Assembly (NCBI RefSeq): GCF_000484535.1 | Contig: NC_022600.1 | Coordinates: 3,286,001 to 3,350,000 of the forward strand | Direction: 5' to 3' | Source of the DNA: Gloeobacter kilaueensis JS1 | GTDB lineage: Bacteria > Cyanobacteriota > Cyanobacteriia > Gloeobacterales > Gloeobacteraceae | DNA length: 64,000 nt | Shown: positions 1 through 64,000 of the stretch, one piece after another | Layout of the letters: the number at the start of each line of letters is the position of its first letter | Numbering within the stretch: position 1 is the first letter of the stretch | Program-made: the position numbers and the translations under genes | The notes under the pieces: model-generated | What the model saw: the letters and a program-made list of their open reading frames with translations, nothing else | Databases searched by the model: none | What the model was told of the DNA's origin: nothing

Positions 1-115
1 TAGAATTGCTCGATCACGAGCGCCAACCGATGCGCTTCTTGTTCTTCATGCGGCAGCGCCTCAGCGGCATCGGTATTGCAACCAGGAACTGCCGCCAGGA
101 GCAGCTACAACTCCA

Positions 116-170
116 TGTTTCAGAAACCAGCTTGTTTCGTTTAAAATGAAACATGGCCATTTCTGAAACA
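116..170 (+). promoter_or_regulatory. Stacked palindromes at the start of the AbiE-like operon (probable autoregulatory operator)
   Basis: The 11-mer TGTTTCAGAAA (116-126) is repeated as an exact inverted copy, TTTCTGAAACA, at 160-170. Each arm is itself palindromic: GTTTC-A-GAAAC at 117-127 and TTTC-T-GAAA at 160-168. Between them TGTTTC (133-138) and GAAACA (148-153) form a third inverted repeat. The last arms run through the start codon at 153, so a bound protein would block initiation of transcription or translation. AbiEi proteins are known to autoregulate by binding inverted repeats in their own promoters, so the product of the next gene is the likely ligand. That last step is inference. 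Confidence 0.6.
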
Positions 171-1220
171 GACTTGCTTAACCTCCTAGATGTTATTCGA
201 GCTCGGCTTCCTGCAAGATGGAAGCTTGAGCGCGAGCAGATCGAGCCTCACCTCGGGCGAGGGATGAGGCCAGACGCAACGGCAGTCCTTACAGATCCAC
301 AGGGTATGAGCGCGGCCATCATCATCGAAGTGAAAAGCCAGCCAGTAGAAGCGCACAAGGTACCGTATATTGCAGCTCAGCTGCGCCGCTATGATCAGTG
401 CGTTCCATTGTTACTGTGTCCCTTTTTAGGTAAGGCTGCCCGTACACGGCTGCTCGAATACGAAGTTAATTATATAGATTCTGTTGGAAACTCCAGACTC
501 GCCATTGAGAAGCCCGCAATCTTTATAGAAACAACAGGAACTGACAAAAATCCCTACCGGGAAGCGGGAAAACCTTTGCGCTCATTGAAAGGGGCAGGTG
601 CAGGAAGAGCTATACGAGCGCTATGCGACTTTATTCCTCCATATGGAGTTCGTGAACTTGCCAAATGTTCAGATGCTGCGGTGTCAGCAATCAGCCGGGT
701 GGCTGACTTATTAGAGCGCGATGGGCTTGTGCAGCGCAGTAGTGGGCGTATTATTGATGTTGATTGGTGTGGAGTTTTGAGACGCTGGAGCCAGGATTAC
801 GTGTTGTTTGTTTCTGGTAAGTATACGTCGTACTTAGAGCCTCGAGGTCTTTCAAACCTATTGTCTAAACTTCAGAATCTACAAGAGAAATGGGCTTTGA
901 CAGGATCGCTAGCTCTAAACCAACGTGTGTCCGTTTCGCCAGCACGGCTTGGGCTGGTATATGTTCCTAATGTTCGTACTACAGCGAAGAATTTGCAGCT
1001 AGTGGAGACTGAAACAGGAGCGAATGTTATTTTACTTGAACCGTTTGATCCAGTTGTTTTCTCTCGTCTATGGGACTGGGAGATGCCGCAGCGAAATGCG
1101 GCAGCTACGCAGGTTGCTGTAGACCTTATGGTCAGTCCGGGTCGTGGTCCTGCTGAGGCTGAGGCATTGCTGGAATGGATGGGAAAAAACGTATCTGTGT
1201 GGAGGCGTAAGTGTATCTAA
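153..1220 (+). CDS. AbiEi-like regulator with a PD-(D/E)XK-like N-terminal domain and a winged helix-turn-helix
   Basis: This 355-residue protein is the probable antitoxin/regulator of a type IV toxin-antitoxin-like pair. Residues 35-80 carry a restriction-endonuclease-like signature: D41, then E59-V-K61 on a hydrophobic strand, followed by Q76-x3-Y80, the QxxxY motif seen in RecB-like nucleases. Residues about 150-205 look like a winged helix-turn-helix (YGVRELAKCSDAAVSAISR, then LLERDGLVQR). The ATG at 153 is the first in-frame start after a stop at 147 and has no clear Shine-Dalgarno sequence, so the mRNA may be leaderless. The stop overlaps the next gene's GTG by 10 bp. Base composition is AT-richer than most of the window, suggesting transfer. 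Family assignment is from pattern and context; nuclease activity is unproven. Confidence 0.7.
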   Translation: MAISETDLLNLLDVIRARLPARWKLEREQIEPHLGRGMRPDATAVLTDPQGMSAAIIIEVKSQPVEAHKVPYIAAQLRRYDQCVPLLLCPFLGKAARTRLLEYEVNYIDSVGNSRLAIEKPAIFIETTGTDKNPYREAGKPLRSLKGAGAGRAIRALCDFIPPYGVRELAKCSDAAVSAISRVADLLERDGLVQRSSGRIIDVDWCGVLRRWSQDYVLFVSGKYTSYLEPRGLSNLLSKLQNLQEKWALTGSLALNQRVSVSPARLGLVYVPNVRTTAKNLQLVETETGANVILLEPFDPVVFSRLWDWEMPQRNAAATQVAVDLMVSPGRGPAEAEALLEWMGKNVSVWRRKCI

Positions 1221-2029
1221 CGACCGGATTTGAACCGGAATACGTTCAGGCTCGCAAGGCGCTTCTAGATGTTCTAGAAGCGCTTGGTAAACACAGAGAG
1301 GCAGTCGTCCTAGTTGGAGCACAAGCTATATATCTTCGCACTGGCGAGTCCGATCTTGCTGTTGCACCGTACACTACTGATGCAGACTTAATGATCAACT
1401 CTACGATACTCACTGATAAGCCTCTACTCGAAGAAGTACTTGAAGCTGCAGGATTTAAATTAGAGACTCCTCCTGGTGCATGGAAGAGCAGTGGAGATAT
1501 AGCAATCGATTTTATGGTTCCAGAAAGTCTAAGCGGACAGGGTAGAAGAGGAGCCGACCTTGGTAATCATGGACGAAGGGTAGCGAGGCGAACTCTAGGT
1601 CTGGAGGCAGCACTTGTAGACCAGGACGTACAAATTATTGGAGCTCTGGAAGATACCGATACTCGAAAGTTTGAAATTAGAGTAGCTGGACCAGGTGCAT
1701 TGTTGATTGCAAAGTTGTATAAAATCGAAGAGCGAATAGAAAAACCACATCGTCTGAGTAATAAGGATGCCCTCGATGTGTACCGCCTTTTGAGAGAAAC
1801 TTCTGTGGACACAATGGCCGCGACTATGAAAAAGCTTTTGGCGGACAAGCGCTCCCAAGAGATTACAGAGCAGGGCATACGCTACTTGGAGGAACTGTTT
1901 ACGTCTGCGACAGCCAGAGGTGCAGCAATGGCTGGAGAGGCAGCACATCCACTTGTAGACTCTGGAGAAATAGCAGCTTCAAGTGCAGCGCTTGCTAAAG
2001 AGCTACTTGTAGAAATTTTAGAGAACTGA
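1211..2029 (+). CDS. AbiEii-like nucleotidyltransferase, putative toxin
   Basis: The 272-residue product has a nucleotidyltransferase core: VGAQAIYLRTG near residue 35, the metal-binding pair D57-A-D59 in YTTDADL, and a third acidic residue at D100 in AIDFMV. The C-terminal half has the helical pattern of AbiEii/AbiGii-type proteins, with AKLYKIEER and KDALDVYRLLR. In the known family the enzyme transfers nucleotides to RNA targets and is held in check by its AbiEi partner. The GTG start at 1211 follows GGAGG at 1201-1205 with good spacing and lies inside the end of the upstream gene, so the two are translationally coupled. Low G+C matches the partner. The substrate is unknown. Confidence 0.75.
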   Translation: MYLTTGFEPEYVQARKALLDVLEALGKHREAVVLVGAQAIYLRTGESDLAVAPYTTDADLMINSTILTDKPLLEEVLEAAGFKLETPPGAWKSSGDIAIDFMVPESLSGQGRRGADLGNHGRRVARRTLGLEAALVDQDVQIIGALEDTDTRKFEIRVAGPGALLIAKLYKIEERIEKPHRLSNKDALDVYRLLRETSVDTMAATMKKLLADKRSQEITEQGIRYLEELFTSATARGAAMAGEAAHPLVDSGEIAASSAALAKELLVEILEN

Positions 2030-2148
2030 AACTAAAAAGGTAGTGCATTATTTTAAAATTTATTCTCAGGGCGGTGCAGGTAGAACAGCAACCTCCTGCA
2101 CGATACGCAAGAGCATCTTGAGAACTGAAGGCGTTGATCTTCTACTAA

Positions 2149-2217
2149 AGGGGGCCTTTAGAGTAAAAATAAGCGCGGTACCAAAAGCGCAGTTGCATAG
2201 CTGCAGTCCTAGAACGA
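2149..2217 (+). pseudogene. Decayed copy of the 5' end and leader of the GNAT gene at 3948
   Basis: Bases 2161-2189 align with 3918-3946 and bases 2190-2217 align with 3960-3987. The intervening 13 bases of the intact copy, which include its ATG, are missing here. I count 15 differences in 57 aligned positions. All are transitions, and 14 replace G or C of the intact copy with A or T. No open frame continues beyond the segment, and the flanks (2030-2148, 2218-2262) contain nothing I recognise. Confidence 0.55.
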
Positions 2218-2262
2218 GGTGCAAGTGGTGTACCGTAGGCCAGCGGAGCGAGGAAATGCCAG

Positions 2263-2922
2263 ATGACAACTTCGCCGATGATGGATCGGATCGTCAACCT
2301 TCACCCTATCAACCGCCTGCTTTTGTCTTTAATCGCAGCGGCGGTCGCTTATTTATTGGTCAGCCGCGACAGTTCCCTGCTCTACCGCACCTTGGTTCCC
2401 TGGGAGAGTGCGACGCTTTGTTATCTGTCGCTGTCCTGGCTGACCGCCTTGATGATTACCCGTGAGCGGATCGCGAGCCTGGCCGACGAGGAAGATGTGG
2501 GCCGCACGGTCATCTTCTTTCTGGTGATTGGAGCGACTACGGCGAGCCTGGTCGCGATTGCTTTGCTCTTAGCCGATGTCAGGGGACATGCCCCCCACCT
2601 GCTGGCGGGCGACGTGGCGCTGGCCGTCACCTCGGTGCTCAGTTCCTGGTTGCTCACCCACACCACCTACGCCTTCCACTACGCCCGCGACTACTACCGG
2701 GGAGAAGACGGCGGCCTGGAGTTTCCCGGCAAGGAACCGCCCAACTACTGGGACTTTGCCTACTTCTCGTTCGTGATCGGCATGACTTTTCAGGTATCGG
2801 ATGTGGAAATCTCCTCTTCTGGGATCCGGCGCGTTGTTCTGGGCCACTCCCTATTGTCGTTTGTCTTCAACACGGTGATTCTCGCTCTCAGCATCAACTT
2901 GATCGCCGGGCTGGTCCACTGA
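2263..2922 (+). CDS. DUF1345 family integral membrane protein
   Basis: The 219-residue protein has about five hydrophobic segments (about residues 16-33, 48-66, 84-105, 118-134 and 192-215). It contains the family features: a tryptophan-rich second helix, a TTYAFHYAR stretch near residue 133, and the GLEFPG...PNYWDFAYFSFVIGM block near residues 151-175. DUF1345 proteins are inner-membrane proteins of unknown function. The GAGG at 2248-2251 upstream of the ATG is a plausible ribosome-binding site. The last 72 bases overlap the end of the convergent LysR gene. No functional partner is visible nearby. Confidence 0.85.
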   Translation: MTTSPMMDRIVNLHPINRLLLSLIAAAVAYLLVSRDSSLLYRTLVPWESATLCYLSLSWLTALMITRERIASLADEEDVGRTVIFFLVIGATTASLVAIALLLADVRGHAPHLLAGDVALAVTSVLSSWLLTHTTYAFHYARDYYRGEDGGLEFPGKEPPNYWDFAYFSFVIGMTFQVSDVEISSSGIRRVVLGHSLLSFVFNTVILALSINLIAGLVH

Positions 2923-3837
2923 CGAGCCGTCAGCATTTTGCCGCTCCAAGTGGGGCAGACCGGCGACTTCGCGCACGACGTTCAAGAATGCCTCCAGAAC
3001 CGGTGAGGCGTTGTTCTCCCGCCAGATCGCCGCCACCTCCACCTGGGCTTTGGGATCGGCCAGTTCGCGGTAGACCACTCCAGAGCGCTGAAAGTTGCGC
3101 ACCGAAGCGGGAACGAGGGCAACACCGATGCCACCGGCGACGAGGTGAATGGTGGTCTGGATGTTGTTGGCCTCCTGCACGACTTTTGGGCTAAAACCCG
3201 CCTCGAAGCAAAGCCCTACCAGCTGATCGTAGTAACTTGGGCCAAACTGGCGCGGAAAGAGAATGAACGGCTCGGCGCGCAACTGTTCGAGGGCAATGAT
3301 CGGGTAACTGGCGAGCGGATGATTGGCAGGCAGGGCCGCCACCAGCGGCTGCTGGAGGATAGACAGGTGGGCAATCTCAGCGTCGAGCAGGGGCAGGTAG
3401 ACGAACCCGACATCGATGCGATCCTCGTAGAGCGCCCGCAACTGGGTGTCCTGGGGCAATTCGTTGAGCACCAGCGTCACCTCGGCGTAGCGCTCGCGAA
3501 AGACGCGCCAGGTATCGGGCAGCAGACTGTAGGCAGCGGCGCTCACAAAGCCTACGACCAGACGGCCCACCTCGCCCCGGCTCGCCTGCCGGGCAGTGAG
3601 CACGGCCTGCTCGACGGCGGCGAGCACGGGCCGAATGGATTCTAAGAAAACCTGGCCCGCGTAGGTGAGTTGCACGGGCCTGCGGCCCCGCTCAAATAGC
3701 GACACACCTATTTCCTGCTCAAGAGCCTGGATCTGCTGGCTGAGGGGCGGTTGGGCGATGTGCAGCCGGGCAGCGGCCCGACCAAAGTGCAACTCCTCAG
3801 CGACAGCGAGGAAGTAGCGCAGGTGGCGAAGTTCCAC
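2851..3837 (-). CDS. LysR-family transcriptional regulator
   Basis: The 328-residue protein begins with a classic LysR N-terminal winged helix (MELRHLRYFLAVAEELHFG, then AAARLHIAQPPLSQQI, residues 1-60). A periplasmic-binding-like effector domain follows at about 90-295, including the VAGGIGVALVPAS motif near residue 235. It starts at a GTG. The polar C-terminal tail of about 30 residues overlaps the convergent DUF1345 gene and looks like a late extension. LysR regulators usually act on a divergent neighbour; the GNAT gene 111 bp upstream at 3948 is the obvious candidate target. The effector is unknown. Confidence 0.9.
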   Translation of the reverse strand: MELRHLRYFLAVAEELHFGRAAARLHIAQPPLSQQIQALEQEIGVSLFERGRRPVQLTYAGQVFLESIRPVLAAVEQAVLTARQASRGEVGRLVVGFVSAAAYSLLPDTWRVFRERYAEVTLVLNELPQDTQLRALYEDRIDVGFVYLPLLDAEIAHLSILQQPLVAALPANHPLASYPIIALEQLRAEPFILFPRQFGPSYYDQLVGLCFEAGFSPKVVQEANNIQTTIHLVAGGIGVALVPASVRNFQRSGVVYRELADPKAQVEVAAIWRENNASPVLEAFLNVVREVAGLPHLERQNADGSSVDQPGDQVDAESENHRVEDKRQ

Positions 3838-3947
3838 GGGAATTCCCTAACTTGATATCTATTGCATATCATCTAATGCCAAACAATATATTGGACCTCT
3901 TGTGAGAGGAGCTTCTAGAGTAGGAGCAAGCGCGGTGCCGGAGGCGG

Positions 3948-4433
3948 ATGGAAAAAGTGCAGTTGCGCGGCTACAGCCCCGGAACGATCGGCAAGGTGAC
4001 GGAACTGCATGGCAGTTACTACGGTCGGCAGTGGAATCTTGGCCTGCGCTTCGAGGCGCAGGTGGCAGGAGATCTTTCTCAGTTCTTGCTCGAACTGGAC
4101 GAGAAGCGCGATCGGTTTTTTGCAGCGACGGTGGCGGGCGAAGTTGTCGGCTCGCTGGCAGTCGATGGCCGCAGCAGGGAGGAGGGGGCGCGGCTGCGCT
4201 GGTTCGTTCTCGCGCCCACTCACCAGGGTCTGGGAATCGGCCAGATCCTGTTGCAGGCAGCCCTCGATTTTTGCCTGGAGGCGAGCTTTGAGCGGGTGTA
4301 CCTGTGGACCTTCGCGGGCCTCGATGCCGCCCACCACCTCTATCGCAAGTTTGGCTTCACCCTCTCCCGAGAATGCACCGGCGACGAATGGGGGCGGCCC
4401 CTGACCTATCAGATGTTTGAGAGGGCACTGTGA
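3948..4433 (+). CDS. GNAT-family N-acetyltransferase
   Basis: The 161-residue protein has the GNAT fold signature. A conserved strand and the acetyl-CoA pyrophosphate loop are visible in FVLAPTHQGLGIGQILLQAA (Q/R-x-x-G-x-G/A, about residues 86-105). The C-terminal region LYRKFGFTLSRE (about 131-142) is the usual Y-x-x-x-G-F motif. It would transfer an acetyl group from acetyl-CoA to an amine; the substrate cannot be read from the sequence. GGAGGCGG lies immediately before the ATG. It is divergent from the LysR gene and ends 2 bp from the convergent ArsR gene. A decayed copy of its 5' end sits at 2149-2217. Confidence 0.88.
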   Translation: MEKVQLRGYSPGTIGKVTELHGSYYGRQWNLGLRFEAQVAGDLSQFLLELDEKRDRFFAATVAGEVVGSLAVDGRSREEGARLRWFVLAPTHQGLGIGQILLQAALDFCLEASFERVYLWTFAGLDAAHHLYRKFGFTLSRECTGDEWGRPLTYQMFERAL

Positions 4434-4435
4434 AT

Positions 4436-4717
4436 CTAACCCGGACTGTCCAGGCTAGCCAGCAACGCCCTGAGCAGGTCGCGGTTGAGGCGGTTGTACT
4501 TGGTCTGCCCTTCTTTGCGCTTGTCGAGCAACCCCACCTCCCACAGCTGCTTGGTGTGGTGGCAGGCAAGGGAGAGGCTCACCCCCAGCCGCTCGGCAAT
4601 TTCGGAAGTACTCAATTCAGGCACAGCCGCCAGCATCTCGACGATCTGCAGCCGGGTCGTATCGGCGAGGGCCATAAACGCCCGCGCCCGCTGCTCGTGG
4701 TCCGCCTGCTCACCCAT
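4436..4717 (-). CDS. ArsR-family helix-turn-helix repressor
   Basis: The 93-residue protein is almost entirely an ArsR/SmtB winged helix: ALADTTRLQIVEML (about residues 16-29), a recognition helix in SEIAERLGVSLSLACHHTKQL (about 38-58), and a wing around KEGQTKYNRLN. The metal-binding ELCVCDL motif of ArsR/SmtB is not present: the corresponding position reads ELSTSEIAERL. It is therefore probably not a metal sensor, or binds metal elsewhere. The gene is divergent from the RND efflux operon that starts at 4885, and a palindrome lies between them. It is probably the local repressor of that operon and of itself. Confidence 0.9.
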   Translation of the reverse strand: MGEQADHEQRARAFMALADTTRLQIVEMLAAVPELSTSEIAERLGVSLSLACHHTKQLWEVGLLDKRKEGQTKYNRLNRDLLRALLASLDSPG

Positions 4718-4754
4718 GTTCCCGCTGCGCTGCCGGTCACTCTTAATTAAACAC

Positions 4755-4770
4755 TTAAATAACTATTTGA
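4755..4770. promoter_or_regulatory. Candidate ArsR operator in the divergent arsR-RND promoter
   Basis: TTAAATA-AC-TATTTGA is a 16-bp inverted repeat with one mismatched pair. It lies in an AT-rich stretch just upstream of the ArsR start at 4717 and about 115 bp before the RND start. ArsR-family repressors usually bind AT-rich 12-2-12-like palindromes. Assignment to this regulator is by position only. Confidence 0.4.
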
Positions 4771-4884
4771 CTACAGGAACGTTTTTGCGTACTCTGGAAT
4801 CTGTACAGCCTGCAACAGTAAAGTCAGATACCGATCCCCCGGCGACGGCTGGGGTGATTTTTTCTTCTCGTTACAGGTGGAGCT

Positions 4885-7800
4885 ATGTGGATCGTCCGGC
4901 TGGCGCTGCGCCGTCCCTATACATTCATCGTCGCCAGTCTGCTCGTCGTCTTATTGGGAGCGGTGACGATTGCCCGGATGGCGACCGACATTCTGCCTGA
5001 GATTGACGTGCCGGTGGTGAGCGTGATCTGGACCTACGGCGGCGTCAACCCCAACGACATGGAAAAGCGGATCGCTACGATCTCCGAGCGGGCAATGACC
5101 ACGACGGTCAACGACATCGAGCACATCGAATCGCAGTCGATGAACGGCGTGAGTGTGATCAAGGTCTTCTTTCAGCCCGGTGCGAAGGTCGAGGCGGCGG
5201 TGGCCCAGGTCACCTCTGTCTCCCAGACCATCCTGCGCATTCTGCCGCCGGGGATCGTGCCGCCGCTCATCATCCGCTACAGCGCGGCGAGCGTGCCGGT
5301 CCTGCAGGTGGGTGTTTCGAGCAAAAAGCTCTCTGAGGCGGAGTTGTACGACTATGGCCTCAACTTTGTGCGCACCCAGCTTGCCACCGTCCAGGGTGCC
5401 TCTGTGCCGTTGCCCTACGGCGGCAAGCCGCGCCAGATCATGGTCGATATCGACCCCGACGCACTTTTTGCCCGTGGCCTATCGGCAGCCGATGTCACCG
5501 CTGCGATTAACGCCCAGAATTTGATCCTCCCCGCCGGTACCGCCAAGATCGGTGCCCGCGAGTACAACGTCGAACTCAATTCCAGCCCCGAGATCGTCAA
5601 AGCCCTGGGCGATCTGCCGATCAAGCAGGCGAACGGGGCGACCGTTTACATCCGCGACGTGGCCCAGGTGCGCGACGGCTTTGCTGTACAGACCAACATC
5701 GTCCGCCAGGACGGCCAGCGCTCCAGCCTGCTCACGGTCCTCAAAAACGGCGGAGCCTCGACCCTCGATGTCGTGGACCGGGTCAAGGCGGCTCTGCCCC
5801 GCATCCAGTCCACGCTGCCGCCGGAGTTGAACCTCAAGCTGCTCTTTGATCAGTCGATCTTTGTGCGCGCCGCGATCGACGGCGTGGTGCGCGAGGCGCT
5901 CATCGCCGCTCTGCTCACCGGCACGATGATCCTGGTATTTCTTGGTTCGTGGCGCAGCACCCTCATCATCACCATTTCGATTCCGCTCTCGATTCTCTGC
6001 TCGATCATCGCCCTCAGCCTGCTCGGCCAGACCCTCAACGCGATGACCCTGGGGGGTCTGGCGCTGGCGGTGGGCATTCTGGTGGACGATGCCACCGTCG
6101 AAATTGAAAACATCCACCGCAACCTGGGCCAGGGCAAGCCCCTCAAGCAGGCCATCCTCGACGGTGCCCAGCAGATCGCCGTACCGGCTTTCGTCTCGAC
6201 CCTGTGCATCTGCATCGTCTTTGTGCCGGTCGTCTTCTTAAGCGGCGCGGCCCGGTCGCTGTTTGTGCCGTTGGGGCTGGCGGTCGTCTTTGCGATGCTC
6301 GCCTCCTATCTGCTCTCGCGCACGCTGGTGCCGGTACTGGTCAACTATCTGCTGCGGCCAGAAGTCGATCGCTACGCTGCTCCCCATACGGCAAAGGGCG
6401 ACTGGATCTGGCGCTTTCATGAGGGGTTCAACCGGCTTTTTGAGCGCCTGCGAAACGGCTACCGCGACTTGCTGGTCTGGACCCTCGCCCACCGGGGCGC
6501 AGTCTTTGGGCTATTTGCCGCTTTCTTTGGCGGTTCTTTGCTCCTTTTTGCGATGCTGGGCCAGGACTTTTTTCCGCAGGTAGACGCCGGGCAGTTCCGG
6601 CTGCACGTGCGCACGCCGGTAGGCACCCGCATCGAGCAGACCGAAGTCTACTTTGCCCGCGTCGAGCGGGCGATCAGGCAGACGGTCCCGAGGGGCGAAC
6701 TCTCGACAATCATCGATAACATCGGTCTGCCGGTGGGCGGCGTCAACCTCGCCTTCAGCGACAGCTCCACGATTGGCCCGAGCGACGGCGAAATTCTCGT
6801 CTCCCTCAAAGAAGACCACGGCTCGACCCACGATCTTGTCCGGCGCTTGCGCCGCAGGCTGGTGGCCGAATTTCCGGAGCTGACCTTTTTCTTTCAGCCC
6901 AGTGACATCGTTACCCAGATTCTCAACTTTGGTCTGCCTGCCCCGATCGACGTGCAGGTGAGCGGGCCGCCGCGCAACCAGCAAAAAAACTATCCCATCG
7001 CCCGCAAGTTGCTGGCGGAGATCGCCCGTATCCCCGGCACCGTCGATGTCCACATTCATCAGGTGCTCGATTCGCCCACCCTGCGCATCGACGTCGATCG
7101 CACCCGCGCCTCCGAACTGGGCCTCAGCCAGCGCGACGTCGCCAATACGGTGCTCTATTCGCTCAGTTCCAGCGGTCAGGCCGCTCCCAACTACTGGCTC
7201 AACCCCAAAAACGGCGTCAACTATCTGGTGGCGGTGCAGACGCCCCAGTACCGGGTCGATTCGCTCGCCGCCCTCCAGAACACGCCGGTGAGTGCCGCCG
7301 GTCTGAGCGCGCCCCAGTTGCTGAGCAACCTGGCTACGATCCAGCGCAGGACCATCGGCCAGGTGATCAACCACTACAACGTCCAGCCGGTCTACGACAT
7401 CTACGCCAACGTCCAGGACCGCGACCTGGGCAGCGTCGCCGCTGAGGTCCGTTCGATCGTGGCCCGCTACGAGAAGCAACTGCCGCGCGGCAGCCGCATC
7501 GTCGTGCGCGGCCAGGTGGAGAGCATGACCACTGCTTTTACCAGCCTCGCCCTGGGCCTCATCTTTGCGATCGTGCTGGTCTACTGCCTGATGGTAATTA
7601 ACTTCCAGTCCTGGCTCGATCCGTTCATCATCATCTCGGCTCTGCCCGGAGCGCTCGCCGGGATCTGCTGGATGCTCTTTATCACCCAGACCACGGTGAG
7701 CGTACCCTCGCTGATGGGAGCGATCATGAGCATCGGTGTGGCCACCGCCAACAGCATCTTGCTCGTCACCTTCGCCAACGACCAGCGCCGCCACGGCCTC

Positions 7801-8115
7801 GACGCCACTGCCGCTGCCCTCGCCGCCGGTTACACCCGCCTCAGGCCGGTCTTGATGACGGCACTCGCGATGATTATCGGCATGTTGCCCATGGCGCTCG
7901 GCTTTGGAGAGGGAGGCGAGCAGAACGCCCCCCTGGGCCGGGCGGTGATCGGTGGCTTGCTCGTGGCGACGGTCACGACTTTGCTCTTTGTACCGCTCGT
8001 CTACAGCGTCCTGCGCCGCGCCCAGCCCTTTGATCCCGATACTGACGAAGATCGGACGCTGCCCGAAGCTGCCTCTGCCTACTCGCTCAGCGCCCAATCT
8101 CAGCAGGAGGAATAG
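4885..8115 (+). CDS. RND-family multidrug efflux permease (AcrB/HAE1-like)
   Basis: The 1076-residue size and duplicated architecture are typical of proton-driven RND inner-membrane pumps. TM1 starts at the N-terminus (PYTFIVASLLVVLLGAVTI). The first periplasmic loop carries the DILPEIDVPVVSV motif. TM4 contains the proton-relay acid pair in GILVDDATVEIEN (about residue 400). TM7 follows at about 530-560, and the second-half TM cluster starts near residue 880. It would drive drugs, bile-like compounds or metals out across the envelope together with a periplasmic adaptor and an outer-membrane channel. The adaptor gene follows 3 bp later; no TolC-like gene is in the window. The divergent ArsR protein probably controls it. 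Substrate class is not determinable. Confidence 0.95.
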   Translation: MWIVRLALRRPYTFIVASLLVVLLGAVTIARMATDILPEIDVPVVSVIWTYGGVNPNDMEKRIATISERAMTTTVNDIEHIESQSMNGVSVIKVFFQPGAKVEAAVAQVTSVSQTILRILPPGIVPPLIIRYSAASVPVLQVGVSSKKLSEAELYDYGLNFVRTQLATVQGASVPLPYGGKPRQIMVDIDPDALFARGLSAADVTAAINAQNLILPAGTAKIGAREYNVELNSSPEIVKALGDLPIKQANGATVYIRDVAQVRDGFAVQTNIVRQDGQRSSLLTVLKNGGASTLDVVDRVKAALPRIQSTLPPELNLKLLFDQSIFVRAAIDGVVREALIAALLTGTMILVFLGSWRSTLIITISIPLSILCSIIALSLLGQTLNAMTLGGLALAVGILVDDATVEIENIHRNLGQGKPLKQAILDGAQQIAVPAFVSTLCICIVFVPVVFLSGAARSLFVPLGLAVVFAMLASYLLSRTLVPVLVNYLLRPEVDRYAAPHTAKGDWIWRFHEGFNRLFERLRNGYRDLLVWTLAHRGAVFGLFAAFFGGSLLLFAMLGQDFFPQVDAGQFRLHVRTPVGTRIEQTEVYFARVERAIRQTVPRGELSTIIDNIGLPVGGVNLAFSDSSTIGPSDGEILVSLKEDHGSTHDLVRRLRRRLVAEFPELTFFFQPSDIVTQILNFGLPAPIDVQVSGPPRNQQKNYPIARKLLAEIARIPGTVDVHIHQVLDSPTLRIDVDRTRASELGLSQRDVANTVLYSLSSSGQAAPNYWLNPKNGVNYLVAVQTPQYRVDSLAALQNTPVSAAGLSAPQLLSNLATIQRRTIGQVINHYNVQPVYDIYANVQDRDLGSVAAEVRSIVARYEKQLPRGSRIVVRGQVESMTTAFTSLALGLIFAIVLVYCLMVINFQSWLDPFIIISALPGALAGICWMLFITQTTVSVPSLMGAIMSIGVATANSILLVTFANDQRRHGLDATAAALAAGYTRLRPVLMTALAMIIGMLPMALGFGEGGEQNAPLGRAVIGGLLVATVTTLLFVPLVYSVLRRAQPFDPDTDEDRTLPEAASAYSLSAQSQQEE

Positions 8116-8118
8116 TCG

Positions 8119-9327
8119 ATGGCCAGTGAGAAGTCCGCCAAAAAAGCATTCTCCCTCAAAGGCCCGCTCCTGCTCGTCGCGATCGTAGCTGGACTGGCGG
8201 GGTTGTTTGCCCTCGGGTTTCTCCCCCGGCTGCAGCGCCAGCGCACCCTCGAAGCGGAGGCAGGCGAACTCGCGAGCAAGCCAGCGGCGGTCTCCATCGT
8301 CCGGCCCACCCGCTCAGGCCGGACCACCGCCGTGCGCCTGCCGGGCAACATCCAGGCACTCTCCGACACGGTGATTAACGCCCGCGCCGACGGCTACCTG
8401 GAGCGGCGCACCGTCGATATCGGCGATCGGGTGCAGGCGGGCCAGCTGCTGGCGGTGATCGAGACGCCGGAACTGGACCAGCAGGTAAACCAGCAGCGCT
8501 CCAACCTCGCCCAGGCCCAGGCCGACCTCAAACAGCGGCAGGTCAACCTCGATCTCTACCGCACGACCCTGGAGCGCTGGCAGAATCTCGGACGGCAGGG
8601 GGCGGTCGCCCGGCAGGACGTGGACGAGCGCACCTCGACCTACCAGGCCCAGCTTGAGGCCGTCGCCGCCCAGCAGGCCACGATCCGCTCCCAGCAAGCT
8701 GAATTAAATCGACTGCTTGCCCTGCAAAATTTCAAGCAGGTGCGCTCGCCCTACGCCGGGATCATCACCGCCCGCAACGTCGATAACGGGGCGCTCGTGA
8801 GCAGTTCCGGCAACACGCGCACCAATCTTTTCACCGTCGCCAAAACTGATCGCGTGCGCATCTTTATCAACGTTCCCCAGCCCTTTGCGCCGGGAGTAAA
8901 GGTGGGCCAGAGCGCCCACGTCCTGGTACAGGAGTACCCGGCCCCCTTTACAGGCCGCATCACCCGCACCGCCGGAGCCCTCGATCCCGCCTCGCGCACG
9001 ATGCTCACCGAGGTGCAGGTCGATAACCGCGATGGCCGCCTGCTGCCTGGCATGTACGCCCAGGTGGAGTTGAGTGGCCGCCGCACAGCACCGCCCCTGG
9101 TGATCCCAGCGAGCACCCTCATCGTCCGCGCCGCCGGTCCCGAAGTCGCCGTCGTCGGTATCAACAGCACCATTCACCTCCAGAAAATTGCCCTGGGCCG
9201 CGACTTCGGCGATACGGTCGAGGTCGTCTCGGGCCTTACCGGCAACGAGCAACTGGTGGTCAATCCGACCGACGACGCGGTGCCGGGGGCAAAAGTGCAG
9301 GTGGAGCGCGGTGCAGGTCCGTCCTGA
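8119..9327 (+). CDS. RND efflux periplasmic adaptor (membrane fusion protein)
   Basis: The 402-residue protein has one N-terminal membrane segment (about residues 13-32). A lipoyl-like half-motif (ARADGYLERRTVDIGDRVQ, about 90-108) and an alpha-helical hairpin of Q-rich coiled coil (about 117-195) follow. Then come the second lipoyl half (VRSPYAGIITARNVDNGALV, about 207-226) and a beta-barrel/membrane-proximal domain. This is the HlyD/AcrA order. It links the RND pump to an outer-membrane channel. AGGAGG at 8105-8110 precedes the ATG, and the pump gene stops at 8115, so the two form an operon. Confidence 0.95.
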   Translation: MASEKSAKKAFSLKGPLLLVAIVAGLAGLFALGFLPRLQRQRTLEAEAGELASKPAAVSIVRPTRSGRTTAVRLPGNIQALSDTVINARADGYLERRTVDIGDRVQAGQLLAVIETPELDQQVNQQRSNLAQAQADLKQRQVNLDLYRTTLERWQNLGRQGAVARQDVDERTSTYQAQLEAVAAQQATIRSQQAELNRLLALQNFKQVRSPYAGIITARNVDNGALVSSSGNTRTNLFTVAKTDRVRIFINVPQPFAPGVKVGQSAHVLVQEYPAPFTGRITRTAGALDPASRTMLTEVQVDNRDGRLLPGMYAQVELSGRRTAPPLVIPASTLIVRAAGPEVAVVGINSTIHLQKIALGRDFGDTVEVVSGLTGNEQLVVNPTDDAVPGAKVQVERGAGPS

Positions 9328-9360
9328 GCGCCTACAGTAAGAAGACACGCGCCCCGGCAG

Positions 9361-10821
9361 ATGCTGATGAATTTTTTAGACAGGCTCAACGCGGCGATCC
9401 GGAAAAATAACAGTTTGCTCTTCGTGGGCCTCGATCCCAACCCCGAGTGGTTGCCCGCCCGCTACGGCCAGGGTTCTTCGATCAAACCTCTAAGAGCGTG
9501 GCTGCGCTTTTTAATCGACCAGACCGCCGATCTCGTCTGCGCTTACAAGCCCACCCTCGGCTTCTATCAGGCTCTCGGGCCGGAGGGGCTGGCGCTGCTT
9601 GTCGAACTGCGCGAGTGGGTGGGGCCGGATCTGCCGCTCATCCTCGATGCCAAGCACGCCGATCTCAATACCGCCACCCTCATGGCCCGCACGGTCTTCG
9701 AGGACTGGCACTTCGATGGGATCACCCTCAACCCCTACGCCGGGCAGGATGTCGTCGCCCCCTTTCTCCTCCATCCCCACCGGGGCGTCTTCGTGCTCTG
9801 CTGCACCGCCAATCCCGCTGCCCAGGCGCTGCAGACCTATCCGAGCGAGCAGACGCCCCTGTACCTGCAGGTGGTTCGTGAGGCGTGTGCCTGGGGATTG
9901 CCCGAACAGTTGGGTCTGGAGGTAGGACCGGTGCGCGCCGAAGTGCTTGCCCGCCTCAGGGCCGCCGCACCGGAGCGGGTGATCTTACTGCGCAGCGTCT
10001 GGGCCTTGAGCGAGGGACTGGATTCGATCCTGGCGGCGGGCCTCGATACAGCGGGGTCGGGCCTGCTGGTGCCGGTGCCCCTGGAGATGCTGGTGGCGGG
10101 CGATCCAGCCACTCAGGTAGACGCTCTGCGCCGCGACATCGAAAAATCGCGCCACGAATCTACCCGGCAGGACACTTCCAGTAGCTGCAGCCTCTGGCAA
10201 CCGGATGTCTGTTTGCTCGTACCCCAGAGCGACCCACACCTCGAACTCACCCTGCAGCTATTCGACAGCGGCTGCGTACTCTTTGGCGAGCACGTGCAGG
10301 CGAGCGGAGCCGTTTTTCCTTATTACATCGACCTCAGGCGGATCATCTCCAATCCCCAGCTTTTTCATCAGGTGCTCCTCGCCTACGCCCAGATCCTCCA
10401 GCAACTGCGCTTCGACCGGCTCGCCGGTATTCCCTACGGCTCGCTGCCCACCGCCTCGGGACTGGCGCTGCACCTGAACGTGCCCCTTATCTTTCCGCGC
10501 AAGGAAGTCAAGGCCCACGGCACCCGGCGCGCAATCGAGGGCAGCTTCGAGCCGGGCGAGGTAGTAGTGGTCGTGGACGATGTATTGATCAGCGGCAAAA
10601 GTGCCCTCGAAGGGGCTCAGAAACTCGAATCCGCCGGGCTCGTCGTCAACGACATCGTCGTCCTCATCGAGCATGAACCCCAGGTGCGGGAGCGGCTACG
10701 CGAGCACGGCTACACCAGCCACGCCGTCCTGCCCTTTGCGCGCATCGCCCGCACCCTGCACGCCGTTGGCCGAATCACCGACGAGCAGTACCGCCTGCTC
10801 CAGCCGGAGGAAGCAAGCTGA
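9361..10821 (+). CDS. pyrF-pyrE: Bifunctional orotidine-5'-phosphate decarboxylase / orotate phosphoribosyltransferase
   Basis: The 486-residue fusion catalyses the last two steps of UMP synthesis. Residues about 1-260 are a type 2 OMP decarboxylase: LLFVGLDPNPEW at the start, the catalytic region LILDAKHADLNTAT, and GITLNPYAGQD. Residues about 285-486 are orotate phosphoribosyltransferase, with RKEVKAHGTRRAIEG and the PRPP-binding VVVVVDDVLISGKSALEG. The decarboxylase-first order is the reverse of animal UMP synthase and matches the arrangement known in cyanobacteria and kinetoplastids. The active-site DAKHADL differs from the more usual DAKRGDI but keeps the catalytic lysine. No clear Shine-Dalgarno precedes the ATG; a second ATG lies two codons later. 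Confidence 0.95.
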   Translation: MLMNFLDRLNAAIRKNNSLLFVGLDPNPEWLPARYGQGSSIKPLRAWLRFLIDQTADLVCAYKPTLGFYQALGPEGLALLVELREWVGPDLPLILDAKHADLNTATLMARTVFEDWHFDGITLNPYAGQDVVAPFLLHPHRGVFVLCCTANPAAQALQTYPSEQTPLYLQVVREACAWGLPEQLGLEVGPVRAEVLARLRAAAPERVILLRSVWALSEGLDSILAAGLDTAGSGLLVPVPLEMLVAGDPATQVDALRRDIEKSRHESTRQDTSSSCSLWQPDVCLLVPQSDPHLELTLQLFDSGCVLFGEHVQASGAVFPYYIDLRRIISNPQLFHQVLLAYAQILQQLRFDRLAGIPYGSLPTASGLALHLNVPLIFPRKEVKAHGTRRAIEGSFEPGEVVVVVDDVLISGKSALEGAQKLESAGLVVNDIVVLIEHEPQVRERLREHGYTSHAVLPFARIARTLHAVGRITDEQYRLLQPEEAS

Positions 10822-10842
10822 CCCCTCCGGCACCCTGAGGGG
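10822..10842. terminator. Hairpin between convergent pyrFE and mtnC
   Basis: CCCCTC (10822-10827) and GAGGGG (10837-10842) form a perfect 6-bp stem with a 9-base loop directly after the pyrFE stop. Its position between two convergent genes suits a shared terminator, but there is no following T-run, so it may only be an mRNA 3'-end stabiliser. Confidence 0.35.
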
Positions 10843-10852
10843 ATGCCCTTGA

Positions 10853-11593
10853 TCAAGATTCGTCCCCAGCCGGGGCGGGGGCAAAGCTGCGGACGACTGG
10901 AAAATCTGTACCCTCCGCCAGTGCATTGCCGGGACGAACGACCAAAACAGTCCGCAGACCGGCTTGCTGGGCTGCCCGCAATTCACCACGGTGATCGGAG
11001 GCAAATAAAATTTGAGCCGCATCCACTGCGATCTGGCCCGCAATCCGGCGGTAGCTGTCAGCTTCGAGCTTCGGGCCGCTGGTGGTATCGAAGTAGCGAC
11101 TCAAGTAGCCCCTCAGATCGCCCTGCTCGGTGTGCTCGAAGAGCAGGCGCTGGGCCTGGATGCTTCCTGAAGAGTAGATATAGATGCGTTTACCTGCCCT
11201 GGTCCAGCGCTCGAAGGCCGGTCTCACGTCCGCAAAGATTTGCGAGCGATAGGCTCCGCTCAGGTAGCCCTGCTCCCAGATCTTGCCCTGCAGCGACTTT
11301 AAGCCGGTGGATTTGCGATCGGCAGCGATCAAAAAGCGGATGTACGGTGTGGCCGCCGTCGGCTCCGGTCCGCTCCAGTCAGGCAAGATAAGCCCCCGCC
11401 CGGTGTCAGCTTCGTACTCGTCGCGCAGCGCCGCCAGATCCGCCTGCACCAGGGGCTCTTTGCCGTGGACTTCTAAGAACGTTTCTACCTGCGCTGCCGC
11501 GTAGGGAAACAGCACCTCGAAGACAAAAGACACTGGCGCAATGGTTCCCTCGATGTCAAGCAGCAAGACCTCCGCATCCTCCAGCAAAGACAT
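10853..11593 (-). CDS. mtnC: 2,3-diketo-5-methylthio-1-phosphopentane enolase-phosphatase (methionine salvage)
   Basis: MtnC is a bifunctional HAD enzyme that enolises and dephosphorylates diketomethylthiopentyl phosphate. The 246-residue product shows the HAD nucleophile motif LLLDIEGTIAPVSFVF near residue 10, motif II in IYIYSSGSIQAQ, and the acidic motif III region FASDHRGELRAAQQAG. The sequence KLEADSYRRIA near the phosphate-binding lysine fits the E1 family. I chose the ATG at 11593, preceded by AGGGCGG, rather than a 35-codon longer frame, because family proteins start just before the DIEGT motif. No other methionine-salvage genes are adjacent. The 193 bp between it and the next minus-strand gene hold nothing I recognise. 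Confidence 0.9.
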   Translation of the reverse strand: MSLLEDAEVLLLDIEGTIAPVSFVFEVLFPYAAAQVETFLEVHGKEPLVQADLAALRDEYEADTGRGLILPDWSGPEPTAATPYIRFLIAADRKSTGLKSLQGKIWEQGYLSGAYRSQIFADVRPAFERWTRAGKRIYIYSSGSIQAQRLLFEHTEQGDLRGYLSRYFDTTSGPKLEADSYRRIAGQIAVDAAQILFASDHRGELRAAQQAGLRTVLVVRPGNALAEGTDFPVVRSFAPAPAGDES

Positions 11594-11786
11594 GGCACCG
11601 CCCTGTTGCAATAGAAAACCAGTGTAGTGGCCGAACGAGGCAGGGCCAAACCCGTGCGTCAGGCGGCGATTCAGTAGACGGCACCGGATTCGCCTCAAGG
11701 CCGCCGAGCAGATCGCAGTTCCGCCGCCCTCGGAACTTGCCGGTGCCGAGACAGCGGGCGCGTTCGTCGAACTCTACTGGCACGCC

Positions 11787-13424
11787 TTAGATCGCGCAGT
11801 TGAGCTGTTTGGTGCGCTGCGAGAAGCGGATATTCTCGCGATAATCCACCGGACAATCGATCACCGCCGGTACCTTCTGCTCAAGGGCGCTTCTGAGGAC
11901 GGGCAGCAACTCGTCTGCGGCCTCGACGCGGTAGCCTTTGAGGCCCATACTCTCAGCCAACTTCACAAAGTCCGGGTTGCTGAAGTGGACGTAGGCGGCG
12001 CGGTTGAAATGCGTCTGCTGCTTCCACTCGATAAGCCCGTAGCCGCCGTCGTTGAAGATCAAGGTAACGAAGGGGGTGCCCACGCGCACGGCAGTCTCCA
12101 GTTCCTGCACGTTCATCATGAAACCGCCGTCGCCGGTGACGGCTACCACCTTGCGCTCGGGGTAGACGAGTTTGGCGGCCACCGCGCCGGGGATGGCGAT
12201 GCCCATCGAGGCGAAGCCGTTGGAGATGATGCAGGTATTGGGCTGGTCGCAGTGGTAATGGCGGGCCACCCACATCTTGTGCGCGCCGACGTCGCTAATC
12301 AGGATGTCGTGGGGGGCGAGCACCTGGCGCAGGTCGTAGATGATCTTCTGCGGTTTGATCGGGTAGCCGGTATCGCAGGCGTACTCCTCGTACTCGCCCC
12401 GAATGTCCTCGCGCAGGTGAATGGCGTAGGGGTCGGGCTTGCCCTGGCGGTCAGCCCGCGCCAGAATCTCCTGCAGGCTGTCGGAGATGTCGCCTACAAC
12501 TTCGACTTTGGGAATGTAGCTGCTATCGACCTCCGCCGCCGTCTTGCCGATGTGGACGATCGGGATCACTCCGCCGGGATTCCACTTTTTGGGCGAATAT
12601 TCGATCTGGTCGTAGCCGATCGCGATCACGAGATCGGCTTTGTCGAAGCCGCAGCTGATGTAGTCGCGCTGCTGAAGGCCCACCGCCCAGAGGGCGAGGG
12701 GATGGGTGTAGGGGATGACGCCCTTGCCCATGAAGGTGTTGGCGACGGGGATGTTCAGGCGGGTGGCAAATTCGGTCACCGCCGGGCTCGCCTGGTTGCG
12801 GATAGCACCGTTGCCCACCAGGATGATCGGATTGACCGCCTGCGAAATCAACTCCGCTGCCCGGTTGATGCTGCTGAAGGAGGCGAAGACGTCGTTGTTG
12901 TCGGTAATTTCGAGCGGTGCCCCCGTCGCTGCCATCGCCGCGATATTTTCGGGCAGGTCGATGTGGACTGCCCCCGGTTTTTCGGCCTGGGCCAGCTTGA
13001 AGGACTTGCGGACGATCTCGGGGGTATTGCTGGGCCGGACGATCTGGGTGCTCCACTTGGTGACGGGAGCGAACATCTGTACCAGATCGAGGTACTGGTG
13101 CGAGTCGATGTGCATCCGGTCGGTGCCCACCTGGCCTGTGATCGCGATGAGGGGCGCACTGTCGAGGTTGGCGTCGGCGACGCCGGTCATCAAGTTGGTG
13201 GCACCGGGGCCGAGGGTCGAAAGACAGACTCCCGCTTTGCCCGTGAGCCGTCCGTAGACGTCGGCCATAAAGGCGGCACCCTGCTCGTGGCGGGTGGTGA
13301 TAAAGCGAATCGAAGAATCCTGCAGCGCTTCGAGAAACTGCATGTTCTCCTCACCCGGCAGGCCAAAGATGTACTGGACACCTTCTTTTGCGAGGCACTG
13401 CACCAACAGTTCGGCTGTGTTCAT
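11787..13424 (-). CDS. ThDP-dependent 2-oxoglutarate decarboxylase (acetolactate-synthase-like), TCA-cycle bypass
   Basis: The 545-residue enzyme has the full ThDP-enzyme layout. The PYR domain carries the activating glutamate in TTRHEQGAAFMADVYGR, a central domain follows, and the PP domain carries the metal/ThDP motif GDGGFMMNVQE followed by FNDGGYGLIEW. By sequence alone it would be called the large subunit of acetolactate synthase. It lies directly downstream of succinate-semialdehyde dehydrogenase, with ATGA overlap at 13421-13424. That is the arrangement of the Synechococcus 7002 pair shown to convert 2-oxoglutarate to succinate via succinic semialdehyde. No regulatory ilvN is nearby. 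An in-frame GTG at 13433 is an alternative start; the ATG gives the conserved MNTAELLVQ start. Substrate assignment rests on context. Confidence 0.82.
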   Translation of the reverse strand: MNTAELLVQCLAKEGVQYIFGLPGEENMQFLEALQDSSIRFITTRHEQGAAFMADVYGRLTGKAGVCLSTLGPGATNLMTGVADANLDSAPLIAITGQVGTDRMHIDSHQYLDLVQMFAPVTKWSTQIVRPSNTPEIVRKSFKLAQAEKPGAVHIDLPENIAAMAATGAPLEITDNNDVFASFSSINRAAELISQAVNPIILVGNGAIRNQASPAVTEFATRLNIPVANTFMGKGVIPYTHPLALWAVGLQQRDYISCGFDKADLVIAIGYDQIEYSPKKWNPGGVIPIVHIGKTAAEVDSSYIPKVEVVGDISDSLQEILARADRQGKPDPYAIHLREDIRGEYEEYACDTGYPIKPQKIIYDLRQVLAPHDILISDVGAHKMWVARHYHCDQPNTCIISNGFASMGIAIPGAVAAKLVYPERKVVAVTGDGGFMMNVQELETAVRVGTPFVTLIFNDGGYGLIEWKQQTHFNRAAYVHFSNPDFVKLAESMGLKGYRVEAADELLPVLRSALEQKVPAVIDCPVDYRENIRFSQRTKQLNCAI

Positions 13425-14809
13425 GACTCCCACACCGTTTTGATGTTGACAAATTCTAAGATGCCTTCGCGCCCCAGCTCGCGGCCATAGCCCGAGGTCT
13501 TGATGCCGCCGAAGGGCAGACGAGGGTCGGATTTGACCATGGCGTTGATAAAAACTGCGCCAGCGTCGATCGCTTCGATCAGGCGGGCTTTCTCGTCCGG
13601 CTCGTTCGTCCAGCCGCTCGCGCCGAGGCCAAAGGCGGTGTCGTTGGCAAGGTCGATCGCTTCGTTCAGGTCTTTGACCCGAAACAAGGACGCCACTGGA
13701 CCGAACAGCTCTTCACTGTAGGCCGGGCTGTCTTTGGGGATATCGGTGAGCAGGGTCGGCGCGTAGAAGTGCCCCGCTCCAGCAAGCCGTCCACCTCCCA
13801 CCAGCACCCGCGCTCCCCGTTCGATGCTCGAACGCACCTGGGCGTCGAGGCCGGTGAGAATCGCCTCGGTGGCGAGCGGACCGATATCGGTATCGGCCAG
13901 CAGCGGATCTCCTACCTTGAGCGCTCGAAAATGCTCGACGAGCAACTGCTCGAAGCGGTCGGCCACGGCCTCCACGACGATGAAGCGCTTGGCGGCGATG
14001 CAGGACTGGCCACTGTTGAGCATCCGGGCTTTGACGGCGGTAGCCGCCGCCGCCGCCAGATCCGCGCTCGGCAGGACGATGAACGGGTCGCTGCCCCCCA
14101 GTTCGAGCACCGTTTTTTTGAGGTGCTGCCCGGCGGTAGCGGCCACACTGCGGCCAGCCGGTTCGCTGCCGGTGAGGGTGACGGCTTTGATCCGTTCGTC
14201 GGCTACCAGCCTGGCGGTGCGCTCGGAACCCACCAGCAGCGTCTGAAAGACGCCCGCTTCAAAACCGGCTTGCTGAAAGATCGCCTCGATGGCGAGGGCA
14301 GACTGGGGAACGTTGGAGGCGTGCTTGAGCAGGCCCACGTTGCCCGCCATCAGGGCCGGGGCGGCAAAGCGGAACACCTGCCAGAACGGAAAGTTCCAGG
14401 GCATGATCGCGAGCACCGGCCCTAAAGGCTGATAGCGCACGAAGCTTTTTTGGGCGTCGGTCTGGGCCGGTTGGTCGGCCAGATAGCCGGCAGCGTGCTC
14501 GGCATAAAAGTGGCAGACCGCAGCACACTTATCGATTTCTGCGAGCGCGGAGGTGAGGGTCTTGCCCATCTCGGCGCTCATCAGTCGGGCGTACTGCTCG
14601 CGCCCTGCGCCGAGAATATCTGCAGCCCTGCGCAGCTTTGCGGCCCGCTCGGCAAACGTCGTGTGCCGGTAGGAGCCGAAGGTGCGCCAGGCGAGTTCGA
14701 GTCTGGCTTCGAGTTCGCTATCGCCGAGCGGGAGAAAGGTCTTGAGAATCTGACCGGTCGCCGGATTGATACTCGCGATCGGCCTTGCTGGACTTTGCGC
14801 CTGTACCAT
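13421..14809 (-). CDS. gabD: Succinate-semialdehyde dehydrogenase (NAD(P)+)
   Basis: The 462-residue aldehyde dehydrogenase has the conserved WNFPFWQVFRFAAPALMAGN block, the catalytic glutamate in LELGGSDPFIVL, the catalytic cysteine in NSGQSCIAAKRFIV, and a C-terminal PFGGIKTSGYGRE motif. It oxidises succinic semialdehyde to succinate. Together with the downstream ThDP decarboxylase it replaces 2-oxoglutarate dehydrogenase in cyanobacteria. Translation is coupled to that gene by a 4-bp overlap. It starts at an ATG 181 bp downstream of the pipX stop, on the same strand. The gap contains a GC-rich imperfect hairpin (about 14945-14977). I saw no NtcA box in the gap. Confidence 0.9.
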   Translation of the reverse strand: MVQAQSPARPIASINPATGQILKTFLPLGDSELEARLELAWRTFGSYRHTTFAERAAKLRRAADILGAGREQYARLMSAEMGKTLTSALAEIDKCAAVCHFYAEHAAGYLADQPAQTDAQKSFVRYQPLGPVLAIMPWNFPFWQVFRFAAPALMAGNVGLLKHASNVPQSALAIEAIFQQAGFEAGVFQTLLVGSERTARLVADERIKAVTLTGSEPAGRSVAATAGQHLKKTVLELGGSDPFIVLPSADLAAAAATAVKARMLNSGQSCIAAKRFIVVEAVADRFEQLLVEHFRALKVGDPLLADTDIGPLATEAILTGLDAQVRSSIERGARVLVGGGRLAGAGHFYAPTLLTDIPKDSPAYSEELFGPVASLFRVKDLNEAIDLANDTAFGLGASGWTNEPDEKARLIEAIDAGAVFINAMVKSDPRLPFGGIKTSGYGRELGREGILEFVNIKTVWES

Positions 14810-14990
14810 CGCCTTGCCTTCTTATGCGACAGTTTCCGATCGCCCACTGTATCTTTTGGGGATCAGCGCTCGGGGACTTCAAGACGGATTCTTAACATCC
14901 GGATGATTGATCCCTCTCACTGCCAAGGGGAGTAAGAAAACGGTTTTGCCCCCCCTGCCCTTGCCAGGAAGGGGGCCGGGGGACCAGGTC

Positions 14991-15263
14991 TCACACCTGT
15001 TGATAAAACGACTTCATCCGGTCAATCGTCTCGTGGTCCAGTTCGAGCGCTCCCCGTCGATAGGCCCGCAGCCGCTCATCGATCAGGTGGCGCGCCTGAC
15101 CGCGACTGAGGGACTCGAACTGCAGAGCGTTGCCCTCCGCCTCGGTGACGACGAACAACATCCGCTGAGCATAGAGCGTCGCGAAAAGTCCCTTCCTCGG
15201 GCCGAGGCTGCAGACGAGGAACAGCAACCCGAAATTAGGATGTTGCAGGTACTGTTCGTTCAT
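14991..15263 (-). CDS. pipX: PipX, PII-interacting co-activator of NtcA
   Basis: The 90-residue length and the motifs YLQHPNFGLLFLVC, LFATLYAQRMLFVV and the region up to HLIDERLRAYRR match PipX. The N-terminus is a Tudor-like beta domain (about 1-55) and the C-terminus two helices. PipX swaps between PII (GlnB) and the nitrogen regulator NtcA depending on 2-oxoglutarate and ADP/ATP. It is confined to cyanobacteria, so it is one of the strongest taxonomic markers here. It lies immediately upstream of the two genes that consume 2-oxoglutarate, on the same strand, and is divergent from pcrA. Confidence 0.93.
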   Translation of the reverse strand: MNEQYLQHPNFGLLFLVCSLGPRKGLFATLYAQRMLFVVTEAEGNALQFESLSRGQARHLIDERLRAYRRGALELDHETIDRMKSFYQQV

Positions 15264-15411
15264 GCCTTTGTGCGACGTAATGTATTCGACACTACTGCAA
15301 GATGTTCAGTTTGTCACCACTTCGGACGGCGAATGTCCGTCTGTGTCAGCAGGACAGCAGCGTATACGATAGGTCAGAACCATCCAGGCAGCATTGGCGA
15401 GGTGAACGGGC

Positions 15412-17784
15412 ATGGTCCTGGGGAAAGATGCATTACTGAACCCTACGCAGCGGCGGGCGGTCGAGCGCTTCAACGGGCCGTTGCTGGTCGTCGCTGGTGC
15501 CGGAAGTGGCAAGACGCGCATTCTCACCTACCGCATCGCTCACCTCATCGAAACCTATCAAGTCGAGCCGGAGCACATTCTGGCGGTCACCTTCACCAAC
15601 AAGGCCGCAGGCGAGATGAAGGAGCGCATCCTGCAGCTTTTTTGCGAGCGGGCGGCCCGCAACCGCACCGGCAGCGCTTACCTCGATCTGAGCGAAGCTG
15701 AGCAGCGCGAGATCGGATCTCGGGTGCGCGCTGAACTGATTCAGCCGCTGTGGGTCGGCACCTTTCATGCCCTGTGCGCCCGGATGTTGCGCTACGACAT
15801 CGACAAGTACACCGGCGAGGGGGGCCAGAGCTGGCAGCGCAACTTTACGATCTTCGACGAGTCGGACGTGCAGGAGATCGTCAAGGAGATCGTCACCAAA
15901 GAACTCAACCTCGACGATCGAATGTATCAGCCGCGCTCGGTGCGCTTTGCGATCAGCGCCGCTAAAAACCGGGGCCTCACAGCCGAGGAATACGCAGCCG
16001 AGGAGGGCAGCCGCCGCGCCCGGACGATCGCAGGAGTCTACGAGCGTTACCAGCAGCAACTGGCGCGCAACAACGCCCTCGACTTCGACGATCTGATCCG
16101 CGTGCCGGTGCAGCTTTTTCGGCAGCGCCCCGAGGTGCTCGACTACTGGCATCGGCGCTTTCATCACATCCTGGTCGATGAGTACCAGGACACCAACCGC
16201 ACCCAGTACGAGCTGATTCGCCTGCTCGCCACCAACAATCGTCCCCGATCGGAGTGGGACTGGCGCGACCGCTCGGTGTTCGTGGTGGGCGACGCCGATC
16301 AGGCAATCTACAGTTTTCGCCAGGCCGACTTTCGGATCTTGATGGATTTTCAGTCCGACTTTGGCGACGGCCAGTCCGACGACAAGACCGAGACGCTGAT
16401 CAAGCTCGAAGAAAACTACCGCTCCTCGGCGACGATCCTCGACATCGCCAACGACCTGATCGCCAACAACGTCGAGCGCATCGACAAGGTTCTGCGCCCC
16501 ACCCGGCCTGCCGGTAAACCGGTCACCCTGCACGAGGCGGAGGACGAAGTGGCCGAGGCCGAGTACATCGTCTCCCAGATGCGGGCGCTCAAAAACAGCG
16601 AAAGCCGCTCCTGGCGCGATTTTGCCGTACTCTATCGAGTCAATGCCCAGTCCCAGCCCATCGAGCAGGCGCTCGCGCGCTGGGGGGTGCCCTACGCGGT
16701 GGTGGGCGGCCTGCGCTTCTACGACCGCCGCGAGATCAAGGACGTTTTAAGTTACCTCAAGGCGATTCACAATCCGGCGGACTCCCTCGCCCTCAAGCGG
16801 GCAATGTCGATTCCGCGCCGGGGGATCGGCAAGACGACCCTCGACAAGCTCGAAGCCGGTGCCGGAATGCTCCAGACTTCACTCTGGGAATTGCTCGCCG
16901 ATCAAAGCAGCATCCAGAATCTGGCGGGGCGGACGAGCGGGCCAATCTTGCAGTTCGTGCGCTTTATCGGTCGGATGCAGGAGCTGGCTGCCACCGGCAG
17001 CGTCTCGCAGTTGCTCGACACCGTGCTTGAGGAATCCGGCTACGTGCGGATGCTTCAAGAAGAAGGCAGCGAGGAGGCCGAAAATCGCCTCGAAAACGTC
17101 CTCGAGTTGCGCTCGGTGGCCCAGCGCTTCGAAGAAGAAAACGACGATCCGGCTGCCGCTACCCTCGAAGCGTTTCTGGCCAACGTTTCGCTCGCCTCGG
17201 ACCTCGATAGCCTCGATGAGAGCGCCGATCATATTTCGCTGATGACCCTGCACGCCGCCAAGGGGCTCGAATTTCCGGTCGTCTTTCTGTGCGGCCTCGA
17301 GGACGGTCTTTTTCCCCATTTTCGGGCGATTCAAGACGGCGACAGCGCCGCCATCGAGGAGGAGCGGCGGCTCTGTTACGTCGGGATCACCCGCGCCAAA
17401 GAACACCTGTTTTTAAGCTATGCCCAGGCGCGCAGGCTCTACGGCGACCGCCAGAGCGCCATCGCCTCGCAGTTTCTCAAAGAACTGCCCGCCGACAAGC
17501 TGGCTGGATCCAAGCTGCGCAAGGGTTTCACGCCGGGTGGGCGCACCCGCGCCCAGGCCCAACTTTCTGCTACCAGGCCCGCCGCCGCTCCTGCTCCTAC
17601 CCGCCGCAAGCAACCGGCCCAGTCCTGGGCGGTGGGTGACAGGGTCGAACACGAACAATTTGGCCCAGGCCAGGTAACCCACGTTTTAGGAGAAGGAGCC
17701 AGACAGTACCTGGCCATCAGCTTTCCCGGCCAGGGCAAGAAGATCATCGACCCGCGCCTCGCGGTGCTGCGCAAGGTGGAGTGA
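15412..17784 (+). CDS. pcrA: UvrD/PcrA-type ATP-dependent DNA helicase
   Basis: This 790-residue superfamily 1A 3'-5' helicase functions in nucleotide excision repair and removal of recombinases. Motifs in order: Q-motif LNPTQRRAV; Walker A VAGAGSGKTRILTYR (near residue 30); Walker B HILVDEYQDTNRTQ; motif III GDADQAIYSFRQAD; motif V LMTLHAAKGLEFPVVFL; motif VI RRLCYVGITRAKEHL. The C-terminus (about residue 738 on) is the PcrA Tudor-like domain that binds RNA polymerase (SWAVGDRVEHEQFGPGQVTH), after a Pro/Ala-rich linker. GAGG nine bases before the ATG supports the start. It is divergent from pipX. Confidence 0.96.
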   Translation: MVLGKDALLNPTQRRAVERFNGPLLVVAGAGSGKTRILTYRIAHLIETYQVEPEHILAVTFTNKAAGEMKERILQLFCERAARNRTGSAYLDLSEAEQREIGSRVRAELIQPLWVGTFHALCARMLRYDIDKYTGEGGQSWQRNFTIFDESDVQEIVKEIVTKELNLDDRMYQPRSVRFAISAAKNRGLTAEEYAAEEGSRRARTIAGVYERYQQQLARNNALDFDDLIRVPVQLFRQRPEVLDYWHRRFHHILVDEYQDTNRTQYELIRLLATNNRPRSEWDWRDRSVFVVGDADQAIYSFRQADFRILMDFQSDFGDGQSDDKTETLIKLEENYRSSATILDIANDLIANNVERIDKVLRPTRPAGKPVTLHEAEDEVAEAEYIVSQMRALKNSESRSWRDFAVLYRVNAQSQPIEQALARWGVPYAVVGGLRFYDRREIKDVLSYLKAIHNPADSLALKRAMSIPRRGIGKTTLDKLEAGAGMLQTSLWELLADQSSIQNLAGRTSGPILQFVRFIGRMQELAATGSVSQLLDTVLEESGYVRMLQEEGSEEAENRLENVLELRSVAQRFEEENDDPAAATLEAFLANVSLASDLDSLDESADHISLMTLHAAKGLEFPVVFLCGLEDGLFPHFRAIQDGDSAAIEEERRLCYVGITRAKEHLFLSYAQARRLYGDRQSAIASQFLKELPADKLAGSKLRKGFTPGGRTRAQAQLSATRPAAAPAPTRRKQPAQSWAVGDRVEHEQFGPGQVTHVLGEGARQYLAISFPGQGKKIIDPRLAVLRKVE

Positions 17785-17828
17785 CGCTGGACTTGCCTTG
17801 ATCCATGTGGCCGATGGCCAGATACTCG

Positions 17829-18143
17829 CTAGTCGTAGTAGGGTGAGCGCATGTCGCGGCTCGCTTCTTCTACTACCTCGCCGTCGAAGATCTTGGTGGT
17901 AAAGCTCACGCCAAGCTGCCGCGCTTCGCGGGCAAAGAAGCCATCGGCAAACGCTCTGGCGTTTTCGAGGGAATCGAATTCGTAGAAGCCGCCGACGGAG
18001 TTGGAATGGATGCCGCTCAGCCAGGTCTTTTTGAGCAAGCCTTTTTCCTTTTTCATCTCGGGGTTGAGCAGCTGCCAGTTGACCTCGCTAAAAGGCTTCG
18101 ACGCCTGAAGCTCGGTGTAGAGAAACACTTTGTTCGGACTCAT
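17829..18143 (-). CDS. YdhR-like small monooxygenase-family protein
   Basis: The 104-residue protein fits the YdhR family, small ferredoxin-like alpha/beta-barrel dimers annotated as putative monooxygenases. Recognisable parts are WLSGIHSNSVGGFYEFDSLE (about 41-60) and NARAFADGFFAREARQLGVS. The family's reaction is not well defined. The gene is divergent from a TetR regulator, and three palindromes lie in the 160-bp gap, so it is probably the regulated target. The function is inferred from family and context only. Confidence 0.75.
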   Translation of the reverse strand: MSPNKVFLYTELQASKPFSEVNWQLLNPEMKKEKGLLKKTWLSGIHSNSVGGFYEFDSLENARAFADGFFAREARQLGVSFTTKIFDGEVVEEASRDMRSPYYD

Positions 18144-18225
18144 CGCCTGTCTCCTGGTAAGTATGGGACTGGCCGGTCATCTTCGCCGGCGGCGGACCCG
18201 TTTGGACACTCATTAATATCACGAG

Positions 18226-18286
18226 CGTTATATAACGGTAAGATAACTGTCGTTATCCTGTCAAGGATAATCTAGCGATCGTTATC
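18226..18286. promoter_or_regulatory. Three tandem GTTAT-type palindromes between ydhR-like and tetR genes
   Basis: CGTTATATAACG (18226-18237) is a perfect palindrome. GATAAC-TGTC-GTTATC (18242-18257) is a second. GATAA (18266-18270) and TTATC (18282-18286) form a third, with an 11-base spacer holding the further palindromic core CGATCG. All share a GTTAT half-site. This is the expected form of a TetR operator array covering both divergent promoters. The ligand of the regulator is unknown. Confidence 0.6.
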
Positions 18287-18304
18287 TAATTGAGGGGATA
18301 GAAG

Positions 18305-18901
18305 GTGCGCTACGCCACTGGACACAAGCAAAAGACCAGGCTGCGGATTCTGGAGGCGGCGGGCCGCTGCTTCCGGTTGCGCGGTTACGAGGGTACGGGT
18401 GTGGACGCTCTCGCCCAGGAGGCCGGAGTCACTTCGGGCGCTTTCTATGGCCACTTTCGCTCGAAGACGGAGGCTTTTTCGGAGGCGGTGGTCGGTGGCC
18501 TCGGGCAGCTAAAAAGTGGAATCGAAGCGTTTCGGCAGGCTCACGGTCAAGGCTGGGTTGCCCCTTTTGCGCAGTTCTATTTCAGCAGCAAGCGCAAGTG
18601 TGATTTGAGCGAAGGGTGCGCCCTGCCGAGCCTTTCACCCGAAGTGGGCCGCTCCGGCTCTCAGGTACGCACGGCTTATCAAGGCGAGCTTCTGCGCATC
18701 GCCGAGACGATCGAAGCCGGTCTATCCGGCGATGCGAGTGAGCGGCGCTCCGACACCTGGGTGCTCCTTGCCCTGCTCGCTGGAGGCACGATGCTGGCGC
18801 GGGCAGTGCAGGAGGAGGCTATAGCCGACGAGATCGCAGCCGCCGTCCAGGAAGCGACGGAGGCGGTTGCTGCAGGCAGGCTGGGCCGGGAACCGTCTTG
18901 A
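18305..18901 (+). CDS. TetR/AcrR-family transcriptional repressor
   Basis: The 198-residue protein has an N-terminal TetR DNA-binding domain (TRLRILEAAGRCFRLRGYEG, then VDALAQEAGVTSGAFYGHFR, about residues 11-52). A C-terminal helical ligand domain follows, with the GCALPSLSPEV segment typical of the subgroup that carries a TetR_C domain. It starts at GTG 18305. The adjacent GTTAT palindromes are the probable binding sites, and the divergent YdhR-like gene the probable target. The gene ends 15 bp before the end of the convergent corA gene. Confidence 0.92.
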   Translation: MRYATGHKQKTRLRILEAAGRCFRLRGYEGTGVDALAQEAGVTSGAFYGHFRSKTEAFSEAVVGGLGQLKSGIEAFRQAHGQGWVAPFAQFYFSSKRKCDLSEGCALPSLSPEVGRSGSQVRTAYQGELLRIAETIEAGLSGDASERRSDTWVLLALLAGGTMLARAVQEEAIADEIAAAVQEATEAVAAGRLGREPS

Positions 18902-18915
18902 TGCGCGTCGGTCCC

Positions 18916-20118
18916 TCAGCGCCTCTCGTCCCGGACGCCCGAGAGGTTTTCAAACCAGCCCCGCCGCCAGAAGTAGATAACCAGGCCAGAGGCGACGGCG
19001 AGCATGACGAGGAGGCAGATCGGATAGCCCCAGTACCAGTTCAATTCCGGCATGTTCCAGGGAGACTTCTCGGCGTTGAAGTTCATGCCGTAGACCCCGG
19101 CAATGAAGGTAAGGGGAATAAAGATCACCGAGATTACCGTCAGCGTCTTCATCACCTCGTTCATCCGGTTGCTCACCGAGGACATGTACACGTCCATCAG
19201 GCTCGAAGCCACTTCCCGGTAGGTCTCGACAATATCGAGAATCTGGATCGCGTGGTCGTAGCAGTCGCGCAGGTAGACGCGCACCTCGTCGCGGATGAGC
19301 GGGTTGCCGTCGCGGATGAGGGAGTTGATCACGTCGCGCTGGGGCCAGATGGCGCGCCGCAGGCTCAACAGTTCGCGCTTGAGCTTGTGGATGCGCTCGA
19401 TCGTGCTGCGGGTCGGATTTTCGACTACTTCCTCTTCAAGTTCTTCGATCCGCTCGCCGTAATCCTCGAGCACCGGAAAGAAGCCGTCGATGATCGCATC
19501 GAGCAGGGTGTAGGCGAGGTAATCGGCCTGCTGGTCGCGGATGATCCCCTTGGCGGTGCGAATGCGGTCGCGCACGGGGTTGAACACGTCGATCTGGGGT
19601 TCTTCCTGGACGGTGAGCAGATAATGCTTGCCCAGAATAAAGCTCACCTGTTCGCTGATGAAGCCCGATTCTTCGTTGGAGCGGGGACAGACCATGCGGG
19701 CGATGATGAGAAGCTGGTCCTTGTACTCCTCGACTTTTGGCCGCTGCGGCACGTTGACCACATCTTCGAGCACCAGCGGATGGAGGTTGAATACCTGGCC
19801 CACCCGGCGCAGAATATCTTCGCTCCCTAGGCCGCGCACGTCCACCCACGAGACAGAGGCACTGTCGAGGTAAGGGGCAATTTCTTCGGGGGTCGCTACC
19901 TTCTTGCAGGTGGCCTGCTCGCCCGCGTAGTCGATCACCACCAGTTCCGGAACCGCCGCATCCTCGTCGATGCTGAGGGTTCCAGGCAGATCGCCCGGCT
20001 CGCCATAAAAATAATCGACGTAGGACTCGTCGTCCTCGTTCTCGTCTACCTCCGCTTTTTGTTCGTCCTTGTCGCGATCGCTCATCTGTTCGACAGGTTC
20101 ATGCTCGAAGTTGCGCAT
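18916..20118 (-). CDS. corA: CorA-family magnesium/cobalt transporter
   Basis: The 400-residue protein has a long acidic N-terminus (E/D-rich, about residues 1-50) and a CorA cytoplasmic funnel domain (HPLVLEDVVNVPQRPKVEEY near residue 115). The long helix region follows (residues about 210-330), then two C-terminal membrane helices. The signature selectivity motif YGMNF lies in AGVYGMNFNAEK at the end of TM1, and a positively charged tail follows TM2. It forms a homopentameric Mg2+ channel in the inner membrane. The unusually acidic N-terminal extension may be a Mg2+-sensing addition (inference). A second ATG at codon 12 is a possible start. Confidence 0.95.
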   Translation of the reverse strand: MRNFEHEPVEQMSDRDKDEQKAEVDENEDDESYVDYFYGEPGDLPGTLSIDEDAAVPELVVIDYAGEQATCKKVATPEEIAPYLDSASVSWVDVRGLGSEDILRRVGQVFNLHPLVLEDVVNVPQRPKVEEYKDQLLIIARMVCPRSNEESGFISEQVSFILGKHYLLTVQEEPQIDVFNPVRDRIRTAKGIIRDQQADYLAYTLLDAIIDGFFPVLEDYGERIEELEEEVVENPTRSTIERIHKLKRELLSLRRAIWPQRDVINSLIRDGNPLIRDEVRVYLRDCYDHAIQILDIVETYREVASSLMDVYMSSVSNRMNEVMKTLTVISVIFIPLTFIAGVYGMNFNAEKSPWNMPELNWYWGYPICLLVMLAVASGLVIYFWRRGWFENLSGVRDERR

Positions 20119-20246
20119 GGCCGACCGCCTCGGCTATCTATTGCTTAGATTCTAGGCCGGGTTGGGACCTCAAAGCTGCACCACAGGAGAGAAGACGGCG
20201 GGGCGACTCATAATAGTGTCAATTGGCCACTCTTAGATTCCGAAGC

Positions 20247-20603
20247 ATGAAAGTGCCCTATGCTGAGCGAGCCTTTGTGGATATGAACAAGCTCATCGGT
20301 TATTGCTTAAATCCTCAGCATTCACGGGGCAGGCATAAAGCGCGGGTTTTTGCAGCAGCTCTTGGACTGACCGCAGAAGCTGCCGCAGAGTTGCGAGATG
20401 CATTGCTTGCAGCAGTTTGCAGCTGTGAGTCAGCGCCCGCTGAAGTTGATCAGTATGGGCAGCGCTACACCGTGGACTTTTTGCTGCGACGGGGGCGACA
20501 GGCAGCAAAGATTCGTAGCGCGTGGATTATTCTGCATGAAGAAGACTATCCCAAGTTGATTAGCTGCTATGTCATGAGGGAGCAGGACGATGAAGCTACT
20601 TGA
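20247..20603 (+). CDS. DUF6883 domain protein, possible toxin-like partner
   Basis: The 118-residue product matches the DUF6883 pattern: an initial PYAERAFVDMNKLIGYCLNP, then HSRGRHKARVFAAALGL, and a C-terminal IRSAWIILHEEDYPKLISCY strand. The domain has no established function but repeatedly occurs next to DUF4926, as here, in an overlapping two-gene unit reminiscent of toxin-antitoxin modules. I chose the ATG at 20247 over an upstream TTG at 20223; neither has a good ribosome-binding site. It overlaps the next gene by 14 bp. Confidence 0.72.
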   Translation: MKVPYAERAFVDMNKLIGYCLNPQHSRGRHKARVFAAALGLTAEAAAELRDALLAAVCSCESAPAEVDQYGQRYTVDFLLRRGRQAAKIRSAWIILHEEDYPKLISCYVMREQDDEAT

Positions 20604-20793
20604 TACTGTTGCTTTACTGGAAGATCTGCCGGAACGCAAGCTGTACCGGGGGCAGGTAGGAACACTTGTCGAAGAACTGGCTCCTGGCGTGTACGAGGTG
20701 GAATTTAGCGACGACGAGGGCCGGACCTATGCCTCACTTGCGCTACAGCTCGAACAGTTGCTGATCTTGCACCACAAGCCCTTTGCCGCCTGA
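20590..20793 (+). CDS. DUF4926 domain protein, partner of the DUF6883 gene
   Basis: The 67-residue protein is a small SH3-like beta domain: LDTVALLEDLPERKLYRGQVG followed by YEVEFSDDEGRTYASLAL. It starts at an ATG inside the end of the upstream gene, behind GGGAGCAGGACG, so translation is coupled. The conserved DUF6883-DUF4926 pairing suggests that the two products act together, perhaps as an inhibitor pair, but there is no direct evidence here. Confidence 0.75.
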   Translation: MKLLDTVALLEDLPERKLYRGQVGTLVEELAPGVYEVEFSDDEGRTYASLALQLEQLLILHHKPFAA

Positions 20794-20842
20794 GATTGTC
20801 GTTGGACATGAGTCACAGCAGCAGGTCCAATTTAAGCAAGAC

Positions 20843-21400
20843 TCAAGTTACTTTTTTCTCGACACCGAAGCCAACCAGTTCCAGATCCTGTAGGGGCAGA
20901 TTCTCAAGAACGTTGCGCCGAAAGTTCTGGATCTGACGGATGCGCAGTTCGGGGTTGACCAGGGTAATCGAATCGACCGAGACCACCCGCGTGTAGCGGG
21001 TGATCATCCGCAGTTCGGCCCGCTCGGGGTCGTAGCGAAAGTGAGAAATCATCGGGCGGGATTCTTCGTAGGCGCGATCGCGTAGATAATCGCCCTCGAT
21101 GATGCCGTCCTCACTGGTATGGGTAGGTACGAAGAGAATATTCAGATCCATCGCCACCGCCTCCCCCCGGTCGGAGAGGGTATCGAAGGCCAGAAAAAAG
21201 CCGTAGAGCGGTCCTGTCACCTCGCTGGGGCGGTTATTGTCCGCCAGTACCTTTTGTCTGCGATCCGCCGTCAGCTCCTGGATGTCGTAGTTGGTGTGGG
21301 AGCGCTCCACCCGGCCTTCCGGGTCACTCAGGTAGTGATAGGTCCGCTCGATCGACCACTTGCCCAGACAGGCATCAAAGAATGCCTCGATCGAAGTCAT
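20843..21400 (-). CDS. CpcS/CpeS-type phycobiliprotein chromophore lyase
   Basis: The 185-residue protein belongs to the lipocalin-like CpcS/CpeS lyases that attach bilins to cysteines of phycobiliproteins. It starts with the family pattern IEAFFDACLGKWSIERTYHY. It continues through SHTNYDIQEL and GIIEGDYLRDRAYEESRPMI, and the beta-barrel strand RAELRMITRYTRVVSVDSIT. The ATG at 21400 has an excellent GGGAGGCGG and is preferred over a 10-codon longer frame. No phycobilisome structural gene is in the window, so I cannot say which subunit it serves. Confidence 0.88.
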   Translation of the reverse strand: MTSIEAFFDACLGKWSIERTYHYLSDPEGRVERSHTNYDIQELTADRRQKVLADNNRPSEVTGPLYGFFLAFDTLSDRGEAVAMDLNILFVPTHTSEDGIIEGDYLRDRAYEESRPMISHFRYDPERAELRMITRYTRVVSVDSITLVNPELRIRQIQNFRRNVLENLPLQDLELVGFGVEKKVT

Positions 21401-21446
21401 CGCACCGCCTCCCAGCCATCTGCCGCCCATTGTAAAAGAACGCCCT

Positions 21447-23408
21447 TCAGCCGTCGCGCAGTTTTTCGAGCACGGATCGATCTTCGAGGGTAGAAGTGTC
21501 GCCGGTGAGTTCTACCCCGGCGGCCAGAGATCGCAGCAATCGACGCATGATCTTGCCGGAGCGGGTCTTAGGCAGCGCCTCGGCGTAGCGAATCTCCTCG
21601 GGCCGGGCGAGGGCTCCGATTTCTTTGACGACGTGGGCGCGCAGTTCATCGAGTAACGGTGCGGTCTGCTCTACGCCCGCTTCGACGGTGACGAAGGCGA
21701 CGATCGCCTCGCCTTTGATGTCGTCGGGCCTGCCCACTACCGCCGCCTCGGCTACCGCCGGGTGTGAGACGAGGGCCGATTCGATCTCCATCGTGCCCAG
21801 GCGATGGCCGCTCACACTGATCACATCGTCCACGCGGCCCATCACCCAGAAGTAACCGTCCGCGTCGCGGCGGGCCCCGTCACCGGCGAAGTAGACGTGG
21901 GGCACCTGGCCCCAGTAGTTCTGGCGGTAGCGCTCCGGATCGCCGTAGACCGTGCGCAGCATCGAGGGCCAGGGCTTGCGGATCACCAGATAGCCGCCCT
22001 CGTTAGCCTCGCAGCTGTTGCCCTCGCGGTCCACCACATCGGCGACGATGCCCGGAAAGGGCAGGGTGGCCGAGCCGGGTTTGGTGGTGGTCGCTCCCGG
22101 CAGGGGGGTAATCATGATCCCGCCGGTCTCGGTCTGCCACCACGTATCGCAGATCGGGCAGCGCTCGCCACCGATTACCCGGTGGTACCAGATCCAGGCT
22201 TCGGGATTGATGGGTTCCCCTACGGTGGCAAGCAGGCGCAGGGAACCCAGATCGTGCCGCTTGGGCCACTCGTCGCCCCACTTGATAAAGGTGCGGATCG
22301 CAGTTGGGGCCGTGTAGAAGATCGTGATCCGGTGCTTTTCGATCATCTGCCAGAAGCGTCCGGGATCGGGCTGGTTGGGAGCGCCCTCGTACAAAAAGGT
22401 CGTCGCCCCATTGGAAAGCGGGCCATAGACGACGTAGGAGTGGCCGGTGATCCAGCCTACATCGGCGGTACACCAGTAGACGTCCTCGTCGCGCAGATCG
22501 AAGATCCACTTGCTCGTGATGTGGCTGTAGAGGTTGTAACCGGCGGTCGTATGCACCACGCCCTTCGGCTTGCCGGTGGTACCGCTGGTGTAGAGAATAA
22601 AGAGCACATCTTCAGAATCGAGGGCTTCGGCTGGGCAATCGCTACTGTGCCTGGCGACCAGTTCGTTCCACCAGAGGTCGCGCCCCGGCTGCATCGCCAC
22701 CTCCTGTCCCGTGCGCCTAAGACAGACGATGTGCTGAACGCTCGTCGCCTGGGCCACCGCTTCATCGACGCGCGGCTTGAGGGCGACGATCGCCCCTTTA
22801 CGAAAACCGCCGTCGGCGGTAACGACAACTTTTGCTCTGGCGTCGTTGAGCCGGTCGCGCACCGCCTCGCCCGAAAAGCCGCCAAAGATAACCGTATGGG
22901 GCGCGCCGATGCGGGCACAGGCGAGCATGGCGATCGCCGCCTCGGGCACCAGGGGCATGTAGATGGCGACGACATCGCCCCTGCCCACCCCGAGGGACTT
23001 GAGGGCGTTGGCAAAGCGACAGACCTCGGCGTGCAACTGGGCATAACTGAGGGCGCGCACCTCCCCCGGCTCGCCTTCCCAGAGAATCGCCGTCTTGTCG
23101 CCGCGCTCTGGAAGGTGCCGATCGAGGCAGTTGTAGGACAAGTTGATCTTGCCGCCTACGAACCAGCGGGCAAAGGGCTCCTGCCAGTCGAGTACCTGCT
23201 GCCAGGGAGCAAACCAGTGCAATTCTTTTTGGGCCAGATCGGCCCAGAACGCCTCGGGATCGGCTACCGAGCGAGCATAGAGCTGCTGGTAGGCAGCAAA
23301 ATCGCCGATCCAGGCACGCTCGCCAAAACCCGCCGGTGGCTTGAAGCGTCGCTCCTCCTGCAGGATCGACTCGATCTCGATCGCCCGGTGGCCTGGCTCG
23401 CTCGCCAC
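21447..23408 (-). CDS. acs: Acetyl-CoA synthetase (AMP-forming)
   Basis: This 653-residue ANL-superfamily ligase converts acetate, ATP and CoA to acetyl-CoA. Motifs in order: [17 protein letters not shown] in the N-terminal segment; the P-loop [19 protein letters not shown]; the substrate/nucleotide motif [11 protein letters not shown]; the hinge region [17 protein letters not shown]; and the C-terminal catalytic lysine in [15 protein letters not shown], the residue acetylated in regulated homologues. The GTG start lies 2 bp downstream of the rpsT stop and is preceded by GGCAGG, so the two genes are probably co-transcribed. Activity could also cover propionate. Confidence 0.95.
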
Positions 23409-23410
23409 CG

Positions 23411-23719
23411 CTAACCTGCCTTGGCTTGAACCTTATCCAGGGCGGCGCGCAGAGCGGCGCTGAGGCGGGCTTTTTTGCGCGCACCGTTGTTGAGGTGAAT
23501 CACCCCGACTTTTACCGCCTTGTCGATGCGGCTGAACGCCTGGCTCAGGTAGTCCTGGACCTCGGCCAACACCTCGTCGGAGGGCGACTGTGTGTACTCG
23601 CCCAGGCGGGTCAAAAACTTTTTGCTGAGGGTGCGGATCGTCGATTTGTAGGTGACGTTGCGCTGGCGATTGCGCTCGGCCACATCGACGCGCTTGATCG
23701 CAGATTTGATATTGGGCAC
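23411..23719 (-). CDS. rpsT: 30S ribosomal protein S20
   Basis: The 102-residue basic, helical protein starts [21 protein letters not shown]-like and continues with [12 protein letters not shown] and a C-terminal [17 protein letters not shown], diagnostic of S20. It binds 16S rRNA early in 30S assembly. I chose the GTG at 23719, preceded by AGGAAG. The 23-codon longer frame extends into the leader and lacks similarity to S20. It is slightly longer than the roughly 87 residues of E. coli S20, as is common in cyanobacteria. Confidence 0.95.
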
Positions 23720-23861
23720 GGTTTTGTCTTCCTGGCAATAGCTTCGGCAGCCTACGATTATAGGCCAGATTGCGCCCGTTTGTGACAAGTTCTTGCACTT
23801 CTAAAGCCAGTTGGAGGTGGGCGGATATACTGGCCTGTGCCGAACAAAGAGATGATATTCG

Positions 23862-24131
23862 ATGGAATTAGAGGCCCTACAGACGAAGCGTGAGCTCCTC
23901 TACCGCGAAGCCAGAGAAATTCATCAGCAGCGCCTTGTCATCGATCGCAACCTGCGTTGGGTTACCGGTACCGATCCGATGGCCTGCCAGCGCCGTTCTC
24001 TTTTACAGAGTGAGTTCGACGATCTGACAATTCATCTGCGGGCGCTCTCGGCACAGATTCGCTCCCTCAGCCAACAGATCGACCGCCGTCTGGCCCGCTC
24101 CGAAGTCTGGAAAAACGAAAATTCCGGCTGA
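23862..24131 (+). CDS. Small coiled-coil hypothetical protein
   Basis: The 89-residue protein is charged and almost wholly helical, with heptad-like segments at about 1-30 (MELEALQTKRELLYREAREI) and 50-82. It has no signal peptide or membrane segment. I do not recognise a family. It lies between divergent rpsT and the downstream PBP gene. The ATG is plausible but the ribosome-binding site is weak. Confidence 0.55.
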   Translation: MELEALQTKRELLYREAREIHQQRLVIDRNLRWVTGTDPMACQRRSLLQSEFDDLTIHLRALSAQIRSLSQQIDRRLARSEVWKNENSG

Positions 24132-24250
24132 GGTGCTGCGGCTGCTCGCGCGTGCGAGTCTTACCGTGCGGCGCAGCAGGTACCCTTAAGCTTCGATCAT
24201 CTCCGCCTACAGTGGAAGAATCTGTTCCCTACCGGAGCTTGGGTGCGAGG

Positions 24251-26413
24251 ATGGCTTTTCCGGATTCTTCTTTGGCGGGGGTGCGCAGTGCCGCTTCTGC
24301 AGGTGCCTTCTTGCGCAGCCATCGTCGGCAGATCTTGCTTGGCTTTTTGCTCACCCTGCTCGCCTCTTTGCTGGGCCTTGTGGTCGCCCTTTTTTGGGAT
24401 CTGCCCTCCGCCGACGCCGTGCGCCACTACACCCCCGAAAATCAACTGCTCATCAAGGCGATGGACGGCTCGCTACTATACAACAGCGCCCAGGGACCGG
24501 CCAAGCAGGTGACTTATAAACAGATTCCCGACAGCTTGATCAAGGCAATCGTCGCCACCGAGGACCGGCGCTTCTACGATCACCAGGGCATCGACTGGCG
24601 CGGTATCGGACGCGCCATCGTCCGCGATGTGCAGGCCCGCTCGCTGCGCGAGGGCGGCTCGACGATTACCCAGCAGTTGGCGCGCAACTTGTTTTTGAAC
24701 CAGCAGCGCACGCTCTGGCGCAAGCTCAAAGAGATCGTGATCGCCGCTCGCATCGAGCAGGAACTGTCTAAAGAAGAAATCCTCACCCTCTATCTCAACC
24801 AGATCTACTTCGGGTCCGGTGCCTACGGCGTCGCGGATGCGGCGCGCACCTACTTCAGCAAACCGATCGAGCGCCTGAGCCTGACAGAATCGGCGCTGCT
24901 CGCCGGTCTACCCCAGGCTCCAAGCCGCTATTCGCCGCTCATCAATAAATCCCTCGCCCGCAAGCGGCGCGACGCGGTGCTCAAGAACATGGTCGAGGTG
25001 GGCTATCTGCCCCGCCCCGGCTACGAGCAGGCCCGCAAGCGCCCGGTTGTCATCCGCCCAAGCGAGAGACCGCAACTGTTGCAGGCAGGCTACTTCAGCG
25101 CCTACATCCAGTCGCTGTTGCCGGACTTGCTCGATACCCAGACCGTACCCGGCGGGCTCACCGTCGAGACTACCCTCGATCCAAAGATGCAGGCGGCAGC
25201 CCAACGCACGCTCACAACCGCCCTTGCAAGCTACCGCGCAAGGCGCGTGAGCCAGGGAGCGCTCGTCACCCTCGATCCTGCTTCCGGCGAGATTCGGGCA
25301 ATGGTAGGAGGCGGCGACTTTCAAAAAAGCCAGTTCAACCGGGCAGTACAGGCTCTGCGCCAGCCCGGTTCGACTTTTAAGGTCTTTGTCTACACCGCCG
25401 CCATCGAAAACGGCATCCGCCCCGAGGATGTCTACGTCGATCGGCCCCTGCGCTTTGGCCGTTACACCGTCAAGAACTACGACCGCCGCTACTACGGACC
25501 GATGACCCTGGTGGACGCCCTCAAAGAGTCGCGCAACACGATCGCCGTGCAGCTCTTTAACAAAGTGGGCGAGGCAAAGGTCGTCGATGTGGCCCGGCGC
25601 ATGGGCATCCACAGCAAGTTGCAGTCCGGGGCGGCGATGGCCTTGGGCGCTTCCGACGTCAGCCTGCTCGAACTCACCAGCGCCTACGGCACCCTGGCAA
25701 GTGGGGGCCGCTACAGCGAGCCGGTGGCCGTCCGCCGCATCGTCGATAAAGACGGACGGCTGCTTTATAGCGCCGCCCGCCAGTCGCGCCCTGCCCTCTC
25801 CCCCGAAGTCACCTCGACGATGACCCGGATGCTCCAGCAGGTGATCGAAAACGGCACCGGACGGCGGGCGGATATCGGCAGACCAGCGGCGGGCAAGACG
25901 GGCACGACCGAAAATTACCGCGACCTGCTCTTTGTGGGCTACACTCCCCAACTGGTGACGGGCGTCTGGCTGGGCAACGACGACAACCAGCCCACGCGCG
26001 GCAGCAGTGGCCTCGCCGCCGCCCTCTGGGGCCGCTACATGGGTCAGGCTCTCGCCTCCTATCCGGAAGTAGACTTTCCTGATATCGGCGACAACGAACC
26101 ACTGCCGGCCTCACCGCCCCAGGGCGAGGAGGAACCGGCAGCTGAACCGGACAGCAACCAACCCGACGAGCAGCCCAGATCGGACGATACCGACTGCGAG
26201 CGCGACGAGCAGGGGCAACTGGTCTGCTCCAACGCCGCCGGAACCGCCGCTCAGGAACCCTCTTCTCCTGCCGCCGCGCCTCAAAATGGACAGAACGGCG
26301 ACAATCAAGGTTCTGCCCCGCCACCGGACAATCCCCTGCCTTCTCCCGAACTGGACCACGAGCACGCCCTGCCCGCTTCTCCAGCGCCAACCGATACGCC
26401 CCAACAGCCATGA
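24251..26413 (+). CDS. Class A penicillin-binding protein (bifunctional peptidoglycan synthase)
   Basis: The 720-residue protein has a cytoplasmic tail, one TM helix (about residues 31-53), a GT51 glycosyltransferase domain and a transpeptidase domain. The GT51 domain carries the catalytic glutamate in ATEDRRFYDHQGID and GGSTITQQLARNLFL. The transpeptidase shows the S-x-x-K motif in RQPGSTFKVFVY (about residue 375), S-x-N in KESRNTIAVQ, and K-T-G in AAGKTGTTENYRD. The last roughly 120 residues are a Pro/Glu/Asp-rich, probably disordered periplasmic tail with two cysteines in TDCERDEQGQLVC. I chose the ATG at 24251 over an upstream frame that reads through non-conserved sequence. It overlaps the SUI1 gene by 4 bp. 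Confidence 0.93.
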   Translation: MAFPDSSLAGVRSAASAGAFLRSHRRQILLGFLLTLLASLLGLVVALFWDLPSADAVRHYTPENQLLIKAMDGSLLYNSAQGPAKQVTYKQIPDSLIKAIVATEDRRFYDHQGIDWRGIGRAIVRDVQARSLREGGSTITQQLARNLFLNQQRTLWRKLKEIVIAARIEQELSKEEILTLYLNQIYFGSGAYGVADAARTYFSKPIERLSLTESALLAGLPQAPSRYSPLINKSLARKRRDAVLKNMVEVGYLPRPGYEQARKRPVVIRPSERPQLLQAGYFSAYIQSLLPDLLDTQTVPGGLTVETTLDPKMQAAAQRTLTTALASYRARRVSQGALVTLDPASGEIRAMVGGGDFQKSQFNRAVQALRQPGSTFKVFVYTAAIENGIRPEDVYVDRPLRFGRYTVKNYDRRYYGPMTLVDALKESRNTIAVQLFNKVGEAKVVDVARRMGIHSKLQSGAAMALGASDVSLLELTSAYGTLASGGRYSEPVAVRRIVDKDGRLLYSAARQSRPALSPEVTSTMTRMLQQVIENGTGRRADIGRPAAGKTGTTENYRDLLFVGYTPQLVTGVWLGNDDNQPTRGSSGLAAALWGRYMGQALASYPEVDFPDIGDNEPLPASPPQGEEEPAAEPDSNQPDEQPRSDDTDCERDEQGQLVCSNAAGTAAQEPSSPAAAPQNGQNGDNQGSAPPPDNPLPSPELDHEHALPASPAPTDTPQQP

Positions 26414-26763
26414 GCCCCGATCGCATCGTCTATTCGACCCATCCCCGGCCCGAACCCCGCTGCGAGGGTTGTGGCGCGCCCCAATCCGAGTGCTCCTGCC
26501 CAGTAGCTGAAATTCCTCCTCGTAAACAGACCGCCCGGCTCGCCCACGACCGCAAACGTCGCCGGGGCAAAGTCGTGACCGTAGTGAGCGGCCTGCAACT
26601 TTCGGAAGTAAATCTCTCAGAACTGGCCAGATTGCTCAAAAACCGCTGCGGGGCCGGTGGAACCGTAAAAGACGACGAGATCGAAATCCAGGGCGAGCAC
26701 CGCGACAAAGTGGCAATGATTCTACAGGAACTGGGCTACAAGACAAAACTCGTGGGCGGATGA
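26410..26763 (+). CDS. SUI1/eIF1-like translation factor (YciH family)
   Basis: The 117-residue protein has a C-terminal SUI1 domain (about residues 53-115) with KVVTVVSGLQLSEVNLSELA, then LKNRCGAGGTVKDDEIEIQG and the final strand ELGYKTKLVGG. Bacterial members are thought to influence initiation fidelity on the 30S subunit. The N-terminal 40 residues contain a possible zinc-binding set, C-EGC-x6-CSC. The ATGA overlap with the PBP stop makes it the second gene of that operon. Confidence 0.92.
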   Translation: MSPDRIVYSTHPRPEPRCEGCGAPQSECSCPVAEIPPRKQTARLAHDRKRRRGKVVTVVSGLQLSEVNLSELARLLKNRCGAGGTVKDDEIEIQGEHRDKVAMILQELGYKTKLVGG

Positions 26764-26778
26764 CAGTTAGCTAAAGGG

Positions 26779-26898
26779 CTAAAACAGACTCGGCGCATCC
26801 AGGGCGCGATCGATCAACTGCTCCGCCTGGTTTCGGCTTATGGTAGGAGCCTTACAGGATCGAGCAGGCTTTGCCGCAGTGACAGTGACATCGCTCAT
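26779..26898 (-). CDS. Possible 39-codon small ORF
   Basis: An ATG immediately after GGCCGGAGG opens a 39-codon frame ending in TAG, with a helical C-terminus (RNQAEQLIDRALDAPSLF). The ribosome-binding site abuts the ATG, which is suboptimal. I do not recognise the product. The rest of the 294-bp gap (26764-27057) holds nothing that I can identify. Confidence 0.25.
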   Translation of the reverse strand: MSDVTVTAAKPARSCKAPTISRNQAEQLIDRALDAPSLF

Positions 26899-27057
26899 CC
26901 TCCGGCCTATGTAATGAGAGCGCGCGGATAAACAATTGCCTCTCTATCCCCGGCGGTCCGCAGGTTGCTCAAGTCCAGTGTGGCTCTCGCAATCCGTGCT
27001 CTTCGAGGGGATGGTAGTGAAAGTCTCGCGGGAACGAACTTGAATCGGGGGCAATTA

Positions 27058-27705
27058 TCAGTAAGAAAGTTGTCGGTGAATCCAGGTGCGCAGTTGCTGA
27101 ATAGTCGCGTTGTGGCCGCGCTCGTCGGCCATCTGCAAAAATACTGGCAACTGCGCTATCGGTAGTCCGGCAAAGGCACGGCTTTGAAGAGACGGCTGGT
27201 AGCTGGTGCCATCGAACTGATGTATCTCCAGCCTCCCACTGCGGTAGAGCCAGATTTCCGGTACCTGCAGCGCCGCGTAAAGCGGGAACTTTGGCGCGGA
27301 GCTACTGGCGATATCGACCTCGACAATCAAATCTGGGGGCGGATCTTGATTGAGATCGACTTCTCTATTTTGCTGGACGATGGCGCGGATCACTGCTTCG
27401 TTCTGGATATAAAAACACGAATCCGGTTCGACACCGGCCAGTGGCTCCAACTTCCAGGTGGTCGAGCCGAGGGCGTAGATCTCCAGCCCCAGTTCTTCGC
27501 TGAGGGTGATCACAAATCTTTCAAGCAGTCGGTTCACCTGCTCGTGCTTAGATGACGGATTCATAACTTCGAGCACCCCCCGATAGTAAGCAAGACGGGT
27601 CGAGCTGCGATCGCCCAACTCAGCGAGCAGATGCTCGAACGTTTCCCAGGAGATGGGCTGCAGCGCGATGCGCTGGGTAGGGTCCGTCGATAAAGTCGTG
27701 ACCAT
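27058..27705 (-). CDS. Uma2 family (DUF820) PD-(D/E)XK nuclease-fold protein
   Basis: The 215-residue protein has the Uma2 arrangement: SWETFEHLLAELGDRSS, YYRGVLEVMNPSSKHE, then GVEPDSCFYIQNE and the catalytic-like acids in PPPDLIVEVDIASSS. The fold is that of PD-(D/E)XK nucleases, and the family is hugely expanded in cyanobacteria with no known role. A paralogue lies at 38383-39057. It is divergent from the rhomboid gene across a 138-bp gap that contains a perfect palindrome, CGGGTGCGCACCCG (27777-27790). Confidence 0.88.
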   Translation of the reverse strand: MVTTLSTDPTQRIALQPISWETFEHLLAELGDRSSTRLAYYRGVLEVMNPSSKHEQVNRLLERFVITLSEELGLEIYALGSTTWKLEPLAGVEPDSCFYIQNEAVIRAIVQQNREVDLNQDPPPDLIVEVDIASSSAPKFPLYAALQVPEIWLYRSGRLEIHQFDGTSYQPSLQSRAFAGLPIAQLPVFLQMADERGHNATIQQLRTWIHRQLSY

Positions 27706-27843
27706 CGTGCGCTTCTACGAATGGGGCTTTGGCAGATAGATATGCCAAGGATATCAGGCGGCAACTCGGCTCGACGCGGGTGCGCACCCGGTCATCCCTA
27801 AGATAGGATCAACCTACTCTTCAATCACTGCGCGAGAAATACT

Positions 27844-28452
27844 ATGCTCAGCAACAGCAAAGGTCAGCCGTCACTCGCTCGCACCGTCAAAAGCCAGGCC
27901 ACGATTCTCGGGGGAACGGTGGCCAGCTTCTGGGCACTCGAGATCTTCGATCAATTCCTGCCGCGCAGCCTCTCGCTCGACAACTGGGGCATTCACCCCC
28001 GCGATGTCCACGATTTGCTCAATATCTTTTTTGCGCCCTTCTTGCACGTTGGCTTTGCCCATCTCATCGCCAACACGGTGCCCTTTGTCGTGCTGGGCTG
28101 GCTCATCATGGTGCGCAGTGTCCGGGATTTCTTTTTGGTCTCGCTCATCGGGATCATCGTCAGCGGCCTGGGGGTCTGGCTGTTCGGCGATCCCAACTCG
28201 GTGACGGTCGGGGCGAGTGGGGTGATCTTCAGCTACCTGGGCTTTTTGCTGTTGCGGGGCTACTTCGATCGCAGCTGGCAGTCGATCGCGATTGCCCTGG
28301 TGGTCGGGTTTTTCTTCGGCGGTGCGCTCTGGGGAATGCTGCCGGTGCAGACGGGCATCACGATGATCTCCTGGCAAGCCCATCTGTTTGGATTTATCGG
28401 CGGGGTGCTCGCCGCCTGGCTGCTCACCTCGCGCCGCCGCACTGCCTACTGA
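27844..28452 (+). CDS. Rhomboid-family intramembrane serine protease
   Basis: The 202-residue polytopic membrane protein contains the rhomboid catalytic dyad: serine in VGASGVIFSYLGFLLL (about residue 123) and histidine in ISWQAHLFGFIGGV (about residue 180). It also has the accessory HLIANTVPF (H-x-x-x-N) near residue 73 and six predicted membrane helices. It would cleave membrane protein substrates within the bilayer; the substrate is unknown. Its stop overlaps the end of the convergent CCA-adding enzyme gene by 7 bp. Confidence 0.88.
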   Translation: MLSNSKGQPSLARTVKSQATILGGTVASFWALEIFDQFLPRSLSLDNWGIHPRDVHDLLNIFFAPFLHVGFAHLIANTVPFVVLGWLIMVRSVRDFFLVSLIGIIVSGLGVWLFGDPNSVTVGASGVIFSYLGFLLLRGYFDRSWQSIAIALVVGFFFGGALWGMLPVQTGITMISWQAHLFGFIGGVLAAWLLTSRRRTAY

Positions 28453-29879
28453 GGGCGTTCGGCCAGCGCCAGTTTTTGGGCGAGCGCCAGTGCCTGCTCG
28501 CGATCGGCGACTTCACCGGTTGCCTGGGCTTCTTGAATGGCGGCCAGTAGCCTGCCCACGATTGGCCCCGGTGGCAGGGCAAGGGCGCGCATCAGGTCGC
28601 GTCCGTCGAGCAGCACCGGCGGATGGGCGAGCGGGTCGGCTGGGGTGTAGTAGTGCTCCAGCAGCAGGTGGGTGAGTGCTTCGGCCCGCTCGAAGTCAGC
28701 AGCCCTCACCAGCGGACCACGGGTGGAGCGGCGATCGGCGAGGGCGAGCACGAGCAGGGCCGGCAGCATCTCCCCCAGATCGCGGCAGAGGCGGTAGATC
28801 GCCCGGCGGCTGGGGGGCAGGTGGGAGGCGAGGTGGCCGGGGCGCAGGTGGTGCTGCACGAGGGCTGTGACCCAGCGCTCCTCCTCGCGGCTACACTTGA
28901 GCCGCTGCAGGACCGTGCGGCTCATCTGGGCTCCGAGGGTCTCGTGAGCGGGGAAGCTGAGGGAGCCCGTCAGGGCGTCGCGCTGCTGGGTGGCGGGTTT
29001 GGCGATGTCGTGCAGCAGGGCGGCGAGTTTGACGAGGGTGGCGACGCTGTGGCCGCCGCTTACCTGCCGCTGCAGATCGCTTGTCAGAAATTGGCCAAAA
29101 TCAGCGATCGCACCGTCCACCTGACGGACCACCTCGAAGGTGTGGGCGACGAGCGGAAGGTGGTGATAGTCGCTCGGACCGATAGGCTCCATCGCCGCCA
29201 GTTCCGGCAACCAGAAAGCAAAAAGCCCATCGCCGTAGGCCGCTTCGAGGGCGTCAGCCCCCGGGGGGCTTGCGAGCATTGCGCACAGCTCCTCGCGCAC
29301 CCGCTCTGCGGAGACGTGGGCAAGCAGAGGGGCGTGAACGGTGAGCCAGCCCTGGGTCTGAGAATCGATCGTCAATCCCAGCTGGGCCTGAAGCCGGTGG
29401 GCGCGCAGGAGCCTGAGCGGATCGTGGGTCAAGTTGGCCTCGCTGATGGCCCGCAACCGCCCAGCCTCAAGATCGGCCAGACCACCGCACGGATCGACCA
29501 GTTCCCCGGTGCGCAGATCCCAGGCTAAGGCGTTCATCGTGTAGTCGCGGCGCGCCAGATCCGCCCTGAGATCTTCTCCCTGCTGGCGGGCAAAGTCGAG
29601 GGTGAGGCCACCGGCGAGCACCAGGCGGACGATCTCGTTTTCGGCATCGAGCAGGGCAAAACCCGCCTTGAGGTGCCGGGACAGAGCGCGGGCACGATCG
29701 ATCACTGGACCGGGGGTGACAAAATCGAGGTCGATCGGTGCGCGCTCCCGGCCCAGTAGAGCGTCGCGCACGCTGCCACCCACCAGAGCAATCGGTCCCG
29801 GCCACAGAGCCAGATCGAAGGGGATGCGCTCGCAAAGGGGCTGCAGTGCCTGTGCAAAATTTTGAGAGGGGCTGCCCAT
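28446..29879 (-). CDS. cca: CCA tRNA nucleotidyltransferase / poly(A) polymerase family enzyme with HD domain
   Basis: The 477-residue class II nucleotidyltransferase has the head motif ALVGGSVRDALLGR (about residues 31-44) and catalytic acids in IDLDFVTPG. The neck follows: RRDYTMNALAWDL, then DPLRLLRAHRLQAQL. The C-terminal HD-type segment carries LLHDIAKP (about residue 287) and VQHHLRPGH. It adds or repairs the tRNA 3' CCA end. Some cyanobacteria split A-adding and CC-adding activities between two enzymes, so the exact specificity is open. The ATG at 29879 is the first start after the leader region it shares with rbp. Confidence 0.9.
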   Translation of the reverse strand: MGSPSQNFAQALQPLCERIPFDLALWPGPIALVGGSVRDALLGRERAPIDLDFVTPGPVIDRARALSRHLKAGFALLDAENEIVRLVLAGGLTLDFARQQGEDLRADLARRDYTMNALAWDLRTGELVDPCGGLADLEAGRLRAISEANLTHDPLRLLRAHRLQAQLGLTIDSQTQGWLTVHAPLLAHVSAERVREELCAMLASPPGADALEAAYGDGLFAFWLPELAAMEPIGPSDYHHLPLVAHTFEVVRQVDGAIADFGQFLTSDLQRQVSGGHSVATLVKLAALLHDIAKPATQQRDALTGSLSFPAHETLGAQMSRTVLQRLKCSREEERWVTALVQHHLRPGHLASHLPPSRRAIYRLCRDLGEMLPALLVLALADRRSTRGPLVRAADFERAEALTHLLLEHYYTPADPLAHPPVLLDGRDLMRALALPPGPIVGRLLAAIQEAQATGEVADREQALALAQKLALAERPQ

Positions 29880-30217
29880 TTACAGGAGTTTGCGCTAGTC
29901 TGGATCAGGCCGAGCGGGGTTCGCACCACCGCGTCAGGCTGGACCCAGCAGGTCCACAGCACCCACCGTAACTCAGACTCGCTCGGATTCAGGCTTTATC
30001 CCTACCCATGTCATCCTTGCCCCCTGTCGGACGGTTGCGGTCGTGCCTCTCTGCTGTGCCTGCCAGAGTTTGTGCCGGGCAGCAAATCTCGTCTTCACAC
30101 CGATTAGATCGCCTTTTTGGCGACAAAAGGGCTAGAACCGTAGGGGCGGAAGATTTCCTGCCGCTCCCTGTCTCGCTGTCGTCTTGTGTTCCTGGTTACT
30201 CGCATTAGGAGTTTTGT
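29880..30217 (+). promoter_or_regulatory. 338-bp leader/intergenic region between cca and rbp
   Basis: This gene-free stretch separates divergent cca and rbp. It contains TGGACC-cagca-GGTCCA (29940-29956), a perfect 6-bp hairpin, and a TCGCC-TTTTT-GGCGA hairpin near 30109-30123. AGGAG at 30207-30211 serves rbp. Cyanobacterial rbp genes are cold-inducible and usually have long structured leaders, so an RNA-level control region is plausible. I could not match it to a known riboswitch. Confidence 0.4.
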
Positions 30218-30784
30218 ATGTCCGTTCGTCTTTACATTGGTAACCTGCCCGAGGAGGTTACCCGTCAGGAGCTGGAGAGCTTCTTTGCACCGGTGGGCAA
30301 TGTCGTCTCCCTCAAGGTGATCACCGATCGCAAGACCAACAAGTGCCGGGGCTTCGGTTTTCTGACCGTGCCCAGCCCGGAGGTGGCCGATAGCTTTATC
30401 GAACAGTTCAACGGTGCCACCTTCAAAGACGCCACCCTGCGCGTCGAAAAGGCCCAGCCCAAGACCAAGGGCGAGCGCTCCGAAGAAGGCGGCAGTGCGC
30501 CTGCCGAGTCAGAAGCCGCTGCTGTCTCCACAAGCGAACCGGGTAGTGCTCCCGAACAGCCCCAGCCTGCTCCGGCGCGTTCGACGGCTACCCCGCTCAT
30601 CAGCACTGGCCGTTCGCCCATCCGCAAAAACGACAAGCAGCGCCAGAACGACAGCCGTCGCCGCGACAGCAACCGCGAGCGGCCTGCGGTCACGACCACT
30701 TCCTCCGACGAGGCCAATCAGCCCGATCCGCGTTGGGCCGACGCCCTGCGGGACATCCGCCGCCAGCTGACGGCCAAGGCGTAG
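30218..30784 (+). CDS. rbp: RRM-type RNA-binding protein
   Basis: The 188-residue protein has one RNA recognition motif at residues about 3-80, with RNP2 LYIGNL and RNP1 KCRGFGFL. A long low-complexity tail rich in Ser, Ala, Pro, Gln and Arg follows (about 85-188). Cyanobacterial Rbp proteins bind RNA, respond to cold, and in some species carry mRNAs to thylakoid membranes. This tail is longer and less glycine-rich than in many Rbp proteins. The ATG has a good AGGAG, and a strong terminator follows. Confidence 0.9.
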   Translation: MSVRLYIGNLPEEVTRQELESFFAPVGNVVSLKVITDRKTNKCRGFGFLTVPSPEVADSFIEQFNGATFKDATLRVEKAQPKTKGERSEEGGSAPAESEAAAVSTSEPGSAPEQPQPAPARSTATPLISTGRSPIRKNDKQRQNDSRRRDSNRERPAVTTTSSDEANQPDPRWADALRDIRRQLTAKA

Positions 30785-30816
30785 TTCACGCCCGACCAGG
30801 AACACCATTTTCAGGC

Positions 30817-30856
30817 GGTTCGAGGCAGGCGTATGCCTCGAACCTTTTGCTTTTTT
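30817..30856 (+). terminator. Intrinsic terminator of rbp
   Basis: An 11-bp perfect stem, GGTTCGAGGCA (30817-30827) with TGCCTCGAACC (30834-30844), encloses a 6-base loop and is followed by TTTTGCTTTTTT. The T-run ends in the stop codon of the convergent pheT. Confidence 0.88.
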
Positions 30857-33212
30857 AACTGCGCGCTTCGATGTCGAAGCGGTCGATGAGCGCCTGACGG
30901 ATGCGCTGGTGAACGCTGTTCACTTCTTCTTCGGTGAGGGTGTGATCGCTGCGGTAGACCATCCGGAAGGCGAGGGAACGGCTGCCTTCCGGCACGCTGC
31001 TGCCCCGGTATTCGTCGATAAGCGCCACCGATTCAAGCAGTGGTTCGCCGTTGTCGCGAATCACCCGCTCGAACTCGAAGACAGTGGTCCCCTCGCGGGC
31101 GTAAAACGACAGGTCGCGATCGGAGGCGGGGTAGGGCGAGTAGGGCCGAAATTCGGCGGGGCGCTCGCGCACGACGGCGATCAAAAAATCGAGGTCGATC
31201 TCAAAGAAAAACGTTTGTTCCGGCAGATCGAGGCGGGCCGCCAGCCGGGGATGAAGCTGACCGATCACACCCAGCCGCTCGCCGTCGATCCACAGCGAGG
31301 CGGTGCGGCCAGGATGCAGCCTATCGTCCTGGCGATCGGCCTGGTACTCGACATCGATCTGCCAGGGCGAGAAGAGCGATGCGAGCACACCCTTGGCGGC
31401 GAACCAGTCGAAGTCTGGTGCTTTTTTTTGCCAGTCGCCGACGGTTGGCGCACCGCAGAGGACCGCCGCCAGCCGCTGCGACTCGAAGATGCCCTCGTCG
31501 GTCTTCAAAAAGACAATGCCAATCTCGAAGGCGTGCAGCTGGGCGGTGCCCTGGGAGCGGTTAAAGCGCAGGGTCTCGATCAGCCCATCGATCAAGTTGG
31601 TGCGCAGGCTATTGAGTTCGGCGCTCAAAGGATTGCTGAGGGCGACCGGATTTTGATCGCGGTCGGGGGCGAGGGAGTAGGTAACCACCTCGGTCAGACC
31701 CGCCCCCTGACAGATGGCCCGGATCTGGCGTTCGAGCTGGTCTTCGAAGGGCAGATAACCGCCGTCGGCAGGCGGCGGCAGCGTCGGCGCAAAGCGCTCA
31801 TAGCCAACGATGCGGGCCACTTCTTCGATGAGATCGACCTCGCGCTCGATATCCCGCAGCCGGTGGCTCGGAACGCTCACCCGCAGGTGCTCGGGATTGG
31901 CCTGGACATCGAAGCCGAGGTCTTTAAGCACCTGGGCGATCTGGGCTGCTGGGATCTCCTCGCCCAGCAATCGGGCAAGGCGTTCGGGCCTGAGGACAAG
32001 GGTGCGGCCCTGGCGCTCGCGCCCATCGACAATTGCCTGGGCACTCACTCGCGCCCCAGCAAAGTCGATCAACAGCTGCAAAGCCCGGCCCAGGGCGTGT
32101 TCGAGGGCAAAACTATCGACCCCCCGCTCGTAGCGGGCCGAAGCTTCGCTGCGCAGGCCGAGGGCACGAGCGGAGCGGCGGGTAACGACCGGATCGAAGA
32201 CGGCGGCTTCGAGGACGACGCTGGTGGTCTCGGGGCTGACCTCCGTCGCCTCGCCGCCCATCACCCCGGCTACAGCCACAGGCCCATCGGCGGCGGTGAT
32301 GAGCAAGTTGACCGGCTCCAGGCTGCGGTCGGTGCCGTCGAGGGTGCGCAGGTGCTCTCCCTTGCGGGCAAAGCGCACCCCGAGGGGCCGGGCGGCCAGT
32401 TTGTCGGCGTCGAAGGCGTGCAGCGGCTGCCCCCACTCAAGTAACACGTAGTTGGTGATATCGACGAGGTTGTTGATCGAGCGCATCCCGGCTTTTTCGA
32501 GGCGCTCCACCAGCCAGGCGGGCGCAGGTCCGACCCGGAGACCCTCAAGCAAAGTGGCGGTGTAGATAGGGCAGGCATCGGGCGCTTCGACCCGGACTGC
32601 GAGCGCACCCTCGCCCACCGCCGGGGGATGGGCAATCGGCAGGCGCAGCAGGCCGCCGGTGAGGGCTGCCACCTCGCGGGCGATACCGATGATGCTCAGC
32701 GCGTCGGCCCGGTTGGCCGTCGAGGCGATGTCGAGGATGACATCGTCGAGCTTGAGCAGAGGCCGCACGTCCGCTCCAAGGGGCAGATCGCTTTGAGAAA
32801 AGATATAGATACCGTCGGACTCTTTTTCGAGTCCCAATTCTGCCAGCGAGCAGAGCATTCCCTCGCTGGGCACCCCCCGGATCGTCGTGCTGCGCAGTTT
32901 GAGATCTTTGATGGGCAGATAGGTGCCCACCGTCGCCACGGGCACATAGATATCGGCGCGGGCGTTCGGGGCACCGCAGACGATATTGAGCAGGCGGCCA
33001 CTGCCCGTATCGACCTGGCAGACCCGCAACCGGTCCGCCTGGGGATGGGGAACGCATTCGAGCACCCGCCCGACGACCACACCGTCTGCCCAGGTGCGCC
33101 GATCTTCGATGTCCTCGACTTCAAAACCGGCCATAGTCAGCTTCTCGGCCAGTTCGACCGCAGTAAGGTCAAAGTCTACATATTCTCGCAGCCAGTTGAT
33201 CGAAACGCGCAT
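30855..33212 (-). CDS. pheT: Phenylalanyl-tRNA synthetase beta subunit
   Basis: The 785-residue protein has the complete bacterial PheT order. An N-terminal tRNA-binding/OB domain (VGRVLECVPHPQADRLRVCQ, near residue 49) is followed by the B3/B4 editing domain (about 200-370) and the B5 domain (about 395-470). The catalytic-like core (EEVARIVGYERFAPTLPP onward) comes next, and a C-terminal anticodon-binding FDX-ACB domain (YSPYPASDRDLSFYAREGTT, near 690). It pairs with PheS to charge tRNA-Phe; pheS is not in the window. The stop abuts the rbp terminator. Confidence 0.96.
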   Translation of the reverse strand: MRVSINWLREYVDFDLTAVELAEKLTMAGFEVEDIEDRRTWADGVVVGRVLECVPHPQADRLRVCQVDTGSGRLLNIVCGAPNARADIYVPVATVGTYLPIKDLKLRSTTIRGVPSEGMLCSLAELGLEKESDGIYIFSQSDLPLGADVRPLLKLDDVILDIASTANRADALSIIGIAREVAALTGGLLRLPIAHPPAVGEGALAVRVEAPDACPIYTATLLEGLRVGPAPAWLVERLEKAGMRSINNLVDITNYVLLEWGQPLHAFDADKLAARPLGVRFARKGEHLRTLDGTDRSLEPVNLLITAADGPVAVAGVMGGEATEVSPETTSVVLEAAVFDPVVTRRSARALGLRSEASARYERGVDSFALEHALGRALQLLIDFAGARVSAQAIVDGRERQGRTLVLRPERLARLLGEEIPAAQIAQVLKDLGFDVQANPEHLRVSVPSHRLRDIEREVDLIEEVARIVGYERFAPTLPPPADGGYLPFEDQLERQIRAICQGAGLTEVVTYSLAPDRDQNPVALSNPLSAELNSLRTNLIDGLIETLRFNRSQGTAQLHAFEIGIVFLKTDEGIFESQRLAAVLCGAPTVGDWQKKAPDFDWFAAKGVLASLFSPWQIDVEYQADRQDDRLHPGRTASLWIDGERLGVIGQLHPRLAARLDLPEQTFFFEIDLDFLIAVVRERPAEFRPYSPYPASDRDLSFYAREGTTVFEFERVIRDNGEPLLESVALIDEYRGSSVPEGSRSLAFRMVYRSDHTLTEEEVNSVHQRIRQALIDRFDIEARS

Positions 33213-33422
33213 GGAACGAGCCGGACGATGGAGCCTTTCGATGCTATCAGTTCTCCCGGTGAGGGTGGAGCGGAGCCCAAAAATCGCCCTTCGCTTTTAG
33301 GCAGTGAAAAAGGTGTAGCAGGTATCTCGCCCCCACTACCCTGAACAATGGACCCACCCAACTGTCAAAAATAGCGACGAGCGATTTTGAAGATATCGAC
33401 TGCTAAAAATAAACGACAAGAC

Positions 33423-33456
33423 TTGACAGAAACCTCTCAGTTTTTTTAGTCTGTCA
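33423..33456 (+). promoter_or_regulatory. Candidate promoter/operator of the rsmH-ftsL-ftsI operon
   Basis: TTGACA (33423-33428) is a consensus -35 box. With an 18-base spacer the -10 would be the weak TAGTCT. The same segment carries a perfect inverted repeat, TGACAGA (33424-33430) and TCTGTCA (33450-33456), overlapping the promoter elements, which suggests repressor control. The remaining part of the 275-bp gap (33213-33487) shows nothing else clear. Confidence 0.45.
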
Positions 33457-33487
33457 CAAGGTTATCCAGACGTGGTTTGCTCTCCTC

Positions 33488-34357
33488 GTGGATCTGCTGC
33501 ATCGCCCTGTTCTATTAGAAGAAACGATTGCCGGTTTGCAGGTGCGCTCGGGGGGCGTCTACCTCGATGCCACCGTTGGCCTGGGTGGCCATTGCGAGGC
33601 GATCTTGCGCACCGAGCAGACCCGCGTCGTCGCCCTCGATCAAGACAGTGCTGCCCTCGAGCTGGCCCGCGAGCGACTTGCGGCCTACGCCGACCGCATC
33701 CGCTTCGTCCACATCAATTTTGCTGAATTTGCGCCGCAGGGCGAAGATTTCGACGGTATCGTCGCCGATCTAGGGGTCAGTTCGATGCAGCTCGACAATC
33801 CCGATCGCGGTTTTTCCTGGCGCTTTGAGGCACCCCTCGACATGCGCATGAACGAGCAGGCAGTGGGTGAGACGGCGGCAGACTTGATCAATACCAGCAG
33901 TGCGACCGAGTTGAGCGATCTGTTCTGGCGCTACGGCGAGGAGCGCTTTTCCCGGCGGATCGCCCGGCGGATCGTCGAGCGTCGGCCCTTGCGCACGACA
34001 ACCGAACTGGCGTCGGTGGTTGCCTCCGCCGTTCCTGGCCGCCAGAGCATCCATCCGGCCACCCGCGTCTTTCAGGCGCTGCGCATCGCCGTCAACGATG
34101 AACTTGTTGCCCTCGATGCGTTTTTGACCCACAGTCCCGACTGGTTGCGCCCGAACGGACGCATCGCGATTATCAGCTTCCACAGCCTCGAGGACCGGCC
34201 AGTCAAGCATCGCTGGCGGGCCGATCCGCGCCTTGAGGTGCTCACCCGCAAGCCCATCAGCGCCTCCGAGGCAGAGGTGCGCGCCAACCCCCGCGCCCGC
34301 TCCGCCCGCCTGCGCATTGCCCGCCGCCTTTCACCCAGTGAGGAGTCCCAACCGTGA
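33488..34357 (+). CDS. rsmH: 16S rRNA (cytosine1402-N4)-methyltransferase
   Basis: RsmH (MraW) methylates C1402 of 16S rRNA. The 289-residue protein shows the N-terminal [13 protein letters not shown], the SAM-binding [37 protein letters not shown] and the C-terminal [12 protein letters not shown] motif, all diagnostic. It starts at GTG 33488. It is the first gene of a short division/cell-wall cluster, with a GTGA overlap into the next gene. No mraZ precedes it in this window. Confidence 0.95.
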
Positions 34358-34779
34358 ACGCCCTGCCCCAAAGCCAGCTACCGCCTACCCCACCGGCTAC
34401 CCTGCTGCCACTTGAACGGCCCCTGCCGCTGGGCGCGCTGCGCACCTGCGCCTGGCTGCGCACTGCCCAGCGCGCTGCTGCTGCTGTACTGCTAATGTTG
34501 ATTGTCGCTATCTGCGCGCTCTACTGGTGGACTTTCCAGACCCAGGCGCGCTGGGAAGAGGACTACCGGCAACTGATAAACTTGCGCACGCAGTCGCGGC
34601 AGCTTGCCGTGCTCAACGAAGCGCTCACCGGCGATCTGGCGGGCAGTGTCGCCCTCAACACTCCCCTGCGCGTCGCCACCCCAGCCCAGACGCTGAGCGT
34701 TCCGGCTGCCCTCGAACGGCCCCTCAAGCAATTGTCCGAACCACCCGCGTATACCCTCGACATCCCGGCAGGTTATTGA
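34354..34779 (+). CDS. FtsL-like bitopic membrane protein
   Basis: The 141-residue protein has a Pro-rich cytoplasmic segment (about 1-36), one TM helix (about 42-62, [18 protein letters not shown]) and a periplasmic helical region (about 66-95) followed by a Pro-rich tail. Sequence similarity alone does not identify it. Topology, size and location between rsmH and ftsI, where ftsL sits in many bacteria, make it a candidate FtsL, a division protein that activates FtsWI. It starts at a GTG overlapping the rsmH stop and overlaps ftsI by one base (TGATG), so all three are translationally coupled. Confidence 0.6.
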
Positions 34780-36635
34780 TGCGCGATCTTCGTAGACAGA
34801 CCACCTCCCGCTTGTGGCTGGTGGGCATCGGCGTATTGGCCGGAGCCGGGGCTTTAGGTTGGAAGCTTTACGACCTCCAGGTGATCCAGGCCAGTACCCT
34901 GCAGAACCGGGCGGCAGCCCAGCGCGAGCGCACCATCGCTGCCGACAGGCCCCGCGCCGGGATCTTCGATCGGCGCGGCGTAGCTCTCGCCCTCGACCAG
35001 CCCATCTACGATCTCTACGTCCATCCTTTTTTAATCGACGCCGAAGCGCGCGACCGCGCTATCCGGCAGGCCGCCAAAGTCAAGACCAAAGGCATCGACC
35101 GCCAGGCACTCGCTACCAGATTGACTTCTCAAAACCGCCAGGAACTTTACACTCAGATGGCGAGCACCCTGGCGGCCACAAGCGGCAAACCCACCGCCCA
35201 GATTGCCCAACTCCTCTCCCAGCCCAAACGTACCGTGGCGATCGCCAGGGGTCTGAGCGAAACGGCCCACGACCAGCTGCTGGCAGCAAAGCTACCCGGC
35301 CTCGAATTCAACACCCGCCGCCGGCGCTACTACCCGGACGGCCTCAACAGCGCGGCGGTGATTGGCTTTATCAACTACGACGGCCAGGGTCAGGGCGGCG
35401 TCGAGCAGTACTACCACAAAAAGCTGAGCGCCAAGGCGGCGAGTTACCCGGTGACGATGGGTCCGCTCGGCCTGCCTCTAGCCGCTTCGCTGCCGGCTGA
35501 GGCGCTGGCCGATCCCCAGCCGGGCCGCCTGGTGCTCACGATCGATTCTCGTGTGCAGCGCGCCGCCCGCATCGCCCTCGATCGCGGCGTCAAGGCCAAC
35601 CGGGTGAGCCGGGGCACAGCGATCGTGCTGGAGCCCCAGAGCGGCGAGATTCTGGCTCTCGCCGTCTCCCCGAGCTTCGACAACAACCACTACGGCCAGT
35701 TTGCGCCTTCTACTTATAAAAACTGGGCAGCAAGCGACCTGTACGAGCCGGGTTCGACATTCAAGCCCATCAACGTTGCCCTCGCCCTGAGCGCCGGTGC
35801 GATCCGGCCCGATACGACCATCTACGACTCTGGTTCGCTGAGTTTTGGCCGCTACACGATCAGCAACTACGACCACAAGGGCCGGGGCAGCCTCGATGTC
35901 ACCCACGTGCTGATGTTCTCCGACAACATCGGCATGATCCGCCTGATGCAGCACATGCAGCCGGGCTTTTACTACGACCGCCTGCGCGAGATAGGCATCG
36001 GCCACAGCAGCGGCATCGACCTGCCCGGCGAGACGCGGGGCATCATCACCAACCGCACCCAGTTCGTCAAGTACCCGGTGCAGATGGCGACGGTAGCCTT
36101 TGGCCAGGGTGTGGCCCTCACGCCATTGCAGCTGGCACGGCTGCACGGAGCGATCGCCAACGGCGGCACCGCCATCACACCCCACATCGTCCGCGACTTT
36201 GAAGACGAAGACGGCAAAGTGCTCTGGAAACCCGAACTGCCGGCGAGCAAACCGATCTTTACCCCCGAAGCTGCAGCCCAGGTGCGCCAGATGATGCTCC
36301 ACGTCGTCGAGGAGGGCACCGGCAAACCGGCGCGCATTCCCGGCTACCGGATCGGGGGCAAGACCGGCACCGCTCAAAAGGCCAACATCGGCGGTCGAGG
36401 CTATCTGGCCGGTAAAAAGATCACCAGTTTCGTCGGTTACCTGCCCGCCCTCGCACCGCGCTACGTGGTTCTCGTCGTCCTCGACGAACCTAAATCCGAG
36501 AACGCCTTCGGCTCGACCACTGCCGCTCCCATCGTCCGCGAGATCTGCCAGGATCTGATCTCTTATGGCAACCTCGCTCCGAGCCATCCTCAGGAGTTGC
36601 ACCCAGGCGCAGGATCGGCGGCCAAAAAACGGTAG
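34779..36635 (+). CDS. ftsI: Septal penicillin-binding protein (peptidoglycan D,D-transpeptidase FtsI/PBP3)
   Basis: The 618-residue class B PBP has a short N-terminus, one TM helix (about 12-32) and a pedestal domain with RAGIFDRRGVALAL and IGFINYDGQGQGGVEQYY. The transpeptidase follows: S-x-x-K in YEPGSTFKPINVA (about residue 327), S-x-N in MFSDNIGMIR, K-T-G in IGGKTGTAQKAN. It crosslinks septal peptidoglycan. The ATG at 34779 overlaps the preceding stop. The last 46 bp overlap the end of convergent rsmD. Confidence 0.94.
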   Translation: MRDLRRQTTSRLWLVGIGVLAGAGALGWKLYDLQVIQASTLQNRAAAQRERTIAADRPRAGIFDRRGVALALDQPIYDLYVHPFLIDAEARDRAIRQAAKVKTKGIDRQALATRLTSQNRQELYTQMASTLAATSGKPTAQIAQLLSQPKRTVAIARGLSETAHDQLLAAKLPGLEFNTRRRRYYPDGLNSAAVIGFINYDGQGQGGVEQYYHKKLSAKAASYPVTMGPLGLPLAASLPAEALADPQPGRLVLTIDSRVQRAARIALDRGVKANRVSRGTAIVLEPQSGEILALAVSPSFDNNHYGQFAPSTYKNWAASDLYEPGSTFKPINVALALSAGAIRPDTTIYDSGSLSFGRYTISNYDHKGRGSLDVTHVLMFSDNIGMIRLMQHMQPGFYYDRLREIGIGHSSGIDLPGETRGIITNRTQFVKYPVQMATVAFGQGVALTPLQLARLHGAIANGGTAITPHIVRDFEDEDGKVLWKPELPASKPIFTPEAAAQVRQMMLHVVEEGTGKPARIPGYRIGGKTGTAQKANIGGRGYLAGKKITSFVGYLPALAPRYVVLVVLDEPKSENAFGSTTAAPIVREICQDLISYGNLAPSHPQELHPGAGSAAKKR

Positions 36636-37165
36636 TAACTTACCGCCGTGCTGCCGTAGACGCGCCGATCGATGCGCACCAGCGTTTCTATTTGTTCTGG
36701 CAGGTCCGGCAGGTCATCGCTGTGCTCGGCAGCCAGTTCGCCGTCGGCAACGAGCAATTTTGCGTCGGCAATCGCAGCGAGCACCGGCGCGTAGAGGGCG
36801 CTTCTGTAGGGCGGATCGAAGTAGATCAGATCAAAAGTTCTGATGGCTTTGACCAGGCGGGCAATGCCGGCGAGTACGTCGGCTTTCCAGATCGTGCCCC
36901 TGCCGGGAGCGACTTTTTCCCAGTTGAGGGCAGCAATCCGGGCAGTGGCTGCCGAAAGTTCGATGCCAAGGGCTTCCTGGGCTCCCCGCGCCAGAGCCTC
37001 CGCTCCCATCGAACCCGCTCCAGCGCACAGATCGAGCCAGCGGCAGCCGTCTATGCGGTCGTGCCAGCGCCCAAAGACTGCCGAGCGCACCCGGCCCAGG
37101 GTTGGTCGGGTTTCAAGCCCGCTTGGGGTGCGCAGGAGCCGGTTGCCGTAGATGCGAAGACTCAT
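36590..37165 (-). CDS. rsmD: 16S rRNA (guanine966-N2)-methyltransferase
   Basis: The 191-residue protein has the RsmD pattern: an N-terminal RIYGNRLLRTPSGLETRPTL, the SAM-binding WLDLCAGAGSMGAEALARGA, and the catalytic FDLIYFDPPYRSALYAPVL (N/D-PPY). It methylates G966 of 16S rRNA in the 30S subunit. The ATG at 37165 fits the family start. Its 3' end overlaps the end of ftsI by 46 bp. Confidence 0.93.
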   Translation of the reverse strand: MSLRIYGNRLLRTPSGLETRPTLGRVRSAVFGRWHDRIDGCRWLDLCAGAGSMGAEALARGAQEALGIELSAATARIAALNWEKVAPGRGTIWKADVLAGIARLVKAIRTFDLIYFDPPYRSALYAPVLAAIADAKLLVADGELAAEHSDDLPDLPEQIETLVRIDRRVYGSTAVSYYRFLAADPAPGCNS

Positions 37166-37213
37166 CTGATGACGAAGCTAAAACATTTTCCCCACCTCTC
37201 CTCACCCCCCCTG

Positions 37214-37261
37214 CCCCCCCTCTCCTCTCCTGCCCCGCCGGGCAGGGGAGAAAAGGGGGGG
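37214..37261. repeat. Large C-rich/G-rich inverted repeat upstream of rsmD
   Basis: CTCTCCTGCCC (37225-37235) pairs with GGGCAGGGGAG (37240-37250) around a CGCC loop, with one G-T wobble, and is extended by C7 (37214-37220) against G7 (37255-37261). A shorter relative with the shared core CCCCCCCTGCCC lies at about 14945-14977. It resembles an intergenic repeat family rather than a terminator, because no T-run follows. Confidence 0.5.
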
Positions 37262-37591
37262 TTCACTGTAACTGGGCTGCCATCGGGCAGGGTGAAGTCA
37301 GTTGCAGGCTCGTCCTCTCTAGCTCGACTTCGTCGAGTGAGTCTGCTCCCAGGTCTGGTACAAAATTGTTGCTGTACATAAGGGCTGACATGCTCTTCAA
37401 CAATTATCTACAAGATCATCCTGTGACGAAGCAAAAACCCGGCTAGCAGTGGCGAGGAATGCAGGATAACACCGTACCAGAAACACACGCTGACGATCCA
37501 GTGTTGCCGGATGCAGCTTGTAGAGATAATTTTATATGGGCAAGGGTAGAGGCTGAGAGGCGTCCTCAGCCTCGCATCGGACAGACAGGTT
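37262..37591. other. Gene-free stretch between rsmD and the DUF3140 gene
   Basis: No open frame here looks coding. It contains CTCGAC-ttc-GTCGAG (about 37323-37337) and a 9-bp perfect hairpin, GAGGCTGAG (37549-37557) with CTCAGCCTC (37565-37573). The second lies about 20 bp past the stop of the minus-strand DUF3140 gene and could end its transcript, though no T-run is present. The AT-rich middle part could hold a promoter, but I cannot place one. Confidence 0.4.
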
Positions 37592-37936
37592 CTACGATTT
37601 GAGCGGATCGTGGCCCCAATTCATCAGTGAGTAGCGCCAGCGGCTGTGCTCGATGTCGCCGCCAGGCTTCTGGGCCATGTGGCGGTGGACGTAGCTCACC
37701 ACCCGCCGGATCTGGTGCAGGTCGTCTTCGGTGTAATCGGCGGATTTTTTGGTGAGCAGTTCAACGATCGCCTCTCCGGAGTGATGGCCGATCGCTTCGC
37801 TGTCGCCCGCTTTTTTCTGGCCGACAGATTGTGACTCGTCTGTTTCTAGCCAGTTGCGCAATTCTTTTGCCGACATGTTGACTGCGCTGCGAAACTCTTC
37901 GATCGCGGTCTTATCGTCTTTTTGTGTGGTGGTCAT
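37592..37936 (-). CDS. DUF3140 domain protein
   Basis: The 114-residue protein matches DUF3140: AIEEFRSAVNMSAKELRNWL at the start, GHHSGEAIVELLTKKSADYTED, and the end RRVVSYVHRHMAQKP followed by WRYSLMNWGHDP. The domain has no established function and commonly lies next to a DUF2945 gene, as here, in bacteria and fungi. It overlaps that gene by 4 bp (ATGA) and is translationally coupled to it. Confidence 0.85.
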   Translation of the reverse strand: MTTTQKDDKTAIEEFRSAVNMSAKELRNWLETDESQSVGQKKAGDSEAIGHHSGEAIVELLTKKSADYTEDDLHQIRRVVSYVHRHMAQKPGGDIEHSRWRYSLMNWGHDPLKS

Positions 37937-38157
37937 TTCTTGTCCCCCTTCAGTTTCTTCAGCGCTTCCGGCTTGTGGGCCGCTTCTTCACCGGTCTTGT
38001 CGCTCACGACCAGATACTGGGGTTCCTCCTCGGAAGCGTTGACCTTGTGGTCCTTGATGTGGGTCGGGGAGGTCAGTTTTTGCTTGATTTTTCCGATGGA
38101 GGTGCCGCCTGAGCTGTGCCACTCGACGCGGTCGCCAACTTTTAGAGTGTCAGACAT
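37933..38157 (-). CDS. DUF2945 / hypervirulence-associated Tudor-like domain protein
   Basis: The 74-residue basic protein has the small beta-barrel pattern of DUF2945: LKVGDRVEWHSSGGTSIGKI followed by EEEPQYLVVSDKTGEEAAHK. The function is unknown. I chose the ATG at 38157, with TGGAG upstream, over a 7-codon longer frame. The fixed pairing with DUF3140 suggests one functional unit, perhaps stress-related. Confidence 0.85.
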   Translation of the reverse strand: MSDTLKVGDRVEWHSSGGTSIGKIKQKLTSPTHIKDHKVNASEEEPQYLVVSDKTGEEAAHKPEALKKLKGDKK

Positions 38158-38236
38158 AAAAAGGGCTCCATTGTTCACTCGATCGTCGCCTCAGACGAAC
38201 ACTCAGCCCTGCCCCTCTAGATGGAAATCAGCGACC

Positions 38237-38315
38237 TCAGCGCGGACAGAGCCCGAGGCCGTTGTGGATGGTGCGCAGGCCCAGCAGGTACACGCCGGTC
38301 AAAAGTCTGCTGGAG
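38237..38315 (-). pseudogene. Fragment of a phosphodiester-glycosidase gene (3' end)
   Basis: Read on the minus strand this segment encodes RTIHNGLGLCPR-stop, nearly identical to the AIHNGLGLWPR end of the intact gene at 39108. Bases 38244-38275 match 39114-39150 closely. A further match (CAGGT, GCCG, AAAAG, GCTGGAG in order) follows on both sides after a short deletion. It is a remnant of a duplicated copy, now separated from the intact gene by a Uma2 gene. Confidence 0.65.
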
Positions 38316-38382
38316 GTAACAACCCACATGCTGGCACCGCCGCTGCGTCCTCGGCCACGAACAGGGCATAATTGGTGTGCCC

Positions 38383-39057
38383 ATGCTGCGTTCTTATCCC
38401 AAATTTGTGCCCGTACTTGTTGCGCTTGACTGTATTGAGCTGGAGCCCGGCAGCACAGTGACGATTCACGGCCTGGGCTGGGAACAGTTTGAAGCCTACC
38501 TGGAGGAACTGGGTGAAGGCCGTTCCGCTCGCATCGCTTACTTTCACGGCGCTCTGGAAATCATGGCACCATTACCCGCCCATGAACGTCCCCACCGCTT
38601 CATCGCTGACGTGGTTAAGGCCATCCTCGATGCCCAGGGACGAGACTGGGAAGACTTCGGCTCGACGACATTCAAAAAAAAGACAGCCGATGCTGGATTA
38701 GAGCCGGATACCTGCTTTTACATCCAGAATGCACAGCGGGTGCGCAATTGTCTGCGGATGGACCTGGAAGTTTATCCACCGCCGGACCTCGCGATTGAGG
38801 CCGACCTGACATCCACAACGACACTTGCGGCTTACCAGGCTTTACAGGTGCCGGAAGTCTGGATCTACAGCCAGAATCGGCTCACCATCCATTTGCTGCG
38901 CGACGACCGCTACGAGCAGTCTCAGACCAGTGAAGTTTTTGGCGATCTACTTGTTGCCCAAGCCATCCCCCGATTGTTGCAGCAGGCGCTTCAGCAGGGC
39001 AGCAGCCAGGTATTGCGGTCACTGCGCACTCGCCTTGCCGAGGGCAAGGAGCTGTAA
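38383..39057 (+). CDS. Uma2 family (DUF820) PD-(D/E)XK nuclease-fold protein
   Basis: This 224-residue paralogue of the protein encoded at 27058 has GLGWEQFEAYLEELGEGRSA, YFHGALEIMAPLPAHERPH, DFGSTTFKKK, GLEPDTCFYIQN and PPPDLAIEADLTSTT. The acids of the last motif and E in GALEIM are the expected nuclease-fold residues, but the family has no confirmed activity. A GTG six bases upstream is an alternative start. It sits between a glycosidase-gene fragment and the intact glycosidase gene, so it may have arrived by insertion. Confidence 0.86.
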   Translation: MLRSYPKFVPVLVALDCIELEPGSTVTIHGLGWEQFEAYLEELGEGRSARIAYFHGALEIMAPLPAHERPHRFIADVVKAILDAQGRDWEDFGSTTFKKKTADAGLEPDTCFYIQNAQRVRNCLRMDLEVYPPPDLAIEADLTSTTTLAAYQALQVPEVWIYSQNRLTIHLLRDDRYEQSQTSEVFGDLLVAQAIPRLLQQALQQGSSQVLRSLRTRLAEGKEL

Positions 39058-39107
39058 ATCGAAGAATTGAAGCCCAAAAAAAGACAGCCTCGGCAACCAC
39101 TGCTGTT

Positions 39108-40739
39108 TTAGCGGGGCCAGAGTCCGAGGCCGTTGTGAATGGCGCGCTCGAAGGCACCAGCTTCGCGATCGCGCAGGTGACTGCCGAGATAAAAGGCGCT
39201 GGAGCCACCGCCGTCGAGGTTGAGGGCGTCGCTGACCCCCAACTGGAGCAGGAGGCGGGCGAGCGCTTCGAGGGAGAGACCAGCGGCTGTGCCGTCATGG
39301 CAGGCAACGATGAGTAGTCCCTGGCTGCCCCGTCTGGCGATCACCGTGCGGGCGACGCCGGGGGCGCGCACGTCCGGCTGAAAGCGCTCCGCCGTCGCAT
39401 CGAGAACGATCTGCCCGTCTTTTATCAAGAGCGGTCCCGCCTGCAACAGCGAGCCGTCGCCACTGGGAACGATATCCAATTGAGCGGTGGCACCGGCCAG
39501 GGTACGCACCTGGGCGCGCAGAGCCTCGCTGCGGGCCACCAGCAACTGAGCATCCGCTGGAATCGGCACCTCCTGATTTGGGCTTGCTGACTCAAAGACG
39601 CTCTCGATCCGACCGGCGCGCACCAGGGCCAACGTTTCACCCGTTCGCCCCCGGTAGGTGCTGCCCCAATCCGGGGTGTAGAGGGCGAATCCGTTACCGG
39701 CCACAGTGCTGTTAAAAGCTGCAACGGGAAACAGCCGATCGTTCAGGCGGATCGAAGCACTCCAGTTCAGGCGATCGAAGCCCGGTAGATTGTCCTGCCA
39801 GTTCACGGCTCCGCGCGGGGGCAGGCCCGCGACGCTGCTGGTCCACCAGCGCCCGGTGGCGCGCAATGCTCCGAGTGCTTCGGCGGTGTTGCGGTTAAAA
39901 AAGCTGCCGTTAATCGCTGCCCAGGCCCCCTGAGCGGCGGCCAGAGTGCTGAGAGCAGTCAGTTCGTGCAGGTTCGTAGCGGAGCGCAAAAGTCCCAGGC
40001 GCATCCGCGTCGGGTCGAACTCGGCCACCATTAGCCGCTGCGGCAGTCCTTCCCAGACGGTGCGAATCTCGCGGTAGCTGAGGCCCGCTCCCCAGTTTTG
40101 GACGCGCTCGAAACGGCCACTGCGCCGCCATTCGAGCACCAGCCGGGCGGGAGCGGCGAGGGTGCTGACGAGCGGATAGCTGCCCGGCGGCGCGACAAAG
40201 ACCAGTTCGCTCTGGGCGGGACCGACCGTAAGCTGCAGACCAGGAGGGCCTTCGAGCGGGGCAACTGGCGTCGCCTGCACACTCAGACGCAGGCCGGTTT
40301 CGGTTGGAATCACCTCGTAAAAAGCGGGCCGGTCCAGTTCGATGACCCAGCGCAGGTTGTCGGCATCCGGCAGTGGGCGCAGAGCCTGGATGTGGGCCTG
40401 GGGCAGGTCCAGGCGCACCTGGGTTGCCTGGACGGTGCCTGCTGCCCCAGTCAGTTGCTGGACCTGTTCGAGGGGGAACCGCCGGGCCGGGCCGTCCAGC
40501 ACCCGCAGGTCGAGTTGTTGACCAAAAAATCGCACCGGCTGGCTGTCCGGCTGGGGAGCGTCGAGCAATTCGACCCCGAGGCGCTTTTCGACCTCGAAGG
40601 CGTCAAGGGCGCGTCCGGCACTGAGGCTGAGCACCGGAGCCGCTACTACGGGAGCAAAGCTGGCGACGAGAAGACAGCTGACGGCTGTGCCGACAAGGGC
40701 GAGGCTAGCGGCTGCTCTTGGACGGATCAGCCTGGGCAC
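39108..40739 (-). CDS. Exported phosphodiester glycosidase (NAGPA domain) protein
   Basis: The 543-residue protein has a signal peptide (about 1-33, ending near VVAAP). An N-terminal region has beta-strand character and resembles AMIN-type modules (about 90-200). A C-terminal phosphodiester glycosidase domain follows, with AAINGSFFNRN (near 270) and the signature ALNLDGGGSSAFYLG (near 510). Homologues remove GlcNAc-1-phosphodiesters or modify cell-wall polymers. It starts at GTG, overlapping the DUF3007 gene by 35 bp, as the last gene of the exopolysaccharide operon, which suggests a role in envelope polysaccharide turnover (inference). Confidence 0.85.
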   Translation of the reverse strand: MPRLIRPRAAASLALVGTAVSCLLVASFAPVVAAPVLSLSAGRALDAFEVEKRLGVELLDAPQPDSQPVRFFGQQLDLRVLDGPARRFPLEQVQQLTGAAGTVQATQVRLDLPQAHIQALRPLPDADNLRWVIELDRPAFYEVIPTETGLRLSVQATPVAPLEGPPGLQLTVGPAQSELVFVAPPGSYPLVSTLAAPARLVLEWRRSGRFERVQNWGAGLSYREIRTVWEGLPQRLMVAEFDPTRMRLGLLRSATNLHELTALSTLAAAQGAWAAINGSFFNRNTAEALGALRATGRWWTSSVAGLPPRGAVNWQDNLPGFDRLNWSASIRLNDRLFPVAAFNSTVAGNGFALYTPDWGSTYRGRTGETLALVRAGRIESVFESASPNQEVPIPADAQLLVARSEALRAQVRTLAGATAQLDIVPSGDGSLLQAGPLLIKDGQIVLDATAERFQPDVRAPGVARTVIARRGSQGLLIVACHDGTAAGLSLEALARLLLQLGVSDALNLDGGGSSAFYLGSHLRDREAGAFERAIHNGLGLWPR

Positions 40740-40992
40740 CGGTTTGTTCTTCGCGGCGCTTGCGCAGCACCGCCTCCTTGTAGTTGCGCATCTGGGTGTT
40801 GAAGGTCATCTTGCGGCCTGCCACCCGGAAAACATAGCTGCCTGTCCAGACGACCAGGCCGACGACGAGAATGAGTTGCGCCCACAGACCAGCGCCGATG
40901 CGCGAGAGGCCGAATAGGGAGAGCAGGCCGTAGAGCAGACCGCCCACTACCAGAATGCCCAGTCCCCAGAGGAGCGCATCGATGCGGCGCAT
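40705..40992 (-). CDS. DUF3007 family two-helix membrane protein
   Basis: The 95-residue protein has two TM helices (about 8-28 and 36-56) and a conserved cytoplasmic tail with GRKMTFNTQMRNYKEAVLRK, the DUF3007 signature. The family is found in cyanobacteria and plastids; its function is unknown. It lies 5 bp after the CpsB-like gene, so it is co-transcribed with the polysaccharide genes, perhaps only incidentally. Confidence 0.85.
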   Translation of the reverse strand: MRRIDALLWGLGILVVGGLLYGLLSLFGLSRIGAGLWAQLILVVGLVVWTGSYVFRVAGRKMTFNTQMRNYKEAVLRKRREEQTGAQADPSKSSR

Positions 40993-40997
40993 GGCAC

Positions 40998-41807
40998 TTA
41001 TACCCGCGAAAAAAGACGCGACCAGAAACCGCCGCCGCTCGCCTTCCGGCGCGTCGCTCCTGCTTCTGCTTCCAGATCATAGAGGGGAGCAGGAATTTCT
41101 TTAGAATCGAGCACGTACTGGGGATTGCGCTCCATCACTTCCCAGGCGCGATCCGGGCCGATGAGCGACTCGACCAGGGGACGGTTTTGCAAGGGAAAGA
41201 AGGCAGGACCGTCCGGGTGATGGGCGTCTGAGGCAACGATCTGAATCAGGCCGCGCTTGAGAAAGTCGTGGGCTGATTTTTGGGCGGAAGGACCATAGGC
41301 ACCGTGCATACTGCCGGCGCTCATCACCGCCCGCACCCCCGACTGGATCATCGCCTCAAGGCGCTCGGGATGGTGGCGCAGACTGCGGTTGCGCTCGGGG
41401 TGGGCAAGCAGCGTCATCAGTCCTTTGGCCTGCAGCGAAAAGAGCAACTGCTCCATATAAAAAGGACAGTCTTGCTGGGGCAGATCGACGAGCAGGTAGG
41501 CACCGTCGGCCAGCGTCTGCAGTTCGCCCCGCTCGTAGCGCTCGCGCAGGTCGCCTTCTGGATAGGCTTCTTGACCGGGCAAAAGCTGAATATCGATGCC
41601 TTCGCGCTCGTAGGCCGCCTGCAACTGGCGCACGTAGTTCTGAATCTGGGAGGCCGTGTTCTCGTAGGTGCCCGGCATGTGGTGCGGGGTAATCGTCGCG
41701 GTGCGGATTCCGCCTGCGTAAGCCTTGCGCGCCAGCGCCAGGGCAACATCCCAGTCCTTGGGGCCGTCATCGACTCCAGGAACAAGATGTACGTGTAGAT
41801 CGATCAC
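40998..41807 (-). CDS. CpsB/YwqE-type PHP-domain protein-tyrosine phosphatase
   Basis: The 269-residue protein has the PHP metal-binding motifs in order: MIDLHVHLVPGVDDGP, TATITPHHMPGTYEN, a conserved glutamate in LLPGQEAYPEGDL, LLAHPERNRSL, and IVASDAHHPDGP. Such Mn-dependent phosphatases dephosphorylate bacterial tyrosine kinases (Wzc/CpsD) and so control capsule chain length. No cognate kinase is visible in the window. It starts at a GTG overlapping the TPR gene by 4 bp. Confidence 0.9.
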   Translation of the reverse strand: MIDLHVHLVPGVDDGPKDWDVALALARKAYAGGIRTATITPHHMPGTYENTASQIQNYVRQLQAAYEREGIDIQLLPGQEAYPEGDLRERYERGELQTLADGAYLLVDLPQQDCPFYMEQLLFSLQAKGLMTLLAHPERNRSLRHHPERLEAMIQSGVRAVMSAGSMHGAYGPSAQKSAHDFLKRGLIQIVASDAHHPDGPAFFPLQNRPLVESLIGPDRAWEVMERNPQYVLDSKEIPAPLYDLEAEAGATRRKASGGGFWSRLFSRV

Positions 41808-43024
41808 CGGGTCACCTCCTGTATCTTTCTAAGATCCGCTTGCAGTTGGGCGAGCGCTGCAGAGGGAATAAGCGGATTGTCGAGCGCCTTTTTAAGCTGG
41901 TCGGCTGCCTCTGTCCGGTTGCCCAGACGAACGAGGGCCAGCGCCAGGTTCCGGCGCGCCTCCCAGTAATTGGGTTCAAGCTGGAGAGCCTGCTCGAACT
42001 GGGGGACCGCCTCGCGCTCGCGGCTGCTGTCGAGGTAGAGTACGCCGAGGTTGTTGTAGACCTGAGGTAGTCTGTCGTTGACAGCCAGGGCGCGCTGGTA
42101 GGCCGCTACCGCCTCGTCCATCTTACTCTGCTGTCGGCGAACGACCCCGAGATTGCTCCAGGCTTCCGCATAATTGGGGTCAAGGGAGGTCGCCCGTTCC
42201 AGGGCCACCGCCGCCTGATCGTAGAGTTTCAGTTTGCTGAGGGTGACGCCCAGATCGTTCTGGATGCGCGCTGAAGCCGGATCGAGGGCTGCCGCCTCCC
42301 GCAGGGCTGCCGCCGCCGCTTCGGATTGATCTTGAGCGTTGTAGAGCGTGGCGAGCAACAGCCAGGAGCGGGCATCCATCGCCTTGAGGCGCACCGCCGC
42401 CTCCAGTTGGGCAATGGCGGCAAAGTCCTGGCCCGCATCGACCAGTAGCTGCCCGTAGGCCAGCCGGTAGCTGCCGTTCTCAGGCTCCAGATCGACCGCT
42501 TTTTGCCAGCTTGCGAGCGCCTGGGGCCTGCGCCCCAGCTGCTGCTGGATTCTGGCGAGCCGGGCGTAGACCGGAGCAGACTCCCCGGCCCCCTGCAAAA
42601 ATGCCTGGTACTCGATCGCCGCTTCGCTGTAGCGCTTGAGCCCTTCGTAGACCGTGGCCAGGTTGAGCCGGTAGACCGGGTTGGTGCGATCGAGCTTGAG
42701 CGCCTGCCGGATCGCACTTAAAGCTTCGTCGTAGCGGCCAAGGGCGGCGAGGGCGACCGCCAGGTTGCTGTAGGCGTCGGCGTACTTGGTATCGAGGCGG
42801 ACCGCCTGCCGGTAGGCGCTCACCGCCTCGCTGTTACGATTTTGCCGCCGGAGGCTGACGCCCAGGTTGTTCCAGAGGCGCGGCTCACGCGGCTGCGCCT
42901 TGAGGGCTGCCCGCAATTGCAACTCCAGCCCCCTGTCGGCTGCTTCTCCGGCGGCGGTGGCTGCCGGGGCGAGCGCCACCAGGAGCGCAAGGCAGACCGG
43001 CAGGACGCAGCGAGTCGAGAACAT
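41804..43024 (-). CDS. Exported TPR-repeat protein
   Basis: The 406-residue protein has a signal peptide (about 1-25, LPVCLALLVALAPAATAAGE) and then about ten tetratricopeptide repeats, for example ADAYSNLAVALAALGRYDEAL and AEAWSNLGVVRRQQSKMDEAV. It probably acts as a periplasmic scaffold in polysaccharide assembly or export. A TTG two codons upstream, overlapping the wza stop, is an alternative start; I prefer the ATG. Confidence 0.9.
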   Translation of the reverse strand: MFSTRCVLPVCLALLVALAPAATAAGEAADRGLELQLRAALKAQPREPRLWNNLGVSLRRQNRNSEAVSAYRQAVRLDTKYADAYSNLAVALAALGRYDEALSAIRQALKLDRTNPVYRLNLATVYEGLKRYSEAAIEYQAFLQGAGESAPVYARLARIQQQLGRRPQALASWQKAVDLEPENGSYRLAYGQLLVDAGQDFAAIAQLEAAVRLKAMDARSWLLLATLYNAQDQSEAAAAALREAAALDPASARIQNDLGVTLSKLKLYDQAAVALERATSLDPNYAEAWSNLGVVRRQQSKMDEAVAAYQRALAVNDRLPQVYNNLGVLYLDSSREREAVPQFEQALQLEPNYWEARRNLALALVRLGNRTEAADQLKKALDNPLIPSAALAQLQADLRKIQEVTR

Positions 43025-43026
43025 CT

Positions 43027-44100
43027 TCAATAGCGGAAGTTCCGGAAGATAAAAAACAAATTCGCGAAGGTGCTGACGGGCGCTGCGACGGTGTTGAGCC
43101 CGTTGAGCAATTCTCCTCCAAGGCTGCGGCGGACAATCACCGCATCTTGATCCTGCAGCTGCAGGTTCTGGCTCGCGTCGTTGTTGAAGGCCAGATTGCC
43201 GTTGACGATCCGATTTTTGACTCTGCCATCTCTCTGGAGCGACAACACTTCGACGCTCTCGGGTGCAGCGTAGTTGGTCATCCCGCCCGCTGCCGCGATC
43301 GCATCGAAGACCGTCGAGTGGGCATCGAGGTCAAAGGGGCCGACTTTGTTGACCTCCCCCAGCACGCGCACGCGGATCTTGGTGGGGGCGATCGTGCTGT
43401 AGCCAATCACCCGACTATCGATGGGGCTATCTGCTGCCACCTGTGGCACCAGCAGCACGTCGCCGTCTTTAAGGAGCATGTCCTCTTCGACCCTGCCCTC
43501 GTTCATCAGCCGCCAGAGGTCGATTTTTTTGACGATTACCTGGCCATCTACCGTCCGCCGCTCCAGGCGGATCGCACTCACATCCGCCCGGTTGGTCACA
43601 CCGCCGGCGGCGGCGAGAGCGGCACTCACCGTGGGCAGGGTGTTGGCGTTGACGTTGGGGATGCTACCGGTTGCCAGAAGCGACTGCAGCTGGCGCGGTC
43701 CTGGCTGCAGCACTTCCCCAGAGACGGCGATGCGCAGGGGCCGTAGAGCCTGTACGGAGATGCTCACTTTTGGTTTTTTGATATATGCCGCGAGCCGCCG
43801 CTCCAGCAGAGCGCTCAGATCCGCGACCGTCTGGTTGGTCACTGGAACCGTACCCACCAGATAAACAGAGACCGTCCCATCCGGGAGGACGGGTTGCTCA
43901 CTGCTAAATTCTGGTGAACCGAGGACGCTGATCTTGAGGCGGTCGCCGGGACCGAGCAGGTAGCCGTCTTGAGCAGCCGAAAGATCAAAACTTTGAACCG
44001 GCCCTGCGCCCTGCGGCTGGGCCAGCACCGGAGGAGCCGCCAGCAACAGCGGCGCAACCACCAGCAAAGAGGGCACTGCCCGGAAGGAATTTCTCGACAT
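43027..44100 (-). CDS. Wza-type polysaccharide export protein with SLBB domains
   Basis: The 357-residue protein has a signal peptide (about 1-27, cleaved after VLAQ; no lipobox cysteine) and a poly-export domain (YLLGPGDRLKISVLGSPEFS, near residue 48). Two SLBB domains follow: IAVSGEVLQPGPRQL near 128 and VRVLGEVNKVGPFDLD near 247. It would form or gate the outer-membrane channel for exopolysaccharide. The lack of an N-terminal cysteine separates it from lipoprotein Wza of E. coli. It is in the middle of the operon. Confidence 0.92.
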   Translation of the reverse strand: MSRNSFRAVPSLLVVAPLLLAAPPVLAQPQGAGPVQSFDLSAAQDGYLLGPGDRLKISVLGSPEFSSEQPVLPDGTVSVYLVGTVPVTNQTVADLSALLERRLAAYIKKPKVSISVQALRPLRIAVSGEVLQPGPRQLQSLLATGSIPNVNANTLPTVSAALAAAGGVTNRADVSAIRLERRTVDGQVIVKKIDLWRLMNEGRVEEDMLLKDGDVLLVPQVAADSPIDSRVIGYSTIAPTKIRVRVLGEVNKVGPFDLDAHSTVFDAIAAAGGMTNYAAPESVEVLSLQRDGRVKNRIVNGNLAFNNDASQNLQLQDQDAVIVRRSLGGELLNGLNTVAAPVSTFANLFFIFRNFRY

Positions 44101-44176
44101 CTGTAACGCGCCTCACGAGGTCCACTGTATCTTACCGGTTGTTTGCAGTCGTCTAGAACACCAGCGACGACGCCTT

Positions 44177-45244
44177 TTAAAGCTCGATGAGCGAGTCGTC
44201 GCCCAGCAAAAAGCGGTGGGCCTCGGGCTTGCCGGTGTGGCGGGCAATCACCGTGCGCTGGCCAATCAGACTATCGACGATGCGCCCGGCGTCGCTGATG
44301 CGCGTCCCTTCCATGACGACGCTGTGCTCGATATCGACGTTCTTAAGCTGCACGCCGCCGGCGATGCTGGTATAAGGACCGATGTAAGTGTCTTCGATCT
44401 GGCAGTCGTCGCCGATCGTGACCGGACCGCGCACCGTCGATCGCACCAGACGGGTGCCGGAGCCGATGCAGACGCGGCCAGAAATTTTGCTTCCGCTATC
44501 GAGGGTGCCGGCCATCGGGCAGTGGGTGCGCTCGTCGAGGATGATCCGGTTCGCTTCGAGCAGGTCGTCTTTTTTGCCGGTATCGAGCCACCAGCCGGTC
44601 AGTTCGACCGATTCGACCCGAGAGCCCATCGCGATCAGCTGCTGGATGGCGTCGGTGATTTCCAGTTCACCGCGAGCGGAGGGGCGGATCGCGTCGATCG
44701 CCTTGTGGACCAGGTGCGAGAACAGGTAGACCCCCACCAGCGCCAGATCCGAGGGGGGCTGCTTTGGCTTTTCGACGAGCCGCTGCACCCGGCCCTGGGC
44801 GTCCAGTTCGGCCACACCGAAGGCGGTCGGGTTGGCGACGCGCTTGAGTAAAATCAATGCCTCCGGCTGGGCGCTCTCGAAGCGATGCACCAGCGTCTCA
44901 AGCCCGGTCTGGATCAGGTTGTCCCCCAGGTACATCGCAAAATTGCCGTCCCTTAAAAAAGGACGGGCGATCTGTACGGCGTGGGCGAGTCCCAGCGGTT
45001 CCTCCTGCAGGATGTAGCGGATGCGCGCTCCAAAGCGCTCGCCATCGCCGGTGAGGGCGCGCACCTGATCGCCGGTCTCAGGGGAGATGATGATGCCGAT
45101 ATCATGGATGCCCGAGGCGACCATCGCCTCGATGCCGTACCAGAGGATGGGCTTGTTGGCGACGGGCACCAGTTGCTTGGCCCCGGTGTAGGTGAGCGGA
45201 CGCAGCCGCGTGCCCTTGCCGCCTGAGAGAATTAATCCGCGCAT
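44177..45244 (-). CDS. rfbA: Glucose-1-phosphate thymidylyltransferase (long form)
   Basis: The 355-residue protein has the nucleotidyltransferase signature MRGLILSGGKGTRLRPLTYT, the sugar-binding LEEPLGLAHAV-like EEPLGLAHAVQIA and GDNLIQ. A C-terminal left-handed beta-helix with hexapeptide repeats follows (about 245-350), placing it in the long RmlA/RfbA group found in cyanobacteria and archaea. It makes dTDP-glucose for the rhamnose pathway together with rfbB and rfbD in this operon. The start overlaps the preceding stop by one base (TGATG). Confidence 0.92.
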   Translation of the reverse strand: MRGLILSGGKGTRLRPLTYTGAKQLVPVANKPILWYGIEAMVASGIHDIGIIISPETGDQVRALTGDGERFGARIRYILQEEPLGLAHAVQIARPFLRDGNFAMYLGDNLIQTGLETLVHRFESAQPEALILLKRVANPTAFGVAELDAQGRVQRLVEKPKQPPSDLALVGVYLFSHLVHKAIDAIRPSARGELEITDAIQQLIAMGSRVESVELTGWWLDTGKKDDLLEANRIILDERTHCPMAGTLDSGSKISGRVCIGSGTRLVRSTVRGPVTIGDDCQIEDTYIGPYTSIAGGVQLKNVDIEHSVVMEGTRISDAGRIVDSLIGQRTVIARHTGKPEAHRFLLGDDSLIEL

Positions 45245-46659
45245 CAGTACGCTCCCTGTGCCCGCAGCACGACGCCGACAGTCTTGAAGAGAATCTCCAG
45301 ATCGAGGGCCAGCGACCAGTTCTGGATGTAATAAAGGTCAAGGCGCACCACATCGTCGAAGTCCTTGAGATCCGAGCGGCCCGAAATCTGCCACAGTCCA
45401 GTGATCCCCGGCAGAACCAATAGCCTGTCGTAGTGCCACTTTTCGTACTGTTCGACCTCGGCGGGCACCGGCGGACGCGGCCCGACCAGACTCATCTCGC
45501 CTATCAACACGTTGATGAGCTGGGGCAATTCGTCGAGGCTGGTGCGCCGCAAAAAAGCACCCACCGCCGTCACCCTCGGATCGTTGCGCAACTTGAAGAG
45601 CGGCCCCTGCACCTCGTTTTGGGCCATCAACTCCGCCTTGCGCTGCTCTGCATCGACGTACATGCTGCGAAATTTATAGATCCGAAAAGGGCGGCCCCGC
45701 ACGCCGACCCGCTGCTGGACAAAAAAGACCGGCCCCGCTGAATTGAGGCGAATCGCCAGGGCGATCGCCAGAAAAAGGGGCGAGAGCACCAGCAGCGCCG
45801 TCCCCGCAAGCAAGATATCGACCAGGCGCTTGAGACGAAAGTCCATGCCGCTGATGAGGGGCGGGCTGACCTCGACCGTCGGCAGGCCGCCCAGGATGCG
45901 GGGGGTGCCGATCTGCCTGAGCAAAAGCTCGCCTCGATCCGGCACCCAGCGCACGGTGATCCCGGCGGAGCGCAGACCCCGGTAAAAAGCCGGCAAGCCA
46001 GGCAGATAATCGATCGTCGAGACGGCGACCTCCTGGGCCTCACTGGCGATCACCCGCTCCAGCAGCGAGGAAAGATTGTCAGCGCTCGGAGCGGCGTAGC
46101 CCACCACCCGGTAACCCACCGTCGCCAGCTGCCTTTCGATCTGCGCCTGGCGATCGCCCAGGGCGACGATAAACGTCGGAATGCAAAAGTAGTGCCGCCG
46201 CCGCAGATAGAAGATGATGCGCTTGACGATCTCCCGTCCGAGGCCCGCCAGGATCATGCTCAAAAACCAGGCCGCCACCAGCACCGAGCGGCCAATCGGC
46301 AGCACCAGGCCGGTGAGGACAAACCAGCCCAGGTGCAACAGCAGCACCGACAGGCTGATGGCGATGAGCAGATCCCGGTAGCTGCGCCAGTAGCTGCCCC
46401 CCCGGTAAAGACCACGCAACGCAATCACTGCCACCATAAAGCCGGCGATAAGCCAGATTGGCACCCCTTTGAAGTTCAAGTATCCCGGCTCGATCTTCAA
46501 AGCGTTCCACTGTCCGGCCAGCGACCAGGCACTTAAAAACGCCAGATAATCGCTGATCACCAGCAACACCAGCCGCGACCACTTCATCAAGGTAGTGCGC
46601 CGCACCCGCAGGCCAAGCCCGGCCCGCACATCGACAAACGAAGCGCTGCTCGAAGACAT
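45244..46659 (-). CDS. Polyprenyl-phosphate sugar phosphotransferase initiating exopolysaccharide synthesis
   Basis: The 471-residue protein has four or five N-terminal TM helices (about 28-135) and a cytoplasmic nucleotide-binding-like middle domain. One further TM helix follows (about 285-308) before a bacterial sugar-transferase domain with KRLVDILLAG, IYKFRSMYVDAEQRK, RRTSLDELPQLINVL and GEMSLVGPRPPVPAEVEQY. It transfers a sugar-1-phosphate to undecaprenyl phosphate, the first membrane step. It is separated by 4 bp from rfbB and overlaps rfbA by one base. Confidence 0.93.
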   Translation of the reverse strand: MSSSSASFVDVRAGLGLRVRRTTLMKWSRLVLLVISDYLAFLSAWSLAGQWNALKIEPGYLNFKGVPIWLIAGFMVAVIALRGLYRGGSYWRSYRDLLIAISLSVLLLHLGWFVLTGLVLPIGRSVLVAAWFLSMILAGLGREIVKRIIFYLRRRHYFCIPTFIVALGDRQAQIERQLATVGYRVVGYAAPSADNLSSLLERVIASEAQEVAVSTIDYLPGLPAFYRGLRSAGITVRWVPDRGELLLRQIGTPRILGGLPTVEVSPPLISGMDFRLKRLVDILLAGTALLVLSPLFLAIALAIRLNSAGPVFFVQQRVGVRGRPFRIYKFRSMYVDAEQRKAELMAQNEVQGPLFKLRNDPRVTAVGAFLRRTSLDELPQLINVLIGEMSLVGPRPPVPAEVEQYEKWHYDRLLVLPGITGLWQISGRSDLKDFDDVVRLDLYYIQNWSLALDLEILFKTVGVVLRAQGAY

Positions 46660-46663
46660 AGCG

Positions 46664-47701
46664 TTACACCTGGCGAGAAGGGAAAGAAAGCGCCTGATGG
46701 GTATGCCACCAGGAGCGGTTATCGATGTACCACTCGACGGTACGCCGCAGCCCGCTCTCGAAGCTCTCGCGGGGCCGCCAGCCCAGTTCCGTCTCGATGC
46801 GCGTCGGATCGATGGCGTAGCGGCGGTCGTGACCGGGCCGGTCGGTGACGGGGGTGATCAGTTGGTGAAATTGTCCGGCACGCTCCGGATAAATGCTGTC
46901 AAGAATGTCACAGATAATCCGTACCGTATCGATGTTGCGCCGCTCGTTGCGCGTGCCGATATTGTAAGTTTCGCCGAGTTGACCGCGCTCGATCACCGCC
47001 TCGATGCCGGAGCAGTGATCGGCGACGTACAGCCAGTCGCGCACCTGCAGGCCGTCGCCATAAACAGGCAATACCCGGCCTTCGAGGGCGTTGGTAATCA
47101 TCAGCGGAATCAATTTTTCAGCAAACTGGTACGGGCCGTAGTTGTTGGAGCAGTTGGTGGTCACTACCGGCAGGCCGTAGGTATGAAAGTAGGCGCGCAC
47201 CAGGTGATCGCTCGCTGCTTTGCTGGCGGCGTAGGGACTGTTGGGCCGGTAGGGCGTCGTCTCACTAAAGGGGGGATCTTCCGGACCGAGGGTGCCGTAG
47301 ACTTCGTCGGTCGAGACGTGCAAAAAGCGGCAGTCGGTCTGCTCGTCTTCCCAGTAGCGGCGCGCCGCCTCCAGCAGGACGAACGTTCCGCGCACGTTCG
47401 TCTCGATGAACGGTTCCGGACTTTTAATCGAGCGATCGACGTGGGATTCGGCAGCAAAATGCACGATCGTGTCGATTCGTTCTTCTTCGAGCAACAGCCC
47501 CACCCGCCCGGCATCGCAGATGTCGCCCACGACCAGTCGCAGTCGGGGATCGCTCTCGACGGTAGCCAGGTTGGCGCGACTGCCGGCGTAGGTGAGCTTG
47601 TCGAGCACCACTACCCGATCGCCCGGATGGGCAGCAAGCCAGTGATGGACGAAGTTGCTGCCGATGAATCCGGCTCCGCCGGTGACCAACAGATGCCTCA
47701 T
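46664..47701 (-). CDS. rfbB: dTDP-glucose 4,6-dehydratase
   Basis: This 345-residue extended SDR enzyme has the NAD-binding LLVTGGAGFIGSNFVHHWL at the N-terminus, FAAESHVDRSI, FLHVSTDEVYG, the catalytic YAASKAASDHLV (Y-x-x-x-K) and NCSNNYGPYQFAEKLIPL. It converts dTDP-glucose to dTDP-4-keto-6-deoxyglucose. I chose the ATG at 47701, which overlaps the rfbD stop (ATGA), over a 19-codon longer frame. It is the second gene of the operon. Confidence 0.95.
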   Translation of the reverse strand: MRHLLVTGGAGFIGSNFVHHWLAAHPGDRVVVLDKLTYAGSRANLATVESDPRLRLVVGDICDAGRVGLLLEEERIDTIVHFAAESHVDRSIKSPEPFIETNVRGTFVLLEAARRYWEDEQTDCRFLHVSTDEVYGTLGPEDPPFSETTPYRPNSPYAASKAASDHLVRAYFHTYGLPVVTTNCSNNYGPYQFAEKLIPLMITNALEGRVLPVYGDGLQVRDWLYVADHCSGIEAVIERGQLGETYNIGTRNERRNIDTVRIICDILDSIYPERAGQFHQLITPVTDRPGHDRRYAIDPTRIETELGWRPRESFESGLRRTVEWYIDNRSWWHTHQALSFPSRQV

Positions 47702-48579
47702 CGCTTTTCCTCCTGCTCGTATAACTGGGCGAGCATCCGCCGCAAGCCCTTGCGCCACTGGGGCAGGGGCGCGCCGAGCAACTGGGCCGCTCGGGCAGTA
47801 GCGAGGACAGAATAGGCGGGCCGGGCGGCGGCGGTCGGGTAATCGGCGGTGGCAATCGGCTCGATATCTCCCAGCCGAAAGTCCTTTTCCCCCAGCGCCT
47901 CTGCCTCCTCGACGATCGCCACGGCAAAGTCGTACCAGCTTGTCACGCCGCTGTTGGTGAGGTGATAGATCCCACCGGCGGCGTTCCCATCGGCCAGCCC
48001 CACCAGCGCCACCGCCAGATCGTAGCTCCAGGTAGGCGAGCCGACCTGATCGGCGACGACCCGCAGCCGCTCGCGCTCCTTTGCCAGGCGCAAGATCGTG
48101 CGCACGAAGTTAGACCCCCCGACGCCGTACAGCCAGGCGGTCCGCACGACCAGATGGGCATCGCTGCTCTGGAGCACCGCCACTTCTCCTGCCCGCTTGC
48201 TCTGGCCATAACTGCCCAGGGGCCGGGTCGGAGCATCTTCCGGGTACGGCGTACTGGCCTGGCCATCGAAGACATAGTCGGTCGAAATATGGATGAGCCG
48301 ACAATCGTAAGCCTGGCACGCTCTGGCGAGTAGGCCCGGTGCGAGGGCATTGACCTGCCAGGCCCGCTCACCTTCCGATTCTGCTTTATCGACCTGGGTG
48401 TAGGCGGCGCAGTTGAAGAGCACGCGCGCCTGGGTGCGCGCCAGAACTTTTTCGATCGCCTCAAGATCGCAGATGTCCAGTTCTGCTCTGGTGCAGGCCA
48501 GGAAGGCACGGTCCTGCCCGCCCAGCACCAGGGCAAGATCGTGCCCCAACTGCCCGCCTGCCCCAGTAATCAAATACAT
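47698..48579 (-). CDS. rfbD: dTDP-4-dehydrorhamnose reductase
   Basis: The 293-residue protein has the N-terminal YLITGAGGQLGHDLALVL, VLFNCAAYTQVDKAESE, the STDYVFDG motif, and YGQSKRAGEVAV with the catalytic Y-x-x-x-K. It reduces dTDP-4-keto-rhamnose to dTDP-rhamnose. The ATG at 48579, behind GGAAGTGG, is preferred over a 17-codon longer frame. It heads the operon. The epimerase gene rfbC expected for this pathway is not in the window. Confidence 0.93.
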   Translation of the reverse strand: MYLITGAGGQLGHDLALVLGGQDRAFLACTRAELDICDLEAIEKVLARTQARVLFNCAAYTQVDKAESEGERAWQVNALAPGLLARACQAYDCRLIHISTDYVFDGQASTPYPEDAPTRPLGSYGQSKRAGEVAVLQSSDAHLVVRTAWLYGVGGSNFVRTILRLAKERERLRVVADQVGSPTWSYDLAVALVGLADGNAAGGIYHLTNSGVTSWYDFAVAIVEEAEALGEKDFRLGDIEPIATADYPTAAARPAYSVLATARAAQLLGAPLPQWRKGLRRMLAQLYEQEEKR

Positions 48580-48887
48580 AAAAACCACTTCCAGCCAGCA
48601 GCGCCGGCGACAAACAATCCAACCAGGCACCGATCGCCTAGCAGCACACTTCTACCCAGCAAGTGAACCTCACCGAACGCTCACTACTCTCGTCCCGGTC
48701 GCCCTGCCGCTTGAACTTTACCATATTTCATATATGTCTCCAGGGGCAAATCGCCGCTCTCATCGGACTTTTTGCCGATTTCTCAACCAGGAACAGCATC
48801 AACCGTGGCACTGTCTGCGCCGCGATGGACTGTGCGGCTGGCGGACCAGAAGCATTAAGATCGAGTAACAATTTGCATCCGCACCCT
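48580..48887. promoter_or_regulatory. 308-bp divergent intergenic region between rfbD and ychF
   Basis: The region must contain promoters for the polysaccharide operon and for ychF. The only AT-rich promoter-like stretch is TTGAAC (48711-48716) followed by TATATG about 14 bases later, in the ychF direction; its spacing is short. I see no clear palindrome or small gene. Confidence 0.3.
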
Positions 48888-49979
48888 ATGCTCAAGACAG
48901 GCATCGTCGGCTTGCCCAACGTCGGCAAATCCACTCTCTTCAACGCCCTGGTCGAAAACGCGAAGGCCCAGGCGGCCAATTTTCCCTTCTGCACGATCGA
49001 GCCCAACACCGGCATCGTCAATGTGCCGGACGAGCGGCTGGCTGTCCTGGCGCGCATCGTCTCCACCCGCACGATCATCCCGGCCCGCATCGAGTACGTC
49101 GATATTGCCGGTCTGGTGCGGGGGGCAAGCCAGGGTGAGGGGCTGGGAAATCAGTTTCTCTCGCACATTCGCCAGGTCGATGCGGTCGTCCACGTCGTGC
49201 GCTGCTTCGAGAATGCCGACATCGTTCACGTCGAGGGCTCCGTCGATCCGGCCCGCGACATTTCGACGATCAACCTTGAACTGGCCCTCGCGGATCTGGG
49301 TCAGATCGAAAAGCGGCTGCAAAAAATCGGCAAACAAAAAAACAGCAAGGAGTACGCCGTCGAGATGGGCGCGATCGACAAGATCACGCCGGTGCTCAAC
49401 GACGGGCGACCGGCGCGGGCAACCGACCTCAGCGAGGCCGAAAAGCAGAGCATCCTGCACCTGGATCTGCTGACTTTCAAACCTGTGATCTACGCCGCCA
49501 ACGTCTCAGAGAGCGATTTAGCGGCGGGGGGCAACGCCTACACCGAGCAGGTCGCCCAGATCGCTGCCGCTGAGAACGCCCAGATGGTCGTCCTCTGTGC
49601 CCAGTTGGAGGCTGAACTGGCCGAACTCGACCCCCAGGAGCGCACGGCCTTTCTCGCCGATCTGGGCGTCACCGATTCGGGCCTGCAAAAGATGATCCAG
49701 GCCACCTACAGCCTGCTCGGTCTGCAAACTTTTTTTACTGCCGGTGAAAAGGAAGTGCGCGCCTGGACGATCTCCCAGGGCACCACCGCTCCCCAGGCAG
49801 CAGGGACCATCCACACCGACTTCGAGCGCGGCTTTATCCGAGCTGAAACCGTTGCCTACCGCGACCTGGTCGCCACCGGCTCCACGGTCGCTGCCCGCGA
49901 GAAGGGCCTGCTGCGCTCGGAGGGCAAGGAGTACGTGGTCAAAGACGGCGACGTGATGCACTTTCGCTTCAACGTCTGA
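48888..49979 (+). CDS. ychF: Redox-regulated ATPase YchF (OLA1 family)
   Basis: The 363-residue protein is the typical length. It has the P-loop GIVGLPNVGKSTLFNAL, the YVDIAGLVRGASQGEGLGN switch region, and VIYAANVSESDLA in place of the NKxD motif (the N-x-x-E type linked to ATP preference). It also has a C-terminal TGS domain with AWTISQGTTAPQAAGTIHTD and VKDGDVMHFRFNV. It binds ribosomes and affects stress responses. The ATG at 48888 matches the conserved MLKTGIVGLPNVG start; an upstream frame extension is not conserved. Confidence 0.96.
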   Translation: MLKTGIVGLPNVGKSTLFNALVENAKAQAANFPFCTIEPNTGIVNVPDERLAVLARIVSTRTIIPARIEYVDIAGLVRGASQGEGLGNQFLSHIRQVDAVVHVVRCFENADIVHVEGSVDPARDISTINLELALADLGQIEKRLQKIGKQKNSKEYAVEMGAIDKITPVLNDGRPARATDLSEAEKQSILHLDLLTFKPVIYAANVSESDLAAGGNAYTEQVAQIAAAENAQMVVLCAQLEAELAELDPQERTAFLADLGVTDSGLQKMIQATYSLLGLQTFFTAGEKEVRAWTISQGTTAPQAAGTIHTDFERGFIRAETVAYRDLVATGSTVAAREKGLLRSEGKEYVVKDGDVMHFRFNV

Positions 49980-50089
49980 TGTCTTACCGGTAGTCATTTA
50001 CCCCTTTGCGTCAAGAAATCTTTCTGGGTTCTCGACGCCTGCCTCAGATGCTACATTTGCGATGCAGAATAGGGCAATAGGCAACAGGC

Positions 50090-50407
50090 GTGATCGGTGT
50101 TGAGGAGTTGACCGAAGCAATCTTCCAGGGCAACTTTAAGGTTACGCTCCATGCTCAGCAGGCTGCTGCTGTCGATGATCTTGAAATCGTCTACGTGGTT
50201 ACAAGCGTGGTTGCATCAGGTCAAATTATTGAGCAGTATCCGAATGCCCGTATCTCTCCAGCTTGCCTGGTACTGAGCACTGGTCTGGGAGGTGAGCCCA
50301 TACACACCGTCTGGGGCTATCATCAGCCTGATAGACGGGCTGCTCTGATTACAATCTATCGTCCTGACTCGGACAACTGGCAACCTGATTGGAGGACGCG
50401 CAGATGA
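50090..50407 (+). CDS. DUF4258 protein, RelE-like putative toxin
   Basis: The 105-residue protein matches DUF4258: VTLHAQQAAAVDDL near residue 18, SGQIIEQYPNARISPACLVL, EPIHTVWGY, and the terminal LITIYRPDSDNWQPDWRTR. The family is RelE-superfamily-like and often sits in toxin-antitoxin-like cassettes. The GTG start has only a weak ribosome-binding site. The stop overlaps the next gene by 4 bp (ATGA). AT-richer sequence than the neighbouring ychF suggests that the cassette is mobile. Confidence 0.75.
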   Translation: MIGVEELTEAIFQGNFKVTLHAQQAAAVDDLEIVYVVTSVVASGQIIEQYPNARISPACLVLSTGLGGEPIHTVWGYHQPDRRAALITIYRPDSDNWQPDWRTRR

Positions 50408-50631
50408 GCGATTTCGAGGAATTGCGTTTGTGGGCACAGGCGCAAATCGATAACAGTGCCAAGCCGGAAGTGCGACCCGATATCGGGGTGACTGTGCTGC
50501 AGCTGCTCGATTATCTGACTGAATTGCAGGAGGGCGCAACTATGGATGGCTCTGCCACTGAAAAGCCAGGATCACCGGTGCTCGATCCCGAGCTGCTCGA
50601 AAAAATGCTGCGCCTGCATTCTCAAAAGTAA
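50404..50631 (+). CDS. Small acidic partner of the DUF4258 protein, putative antitoxin
   Basis: The 75-residue acidic protein is predicted helical at both ends (FEELRLWAQAQIDNS and PELLEKMLRLHSQ). It has no zinc-finger cysteines, unlike the YgiT/MqsA-type partners common beside DUF4258. It is translationally coupled upstream by ATGA and downstream by TAATG. Its position and size fit an antitoxin; I do not recognise the family. Confidence 0.6.
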   Translation: MSDFEELRLWAQAQIDNSAKPEVRPDIGVTVLQLLDYLTELQEGATMDGSATEKPGSPVLDPELLEKMLRLHSQK

Positions 50632-50726
50632 TGCATCCTGGCTGGTACCAGCAGGAGCATTCTGACGACCACCTGCTGCAGCAACTGTGCTATCAGGATG
50701 ACGGCGGTACGCTGGGACTGTTTTAA
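50631..50726 (+). CDS. 31-codon ORF coupled to the DUF4258 cassette
   Basis: This ORF starts at an ATG sharing one base with the previous stop (TAATG) and ends at TAA 50724-50726. The product is His/Gln/Asp-rich (HPGWYQQEHSDDHLLQQLC). Its last codons run into a palindromic repeat at 50714-50734. The tight coupling argues that it is translated; the size and lack of a family argue caution. Confidence 0.35.
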   Translation: MHPGWYQQEHSDDHLLQQLCYQDDGGTLGLF

Positions 50727-50734
50727 CACTGTCC
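50714..50734. repeat. Palindromic repeat, left copy flanking the SDR-P450 segment
   Basis: The 21-base element reads GGGACTGT, then TTTAAC, then ACTGTCC. It matches 17 of 21 positions of the element at 52952-52972 in the same orientation. The arms are an imperfect inverted repeat with one T-T mismatch. Confidence 0.5.
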
Positions 50735-50787
50735 TTTCGGCCCGATGGGTTGATTGTGACTCAGCCAGCCTGAAAGTTAGTCATGCC

Positions 50788-51534
50788 CTACCAGGGCAGC
50801 GGCTCGCCCTGGTAAAAGAAGCCGCCACTTGGTCCGTCCTCGTCCAGCAGAGCGAGTTCAACTCCGCTTCTGGCTCCTTCTTCGACTGTCATCGTCGCTC
50901 CGACACTGCCGATCTCAGTCATCACCCAGCCGGGGTGGGCGCTGTTGACCTTGATTGGCGTGTCACGCAACTCGTAGGCCAGGTGAATCGTAAAAACATT
51001 CACTGCCGTCTTGGAGGCGTCGTAGGCAAAGGGTTTGGAATGGTAGAGCACCGAATGGGGATCGGCGTGCAGCGTCAGCGAAGCCATGATGCTCGAGATA
51101 TTTACGATGCGGCCCTGGGGACCCTTGCGCAGGAGCGGCAGAAAAGCGCGGGTAACGTTGACGAGCCCGAAGAAGTTCGTCTCAAAAGTCTGGCGGATCG
51201 TCTCATCTGAGACCGTAATAACAGTGCTGATGCCCCACTCGTGCTCCAGCATCACCCCTGCGTCGTTGATCAAGATGTCGAGGCGGCCAAAGCGTTGTTC
51301 AACCTGTTGGACAGCAGAGCGAATCGAGTCGGTCTGAGTCACATCGAGGGTTAAAGGATGGGCATCGCTCCCCTCCTTTGACAGCTCGGTGGCAGCAGCC
51401 TCCGCTTTTTTTGGATCGCGTGCGGTAACGAGCACGGTAATTCCCTTTTGGGCCAGTTGACGGGCCGTCTCAAGGCCAATACCCCGGTCGGCACCGGTTA
51501 CAAGGGCGACCCTGTGATTGGTAGAATTCGTCAC
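50788..51534 (-). CDS. Short-chain dehydrogenase/reductase
   Basis: This 248-residue classical SDR has the cofactor motif ALVTGADRGIGLETARQLA, LDILINDAGVM (a variant of NNAG), IVNISSIMASL and the catalytic YDASKTAVNVF. TARDP after the second strand suggests NADP. The GTG at 51534 has AGGAG upstream and is preferred over a 21-codon longer frame. It is divergent from a P450 gene across 136 bp, so the two may act on one pathway. The substrate is unknown. Confidence 0.9.
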   Translation of the reverse strand: MTNSTNHRVALVTGADRGIGLETARQLAQKGITVLVTARDPKKAEAAATELSKEGSDAHPLTLDVTQTDSIRSAVQQVEQRFGRLDILINDAGVMLEHEWGISTVITVSDETIRQTFETNFFGLVNVTRAFLPLLRKGPQGRIVNISSIMASLTLHADPHSVLYHSKPFAYDASKTAVNVFTIHLAYELRDTPIKVNSAHPGWVMTEIGSVGATMTVEEGARSGVELALLDEDGPSGGFFYQGEPLPW

Positions 51535-51670
51535 CCTCAAATCTCCTCTCAATCGTTTCCTTGGGCCATCTGCTGCTAAACTATAGAGCAAACGCATTTA
51601 CTCGTCCACATCCATTACCTGATGGAGGGCAAACGAGCAAAGCCGTCACTGCTTCGAGGACGAAGATCAG

Positions 51671-52921
51671 ATGACACTCATTCCAGGTTCATCCGTCCAT
51701 CCGGATCCCAGAGAAGGGGAAGGTTTTTTCCTCAACAGTCCGCAGAAATTGGACAATCCGTTCCCCGATCTTCAATACTTCCGAGAAAACCGTCCCATCT
51801 TCTTTTATCCGCCCCTCGACCAGTGGTTTGTCTTCAAGTACGACGCTGTGAACGAACTGCTCAGTGATCCCAGACTCAGCGCCGATCGGATGAAGGGATT
51901 TGTGGATAAAGTGCCCGAGGAAGTGCGCGAGGAATTCAAAACAATTGCGCCTCTGTTGACGATGTGGGTATTGATGCAAGATGGAGAAGATCATGCTCGG
52001 CTTCGCAACTTTTTGTACCTTGGATTTAATGGCACCGTTGTTCATGACCTGAAGGAGCAGACACAAAAATCAGCCGATGAACTTCTCGATCGAGTCGAGC
52101 GCCAGGGGTACATGGATGGTTCCAGCGATTATGGCTTTGTGCTCACTGCCTACGTCCTTTCCGACTTTTTGGGCGTCCACAAAGAAGATCGCGATCAGGT
52201 TATCCAGTGGTCCGTAGACTTTGTCGATTTTTTTAATATCGTTCCGATCACAGTCGATACGACACGACGACTTGTGCGAAGCACCAACGGGCTCAGCCAG
52301 TACACGCGGGGTCTGATCGCGGAGCGGCGCGCCAACCCTCAGAATGATTTTTTGACCACACTGATCCGCGCAGAAAACGAGGGGGGCCACTTTAGCGATG
52401 ACGAGATCGTAGCCAACGCTATGCTCTTCTTGCTGGCTGGCCATCTGGCGGTGAGAAACCTGATAGGCAACGCCATTTATTTACTCTTGACCCATCCCGA
52501 GCAGTATCGCCAGCTTCTGGCGCAGCCAGAATTATTGGAGAATGCTGTCGAGGAGACGCTGCGCTATGAGCCGCCAGTTATCTTGATCCCACGGATTGCC
52601 AACGAAGATTTTCTATTTAATGGAAACCGCTTTCGTCAAGGGCAACTCATCCAGCTCAGCATCGCTTCTGCCAACCGCGATGCAGACCACTTCTCTATGC
52701 CAGATCAATTTGATATCACCAAAAAGCCAGGTAAGATTTTGAGCTTCGGTCACGGTCCCCATACCTGTCTGGGAGCAGTTTTAGCCAGGCAGGAGGCAAT
52801 TATTGCCCTCGAAACGTTGTTCCGGCGCTTTCCTACGATTAAGATCGCTGAAGACAAGCAAATCCAGTGGTACCGCAATGCCGGCAATCGTGGACCCCAG
52901 AAGTTACCTTTAGTGTTTTGA
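51671..52921 (+). CDS. Cytochrome P450 lacking the I-helix acid-threonine pair
   Basis: The 416-residue soluble bacterial-type P450 has the C-helix H-x-x-x-R pair (H108-R112), the K-helix E-x-x-R (E295-R298) and the heme loop LSFGHGPHTCLGAVLA with ligand Cys366. In the I-helix the usual AGxE/D-T-T reads A256-G-H-L259-A260-V261, so the acid and threonine that deliver protons to the heme oxygen are replaced. It could still work, as some P450s such as EryF do without the threonine, or use peroxide, or have a non-monooxygenase role. No ferredoxin or reductase gene is adjacent. It is AT-richer than its neighbours, which suggests acquisition. Confidence 0.92.
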   Translation: MTLIPGSSVHPDPREGEGFFLNSPQKLDNPFPDLQYFRENRPIFFYPPLDQWFVFKYDAVNELLSDPRLSADRMKGFVDKVPEEVREEFKTIAPLLTMWVLMQDGEDHARLRNFLYLGFNGTVVHDLKEQTQKSADELLDRVERQGYMDGSSDYGFVLTAYVLSDFLGVHKEDRDQVIQWSVDFVDFFNIVPITVDTTRRLVRSTNGLSQYTRGLIAERRANPQNDFLTTLIRAENEGGHFSDDEIVANAMLFLLAGHLAVRNLIGNAIYLLLTHPEQYRQLLAQPELLENAVEETLRYEPPVILIPRIANEDFLFNGNRFRQGQLIQLSIASANRDADHFSMPDQFDITKKPGKILSFGHGPHTCLGAVLARQEAIIALETLFRRFPTIKIAEDKQIQWYRNAGNRGPQKLPLVF

Positions 52922-52951
52922 GCGAAAAAGGCATTTCAGCCCATCTGCCCT

Positions 52952-52973
52952 GGGACAGTGCTAAAACTGTCCC
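52952..52973. repeat. Palindromic repeat, right copy flanking the SDR-P450 segment
   Basis: GGGACAGT (52952-52959) and ACTGTCCC (52966-52973) form a perfect 8-bp stem around GCTAAA. It lies 31 bp after the P450 stop and may act as a transcript end, although no T-run follows. It is a close copy of the element at 50714-50734. Confidence 0.55.
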
Positions 52974-53035
52974 CTCCAGGCGGCCAATCAAGTGTTTTTC
53001 ATCCAGGCTAAAAGTAGCAACCTGCAGAGTCCCCT

Positions 53036-54400
53036 GTGCCCACTACCCCCAGGTCCGAACGTCTGAGTCTCGCCCAGAAACTCGCCTACGGCGCGGGCGA
53101 TTTTGGCCCAGCGGTCGCCGCCAATTTGCTCGTCTTCTTCTGGCTGCCTTTTTTGACCAACACGGTTGGTCTGGCTGCCGGGATCGCCGGGAGTATTCTC
53201 AGCATCAGCAAAATCTGGGACGTGGTGAACGACCCGGTGGTGGGGGTGCTCACCGACCGCACCCGCAGCCGCTGGGGCAGGCGGCGTCCCTGGTTGCTGT
53301 TTGGGGCGATACCCTTTGGCCTCGCCTTCTTTGCCCAGTGGCTGGTACCTTTTCCCGGCAACCTGAGCGCCTCTTTCTGGTACTACCTGGCCCTGGCCTT
53401 GGTCTTCAGCTCGCTCTACGCCGTCGTCAACCTGCCCTACACCGCTTTGACGCCGGAACTCACCGACGATTACGACGAGCGCACCAGCCTTTCTAACTAT
53501 CGCTTTGCCTTTTCGATCGGCGGCAGCTTAATTTCTGGCGTCACCTTTCCGCTCATCCTCCAGCAGTTCGGCGAGCGCAGTGCCCTCGCTCACGCCGTCG
53601 CTGCCGGGCTCTGGGCTGTCCTCTCGGTCCCGCCCCTGTTCTGGTGTTTTTTGGGCACCCGCGAGCGCTACCAGGCTGCCCCGGCCTCGACGATTCCGCT
53701 TATCGAGCAGTTGCGCATCGCCTTTGCCAACCGCGCCTACCTCTACGTCGTCGGCCTGTACCTGTGCTCGTGGCTCGCGGTGCAACTGGTAGCGACGGTC
53801 GTTCCCTACTACGTCAGTTTCTGGATGCGCCTTTCGAATAACTGGCTGGCCGGGACGATCCTCGCCATCCAGGGCGCTGCCTTCGCCGCCCTGTTTGTCT
53901 GGAATGCGGTGAGTGAACGCATCGACAAGCAAAAAGTCTTCTACCTGGGCATGGTCTTTTTGCTCACGGCGCTCACGGGCCTCGCTTTCCTGCAACCTGG
54001 CCAGCAAAACTGGATGATTGCCCTCTCGGTCGTTGCCGGGATCGGCGTCTCGACGGTCTATCTGATTCCCTGGTCGATGTTGCCGGATGTGATCGATGTG
54101 GACGAACTGGAGACCGGTGAACGCCACGAAGGTGTCTTCTACGCCTTGCTGGTGCTGCTGCAGAAAGTCGGCCTCGCCCTCAGCCTGCTCCTGGTAGGCC
54201 AGATTCTCCAGTTTTCCGGCTTCGAGGGCACCGCCTCCCAGCAGCCGGATTCCGCCCTACTTGCCCTGCGCGCCATCATCTGCCCGATCCCGGCGGTTGC
54301 TCTGTTGGGCAGCCTGCTCTTTGCCTGGCTCTACCCGATCACCCGCGAAAAACACCAGCAAACTCTTTTAGCCCTGAAGGAGCGGCGTCAGCAACTCTAG
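53036..54400 (+). CDS. GPH-family (MelB-like) sugar:cation symporter
   Basis: The 454-residue protein has about 12 TM helices and the MFS/GPH signatures: KLAYGAGDFGPAVAANLLVFF at TM1, KIWDVVNDPVVGVLTDRTRS (the D-P cation-binding region), RWGRRRPWLLFGAIPF, and the conserved PYTALTPELTDDYDERTSL. GPH transporters import glycosides, pentosides or hexuronides with H+ or Na+. It starts at a GTG. A ROK sugar kinase follows 81 bp downstream, consistent with uptake and phosphorylation of a sugar. Confidence 0.9.
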   Translation: MPTTPRSERLSLAQKLAYGAGDFGPAVAANLLVFFWLPFLTNTVGLAAGIAGSILSISKIWDVVNDPVVGVLTDRTRSRWGRRRPWLLFGAIPFGLAFFAQWLVPFPGNLSASFWYYLALALVFSSLYAVVNLPYTALTPELTDDYDERTSLSNYRFAFSIGGSLISGVTFPLILQQFGERSALAHAVAAGLWAVLSVPPLFWCFLGTRERYQAAPASTIPLIEQLRIAFANRAYLYVVGLYLCSWLAVQLVATVVPYYVSFWMRLSNNWLAGTILAIQGAAFAALFVWNAVSERIDKQKVFYLGMVFLLTALTGLAFLQPGQQNWMIALSVVAGIGVSTVYLIPWSMLPDVIDVDELETGERHEGVFYALLVLLQKVGLALSLLLVGQILQFSGFEGTASQQPDSALLALRAIICPIPAVALLGSLLFAWLYPITREKHQQTLLALKERRQQL

Positions 54401-54481
54401 CTACGACGCTTCTTATCTACCACGAACTGTTGTAGAACAGGTTCTGCAGGCTTTTTGGTTTCAGGAAACGGACAGTCAGAA

Positions 54482-55408
54482 ATGTCTGAACCCTCCCACA
54501 GCATGATCGAAGACACGGCGAAGATCGGCATCGACCTGGGCGGCACCAAGATCGAGTTGATTGTTCTTAGCAGGGATGGACAGGAACTTTACCGCCGCCG
54601 GGTGGCGAGTCCACGGGGCGATTACGGGACGACGCTGCGCACACTCCGAGATCTGGTGCAGGCGGCGGAGGAAGCAGTCGGTGTGCGGGCGAGTGTCGGC
54701 ATCGGCATTCCAGGGATCGTCTCGCGCCGCACCGGACTGGTCAAAAATGCCAACTCTACCTGGCTCATTGGCCATCCCTTCGACCGGGATCTAGAAGAGC
54801 TGTTAAGCCGCCCCGTCCGCGTCGAGAACGACGCCAACTGCTTTGCCCTCTCGGAGGCGACGGACGGCAGTGCCTCCGGTAAGGCAGTGGTCTTCGGTGT
54901 CATTCTGGGCACCGGCGTCGGCGGCGGGCTGGTGGTGAATGGCGGGATCGTGCAGGGGGCAAACGCGATTGCCGGGGAGTGGGGGCACAATCCACTGCCC
55001 TGGCCCGAGGCGGACGAGTTGCCCGGTCTGGAATGCTACTGTAGCCGCCGGGGCTGCATCGAAACGTTCCTGTCCGGTCCTGCCTTCGAGCGCGATTACC
55101 GGCAGAAGATTGGCAAAGCACTCGGGGCGGCGGCGATTGTCGAGCGCGCCGAAGCGGGCGATCCGCAGGCGGTGGCTGTGCTTGAGCGCTACTATGACCG
55201 GCTGGCGCGGGCTCTGGCCCATCTGATCAATATCGTCGATCCGGCGGCGATCGTCCTGGGGGGCGGGCTCTCACAAATCCGCTCCCTCTACGAGGCGGTG
55301 CCGGAGCGCTGGAGCCGCTATATCTTCTCGGATACCGTGGACACGCAACTGCTGCCGCCCAAGCACGGCGATGCCAGTGGCGTGCGTGGGGCAGCCCATC
55401 TCTGGTAG
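54482..55408 (+). CDS. ROK-family sugar kinase
   Basis: The 308-residue protein has the ATP-binding IGIDLGGTKIELIVL, catalytic VENDANCFALSEA, GTGVGGGLVVNG, and the ROK zinc motif ending CYCSRRGCIETFLSG. It phosphorylates a hexose such as glucose, fructose or mannose; the exact sugar is not readable. The ATG at 54482 is chosen; a TTG 27 bp upstream is an alternative. It probably forms an operon with the upstream symporter. Confidence 0.92.
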   Translation: MSEPSHSMIEDTAKIGIDLGGTKIELIVLSRDGQELYRRRVASPRGDYGTTLRTLRDLVQAAEEAVGVRASVGIGIPGIVSRRTGLVKNANSTWLIGHPFDRDLEELLSRPVRVENDANCFALSEATDGSASGKAVVFGVILGTGVGGGLVVNGGIVQGANAIAGEWGHNPLPWPEADELPGLECYCSRRGCIETFLSGPAFERDYRQKIGKALGAAAIVERAEAGDPQAVAVLERYYDRLARALAHLINIVDPAAIVLGGGLSQIRSLYEAVPERWSRYIFSDTVDTQLLPPKHGDASGVRGAAHLW

Positions 55409-55413
55409 CGCGA

Positions 55414-56331
55414 TCAGGCAATCCGCAGTCGTTCGATATCCTTGATGGGCGGTGCGCCAAACATGCGCGAGTATTCGCGGCTGAACTGCGAAGGGCTTTC
55501 GTAGCCGACCCGGTAGGCAGCAGTCGTGGCATCGGCATTTTCGGCAAGCATGATCTGACGCGCTGTTAGTAATCTCAACTGTTTTTGATACTGCAGGGGA
55601 CTCATAGAGGTGATTTCTTTGAAGTGGCGGTGGAAAGATGAGACGGACATATGGGCCTGCTCCGCCAGATCTTCGATGCGCAGCGGCGCTGTAAAATTGA
55701 CCTTGATGTGTTTAATCATCGCAGCGATGCGCTGCATATTGCTGCCGGAAGTGGCAATCTGACGAACCGCTTCTGCCTGTTCTCCCACAAGCAGGCGGTA
55801 ATAAATTTCACGTACAATCATCGGTGCAAGAAAGGGAATGTCCTGCGGTGTGTCCAGAAGTCGGGTCAACCGGATCGCACAGTCGATCAAAGCGGGCTCA
55901 GCGTCGCTGATAAACCAGCCTCTGACCGATTCTTTCTTGACTGGAGCCGGATGAATCTGGGCAATGATTTCACAAAGTTGAACGGGGTCCAGATTGATCT
56001 TGACACACAGGTAGGGCCGTTCGGGAGTGGCATCGATAATAGAACTGCTGAGCGGCAGATCTACCGAAACGACAAGATACTGGGCGACGCCGTAGTAATA
56101 GACTTCTTCATCCAGTAGCACTGCTTTTTTGCCCTGAACGACGATGGCAAGCAGCGGTTCGCTGATCGCCGGTGCCACCACCGAAGCATTTGGCTGCCGG
56201 ATAAAGGACAGTTGCGCGATTTCCGTGGTGTGAACGCTGCTGTTCTCACCCGCTGTGTGGCGATCGACTAGAGCTGATAATTCTTCACATCTTGTGATCG
56301 CAGGCTCTCGGTAGGATATCTTGCCAGTCAT
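55414..56331 (-). CDS. AraC-family transcriptional regulator (AraC_N type)
   Basis: The 305-residue protein has an AraC_N arm/cupin-like domain (about residues 20-180, with LLAIVVQGKKAVLLDEEVYYY and the YLVVSVDLP strand) and two C-terminal helix-turn-helix motifs (RIEDLAEQAHMSVSSFHRHF and AAYRVGYESPSQFSREYSRMFG). Members of this group typically sit divergent from, and activate, an aldo/keto reductase or alcohol dehydrogenase gene, as here (239-bp gap). The ATG at 56331 is preferred over a 12-codon longer frame. I could not define an operator. Confidence 0.93.
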   Translation of the reverse strand: MTGKISYREPAITRCEELSALVDRHTAGENSSVHTTEIAQLSFIRQPNASVVAPAISEPLLAIVVQGKKAVLLDEEVYYYGVAQYLVVSVDLPLSSSIIDATPERPYLCVKINLDPVQLCEIIAQIHPAPVKKESVRGWFISDAEPALIDCAIRLTRLLDTPQDIPFLAPMIVREIYYRLLVGEQAEAVRQIATSGSNMQRIAAMIKHIKVNFTAPLRIEDLAEQAHMSVSSFHRHFKEITSMSPLQYQKQLRLLTARQIMLAENADATTAAYRVGYESPSQFSREYSRMFGAPPIKDIERLRIA

Positions 56332-56570
56332 ACTCCATTCCAAATGTGCGTACCCCGATGGGATCATTATAAAAAATCTTTCTGCGCTGTCTGCCCCCGG
56401 CTTGAGAGAATCGGGTAATCATCTGCAAGGTTTGGGTATTGGGAAAAGTGTCCGTCAGACCTACGATAAATCCAGGCTGCTTGATGTCCTTTCAGTCGTT
56501 CGATGAGCGGCAAAGCAGGTATAGGCATCGGATCAGCAGCGCAGAGAAAACAGTCCTTTCAGGAGAATCT

Positions 56571-57560
56571 ATGAAGACGCGGACGCTTGGAGCGCAGGGT
56601 CTGAAAGTCTCAGCCCTCGGTCTTGGTTGCATGGGCATGAGTTGGGCCTACGGCAGCGCCGACGAGGACGAAGCCATCGCTGTCATTCACCGTGGGATCG
56701 AGCTTGGGATCACGTTTTTTGACACTGCCGAAGTGTATGGGCCGTTCACAAACGAGCAACTTGTCGGTCGTGCCCTGCGGGGCCGCCGCGAGCAGGTGGT
56801 GATCGCCACCAAATTTGGCTTCGCGATTCATCCTGGAGATAGCTACAGTCGCGGCCTCAACAGCAAGCCTGAGCACGTCCGGGAAGTGTGCGATGCGTCG
56901 CTCAAGCGTCTGGGCACCGATTACATCGACGTGTTCTATCAGCATCGCGTCGATCCGGCAGTACCGATCGAAGAGACGGTCGGTGCGATGGCCGAACTGG
57001 TCAGGGACGGCAAAGTCCGCTACCTGGGGCTGTCGGAGGCCAGTGCGAGCACGATTCGCCGCGCCCATAAAGTGCATCCGATTAGCGTCCTCCAGTCAGA
57101 ATATTCGCTGTGGGAACGGGGGCCGGAGGCGCAGGTTCTCCCCACATTGCGCGAATTGGGGATCGGCTTTGTTCCCTACAGCCCGGTGGGCAGAGGCTTT
57201 CTCACCGGTCAGATCAAGCGCTTCGAAGACTTTGCGGCGGACGACTACCGCCGCAGCGATCCGCGCTTCCAGGGCGAAAACTTCGATCGCAACCTCCAGC
57301 TCGTCGATCGCGTCCGAGAAATCGCTCAACAGCTGAACGCAACGCCCAGCCAGATCGCCCTCGCCTGGCTGTTGCACCAGGGAGATGACATCGTGCCGAT
57401 TCCTGGAACAAAGCGGCGGACGTATCTCGAAGAGAACGCGGCGGCGGCTGAGATCGCTTTGCGCCCCGATGTGCTCGATCAACTCAATCGGGCCGCCCCG
57501 GTGGGAGCAGCCTCCGGCGAGCGCTACGGCGAGCGGCTGATGGGCACCATCGATCGCTGA
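56571..57560 (+). CDS. Aldo/keto reductase
   Basis: The 329-residue AKR has the catalytic tetrad: Asp in [12 protein letters not shown] with Tyr in the same motif, Lys in VVIATKFGF and His in [12 protein letters not shown]. The NADPH-binding SQIALAWLL and [13 protein letters not shown] motifs are near the C-terminus. The N-terminal [16 protein letters not shown] identifies the subgroup of plant/bacterial perakine-reductase-like AKRs. AGGAG at 56561-56565 fixes the ATG at 56571. It is divergent from the AraC gene, which probably controls it. Confidence 0.94.
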
Positions 57561-57659
57561 GGCCGCGCCTTCTGTTCGGAGGGAAGGGGAGCGCTTAACT
57601 GTCTGGTTAAAACCAGTTACATTCGTTCAGCAGCGCGTTGAAGCTGGAGAGACCGCCGG

Positions 57660-58460
57660 ATGGGCGTCCACCTCACCCCCGAACAGTTGCAGACCCTCCC
57701 CGAGGCGGAGCGCCTGACCAGGGCGTTGCGGATGTTCGTCACGCCAAGACCGTTCGAGCGGCGGCCCAAAGAACGGCTGCTGCTTGCCTCCGGTACGGCC
57801 CTGCATTTCGAGGGAGGACTGGCTGCCACCAGTTGGGGAGAAGGGCCGCCGGTGCTTCTGGTGCATGGTTGGGACGGGCGCGGCACCGATATGGCCCCCT
57901 TCGTCGCCCCGCTGGTAGCCGCCGGCAGGCGGGCAATTGCCCTGGACGGCCCGGCCCACGGGGACTCAGCAGGTAGCGAGAGCAGCATGGTGCGCTTTGC
58001 CGAGGCGATTGGCGCGGTCGGGGCAGAGTTGGGCGAGCTGGCCGGAATCGTCGGCCATTCGGTAGGAGCTGGAGCGACCGTGCTCGCCCTCGATCGGGGC
58101 CTCACTGTTCGCAGGGCGGTGCTCATCGCCGCTCCCGCCACCGTCGAGGGGATCATGCGGCGCTTTTTGCACATTCTCGAACTGCCCGAGAACTGGCTTC
58201 CAGCTTTTCAGGCAATGGTCGAGGCGGAGGTGGGCGTCCCGGCAGCCGCCCTCGACCTTGTACATATCGCCGGACAGCAGCGCATTCCGGCCCTCGTCGT
58301 TCATGCCGACGACGATCGGGAGGTGCCGGTTACAGATGCTCAGGCAATCGCCCGCGCCTGGCCGGGTGCCAGGCTCTACCGGGTAAGCCACTGCGGCCAT
58401 CGGCGGATTCTGCTCGTGCAGGCGGTGGTCGATGAGGCGGTGAAGTTTTTGCTCGACTGA
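57660..58460 (+). CDS. Alpha/beta hydrolase
   Basis: The 266-residue protein shows the alpha/beta-hydrolase order: oxyanion strand PVLLVHGWDGRGTDM (HGW), nucleophile elbow GIVGHSVGAGATVLAL (G-x-S-x-G, near residue 140), acid in LVVHADDDREVPV, and the final histidine in YRVSHCGHRRIL. No lid domain is identifiable. The substrate is unknown. GGAGAG precedes the ATG by 8 bases. It is on the same strand as the aldo/keto reductase 99 bp upstream. Confidence 0.88.
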   Translation: MGVHLTPEQLQTLPEAERLTRALRMFVTPRPFERRPKERLLLASGTALHFEGGLAATSWGEGPPVLLVHGWDGRGTDMAPFVAPLVAAGRRAIALDGPAHGDSAGSESSMVRFAEAIGAVGAELGELAGIVGHSVGAGATVLALDRGLTVRRAVLIAAPATVEGIMRRFLHILELPENWLPAFQAMVEAEVGVPAAALDLVHIAGQQRIPALVVHADDDREVPVTDAQAIARAWPGARLYRVSHCGHRRILLVQAVVDEAVKFLLD

Positions 58461-58524
58461 GCGATTGCCTGCGAAACCCTCGGTTATTCGTGGGATAATC
58501 TCTGCAGTCACAGGACACCAGACG

Positions 58525-59025
58525 ATGCAAAAACGACTGCTTCCGCTCCTTACAGCCATCGCCATCAGCTTCGGTGCCGCCCTTCCTGCCGTTGCCACCA
58601 CCTATACCGACCGGCGCGGGCAGGTCAGCTTCAAGATCCCCAGCGGCTGGAAAAACATCAGCCGGTCCGCCGATTATGCCTACTTTGTCACCGCCGACGG
58701 CAGCGTGGGCATCCTGGTCCGCTCGCTTCCTGCCTCCAATCTCACAAGTGCGGTCGAGACGGCGATCGGCCAGGCCCAGCAGGTCATCCCCGACCTCAAG
58801 CCTACCGGCGGTGCCAAAAAAATTACGATCAACGGTCTGCCGGCCACCACCCAGCTCGGTACCGGCACGATGAAAGGCGTCGGCAGTGCGGCGGTGAATC
58901 TGGTGATCGTGCGGACCCGGCCCGATAGCTACCTGTTATTTATGAGCACGATCGACCGCAGCGTGTTCGACCAGGGCCAGGAGGCGGTGAGCTACGTGAT
59001 CGGCAGCATCCGTCCCAAACAATAG
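58525..59025 (+). CDS. Small exported protein of unknown function
   Basis: The 166-residue protein has a clear Sec signal peptide (about 1-24, LLPLLTAIAISFGAALPAVA cleaved before TTYT). It then has a compact alpha/beta domain with QVSFKIPSGWKNISR and LLFMSTIDRSVFDQGQE, resembling PsbP-like or DUF1795-like folds seen in cyanobacterial lumen/periplasm proteins. That similarity is only in general pattern. The ATG has no strong ribosome-binding site. Confidence 0.7.
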   Translation: MQKRLLPLLTAIAISFGAALPAVATTYTDRRGQVSFKIPSGWKNISRSADYAYFVTADGSVGILVRSLPASNLTSAVETAIGQAQQVIPDLKPTGGAKKITINGLPATTQLGTGTMKGVGSAAVNLVIVRTRPDSYLLFMSTIDRSVFDQGQEAVSYVIGSIRPKQ

Positions 59026-59031
59026 ATATCG

Positions 59032-59691
59032 CTAGGCCGCCGAGTCGATGCGCTCCGATTGTTCCTCCACGCCAATCGCCGTAAAGACGAAGGCATCGCG
59101 CACGCCCCTCCCCGGCTGTTGCACGCGAATCGGCGAAGTGTAGTGAAACAGTTCGCGGTCGTTAATTACCAGTAACTCACCCGGATTAAGGGTCCAGCGG
59201 AGAATAGGACGCCCCTGCTTTTCGCGATAAAGAAGCGTCTCGCCGCCCTGGAGGTTGTCGATGCCGACGACGTAGATGCCGATCACCTGAAAGCCGTCCT
59301 GGTGAACCCCTTCGGGAGCGGGATAGCCCTCGTGGCCCTCCGAACAGCTGATTTCAAGTTGATGCGCACCGATCTCGATCGCCCTTGCCGTCAGCCCCGA
59401 GAGCCGGGCAAAGGTGACAAGTAACTCTTGAAAGCTCGGAAGATTGGCCAGCGCCTCTTCGAGGGGCTGGTAGGAGCGGACGATCCCGCCGAGTTTGGCG
59501 TTATAGTCACTGCTTTGAAAAAAAGTGTGATGGGGCAGTTTGATCAAACCTGCAGCTGATAGTTGAAACCGGTCGAAGCGCCGGGTTCGATAACCACCAG
59601 GGGTATACTGGTCGGCTGGAAGCGATGCAAAGTACGCACGGATCTGGGAAACATCCAGTTCCAGCCGCTGCAGGGTAAACAACTGTTCCAT
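59032..59691 (-). CDS. 2-oxoglutarate-Fe(II) dioxygenase family protein (2OG-Fe_Oxy_2 type)
   Basis: The 219-residue protein fits the small 2OG-Fe dioxygenase family that includes amino-acid hydroxylases. The iron ligands H130-x-D132 lie in PEGVHQDGFQVIG, the distal histidine is H183 in ELFHYTSPI, and the 2OG-binding arginine is R198 in GVRDAFVF. The early segment RTRRFDRFQLSAAGL and LQGGETLLYR are also typical. It probably hydroxylates a free amino acid or related metabolite. It is divergent from a PLP enzyme at 59935 across 243 bp; that pairing suggests a shared amino-acid modification pathway (inference). Confidence 0.85.
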   Translation of the reverse strand: MEQLFTLQRLELDVSQIRAYFASLPADQYTPGGYRTRRFDRFQLSAAGLIKLPHHTFFQSSDYNAKLGGIVRSYQPLEEALANLPSFQELLVTFARLSGLTARAIEIGAHQLEISCSEGHEGYPAPEGVHQDGFQVIGIYVVGIDNLQGGETLLYREKQGRPILRWTLNPGELLVINDRELFHYTSPIRVQQPGRGVRDAFVFTAIGVEEQSERIDSAA

Positions 59692-59934
59692 GAGCGTTGC
59701 CTCGCTGCTGCATCTGGCCCCATTATAACTGCTTGCCAGACGAAAGTGTTACCGGATAAACATTTTTATACGCTACAAAACTTACCAGACTATTAGGAAC
59801 ATTGTCCTACCCCGTTTGGAGTATCATTCCAGGGCGGCGGCGGCATTCTTGATTTTGCTGCGTATAAATACTCGTCAGTTGTTGTCTGCAAAGCAATTGG
59901 CTCCCAGGGTAGATTATGGAAAGTGAGATCAAAG

Positions 59935-61176
59935 ATGACGATGAAGAATGCACTCGATCTGGGATTTGTTCGCAGGCAATTTCCGGCCCTGGCAGGAGAG
60001 TGGACGTTTTTTGACAATGCGGGGGGTTCGCAGATCCTGGGGCGGGTCGTCGATCGGCTGGCGGATTTTTTGCTGAGCACCAACGTGCAGTTGGGCGCGT
60101 CCTACGCCGTCTCCGAGGCCGCTACCGCCCGCCTGGCCACCGCCCGGCAGGTGATGGCCGACTACATCCATGCCCGCTACCCGGAAGAGATCGTCCATGG
60201 CTCCTCGACCACCCAGTTGCTGGCCAATCTTGCTCTTGCGATGGTGCCGCTGTTGCGCCCCGGCGATGAGATCGTCGTCACCAACTGCGATCACGAATCG
60301 AACGTTGGCCCCTGGGTGCGGCTAGGCGAGCGGGGCATCGTCGTCAAATTCTGGAAGGTCAACCCCGACAGTTCTGCCCTCGAACCGGCGGACCTGGAGC
60401 CGCTTTTAAGCGAACGGACCCGCCTGGTCTGCTTTAGCTACGCCTCCAACGTCGTCGGTACCATCCATCCGGTCGCCCAGATCGTCCAGCTTGCCCGCCG
60501 CTACGGGGCGCTCACCTGCGTCGATGCCGTCGCCTACGCGCCGCACCGGCCCATCGACGTGCAGGCGCTCGACGTCGATTTTTTGGTCTTCAGCACCTAC
60601 AAGCTCTACGGGCCGCACGCAGCGGTGCTCTACGGCAAGCGCGATCTGTTGCTGGAACTGGCGGGCATCAACCACTACTTCATCGAGCGCCACGAGATTC
60701 CCTACAAGCTCCAGCCCGGCAACGCCAACTTTGAACTGGCCTGGGCGACGACCGGCATCGTCGATTATTTCGAGCAACTGGCCGCCATGCAAGAGGGACC
60801 ACCGGCAGAAAGCTACCCAGAGCGCATCGCCCGTGCCTTCGAGCCCATCGCCGCCCACGAGGAGGCGCTGAGTGCCCGGCTTCTCGCCTATCTCACTGCC
60901 CAGCCCAACCTGCGCATTCTGGGCCAGAGACAGGCTGAGCGCCACCTGCGGGTGCCGACCATCAGCTTCTGGGTGCCGGGCCGGGCGAGCTGGACGATTC
61001 CTCCCAAAGTCGATGCCTTCAAGATCGGTATCCGCTGGGGCGATTTTTATGCCCGACGGCTCATCGATAGCCTGGGCCTCACCCCCACCGGCGGCATCGT
61101 CCGCGTCTCGGCGGTCCACTACAACACGATCGAGGAAATCGACCGGCTGATCGCAGCCCTCCAGACCGTACTCTAA
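59935..61176 (+). CDS. Class V aminotransferase-fold PLP enzyme (cysteine-desulfurase-like)
   Basis: The 413-residue protein has the fold-type I pattern of NifS-like proteins: TFFDNAGGSQI, HGSSTTQLLANLAL, NCDHESNVGPWVRL, the cofactor aspartate D197 in TCVDAVAYAPH, and the Schiff-base lysine K223 in FSTYKLYGPHA. Databases usually label this subgroup cysteine desulfurase-like. No cysteine is present after residue 195, so the mobile-loop catalytic cysteine of true desulfurases is missing. A lyase, epimerase or transaminase reaction is more likely. The ATG at 59935 is preferred over a GTG four codons upstream. Confidence 0.87.
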   Translation: MTMKNALDLGFVRRQFPALAGEWTFFDNAGGSQILGRVVDRLADFLLSTNVQLGASYAVSEAATARLATARQVMADYIHARYPEEIVHGSSTTQLLANLALAMVPLLRPGDEIVVTNCDHESNVGPWVRLGERGIVVKFWKVNPDSSALEPADLEPLLSERTRLVCFSYASNVVGTIHPVAQIVQLARRYGALTCVDAVAYAPHRPIDVQALDVDFLVFSTYKLYGPHAAVLYGKRDLLLELAGINHYFIERHEIPYKLQPGNANFELAWATTGIVDYFEQLAAMQEGPPAESYPERIARAFEPIAAHEEALSARLLAYLTAQPNLRILGQRQAERHLRVPTISFWVPGRASWTIPPKVDAFKIGIRWGDFYARRLIDSLGLTPTGGIVRVSAVHYNTIEEIDRLIAALQTVL

Positions 61177-61177
61177 G

Positions 61178-62254
61178 CTAGCGCGCAAGTGCCAGAACGA
61201 TCTCCGCCAGGATCAAGCCGATGATCACCAGTTCTAAGGTCTGGCCCTGGGCAGTGTTCACCCGGTCGGTGAGAAGCTGGTAGAGGTTGGCAACGATATC
61301 GAGCTTGCGCGAAATCGAGCTTTCCCACTCCTGCAGATAAAAGCGGCGGGTGCCGACCGAGTAGACGCGGGCCAGATACAGGTCACCAATCAGCTTCAGG
61401 GCGTTATCGACCCGCTCCGAGAGGAGCGAAGATTCGATCCGCAGCTCCGCCAGATCCTCGATCGCCCGCCTGTGGGGCGTGCGCAGAGGAATCGGCCACT
61501 CCGCCCGCTTCTGGATCAGCCCTTCGTAGTCGCCGATGCGCCGGTCAAGCTGGGCGTCGATGTAGCGCGCCTCCAGCAGCTCGACGTTGAGTAGCTCCAG
61601 CACATTCAGCGTGTCCCAGTAATCCTGGTCGTAGATGATCGCCGCGTTCCAGTCGATCACCACCAGATCGCTCTCGTAGTAGGAGATATGTTGCTCCAGC
61701 GCGTCCTGCTGCTGTTCGGCACTCAAAGGCCGGGTATCGAAGCGCAGTACCTGGGCGAGGGCAGGCCGGTACTCCATGAGCAACTGGGCACTACCCAGGG
61801 GCGCATCGAGCTTTTCGATCACGAACAGGTAATAGTCCTCGACCAGCTCCGCCAGTTCCGGACGGCTGACGGCGGGCGCAATTTTTTGCACCAGGCGTTC
61901 AAGCTGCTCCCTGGCATGGGCCTCCAGAGCGAGGCCATACAGTTGCTGGCTCAGTTCGGGCAGCTTCTCCAGATCCAGAGCGTTCATCGGCCAGCGGTAG
62001 GCGAGGCTGACCGCGCCAAAGTCAAAGACCGTCGCCTGGATCTGCCCTGGCCGCTCCACCAGAACCGGAGCGTCCCCCAGATTGAGCAACTGGGGCGGTC
62101 GGGTGTACTGCAGATAGTCGGGCGTCTTTTTTTTGCGCGACAAAGGCGGCACCGGGGCAGAAAGGAGTAGCTCCCTCACCCGCTCCAGCGACACTTCGTA
62201 GCCGATATCGAAGGCAAACAGGGCAACGGCCTGGCCCTGCAGAATCTGAACCAT
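61178..62254 (-). CDS. RMD1/DUF155 family protein with C-terminal membrane anchor
   Basis: The 358-residue protein matches the RMD1 (DUF155) family. The N-terminal half is mixed alpha/beta, with AVALFAFDIGYEV at the start and DLVVIDWNAAIIYDQ near residue 197. The C-terminal half is a long helical region (ERVDNALKLIGDLYLARVYS, then DIVANLYQLLTDRVNTAQGQ) ending in a hydrophobic segment (LVIIGLILAEIVLALA). Yeast members are mitochondrial membrane proteins; the bacterial role is unknown. It ends 1 bp after the convergent PLP-enzyme gene. Confidence 0.75.
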   Translation of the reverse strand: MVQILQGQAVALFAFDIGYEVSLERVRELLLSAPVPPLSRKKKTPDYLQYTRPPQLLNLGDAPVLVERPGQIQATVFDFGAVSLAYRWPMNALDLEKLPELSQQLYGLALEAHAREQLERLVQKIAPAVSRPELAELVEDYYLFVIEKLDAPLGSAQLLMEYRPALAQVLRFDTRPLSAEQQQDALEQHISYYESDLVVIDWNAAIIYDQDYWDTLNVLELLNVELLEARYIDAQLDRRIGDYEGLIQKRAEWPIPLRTPHRRAIEDLAELRIESSLLSERVDNALKLIGDLYLARVYSVGTRRFYLQEWESSISRKLDIVANLYQLLTDRVNTAQGQTLELVIIGLILAEIVLALAR

Positions 62255-62316
62255 GCCCTCACTCTAGCCGCTCGCGGGCAACCGGGCAGGGAGTGTTCTA
62301 GGCTGGACTTATTAAG

Positions 62317-62718
62317 ATGGACCTTGCGGTGGAACGCTTCAAATTCCCCCTGCGCCTGCTTCTGAGTGCCTTCATGATCGCAGCGGGTTGCCTGCACTTT
62401 CTCAACCCTGCTCCCTTCGTCAAGATCGTGCCCGCCGCTCTACCGGCCCCGGCGCTGCTGGTCTACATCAGCGGCTTTTTTGAGATCCTGGGCGGTATCG
62501 GACTCTTGCTTCCACCGCTTTGCCAACCGGCCTCCTGGGGGCTCATCGCGCTTTTTATCGCCGTCTTTCCCGCCAACATCAACATGGCCGTCAACGATAT
62601 CGTCCTCGAAGGCATTCCCCATATCCCGTGGCTCTACTGGCTGAGATTGCCGCTGCAGGCTGTCCTCATCGCCTGGGCCTGGTGGGTGGGACAACCTGCA
62701 AGCGAGACTAAAGACTAG
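62317..62718 (+). CDS. DoxX-family membrane protein
   Basis: The 133-residue protein has four TM helices (about 12-29, 44-64, 70-90 and 106-124) and DoxX features: FMIAAGCLHFLNPAPFVKIVP, VYISGFFEILGGIGLLLP and the NINMAVNDI motif of the YphA-like branch. The function is poorly known; relatives are linked to quinone or thiosulfate metabolism and redox stress. It is co-directional with the next gene, 25 bp away. Confidence 0.85.
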   Translation: MDLAVERFKFPLRLLLSAFMIAAGCLHFLNPAPFVKIVPAALPAPALLVYISGFFEILGGIGLLLPPLCQPASWGLIALFIAVFPANINMAVNDIVLEGIPHIPWLYWLRLPLQAVLIAWAWWVGQPASETKD

Positions 62719-62743
62719 CGATGTAGAGAGCAGGTGTGCCCAG

Positions 62744-63616
62744 ATGCCCAGGTATTTCCCCTACGCCGACGGCCAGTGGCGGTTACATATCGGCTTGAGC
62801 GCCCTCGATCTCAGCGAGTGGATCGAACTGGACGAGGAATACCCCGTCTACCTGGCCCGCAAGCAGCAGCTCCTTGCCCAGCGCCGCGACGAGGTGCTGG
62901 TGAACCTGCCGGACAGCCTGCCGGAGCAGATAGAAGTGCGGGACTTGCTCATTGCCCATCTGCTGCAGCGCTTTCCCGAGCATTACCAGCGGAGCGGCCA
63001 GCAGGTAGACAACCGGATCACAGGCGAAAGCTGGAACATCGACGCCTTCGCTTCGCCGCTGGAGCTGGCCTCTCGGCTCGTTCAAGAAGATCTCTGCATC
63101 CTCAGACCTGCCACCGGAGCCTACGTCCTGAGCGCTGCCTGCGTCTGTTTTCCCTCGCGCTGGTCTCTTGTCGAAAAACTGGGCCATCCCCTCGCCGCGA
63201 TCCATGCCCCCGTACCAGGGTACGGCGAGCAGTTGGCCAGACCCGTGGACCGCTTCTTCGATCGGCTCCGGGTCGAAGCACCGATGCAGCGGCTCAACTG
63301 GACGATCGTCGATTCACCTGCCCTCTTTCTGCCCCCCGATCACCCCCGCGCCGCGCCTATCGCTGCCTCCGAGGCCGGAGAGCACCTCTGGATCCGCATC
63401 GAGCGCCAGACCCTGCGCCGATTGCCCACCACCGGAGCCGTTCTTTTCACGATCCGCACCTACGTCCATCCCCTCGCCTGTCTGGAAGGGCAACCGGAGA
63501 TGGCCCGCGCCCTGGCCGAGACTGTGCATCAGATCCCGGAACCGATGCAGCTGTACAAGAGCATCTTGCCGGTGCGCGAACCCCTGCTCACTTACCTGAC
63601 AAAAATCAGTCATTAA
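62744..63616 (+). CDS. Heme-dependent oxidative N-demethylase family protein (DUF3445)
   Basis: The 290-residue protein matches DUF3445, now known as the alpha subunit family of heme-dependent oxidative N-demethylases. It has LSEWIELDEEYPVYLARKQQ, ILRPATGAYVLSAACVCFPS and RWSLVEKLGHPLAAIHAPVP. The hallmark RIERQTLRRLP-TTGAVLFTIRTY follows near residue 222. The characterised enzyme removes methyl groups from amines such as dimethylamine using a PAS-like heme domain. The other subunits of that enzyme are not in the window, so the activity here may differ. Confidence 0.85.
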   Translation: MPRYFPYADGQWRLHIGLSALDLSEWIELDEEYPVYLARKQQLLAQRRDEVLVNLPDSLPEQIEVRDLLIAHLLQRFPEHYQRSGQQVDNRITGESWNIDAFASPLELASRLVQEDLCILRPATGAYVLSAACVCFPSRWSLVEKLGHPLAAIHAPVPGYGEQLARPVDRFFDRLRVEAPMQRLNWTIVDSPALFLPPDHPRAAPIAASEAGEHLWIRIERQTLRRLPTTGAVLFTIRTYVHPLACLEGQPEMARALAETVHQIPEPMQLYKSILPVREPLLTYLTKISH

Positions 63617-63659
63617 CTGTGTAAAGGCCAAAAATTTTTTCGGTAGTTTCACATTAGAT

Positions 63660-63680
63660 TGCTGCATATTTTATGCGGCA
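63660..63680. terminator. Hairpin after the DUF3445 gene
   Basis: TGCTGCATA (63660-63668) pairs with TATGCGGCA (63672-63680), with one G-T wobble, around a TTT loop, 44 bp past the stop. No T-run follows, so efficiency is uncertain. It could also be an operator for the next gene. Confidence 0.4.
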
Positions 63681-63722
63681 GCTCTCTATGGGTATTCAAA
63701 TCCCCCTACCGGAGAAGCGCTC

Positions 63723-64000
63723 ATGACTTCTTGGATAATTACTGCTGTCCTCCCTGGTGCCCAATTGCCCAAGATTATCAGGGCTGGTCAACAGGCACCT
63801 GATCCGGCTGGAGTTACGCCTGGTGTTACTATCATCGACGAAAATGACGTTCTATACACCCACTCATCGTTGGTAGAGTTGCGGCCAGTTAACCCCAGTT
63901 CTCGCGATGTAAATGCGGTGGCGAGATTGGATCAAAATTCACAAGTTACACTGCAACAAGATGGGCCAGCCATGATGCTAAAGCCCCTGGAGGGGAATCT
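63723..64000 (+). CDS. Partial ORF of unknown function, truncated by the window end
   Basis: An ATG at 63723, behind GGAG nine bases upstream, opens a frame that stays open to the end of the window (92 codons). The visible N-terminus begins MTSWIITAVLPGAQLPKIIR and continues with a beta-rich, Pro- and Val-containing sequence; no signal peptide or known domain is recognised. The segment is AT-richer than the preceding genes, so it may belong to an acquired region continuing to the right. Confidence 0.6.
   Translation, partial: MTSWIITAVLPGAQLPKIIRAGQQAPDPAGVTPGVTIIDENDVLYTHSSLVELRPVNPSSRDVNAVARLDQNSQVTLQQDGPAMMLKPLEGN

Follow-up and report, generated by a model that had tools for sequence, protein, structure and literature searches.

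What reaction, if any, joins an oxygenase and a desulfurase-like enzyme whose genes diverge from one short intergenic stretch in the cyanobacterium Gloeobacter kilaueensis JS1? Both genes lie in a window of 64,000 nucleotides, by which we mean the whole stretch of DNA analysed (contig NC_022600.1, positions 3,286,001 to 3,350,000), within a genome of 4.72 Mb on one contig. On the minus strand, positions 59032–59691 encode an Fe(II)/2-oxoglutarate (2OG) oxygenase of family PF10014 (219 aa), a predicted C4-hydroxylase of free amino acids. On the plus strand, positions 59923–61176 encode a class-V PLP enzyme of family TIGR01976 (417 aa counted from GTG), which we predict to be an Fgm3-like lyase for the Cβ−Cγ bond of γ-hydroxy amino acids. 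The 231 bp between the genes (59692–59922) presumably form a common promoter region. For the PLP enzyme a start at ATG 59935 is as likely as GTG 59923, and ATG 59941 is also possible; residue numbers given here count from the GTG. An earlier note on this DNA had described the divergent pair with H130, D132, H183 and R198 in the oxygenase, and all of this could be reproduced. Judging from sequence, we consider it fairly probable that the two genes stand for C4-hydroxylation of a free L-amino acid followed by cleavage of its Cβ−Cγ bond.

Families and active sites of the two enzymes

The assignment of the first protein as an amino-acid-hydroxylase-type oxygenase was confirmed by its match to Pfam PF10014 (205.8 bits, cutoff 23.1, residues 19–204). 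Its closest solved structures are PF10014 enzymes, among them the L-isoleucine-4-hydroxylase 6lnh. The HxD⋅⋅⋅H iron triad is complete: H130-x-D132 (59296–59304, minus strand) and H183 (59143–59145, minus strand) are found in every one of 39 aligned homologues. One homologue of the oxygenase shares 85% identity with it. R198 (59098–59100, minus strand), kept in 36 of the 39, is presumed to bind 2OG by analogy with the fold. With L-isoleucine 4-dioxygenase (IDO) and HilB the protein shares the Pfam family, the triad and the type of a free-amino-acid C4-hydroxylase. Those enzymes, however, feed other pathways (AMKP, dihydroxyisoleucine) and do not supply a PLP lyase, and the window oxygenase reaches only 29.3 bits against the HilB equivalog model NF042428, below its cutoff of 350. 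PF10014 enzymes were reported to hydroxylate free Leu, Ile and Thr at C4 (PMC3684760). Published substrates of the family comprise Leu, Ile, Met and Thr; Arg is not among them. We know of no PF10014 arginine hydroxylase. A search of open papers returned nothing relevant that names the PF10014 structures 9dq0, 9dqp, 8w8h and 8jms or the Fgm3 structure 9x4u, and no homologue of the oxygenase was found in the phage records searched. AlphaFold models of the two proteins, calculated from two-sequence alignments, were too poor for use (mean pLDDT 35.5 and 47.5).

In Rhizobium sp. 007 (L138:5660-7624) a PF10014 oxygenase is fused to an 'argininosuccinate synthase-related' protein, and in Agrobacterium vitis (L141:5660-7645) the PF10014 gene adjoins a separate gene of that description. 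A DMT-family transporter gene lies upstream at both loci.

The PLP enzyme scored 210.5 bits against Pfam Aminotran_5 (cutoff 21.5) and 364.8 bits against TIGR01976 'cysteine desulfurase-like protein' (cutoff 352.35), which is a hypothetical-equivalog model only. It falls short of the models for SufS (209.9 bits, cutoff 475.1) and CsdA (159 bits, cutoff 493.6), and it stays far below the cutoffs of the other desulfurase families too. Among solved structures the best match is Fgm3 (9x4u) with 320 bits (E=2.5e-94) over the full length (residues 11–417), followed by UstD (7mkv) with 229 bits (E=9e-67); annotated desulfurases reach at most 167 bits, all behind these two. In the phylogenetic tree the window enzyme belongs to clade A, together with other cyanobacterial, rhizobial, Rhodobacter, Polaromonas and Deinococcus enzymes. 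Clade B, with clade C nested within it, contains the usual oxygenase partner outside Gloeobacter. Clades A and B are both separate from SufS.

The earlier note had described a desulfurase-like enzyme that lacks the catalytic cysteine, which is borne out by the alignment: Tyr376 (61048–61050, plus strand) aligns with the catalytic Cys of SufS, and among 64 homologues this column is Tyr in 57 and His or Ala in the remaining ones, with no Cys at all. The SufS-like protein of the host genome itself retains the RAGHHC motif. Cysteines occur at 122, 170 and 199 only, so that the claim of no cysteine after residue 195 is correct if translation starts at ATG 59935, and fails from GTG 59923, where the last is C199. 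The PLP lysine and core fold motifs are shared with SufS and CsdA, members of the same superfamily. K227, the Schiff-base lysine by alignment, follows Y226 (Y226-K227 at 60598–60603, plus strand), which stands in place of a His in SufS. H232 in a 'GPH' motif (60616–60618, plus strand) and H399 in an 'HYN' motif (61117–61119, plus strand) correspond to Thr and Phe in SufS. All three residues, Y226, H232 and H399, are common to clades A and B, Fgm3 and UstD, and the YK/GPH/HYN signature of an Fgm3-type lyase is thus present. H124 (60292–60294, plus strand), conserved in all clades, is presumably the PLP-stacking His as described in Fgm3 (PMC10367076).

These results support the conclusion that the enzyme without the cysteine is not a persulfide-forming desulfurase, and to this extent the earlier statement that it is unlikely to be a sulfur donor stands. 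The argument is carried by the relationship to Fgm3 and UstD and not by the absence of the cysteine alone, because SufS mutants in this Cys retain selenocysteine lyase and cysteine-sulfinate lyase activity; a missing Cys by itself would leave other β-eliminations possible.

Co-occurrence and arrangement of the two genes

Whole-genome searches of 338 genomes of the same class revealed a close relative of the oxygenase in 54 genomes (57 genes), 52 of which also encode a PLP enzyme of the Cys-less family. For 35 of the 57 oxygenase genes the PLP gene lies within about 320 bp, and 31 of these 35 adjacent pairs are on one strand with the oxygenase first. At genus level, a clade B/C enzyme occurs in 31 of 36 genera with the oxygenase compared to 1 of 107 genera without it (Fisher p = 5e-25, a value that means 'very strong' but should not be taken at face value, since genera are not independent samples). 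Similar arrangements were found further afield: on Salinivibrio plasmids the oxygenase gene is followed by the PLP gene a few bases apart, and in Photobacterium the two are about 35 bp apart. The pairing of the two families is not a matter of chance, and the earlier note's own objection, that co-occurrence might be lacking elsewhere, has fallen away.

The partner of the oxygenase comes from one of two separate PLP clades: in Gloeobacter it is a clade-A enzyme, in other genomes one of clade B. All four genomes of the Gloeobacter clade that we examined show the divergent layout of the two genes; one relative among the genomes compared is the Aphanocapsa lilacina MAG. Among 50 genomes with a clade-A PLP enzyme, 35 have no PF10014 gene, which points towards clade-A enzymes also serving other partners or imported substrates. 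A search for conserved neighbours of the PLP gene in cyanobacteria with clade A and without PF10014 gave none that is informative.

The earlier note had also linked the pair to a 2-OG theme of the window. This link found no support: some 44 kb separate the pair from the ThDP/SSADH-like genes concerned, nothing suggests that they form one unit, and a direct metabolic connection to them (11787–14809) was rejected for want of any conserved association. In that region an SSADH-like gene adjoins one for a ThDP enzyme assigned to the PRK08322 'acetolactate synthase' family; we take the two to be probably the cyanobacterial 2-oxoglutarate decarboxylase/succinic semialdehyde dehydrogenase bypass under a misleading annotation. 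At 62744–63616 the window further contains a PF11927 protein similar to the α-subunit of haem-dependent oxidative N-demethylase; a partner subunit was not recognised nearby.

Proposed chemistry and possible substrates

In the first step the oxygenase would use O2 and 2-oxoglutarate to place a hydroxy group on C4 (γ) of a free L-amino acid. The PLP enzyme would then split the Cβ−Cγ bond of the 4-hydroxy amino acid to release an aldehyde (or ketone) and leave behind an enamine, protonation of which would give L-alanine. A hydroxylase beside an Fgm3-like enzyme is chemically coherent, because one makes the γ-hydroxy amino acid that the other cuts. Both reactions, their order, the amino acid used and what becomes of the aldehyde are our inferences from family membership and gene context.

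The precedent comes from fusaoctaxin guanidinoacetate biosynthesis in Fusarium graminearum. There, Fgm3 cleaves the Cβ−Cγ bond of 4(R)-hydroxy-L-arginine, which is made by the P450 Fgm1, to L-alanine and a guanidino aldehyde, and the amidohydrolase Fgm2 later opens the cyclised and oxidised product glycociamidine (PMC10967133; for the mechanism of Fgm3 see also PMC10367076). As proposed for the window pair, a hydroxylase acts first and a PLP lyase second; the two PLP enzymes belong to one family, are homologous over their full length and have the same active-site signature. The hydroxylase, in contrast, is a P450 in the fungus and a PF10014 Fe/2OG enzyme in the bacterium, where the substrate is a prediction. 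As a partner for an Fgm3-type enzyme, a PF10014 protein of the right type, a predicted C4-hydroxylase, is present and co-occurring. The Fgm cluster further has an SDR and a ring-opening hydrolase, whereas neither an SDR nor a cyclic-amide hydrolase was found among the annotated neighbours at 55.4–63.6 kb. Hydantoinase, agmatinase and aldehyde dehydrogenase genes do not adjoin the pair either, and a search of the host genome gave a dihydroorotase-type match only and no agmatinase match. The pair is best explained as a bacterial version of the Fgm1/Fgm3 route of fungi, based on 2OG; membership in the Fgm pathway itself is not claimed. The proposed modification route, which the earlier note thought might be undescribed, is not entirely so, since its two-step chemistry is familiar from fungi. 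The bacterial pair may already have been reported elsewhere, as our literature coverage comprised open papers only.

For the window pair, our leading guess is that L-arginine would be converted into 4-hydroxy-L-arginine and further into L-alanine and guanidinoacetaldehyde. Provided that the two-step chemistry holds, we see a little less than an even chance for arginine as substrate. Taken together, the gene neighbours of relatives speak for an amino acid with a guanidino or ureido group, arginine first. Clade-A relatives with 49–55% identity are found in operons of an amino-acid ABC transporter and the PLP gene, with the dihydropyrimidinase/hydantoinase gene hydA in 7 of 8 examined and usually an FCD/GntR-type regulator. 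This looks like catabolism of an imported γ-hydroxy (guanidino/ureido) amino acid. Since glycociamidine is a hydantoin-like ring, a hydantoinase-type hydrolase could plausibly stand in for Fgm2; such genes were confined to the clade-A operons of proteobacteria and Deinococcus. The transporter/PLP/hydA operon occurs on plasmids of Rhizobium, Mesorhizobium, Pararhizobium, Polaromonas, Deinococcus, Alloyangia, Rhodobacter and Aureimonas (L128-L133, L136, L137).

In two more relatives (45–48% identity), from Rhizobium leguminosarum (Vavilovia, L144:5992-10876) and Phyllobacterium zundukense (Vicia nodule, L145:6073-13594), the PLP gene lies directly downstream of an agmatinase-family gene, with an amino-acid transporter and a polysaccharide-deacetylase/PuuE-like hydrolase nearby. 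Fgm2 was described as polysaccharide-deacetylase-like (PMC6389888), and (2S,4R)-4-hydroxyarginine occurs in lentil seeds (PMC6769807). Use of vetch 4-hydroxyarginine is possible at these two loci. In clade B, the Shinella relative (L142:4081-11295) adjoins arginase, ornithine cyclodeaminase and a Lys/Arg/Orn-type binding protein, and that of Rhizobium CB3060 adjoins aldehyde dehydrogenase and a carbamoylase-type hydrolase.

Clade-B-like PLP genes are also present on plasmids of Leucaena and Mimosa rhizobia (L143, hits H73, H78), at L143 with aldehyde dehydrogenase, a carbamoylase-type hydrolase and two transporter sets; they might serve the degradation of a plant amino acid. In nine loci (L037, L088, L089, L092, L093, L096, L099, L101, L106) a class-I, aspartate-aminotransferase-related aminotransferase is encoded only a few genes from the PLP gene; the window shows no such neighbour. 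Against the model of the 4-hydroxyarginine cyclase GntC this aminotransferase scores 329 bits (cutoff 415).

Other contexts do not point to arginine: several cyanobacteria (L090, L091, L094, L104, L105) carry an SDR and glycine C-acetyltransferase behind the clade-B pair. Clade-B pairs adjoin genes of amino-acid and acyl-CoA degradation (Kbl, acetoacetyl-CoA-synthetase-like, β-oxidation), and the PF10014 substrates reported are of the Leu, Ile and Met kind or Thr. Both observations would fit the same two-step chemistry on a hydrophobic amino acid (Leu, Ile or Met), which would convert 4-hydroxyleucine into alanine and acetone, or 4-hydroxyisoleucine into 2-aminobutyrate and acetaldehyde. We regard this as possible but rather doubtful, considering that the nearest characterised PLP relative acts on 4-hydroxyarginine and that the proteobacterial relatives sit with guanidino/ureido enzymes. 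At one further locus (L122:6173-9237) the oxygenase gene is followed by the SDR and glycine C-acetyltransferase genes without a PLP gene.

The second solved relative suggests another direction of the reaction. UstD, the decarboxylative aldolase of ustiloxin B biosynthesis, is likewise a Cys-less 'cysteine desulfurase-like' enzyme of fold type I that handles γ-hydroxy amino acids via a PLP enamine. It makes γ-hydroxy amino acids, with alanine as by-product of enamine protonation (PMC11976203), and thus differs from the lyase proposed here by the opposite reaction direction, its fungal peptide pathway and a more distant sequence. Given the common residue signature, the window enzyme could form a C−C bond from L-Asp and an aldehyde, or act as a β-decarboxylase, with the oxygenase either providing the aldehyde or altering the product. 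This is unlikely, as Fgm3 is clearly closer (320 compared to 229 bits), the adjoining predicted C4-hydroxylase would supply a γ-hydroxy substrate directly, and there are no peptide-maturation or NRPS genes near the window pair.

A sulfur or selenium enzyme, namely a cysteine sulfinate desulfinase or selenocysteine lyase, for which the SufS Cys is not strictly needed, is very improbable. The superfamily is the same and the SufS/CsdA models do match at 150–210 bits, but these scores are far under the cutoffs, the active-site loop and the His/Tyr positions are Fgm3-like, and of the three cysteines clade A conserves C199 alone and clade B conserves none. Such a function would also leave the tight link to the oxygenase unexplained. 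That the genes are chance neighbours with independent functions is hardly tenable: they are divergent and not co-transcribed in Gloeobacter, and clade A often occurs without PF10014, yet this reading is largely refuted by the counts for adjacency and co-occurrence and by the order of the genes, which resembles an operon in distant cyanobacteria and in Vibrionaceae.

Taking hydroxylation and Cβ−Cγ cleavage as the preferred reading, we tentatively suggest a widespread bacterial oxidative arginine shunt. In cyanobacteria and Vibrionaceae, a PF10014 arginine 4-hydroxylase and a TIGR01976 4-hydroxyarginine lyase would yield alanine and guanidinoacetaldehyde, while rhizobia and others would use the lyase with hydantoinase- or agmatinase-type hydrolases on plant-made 4-hydroxyarginine.

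Bacterial relatives of Fgm3 and UstD are wanted as biocatalysts, since the two characterised UstD homologues showed poor expression in E. coli (PMC11976203). A large PLP family carries the misleading public name 'cysteine desulfurase-like', for which the predicted lyase offers a testable two-enzyme function; if the arginine shunt is true, the whole Cys-less family is misnamed. With arginine as substrate, cyanobacteria would have an added oxidative route of arginine breakdown, and the transporter–lyase–hydrolase operons of rhizobia would be explained.
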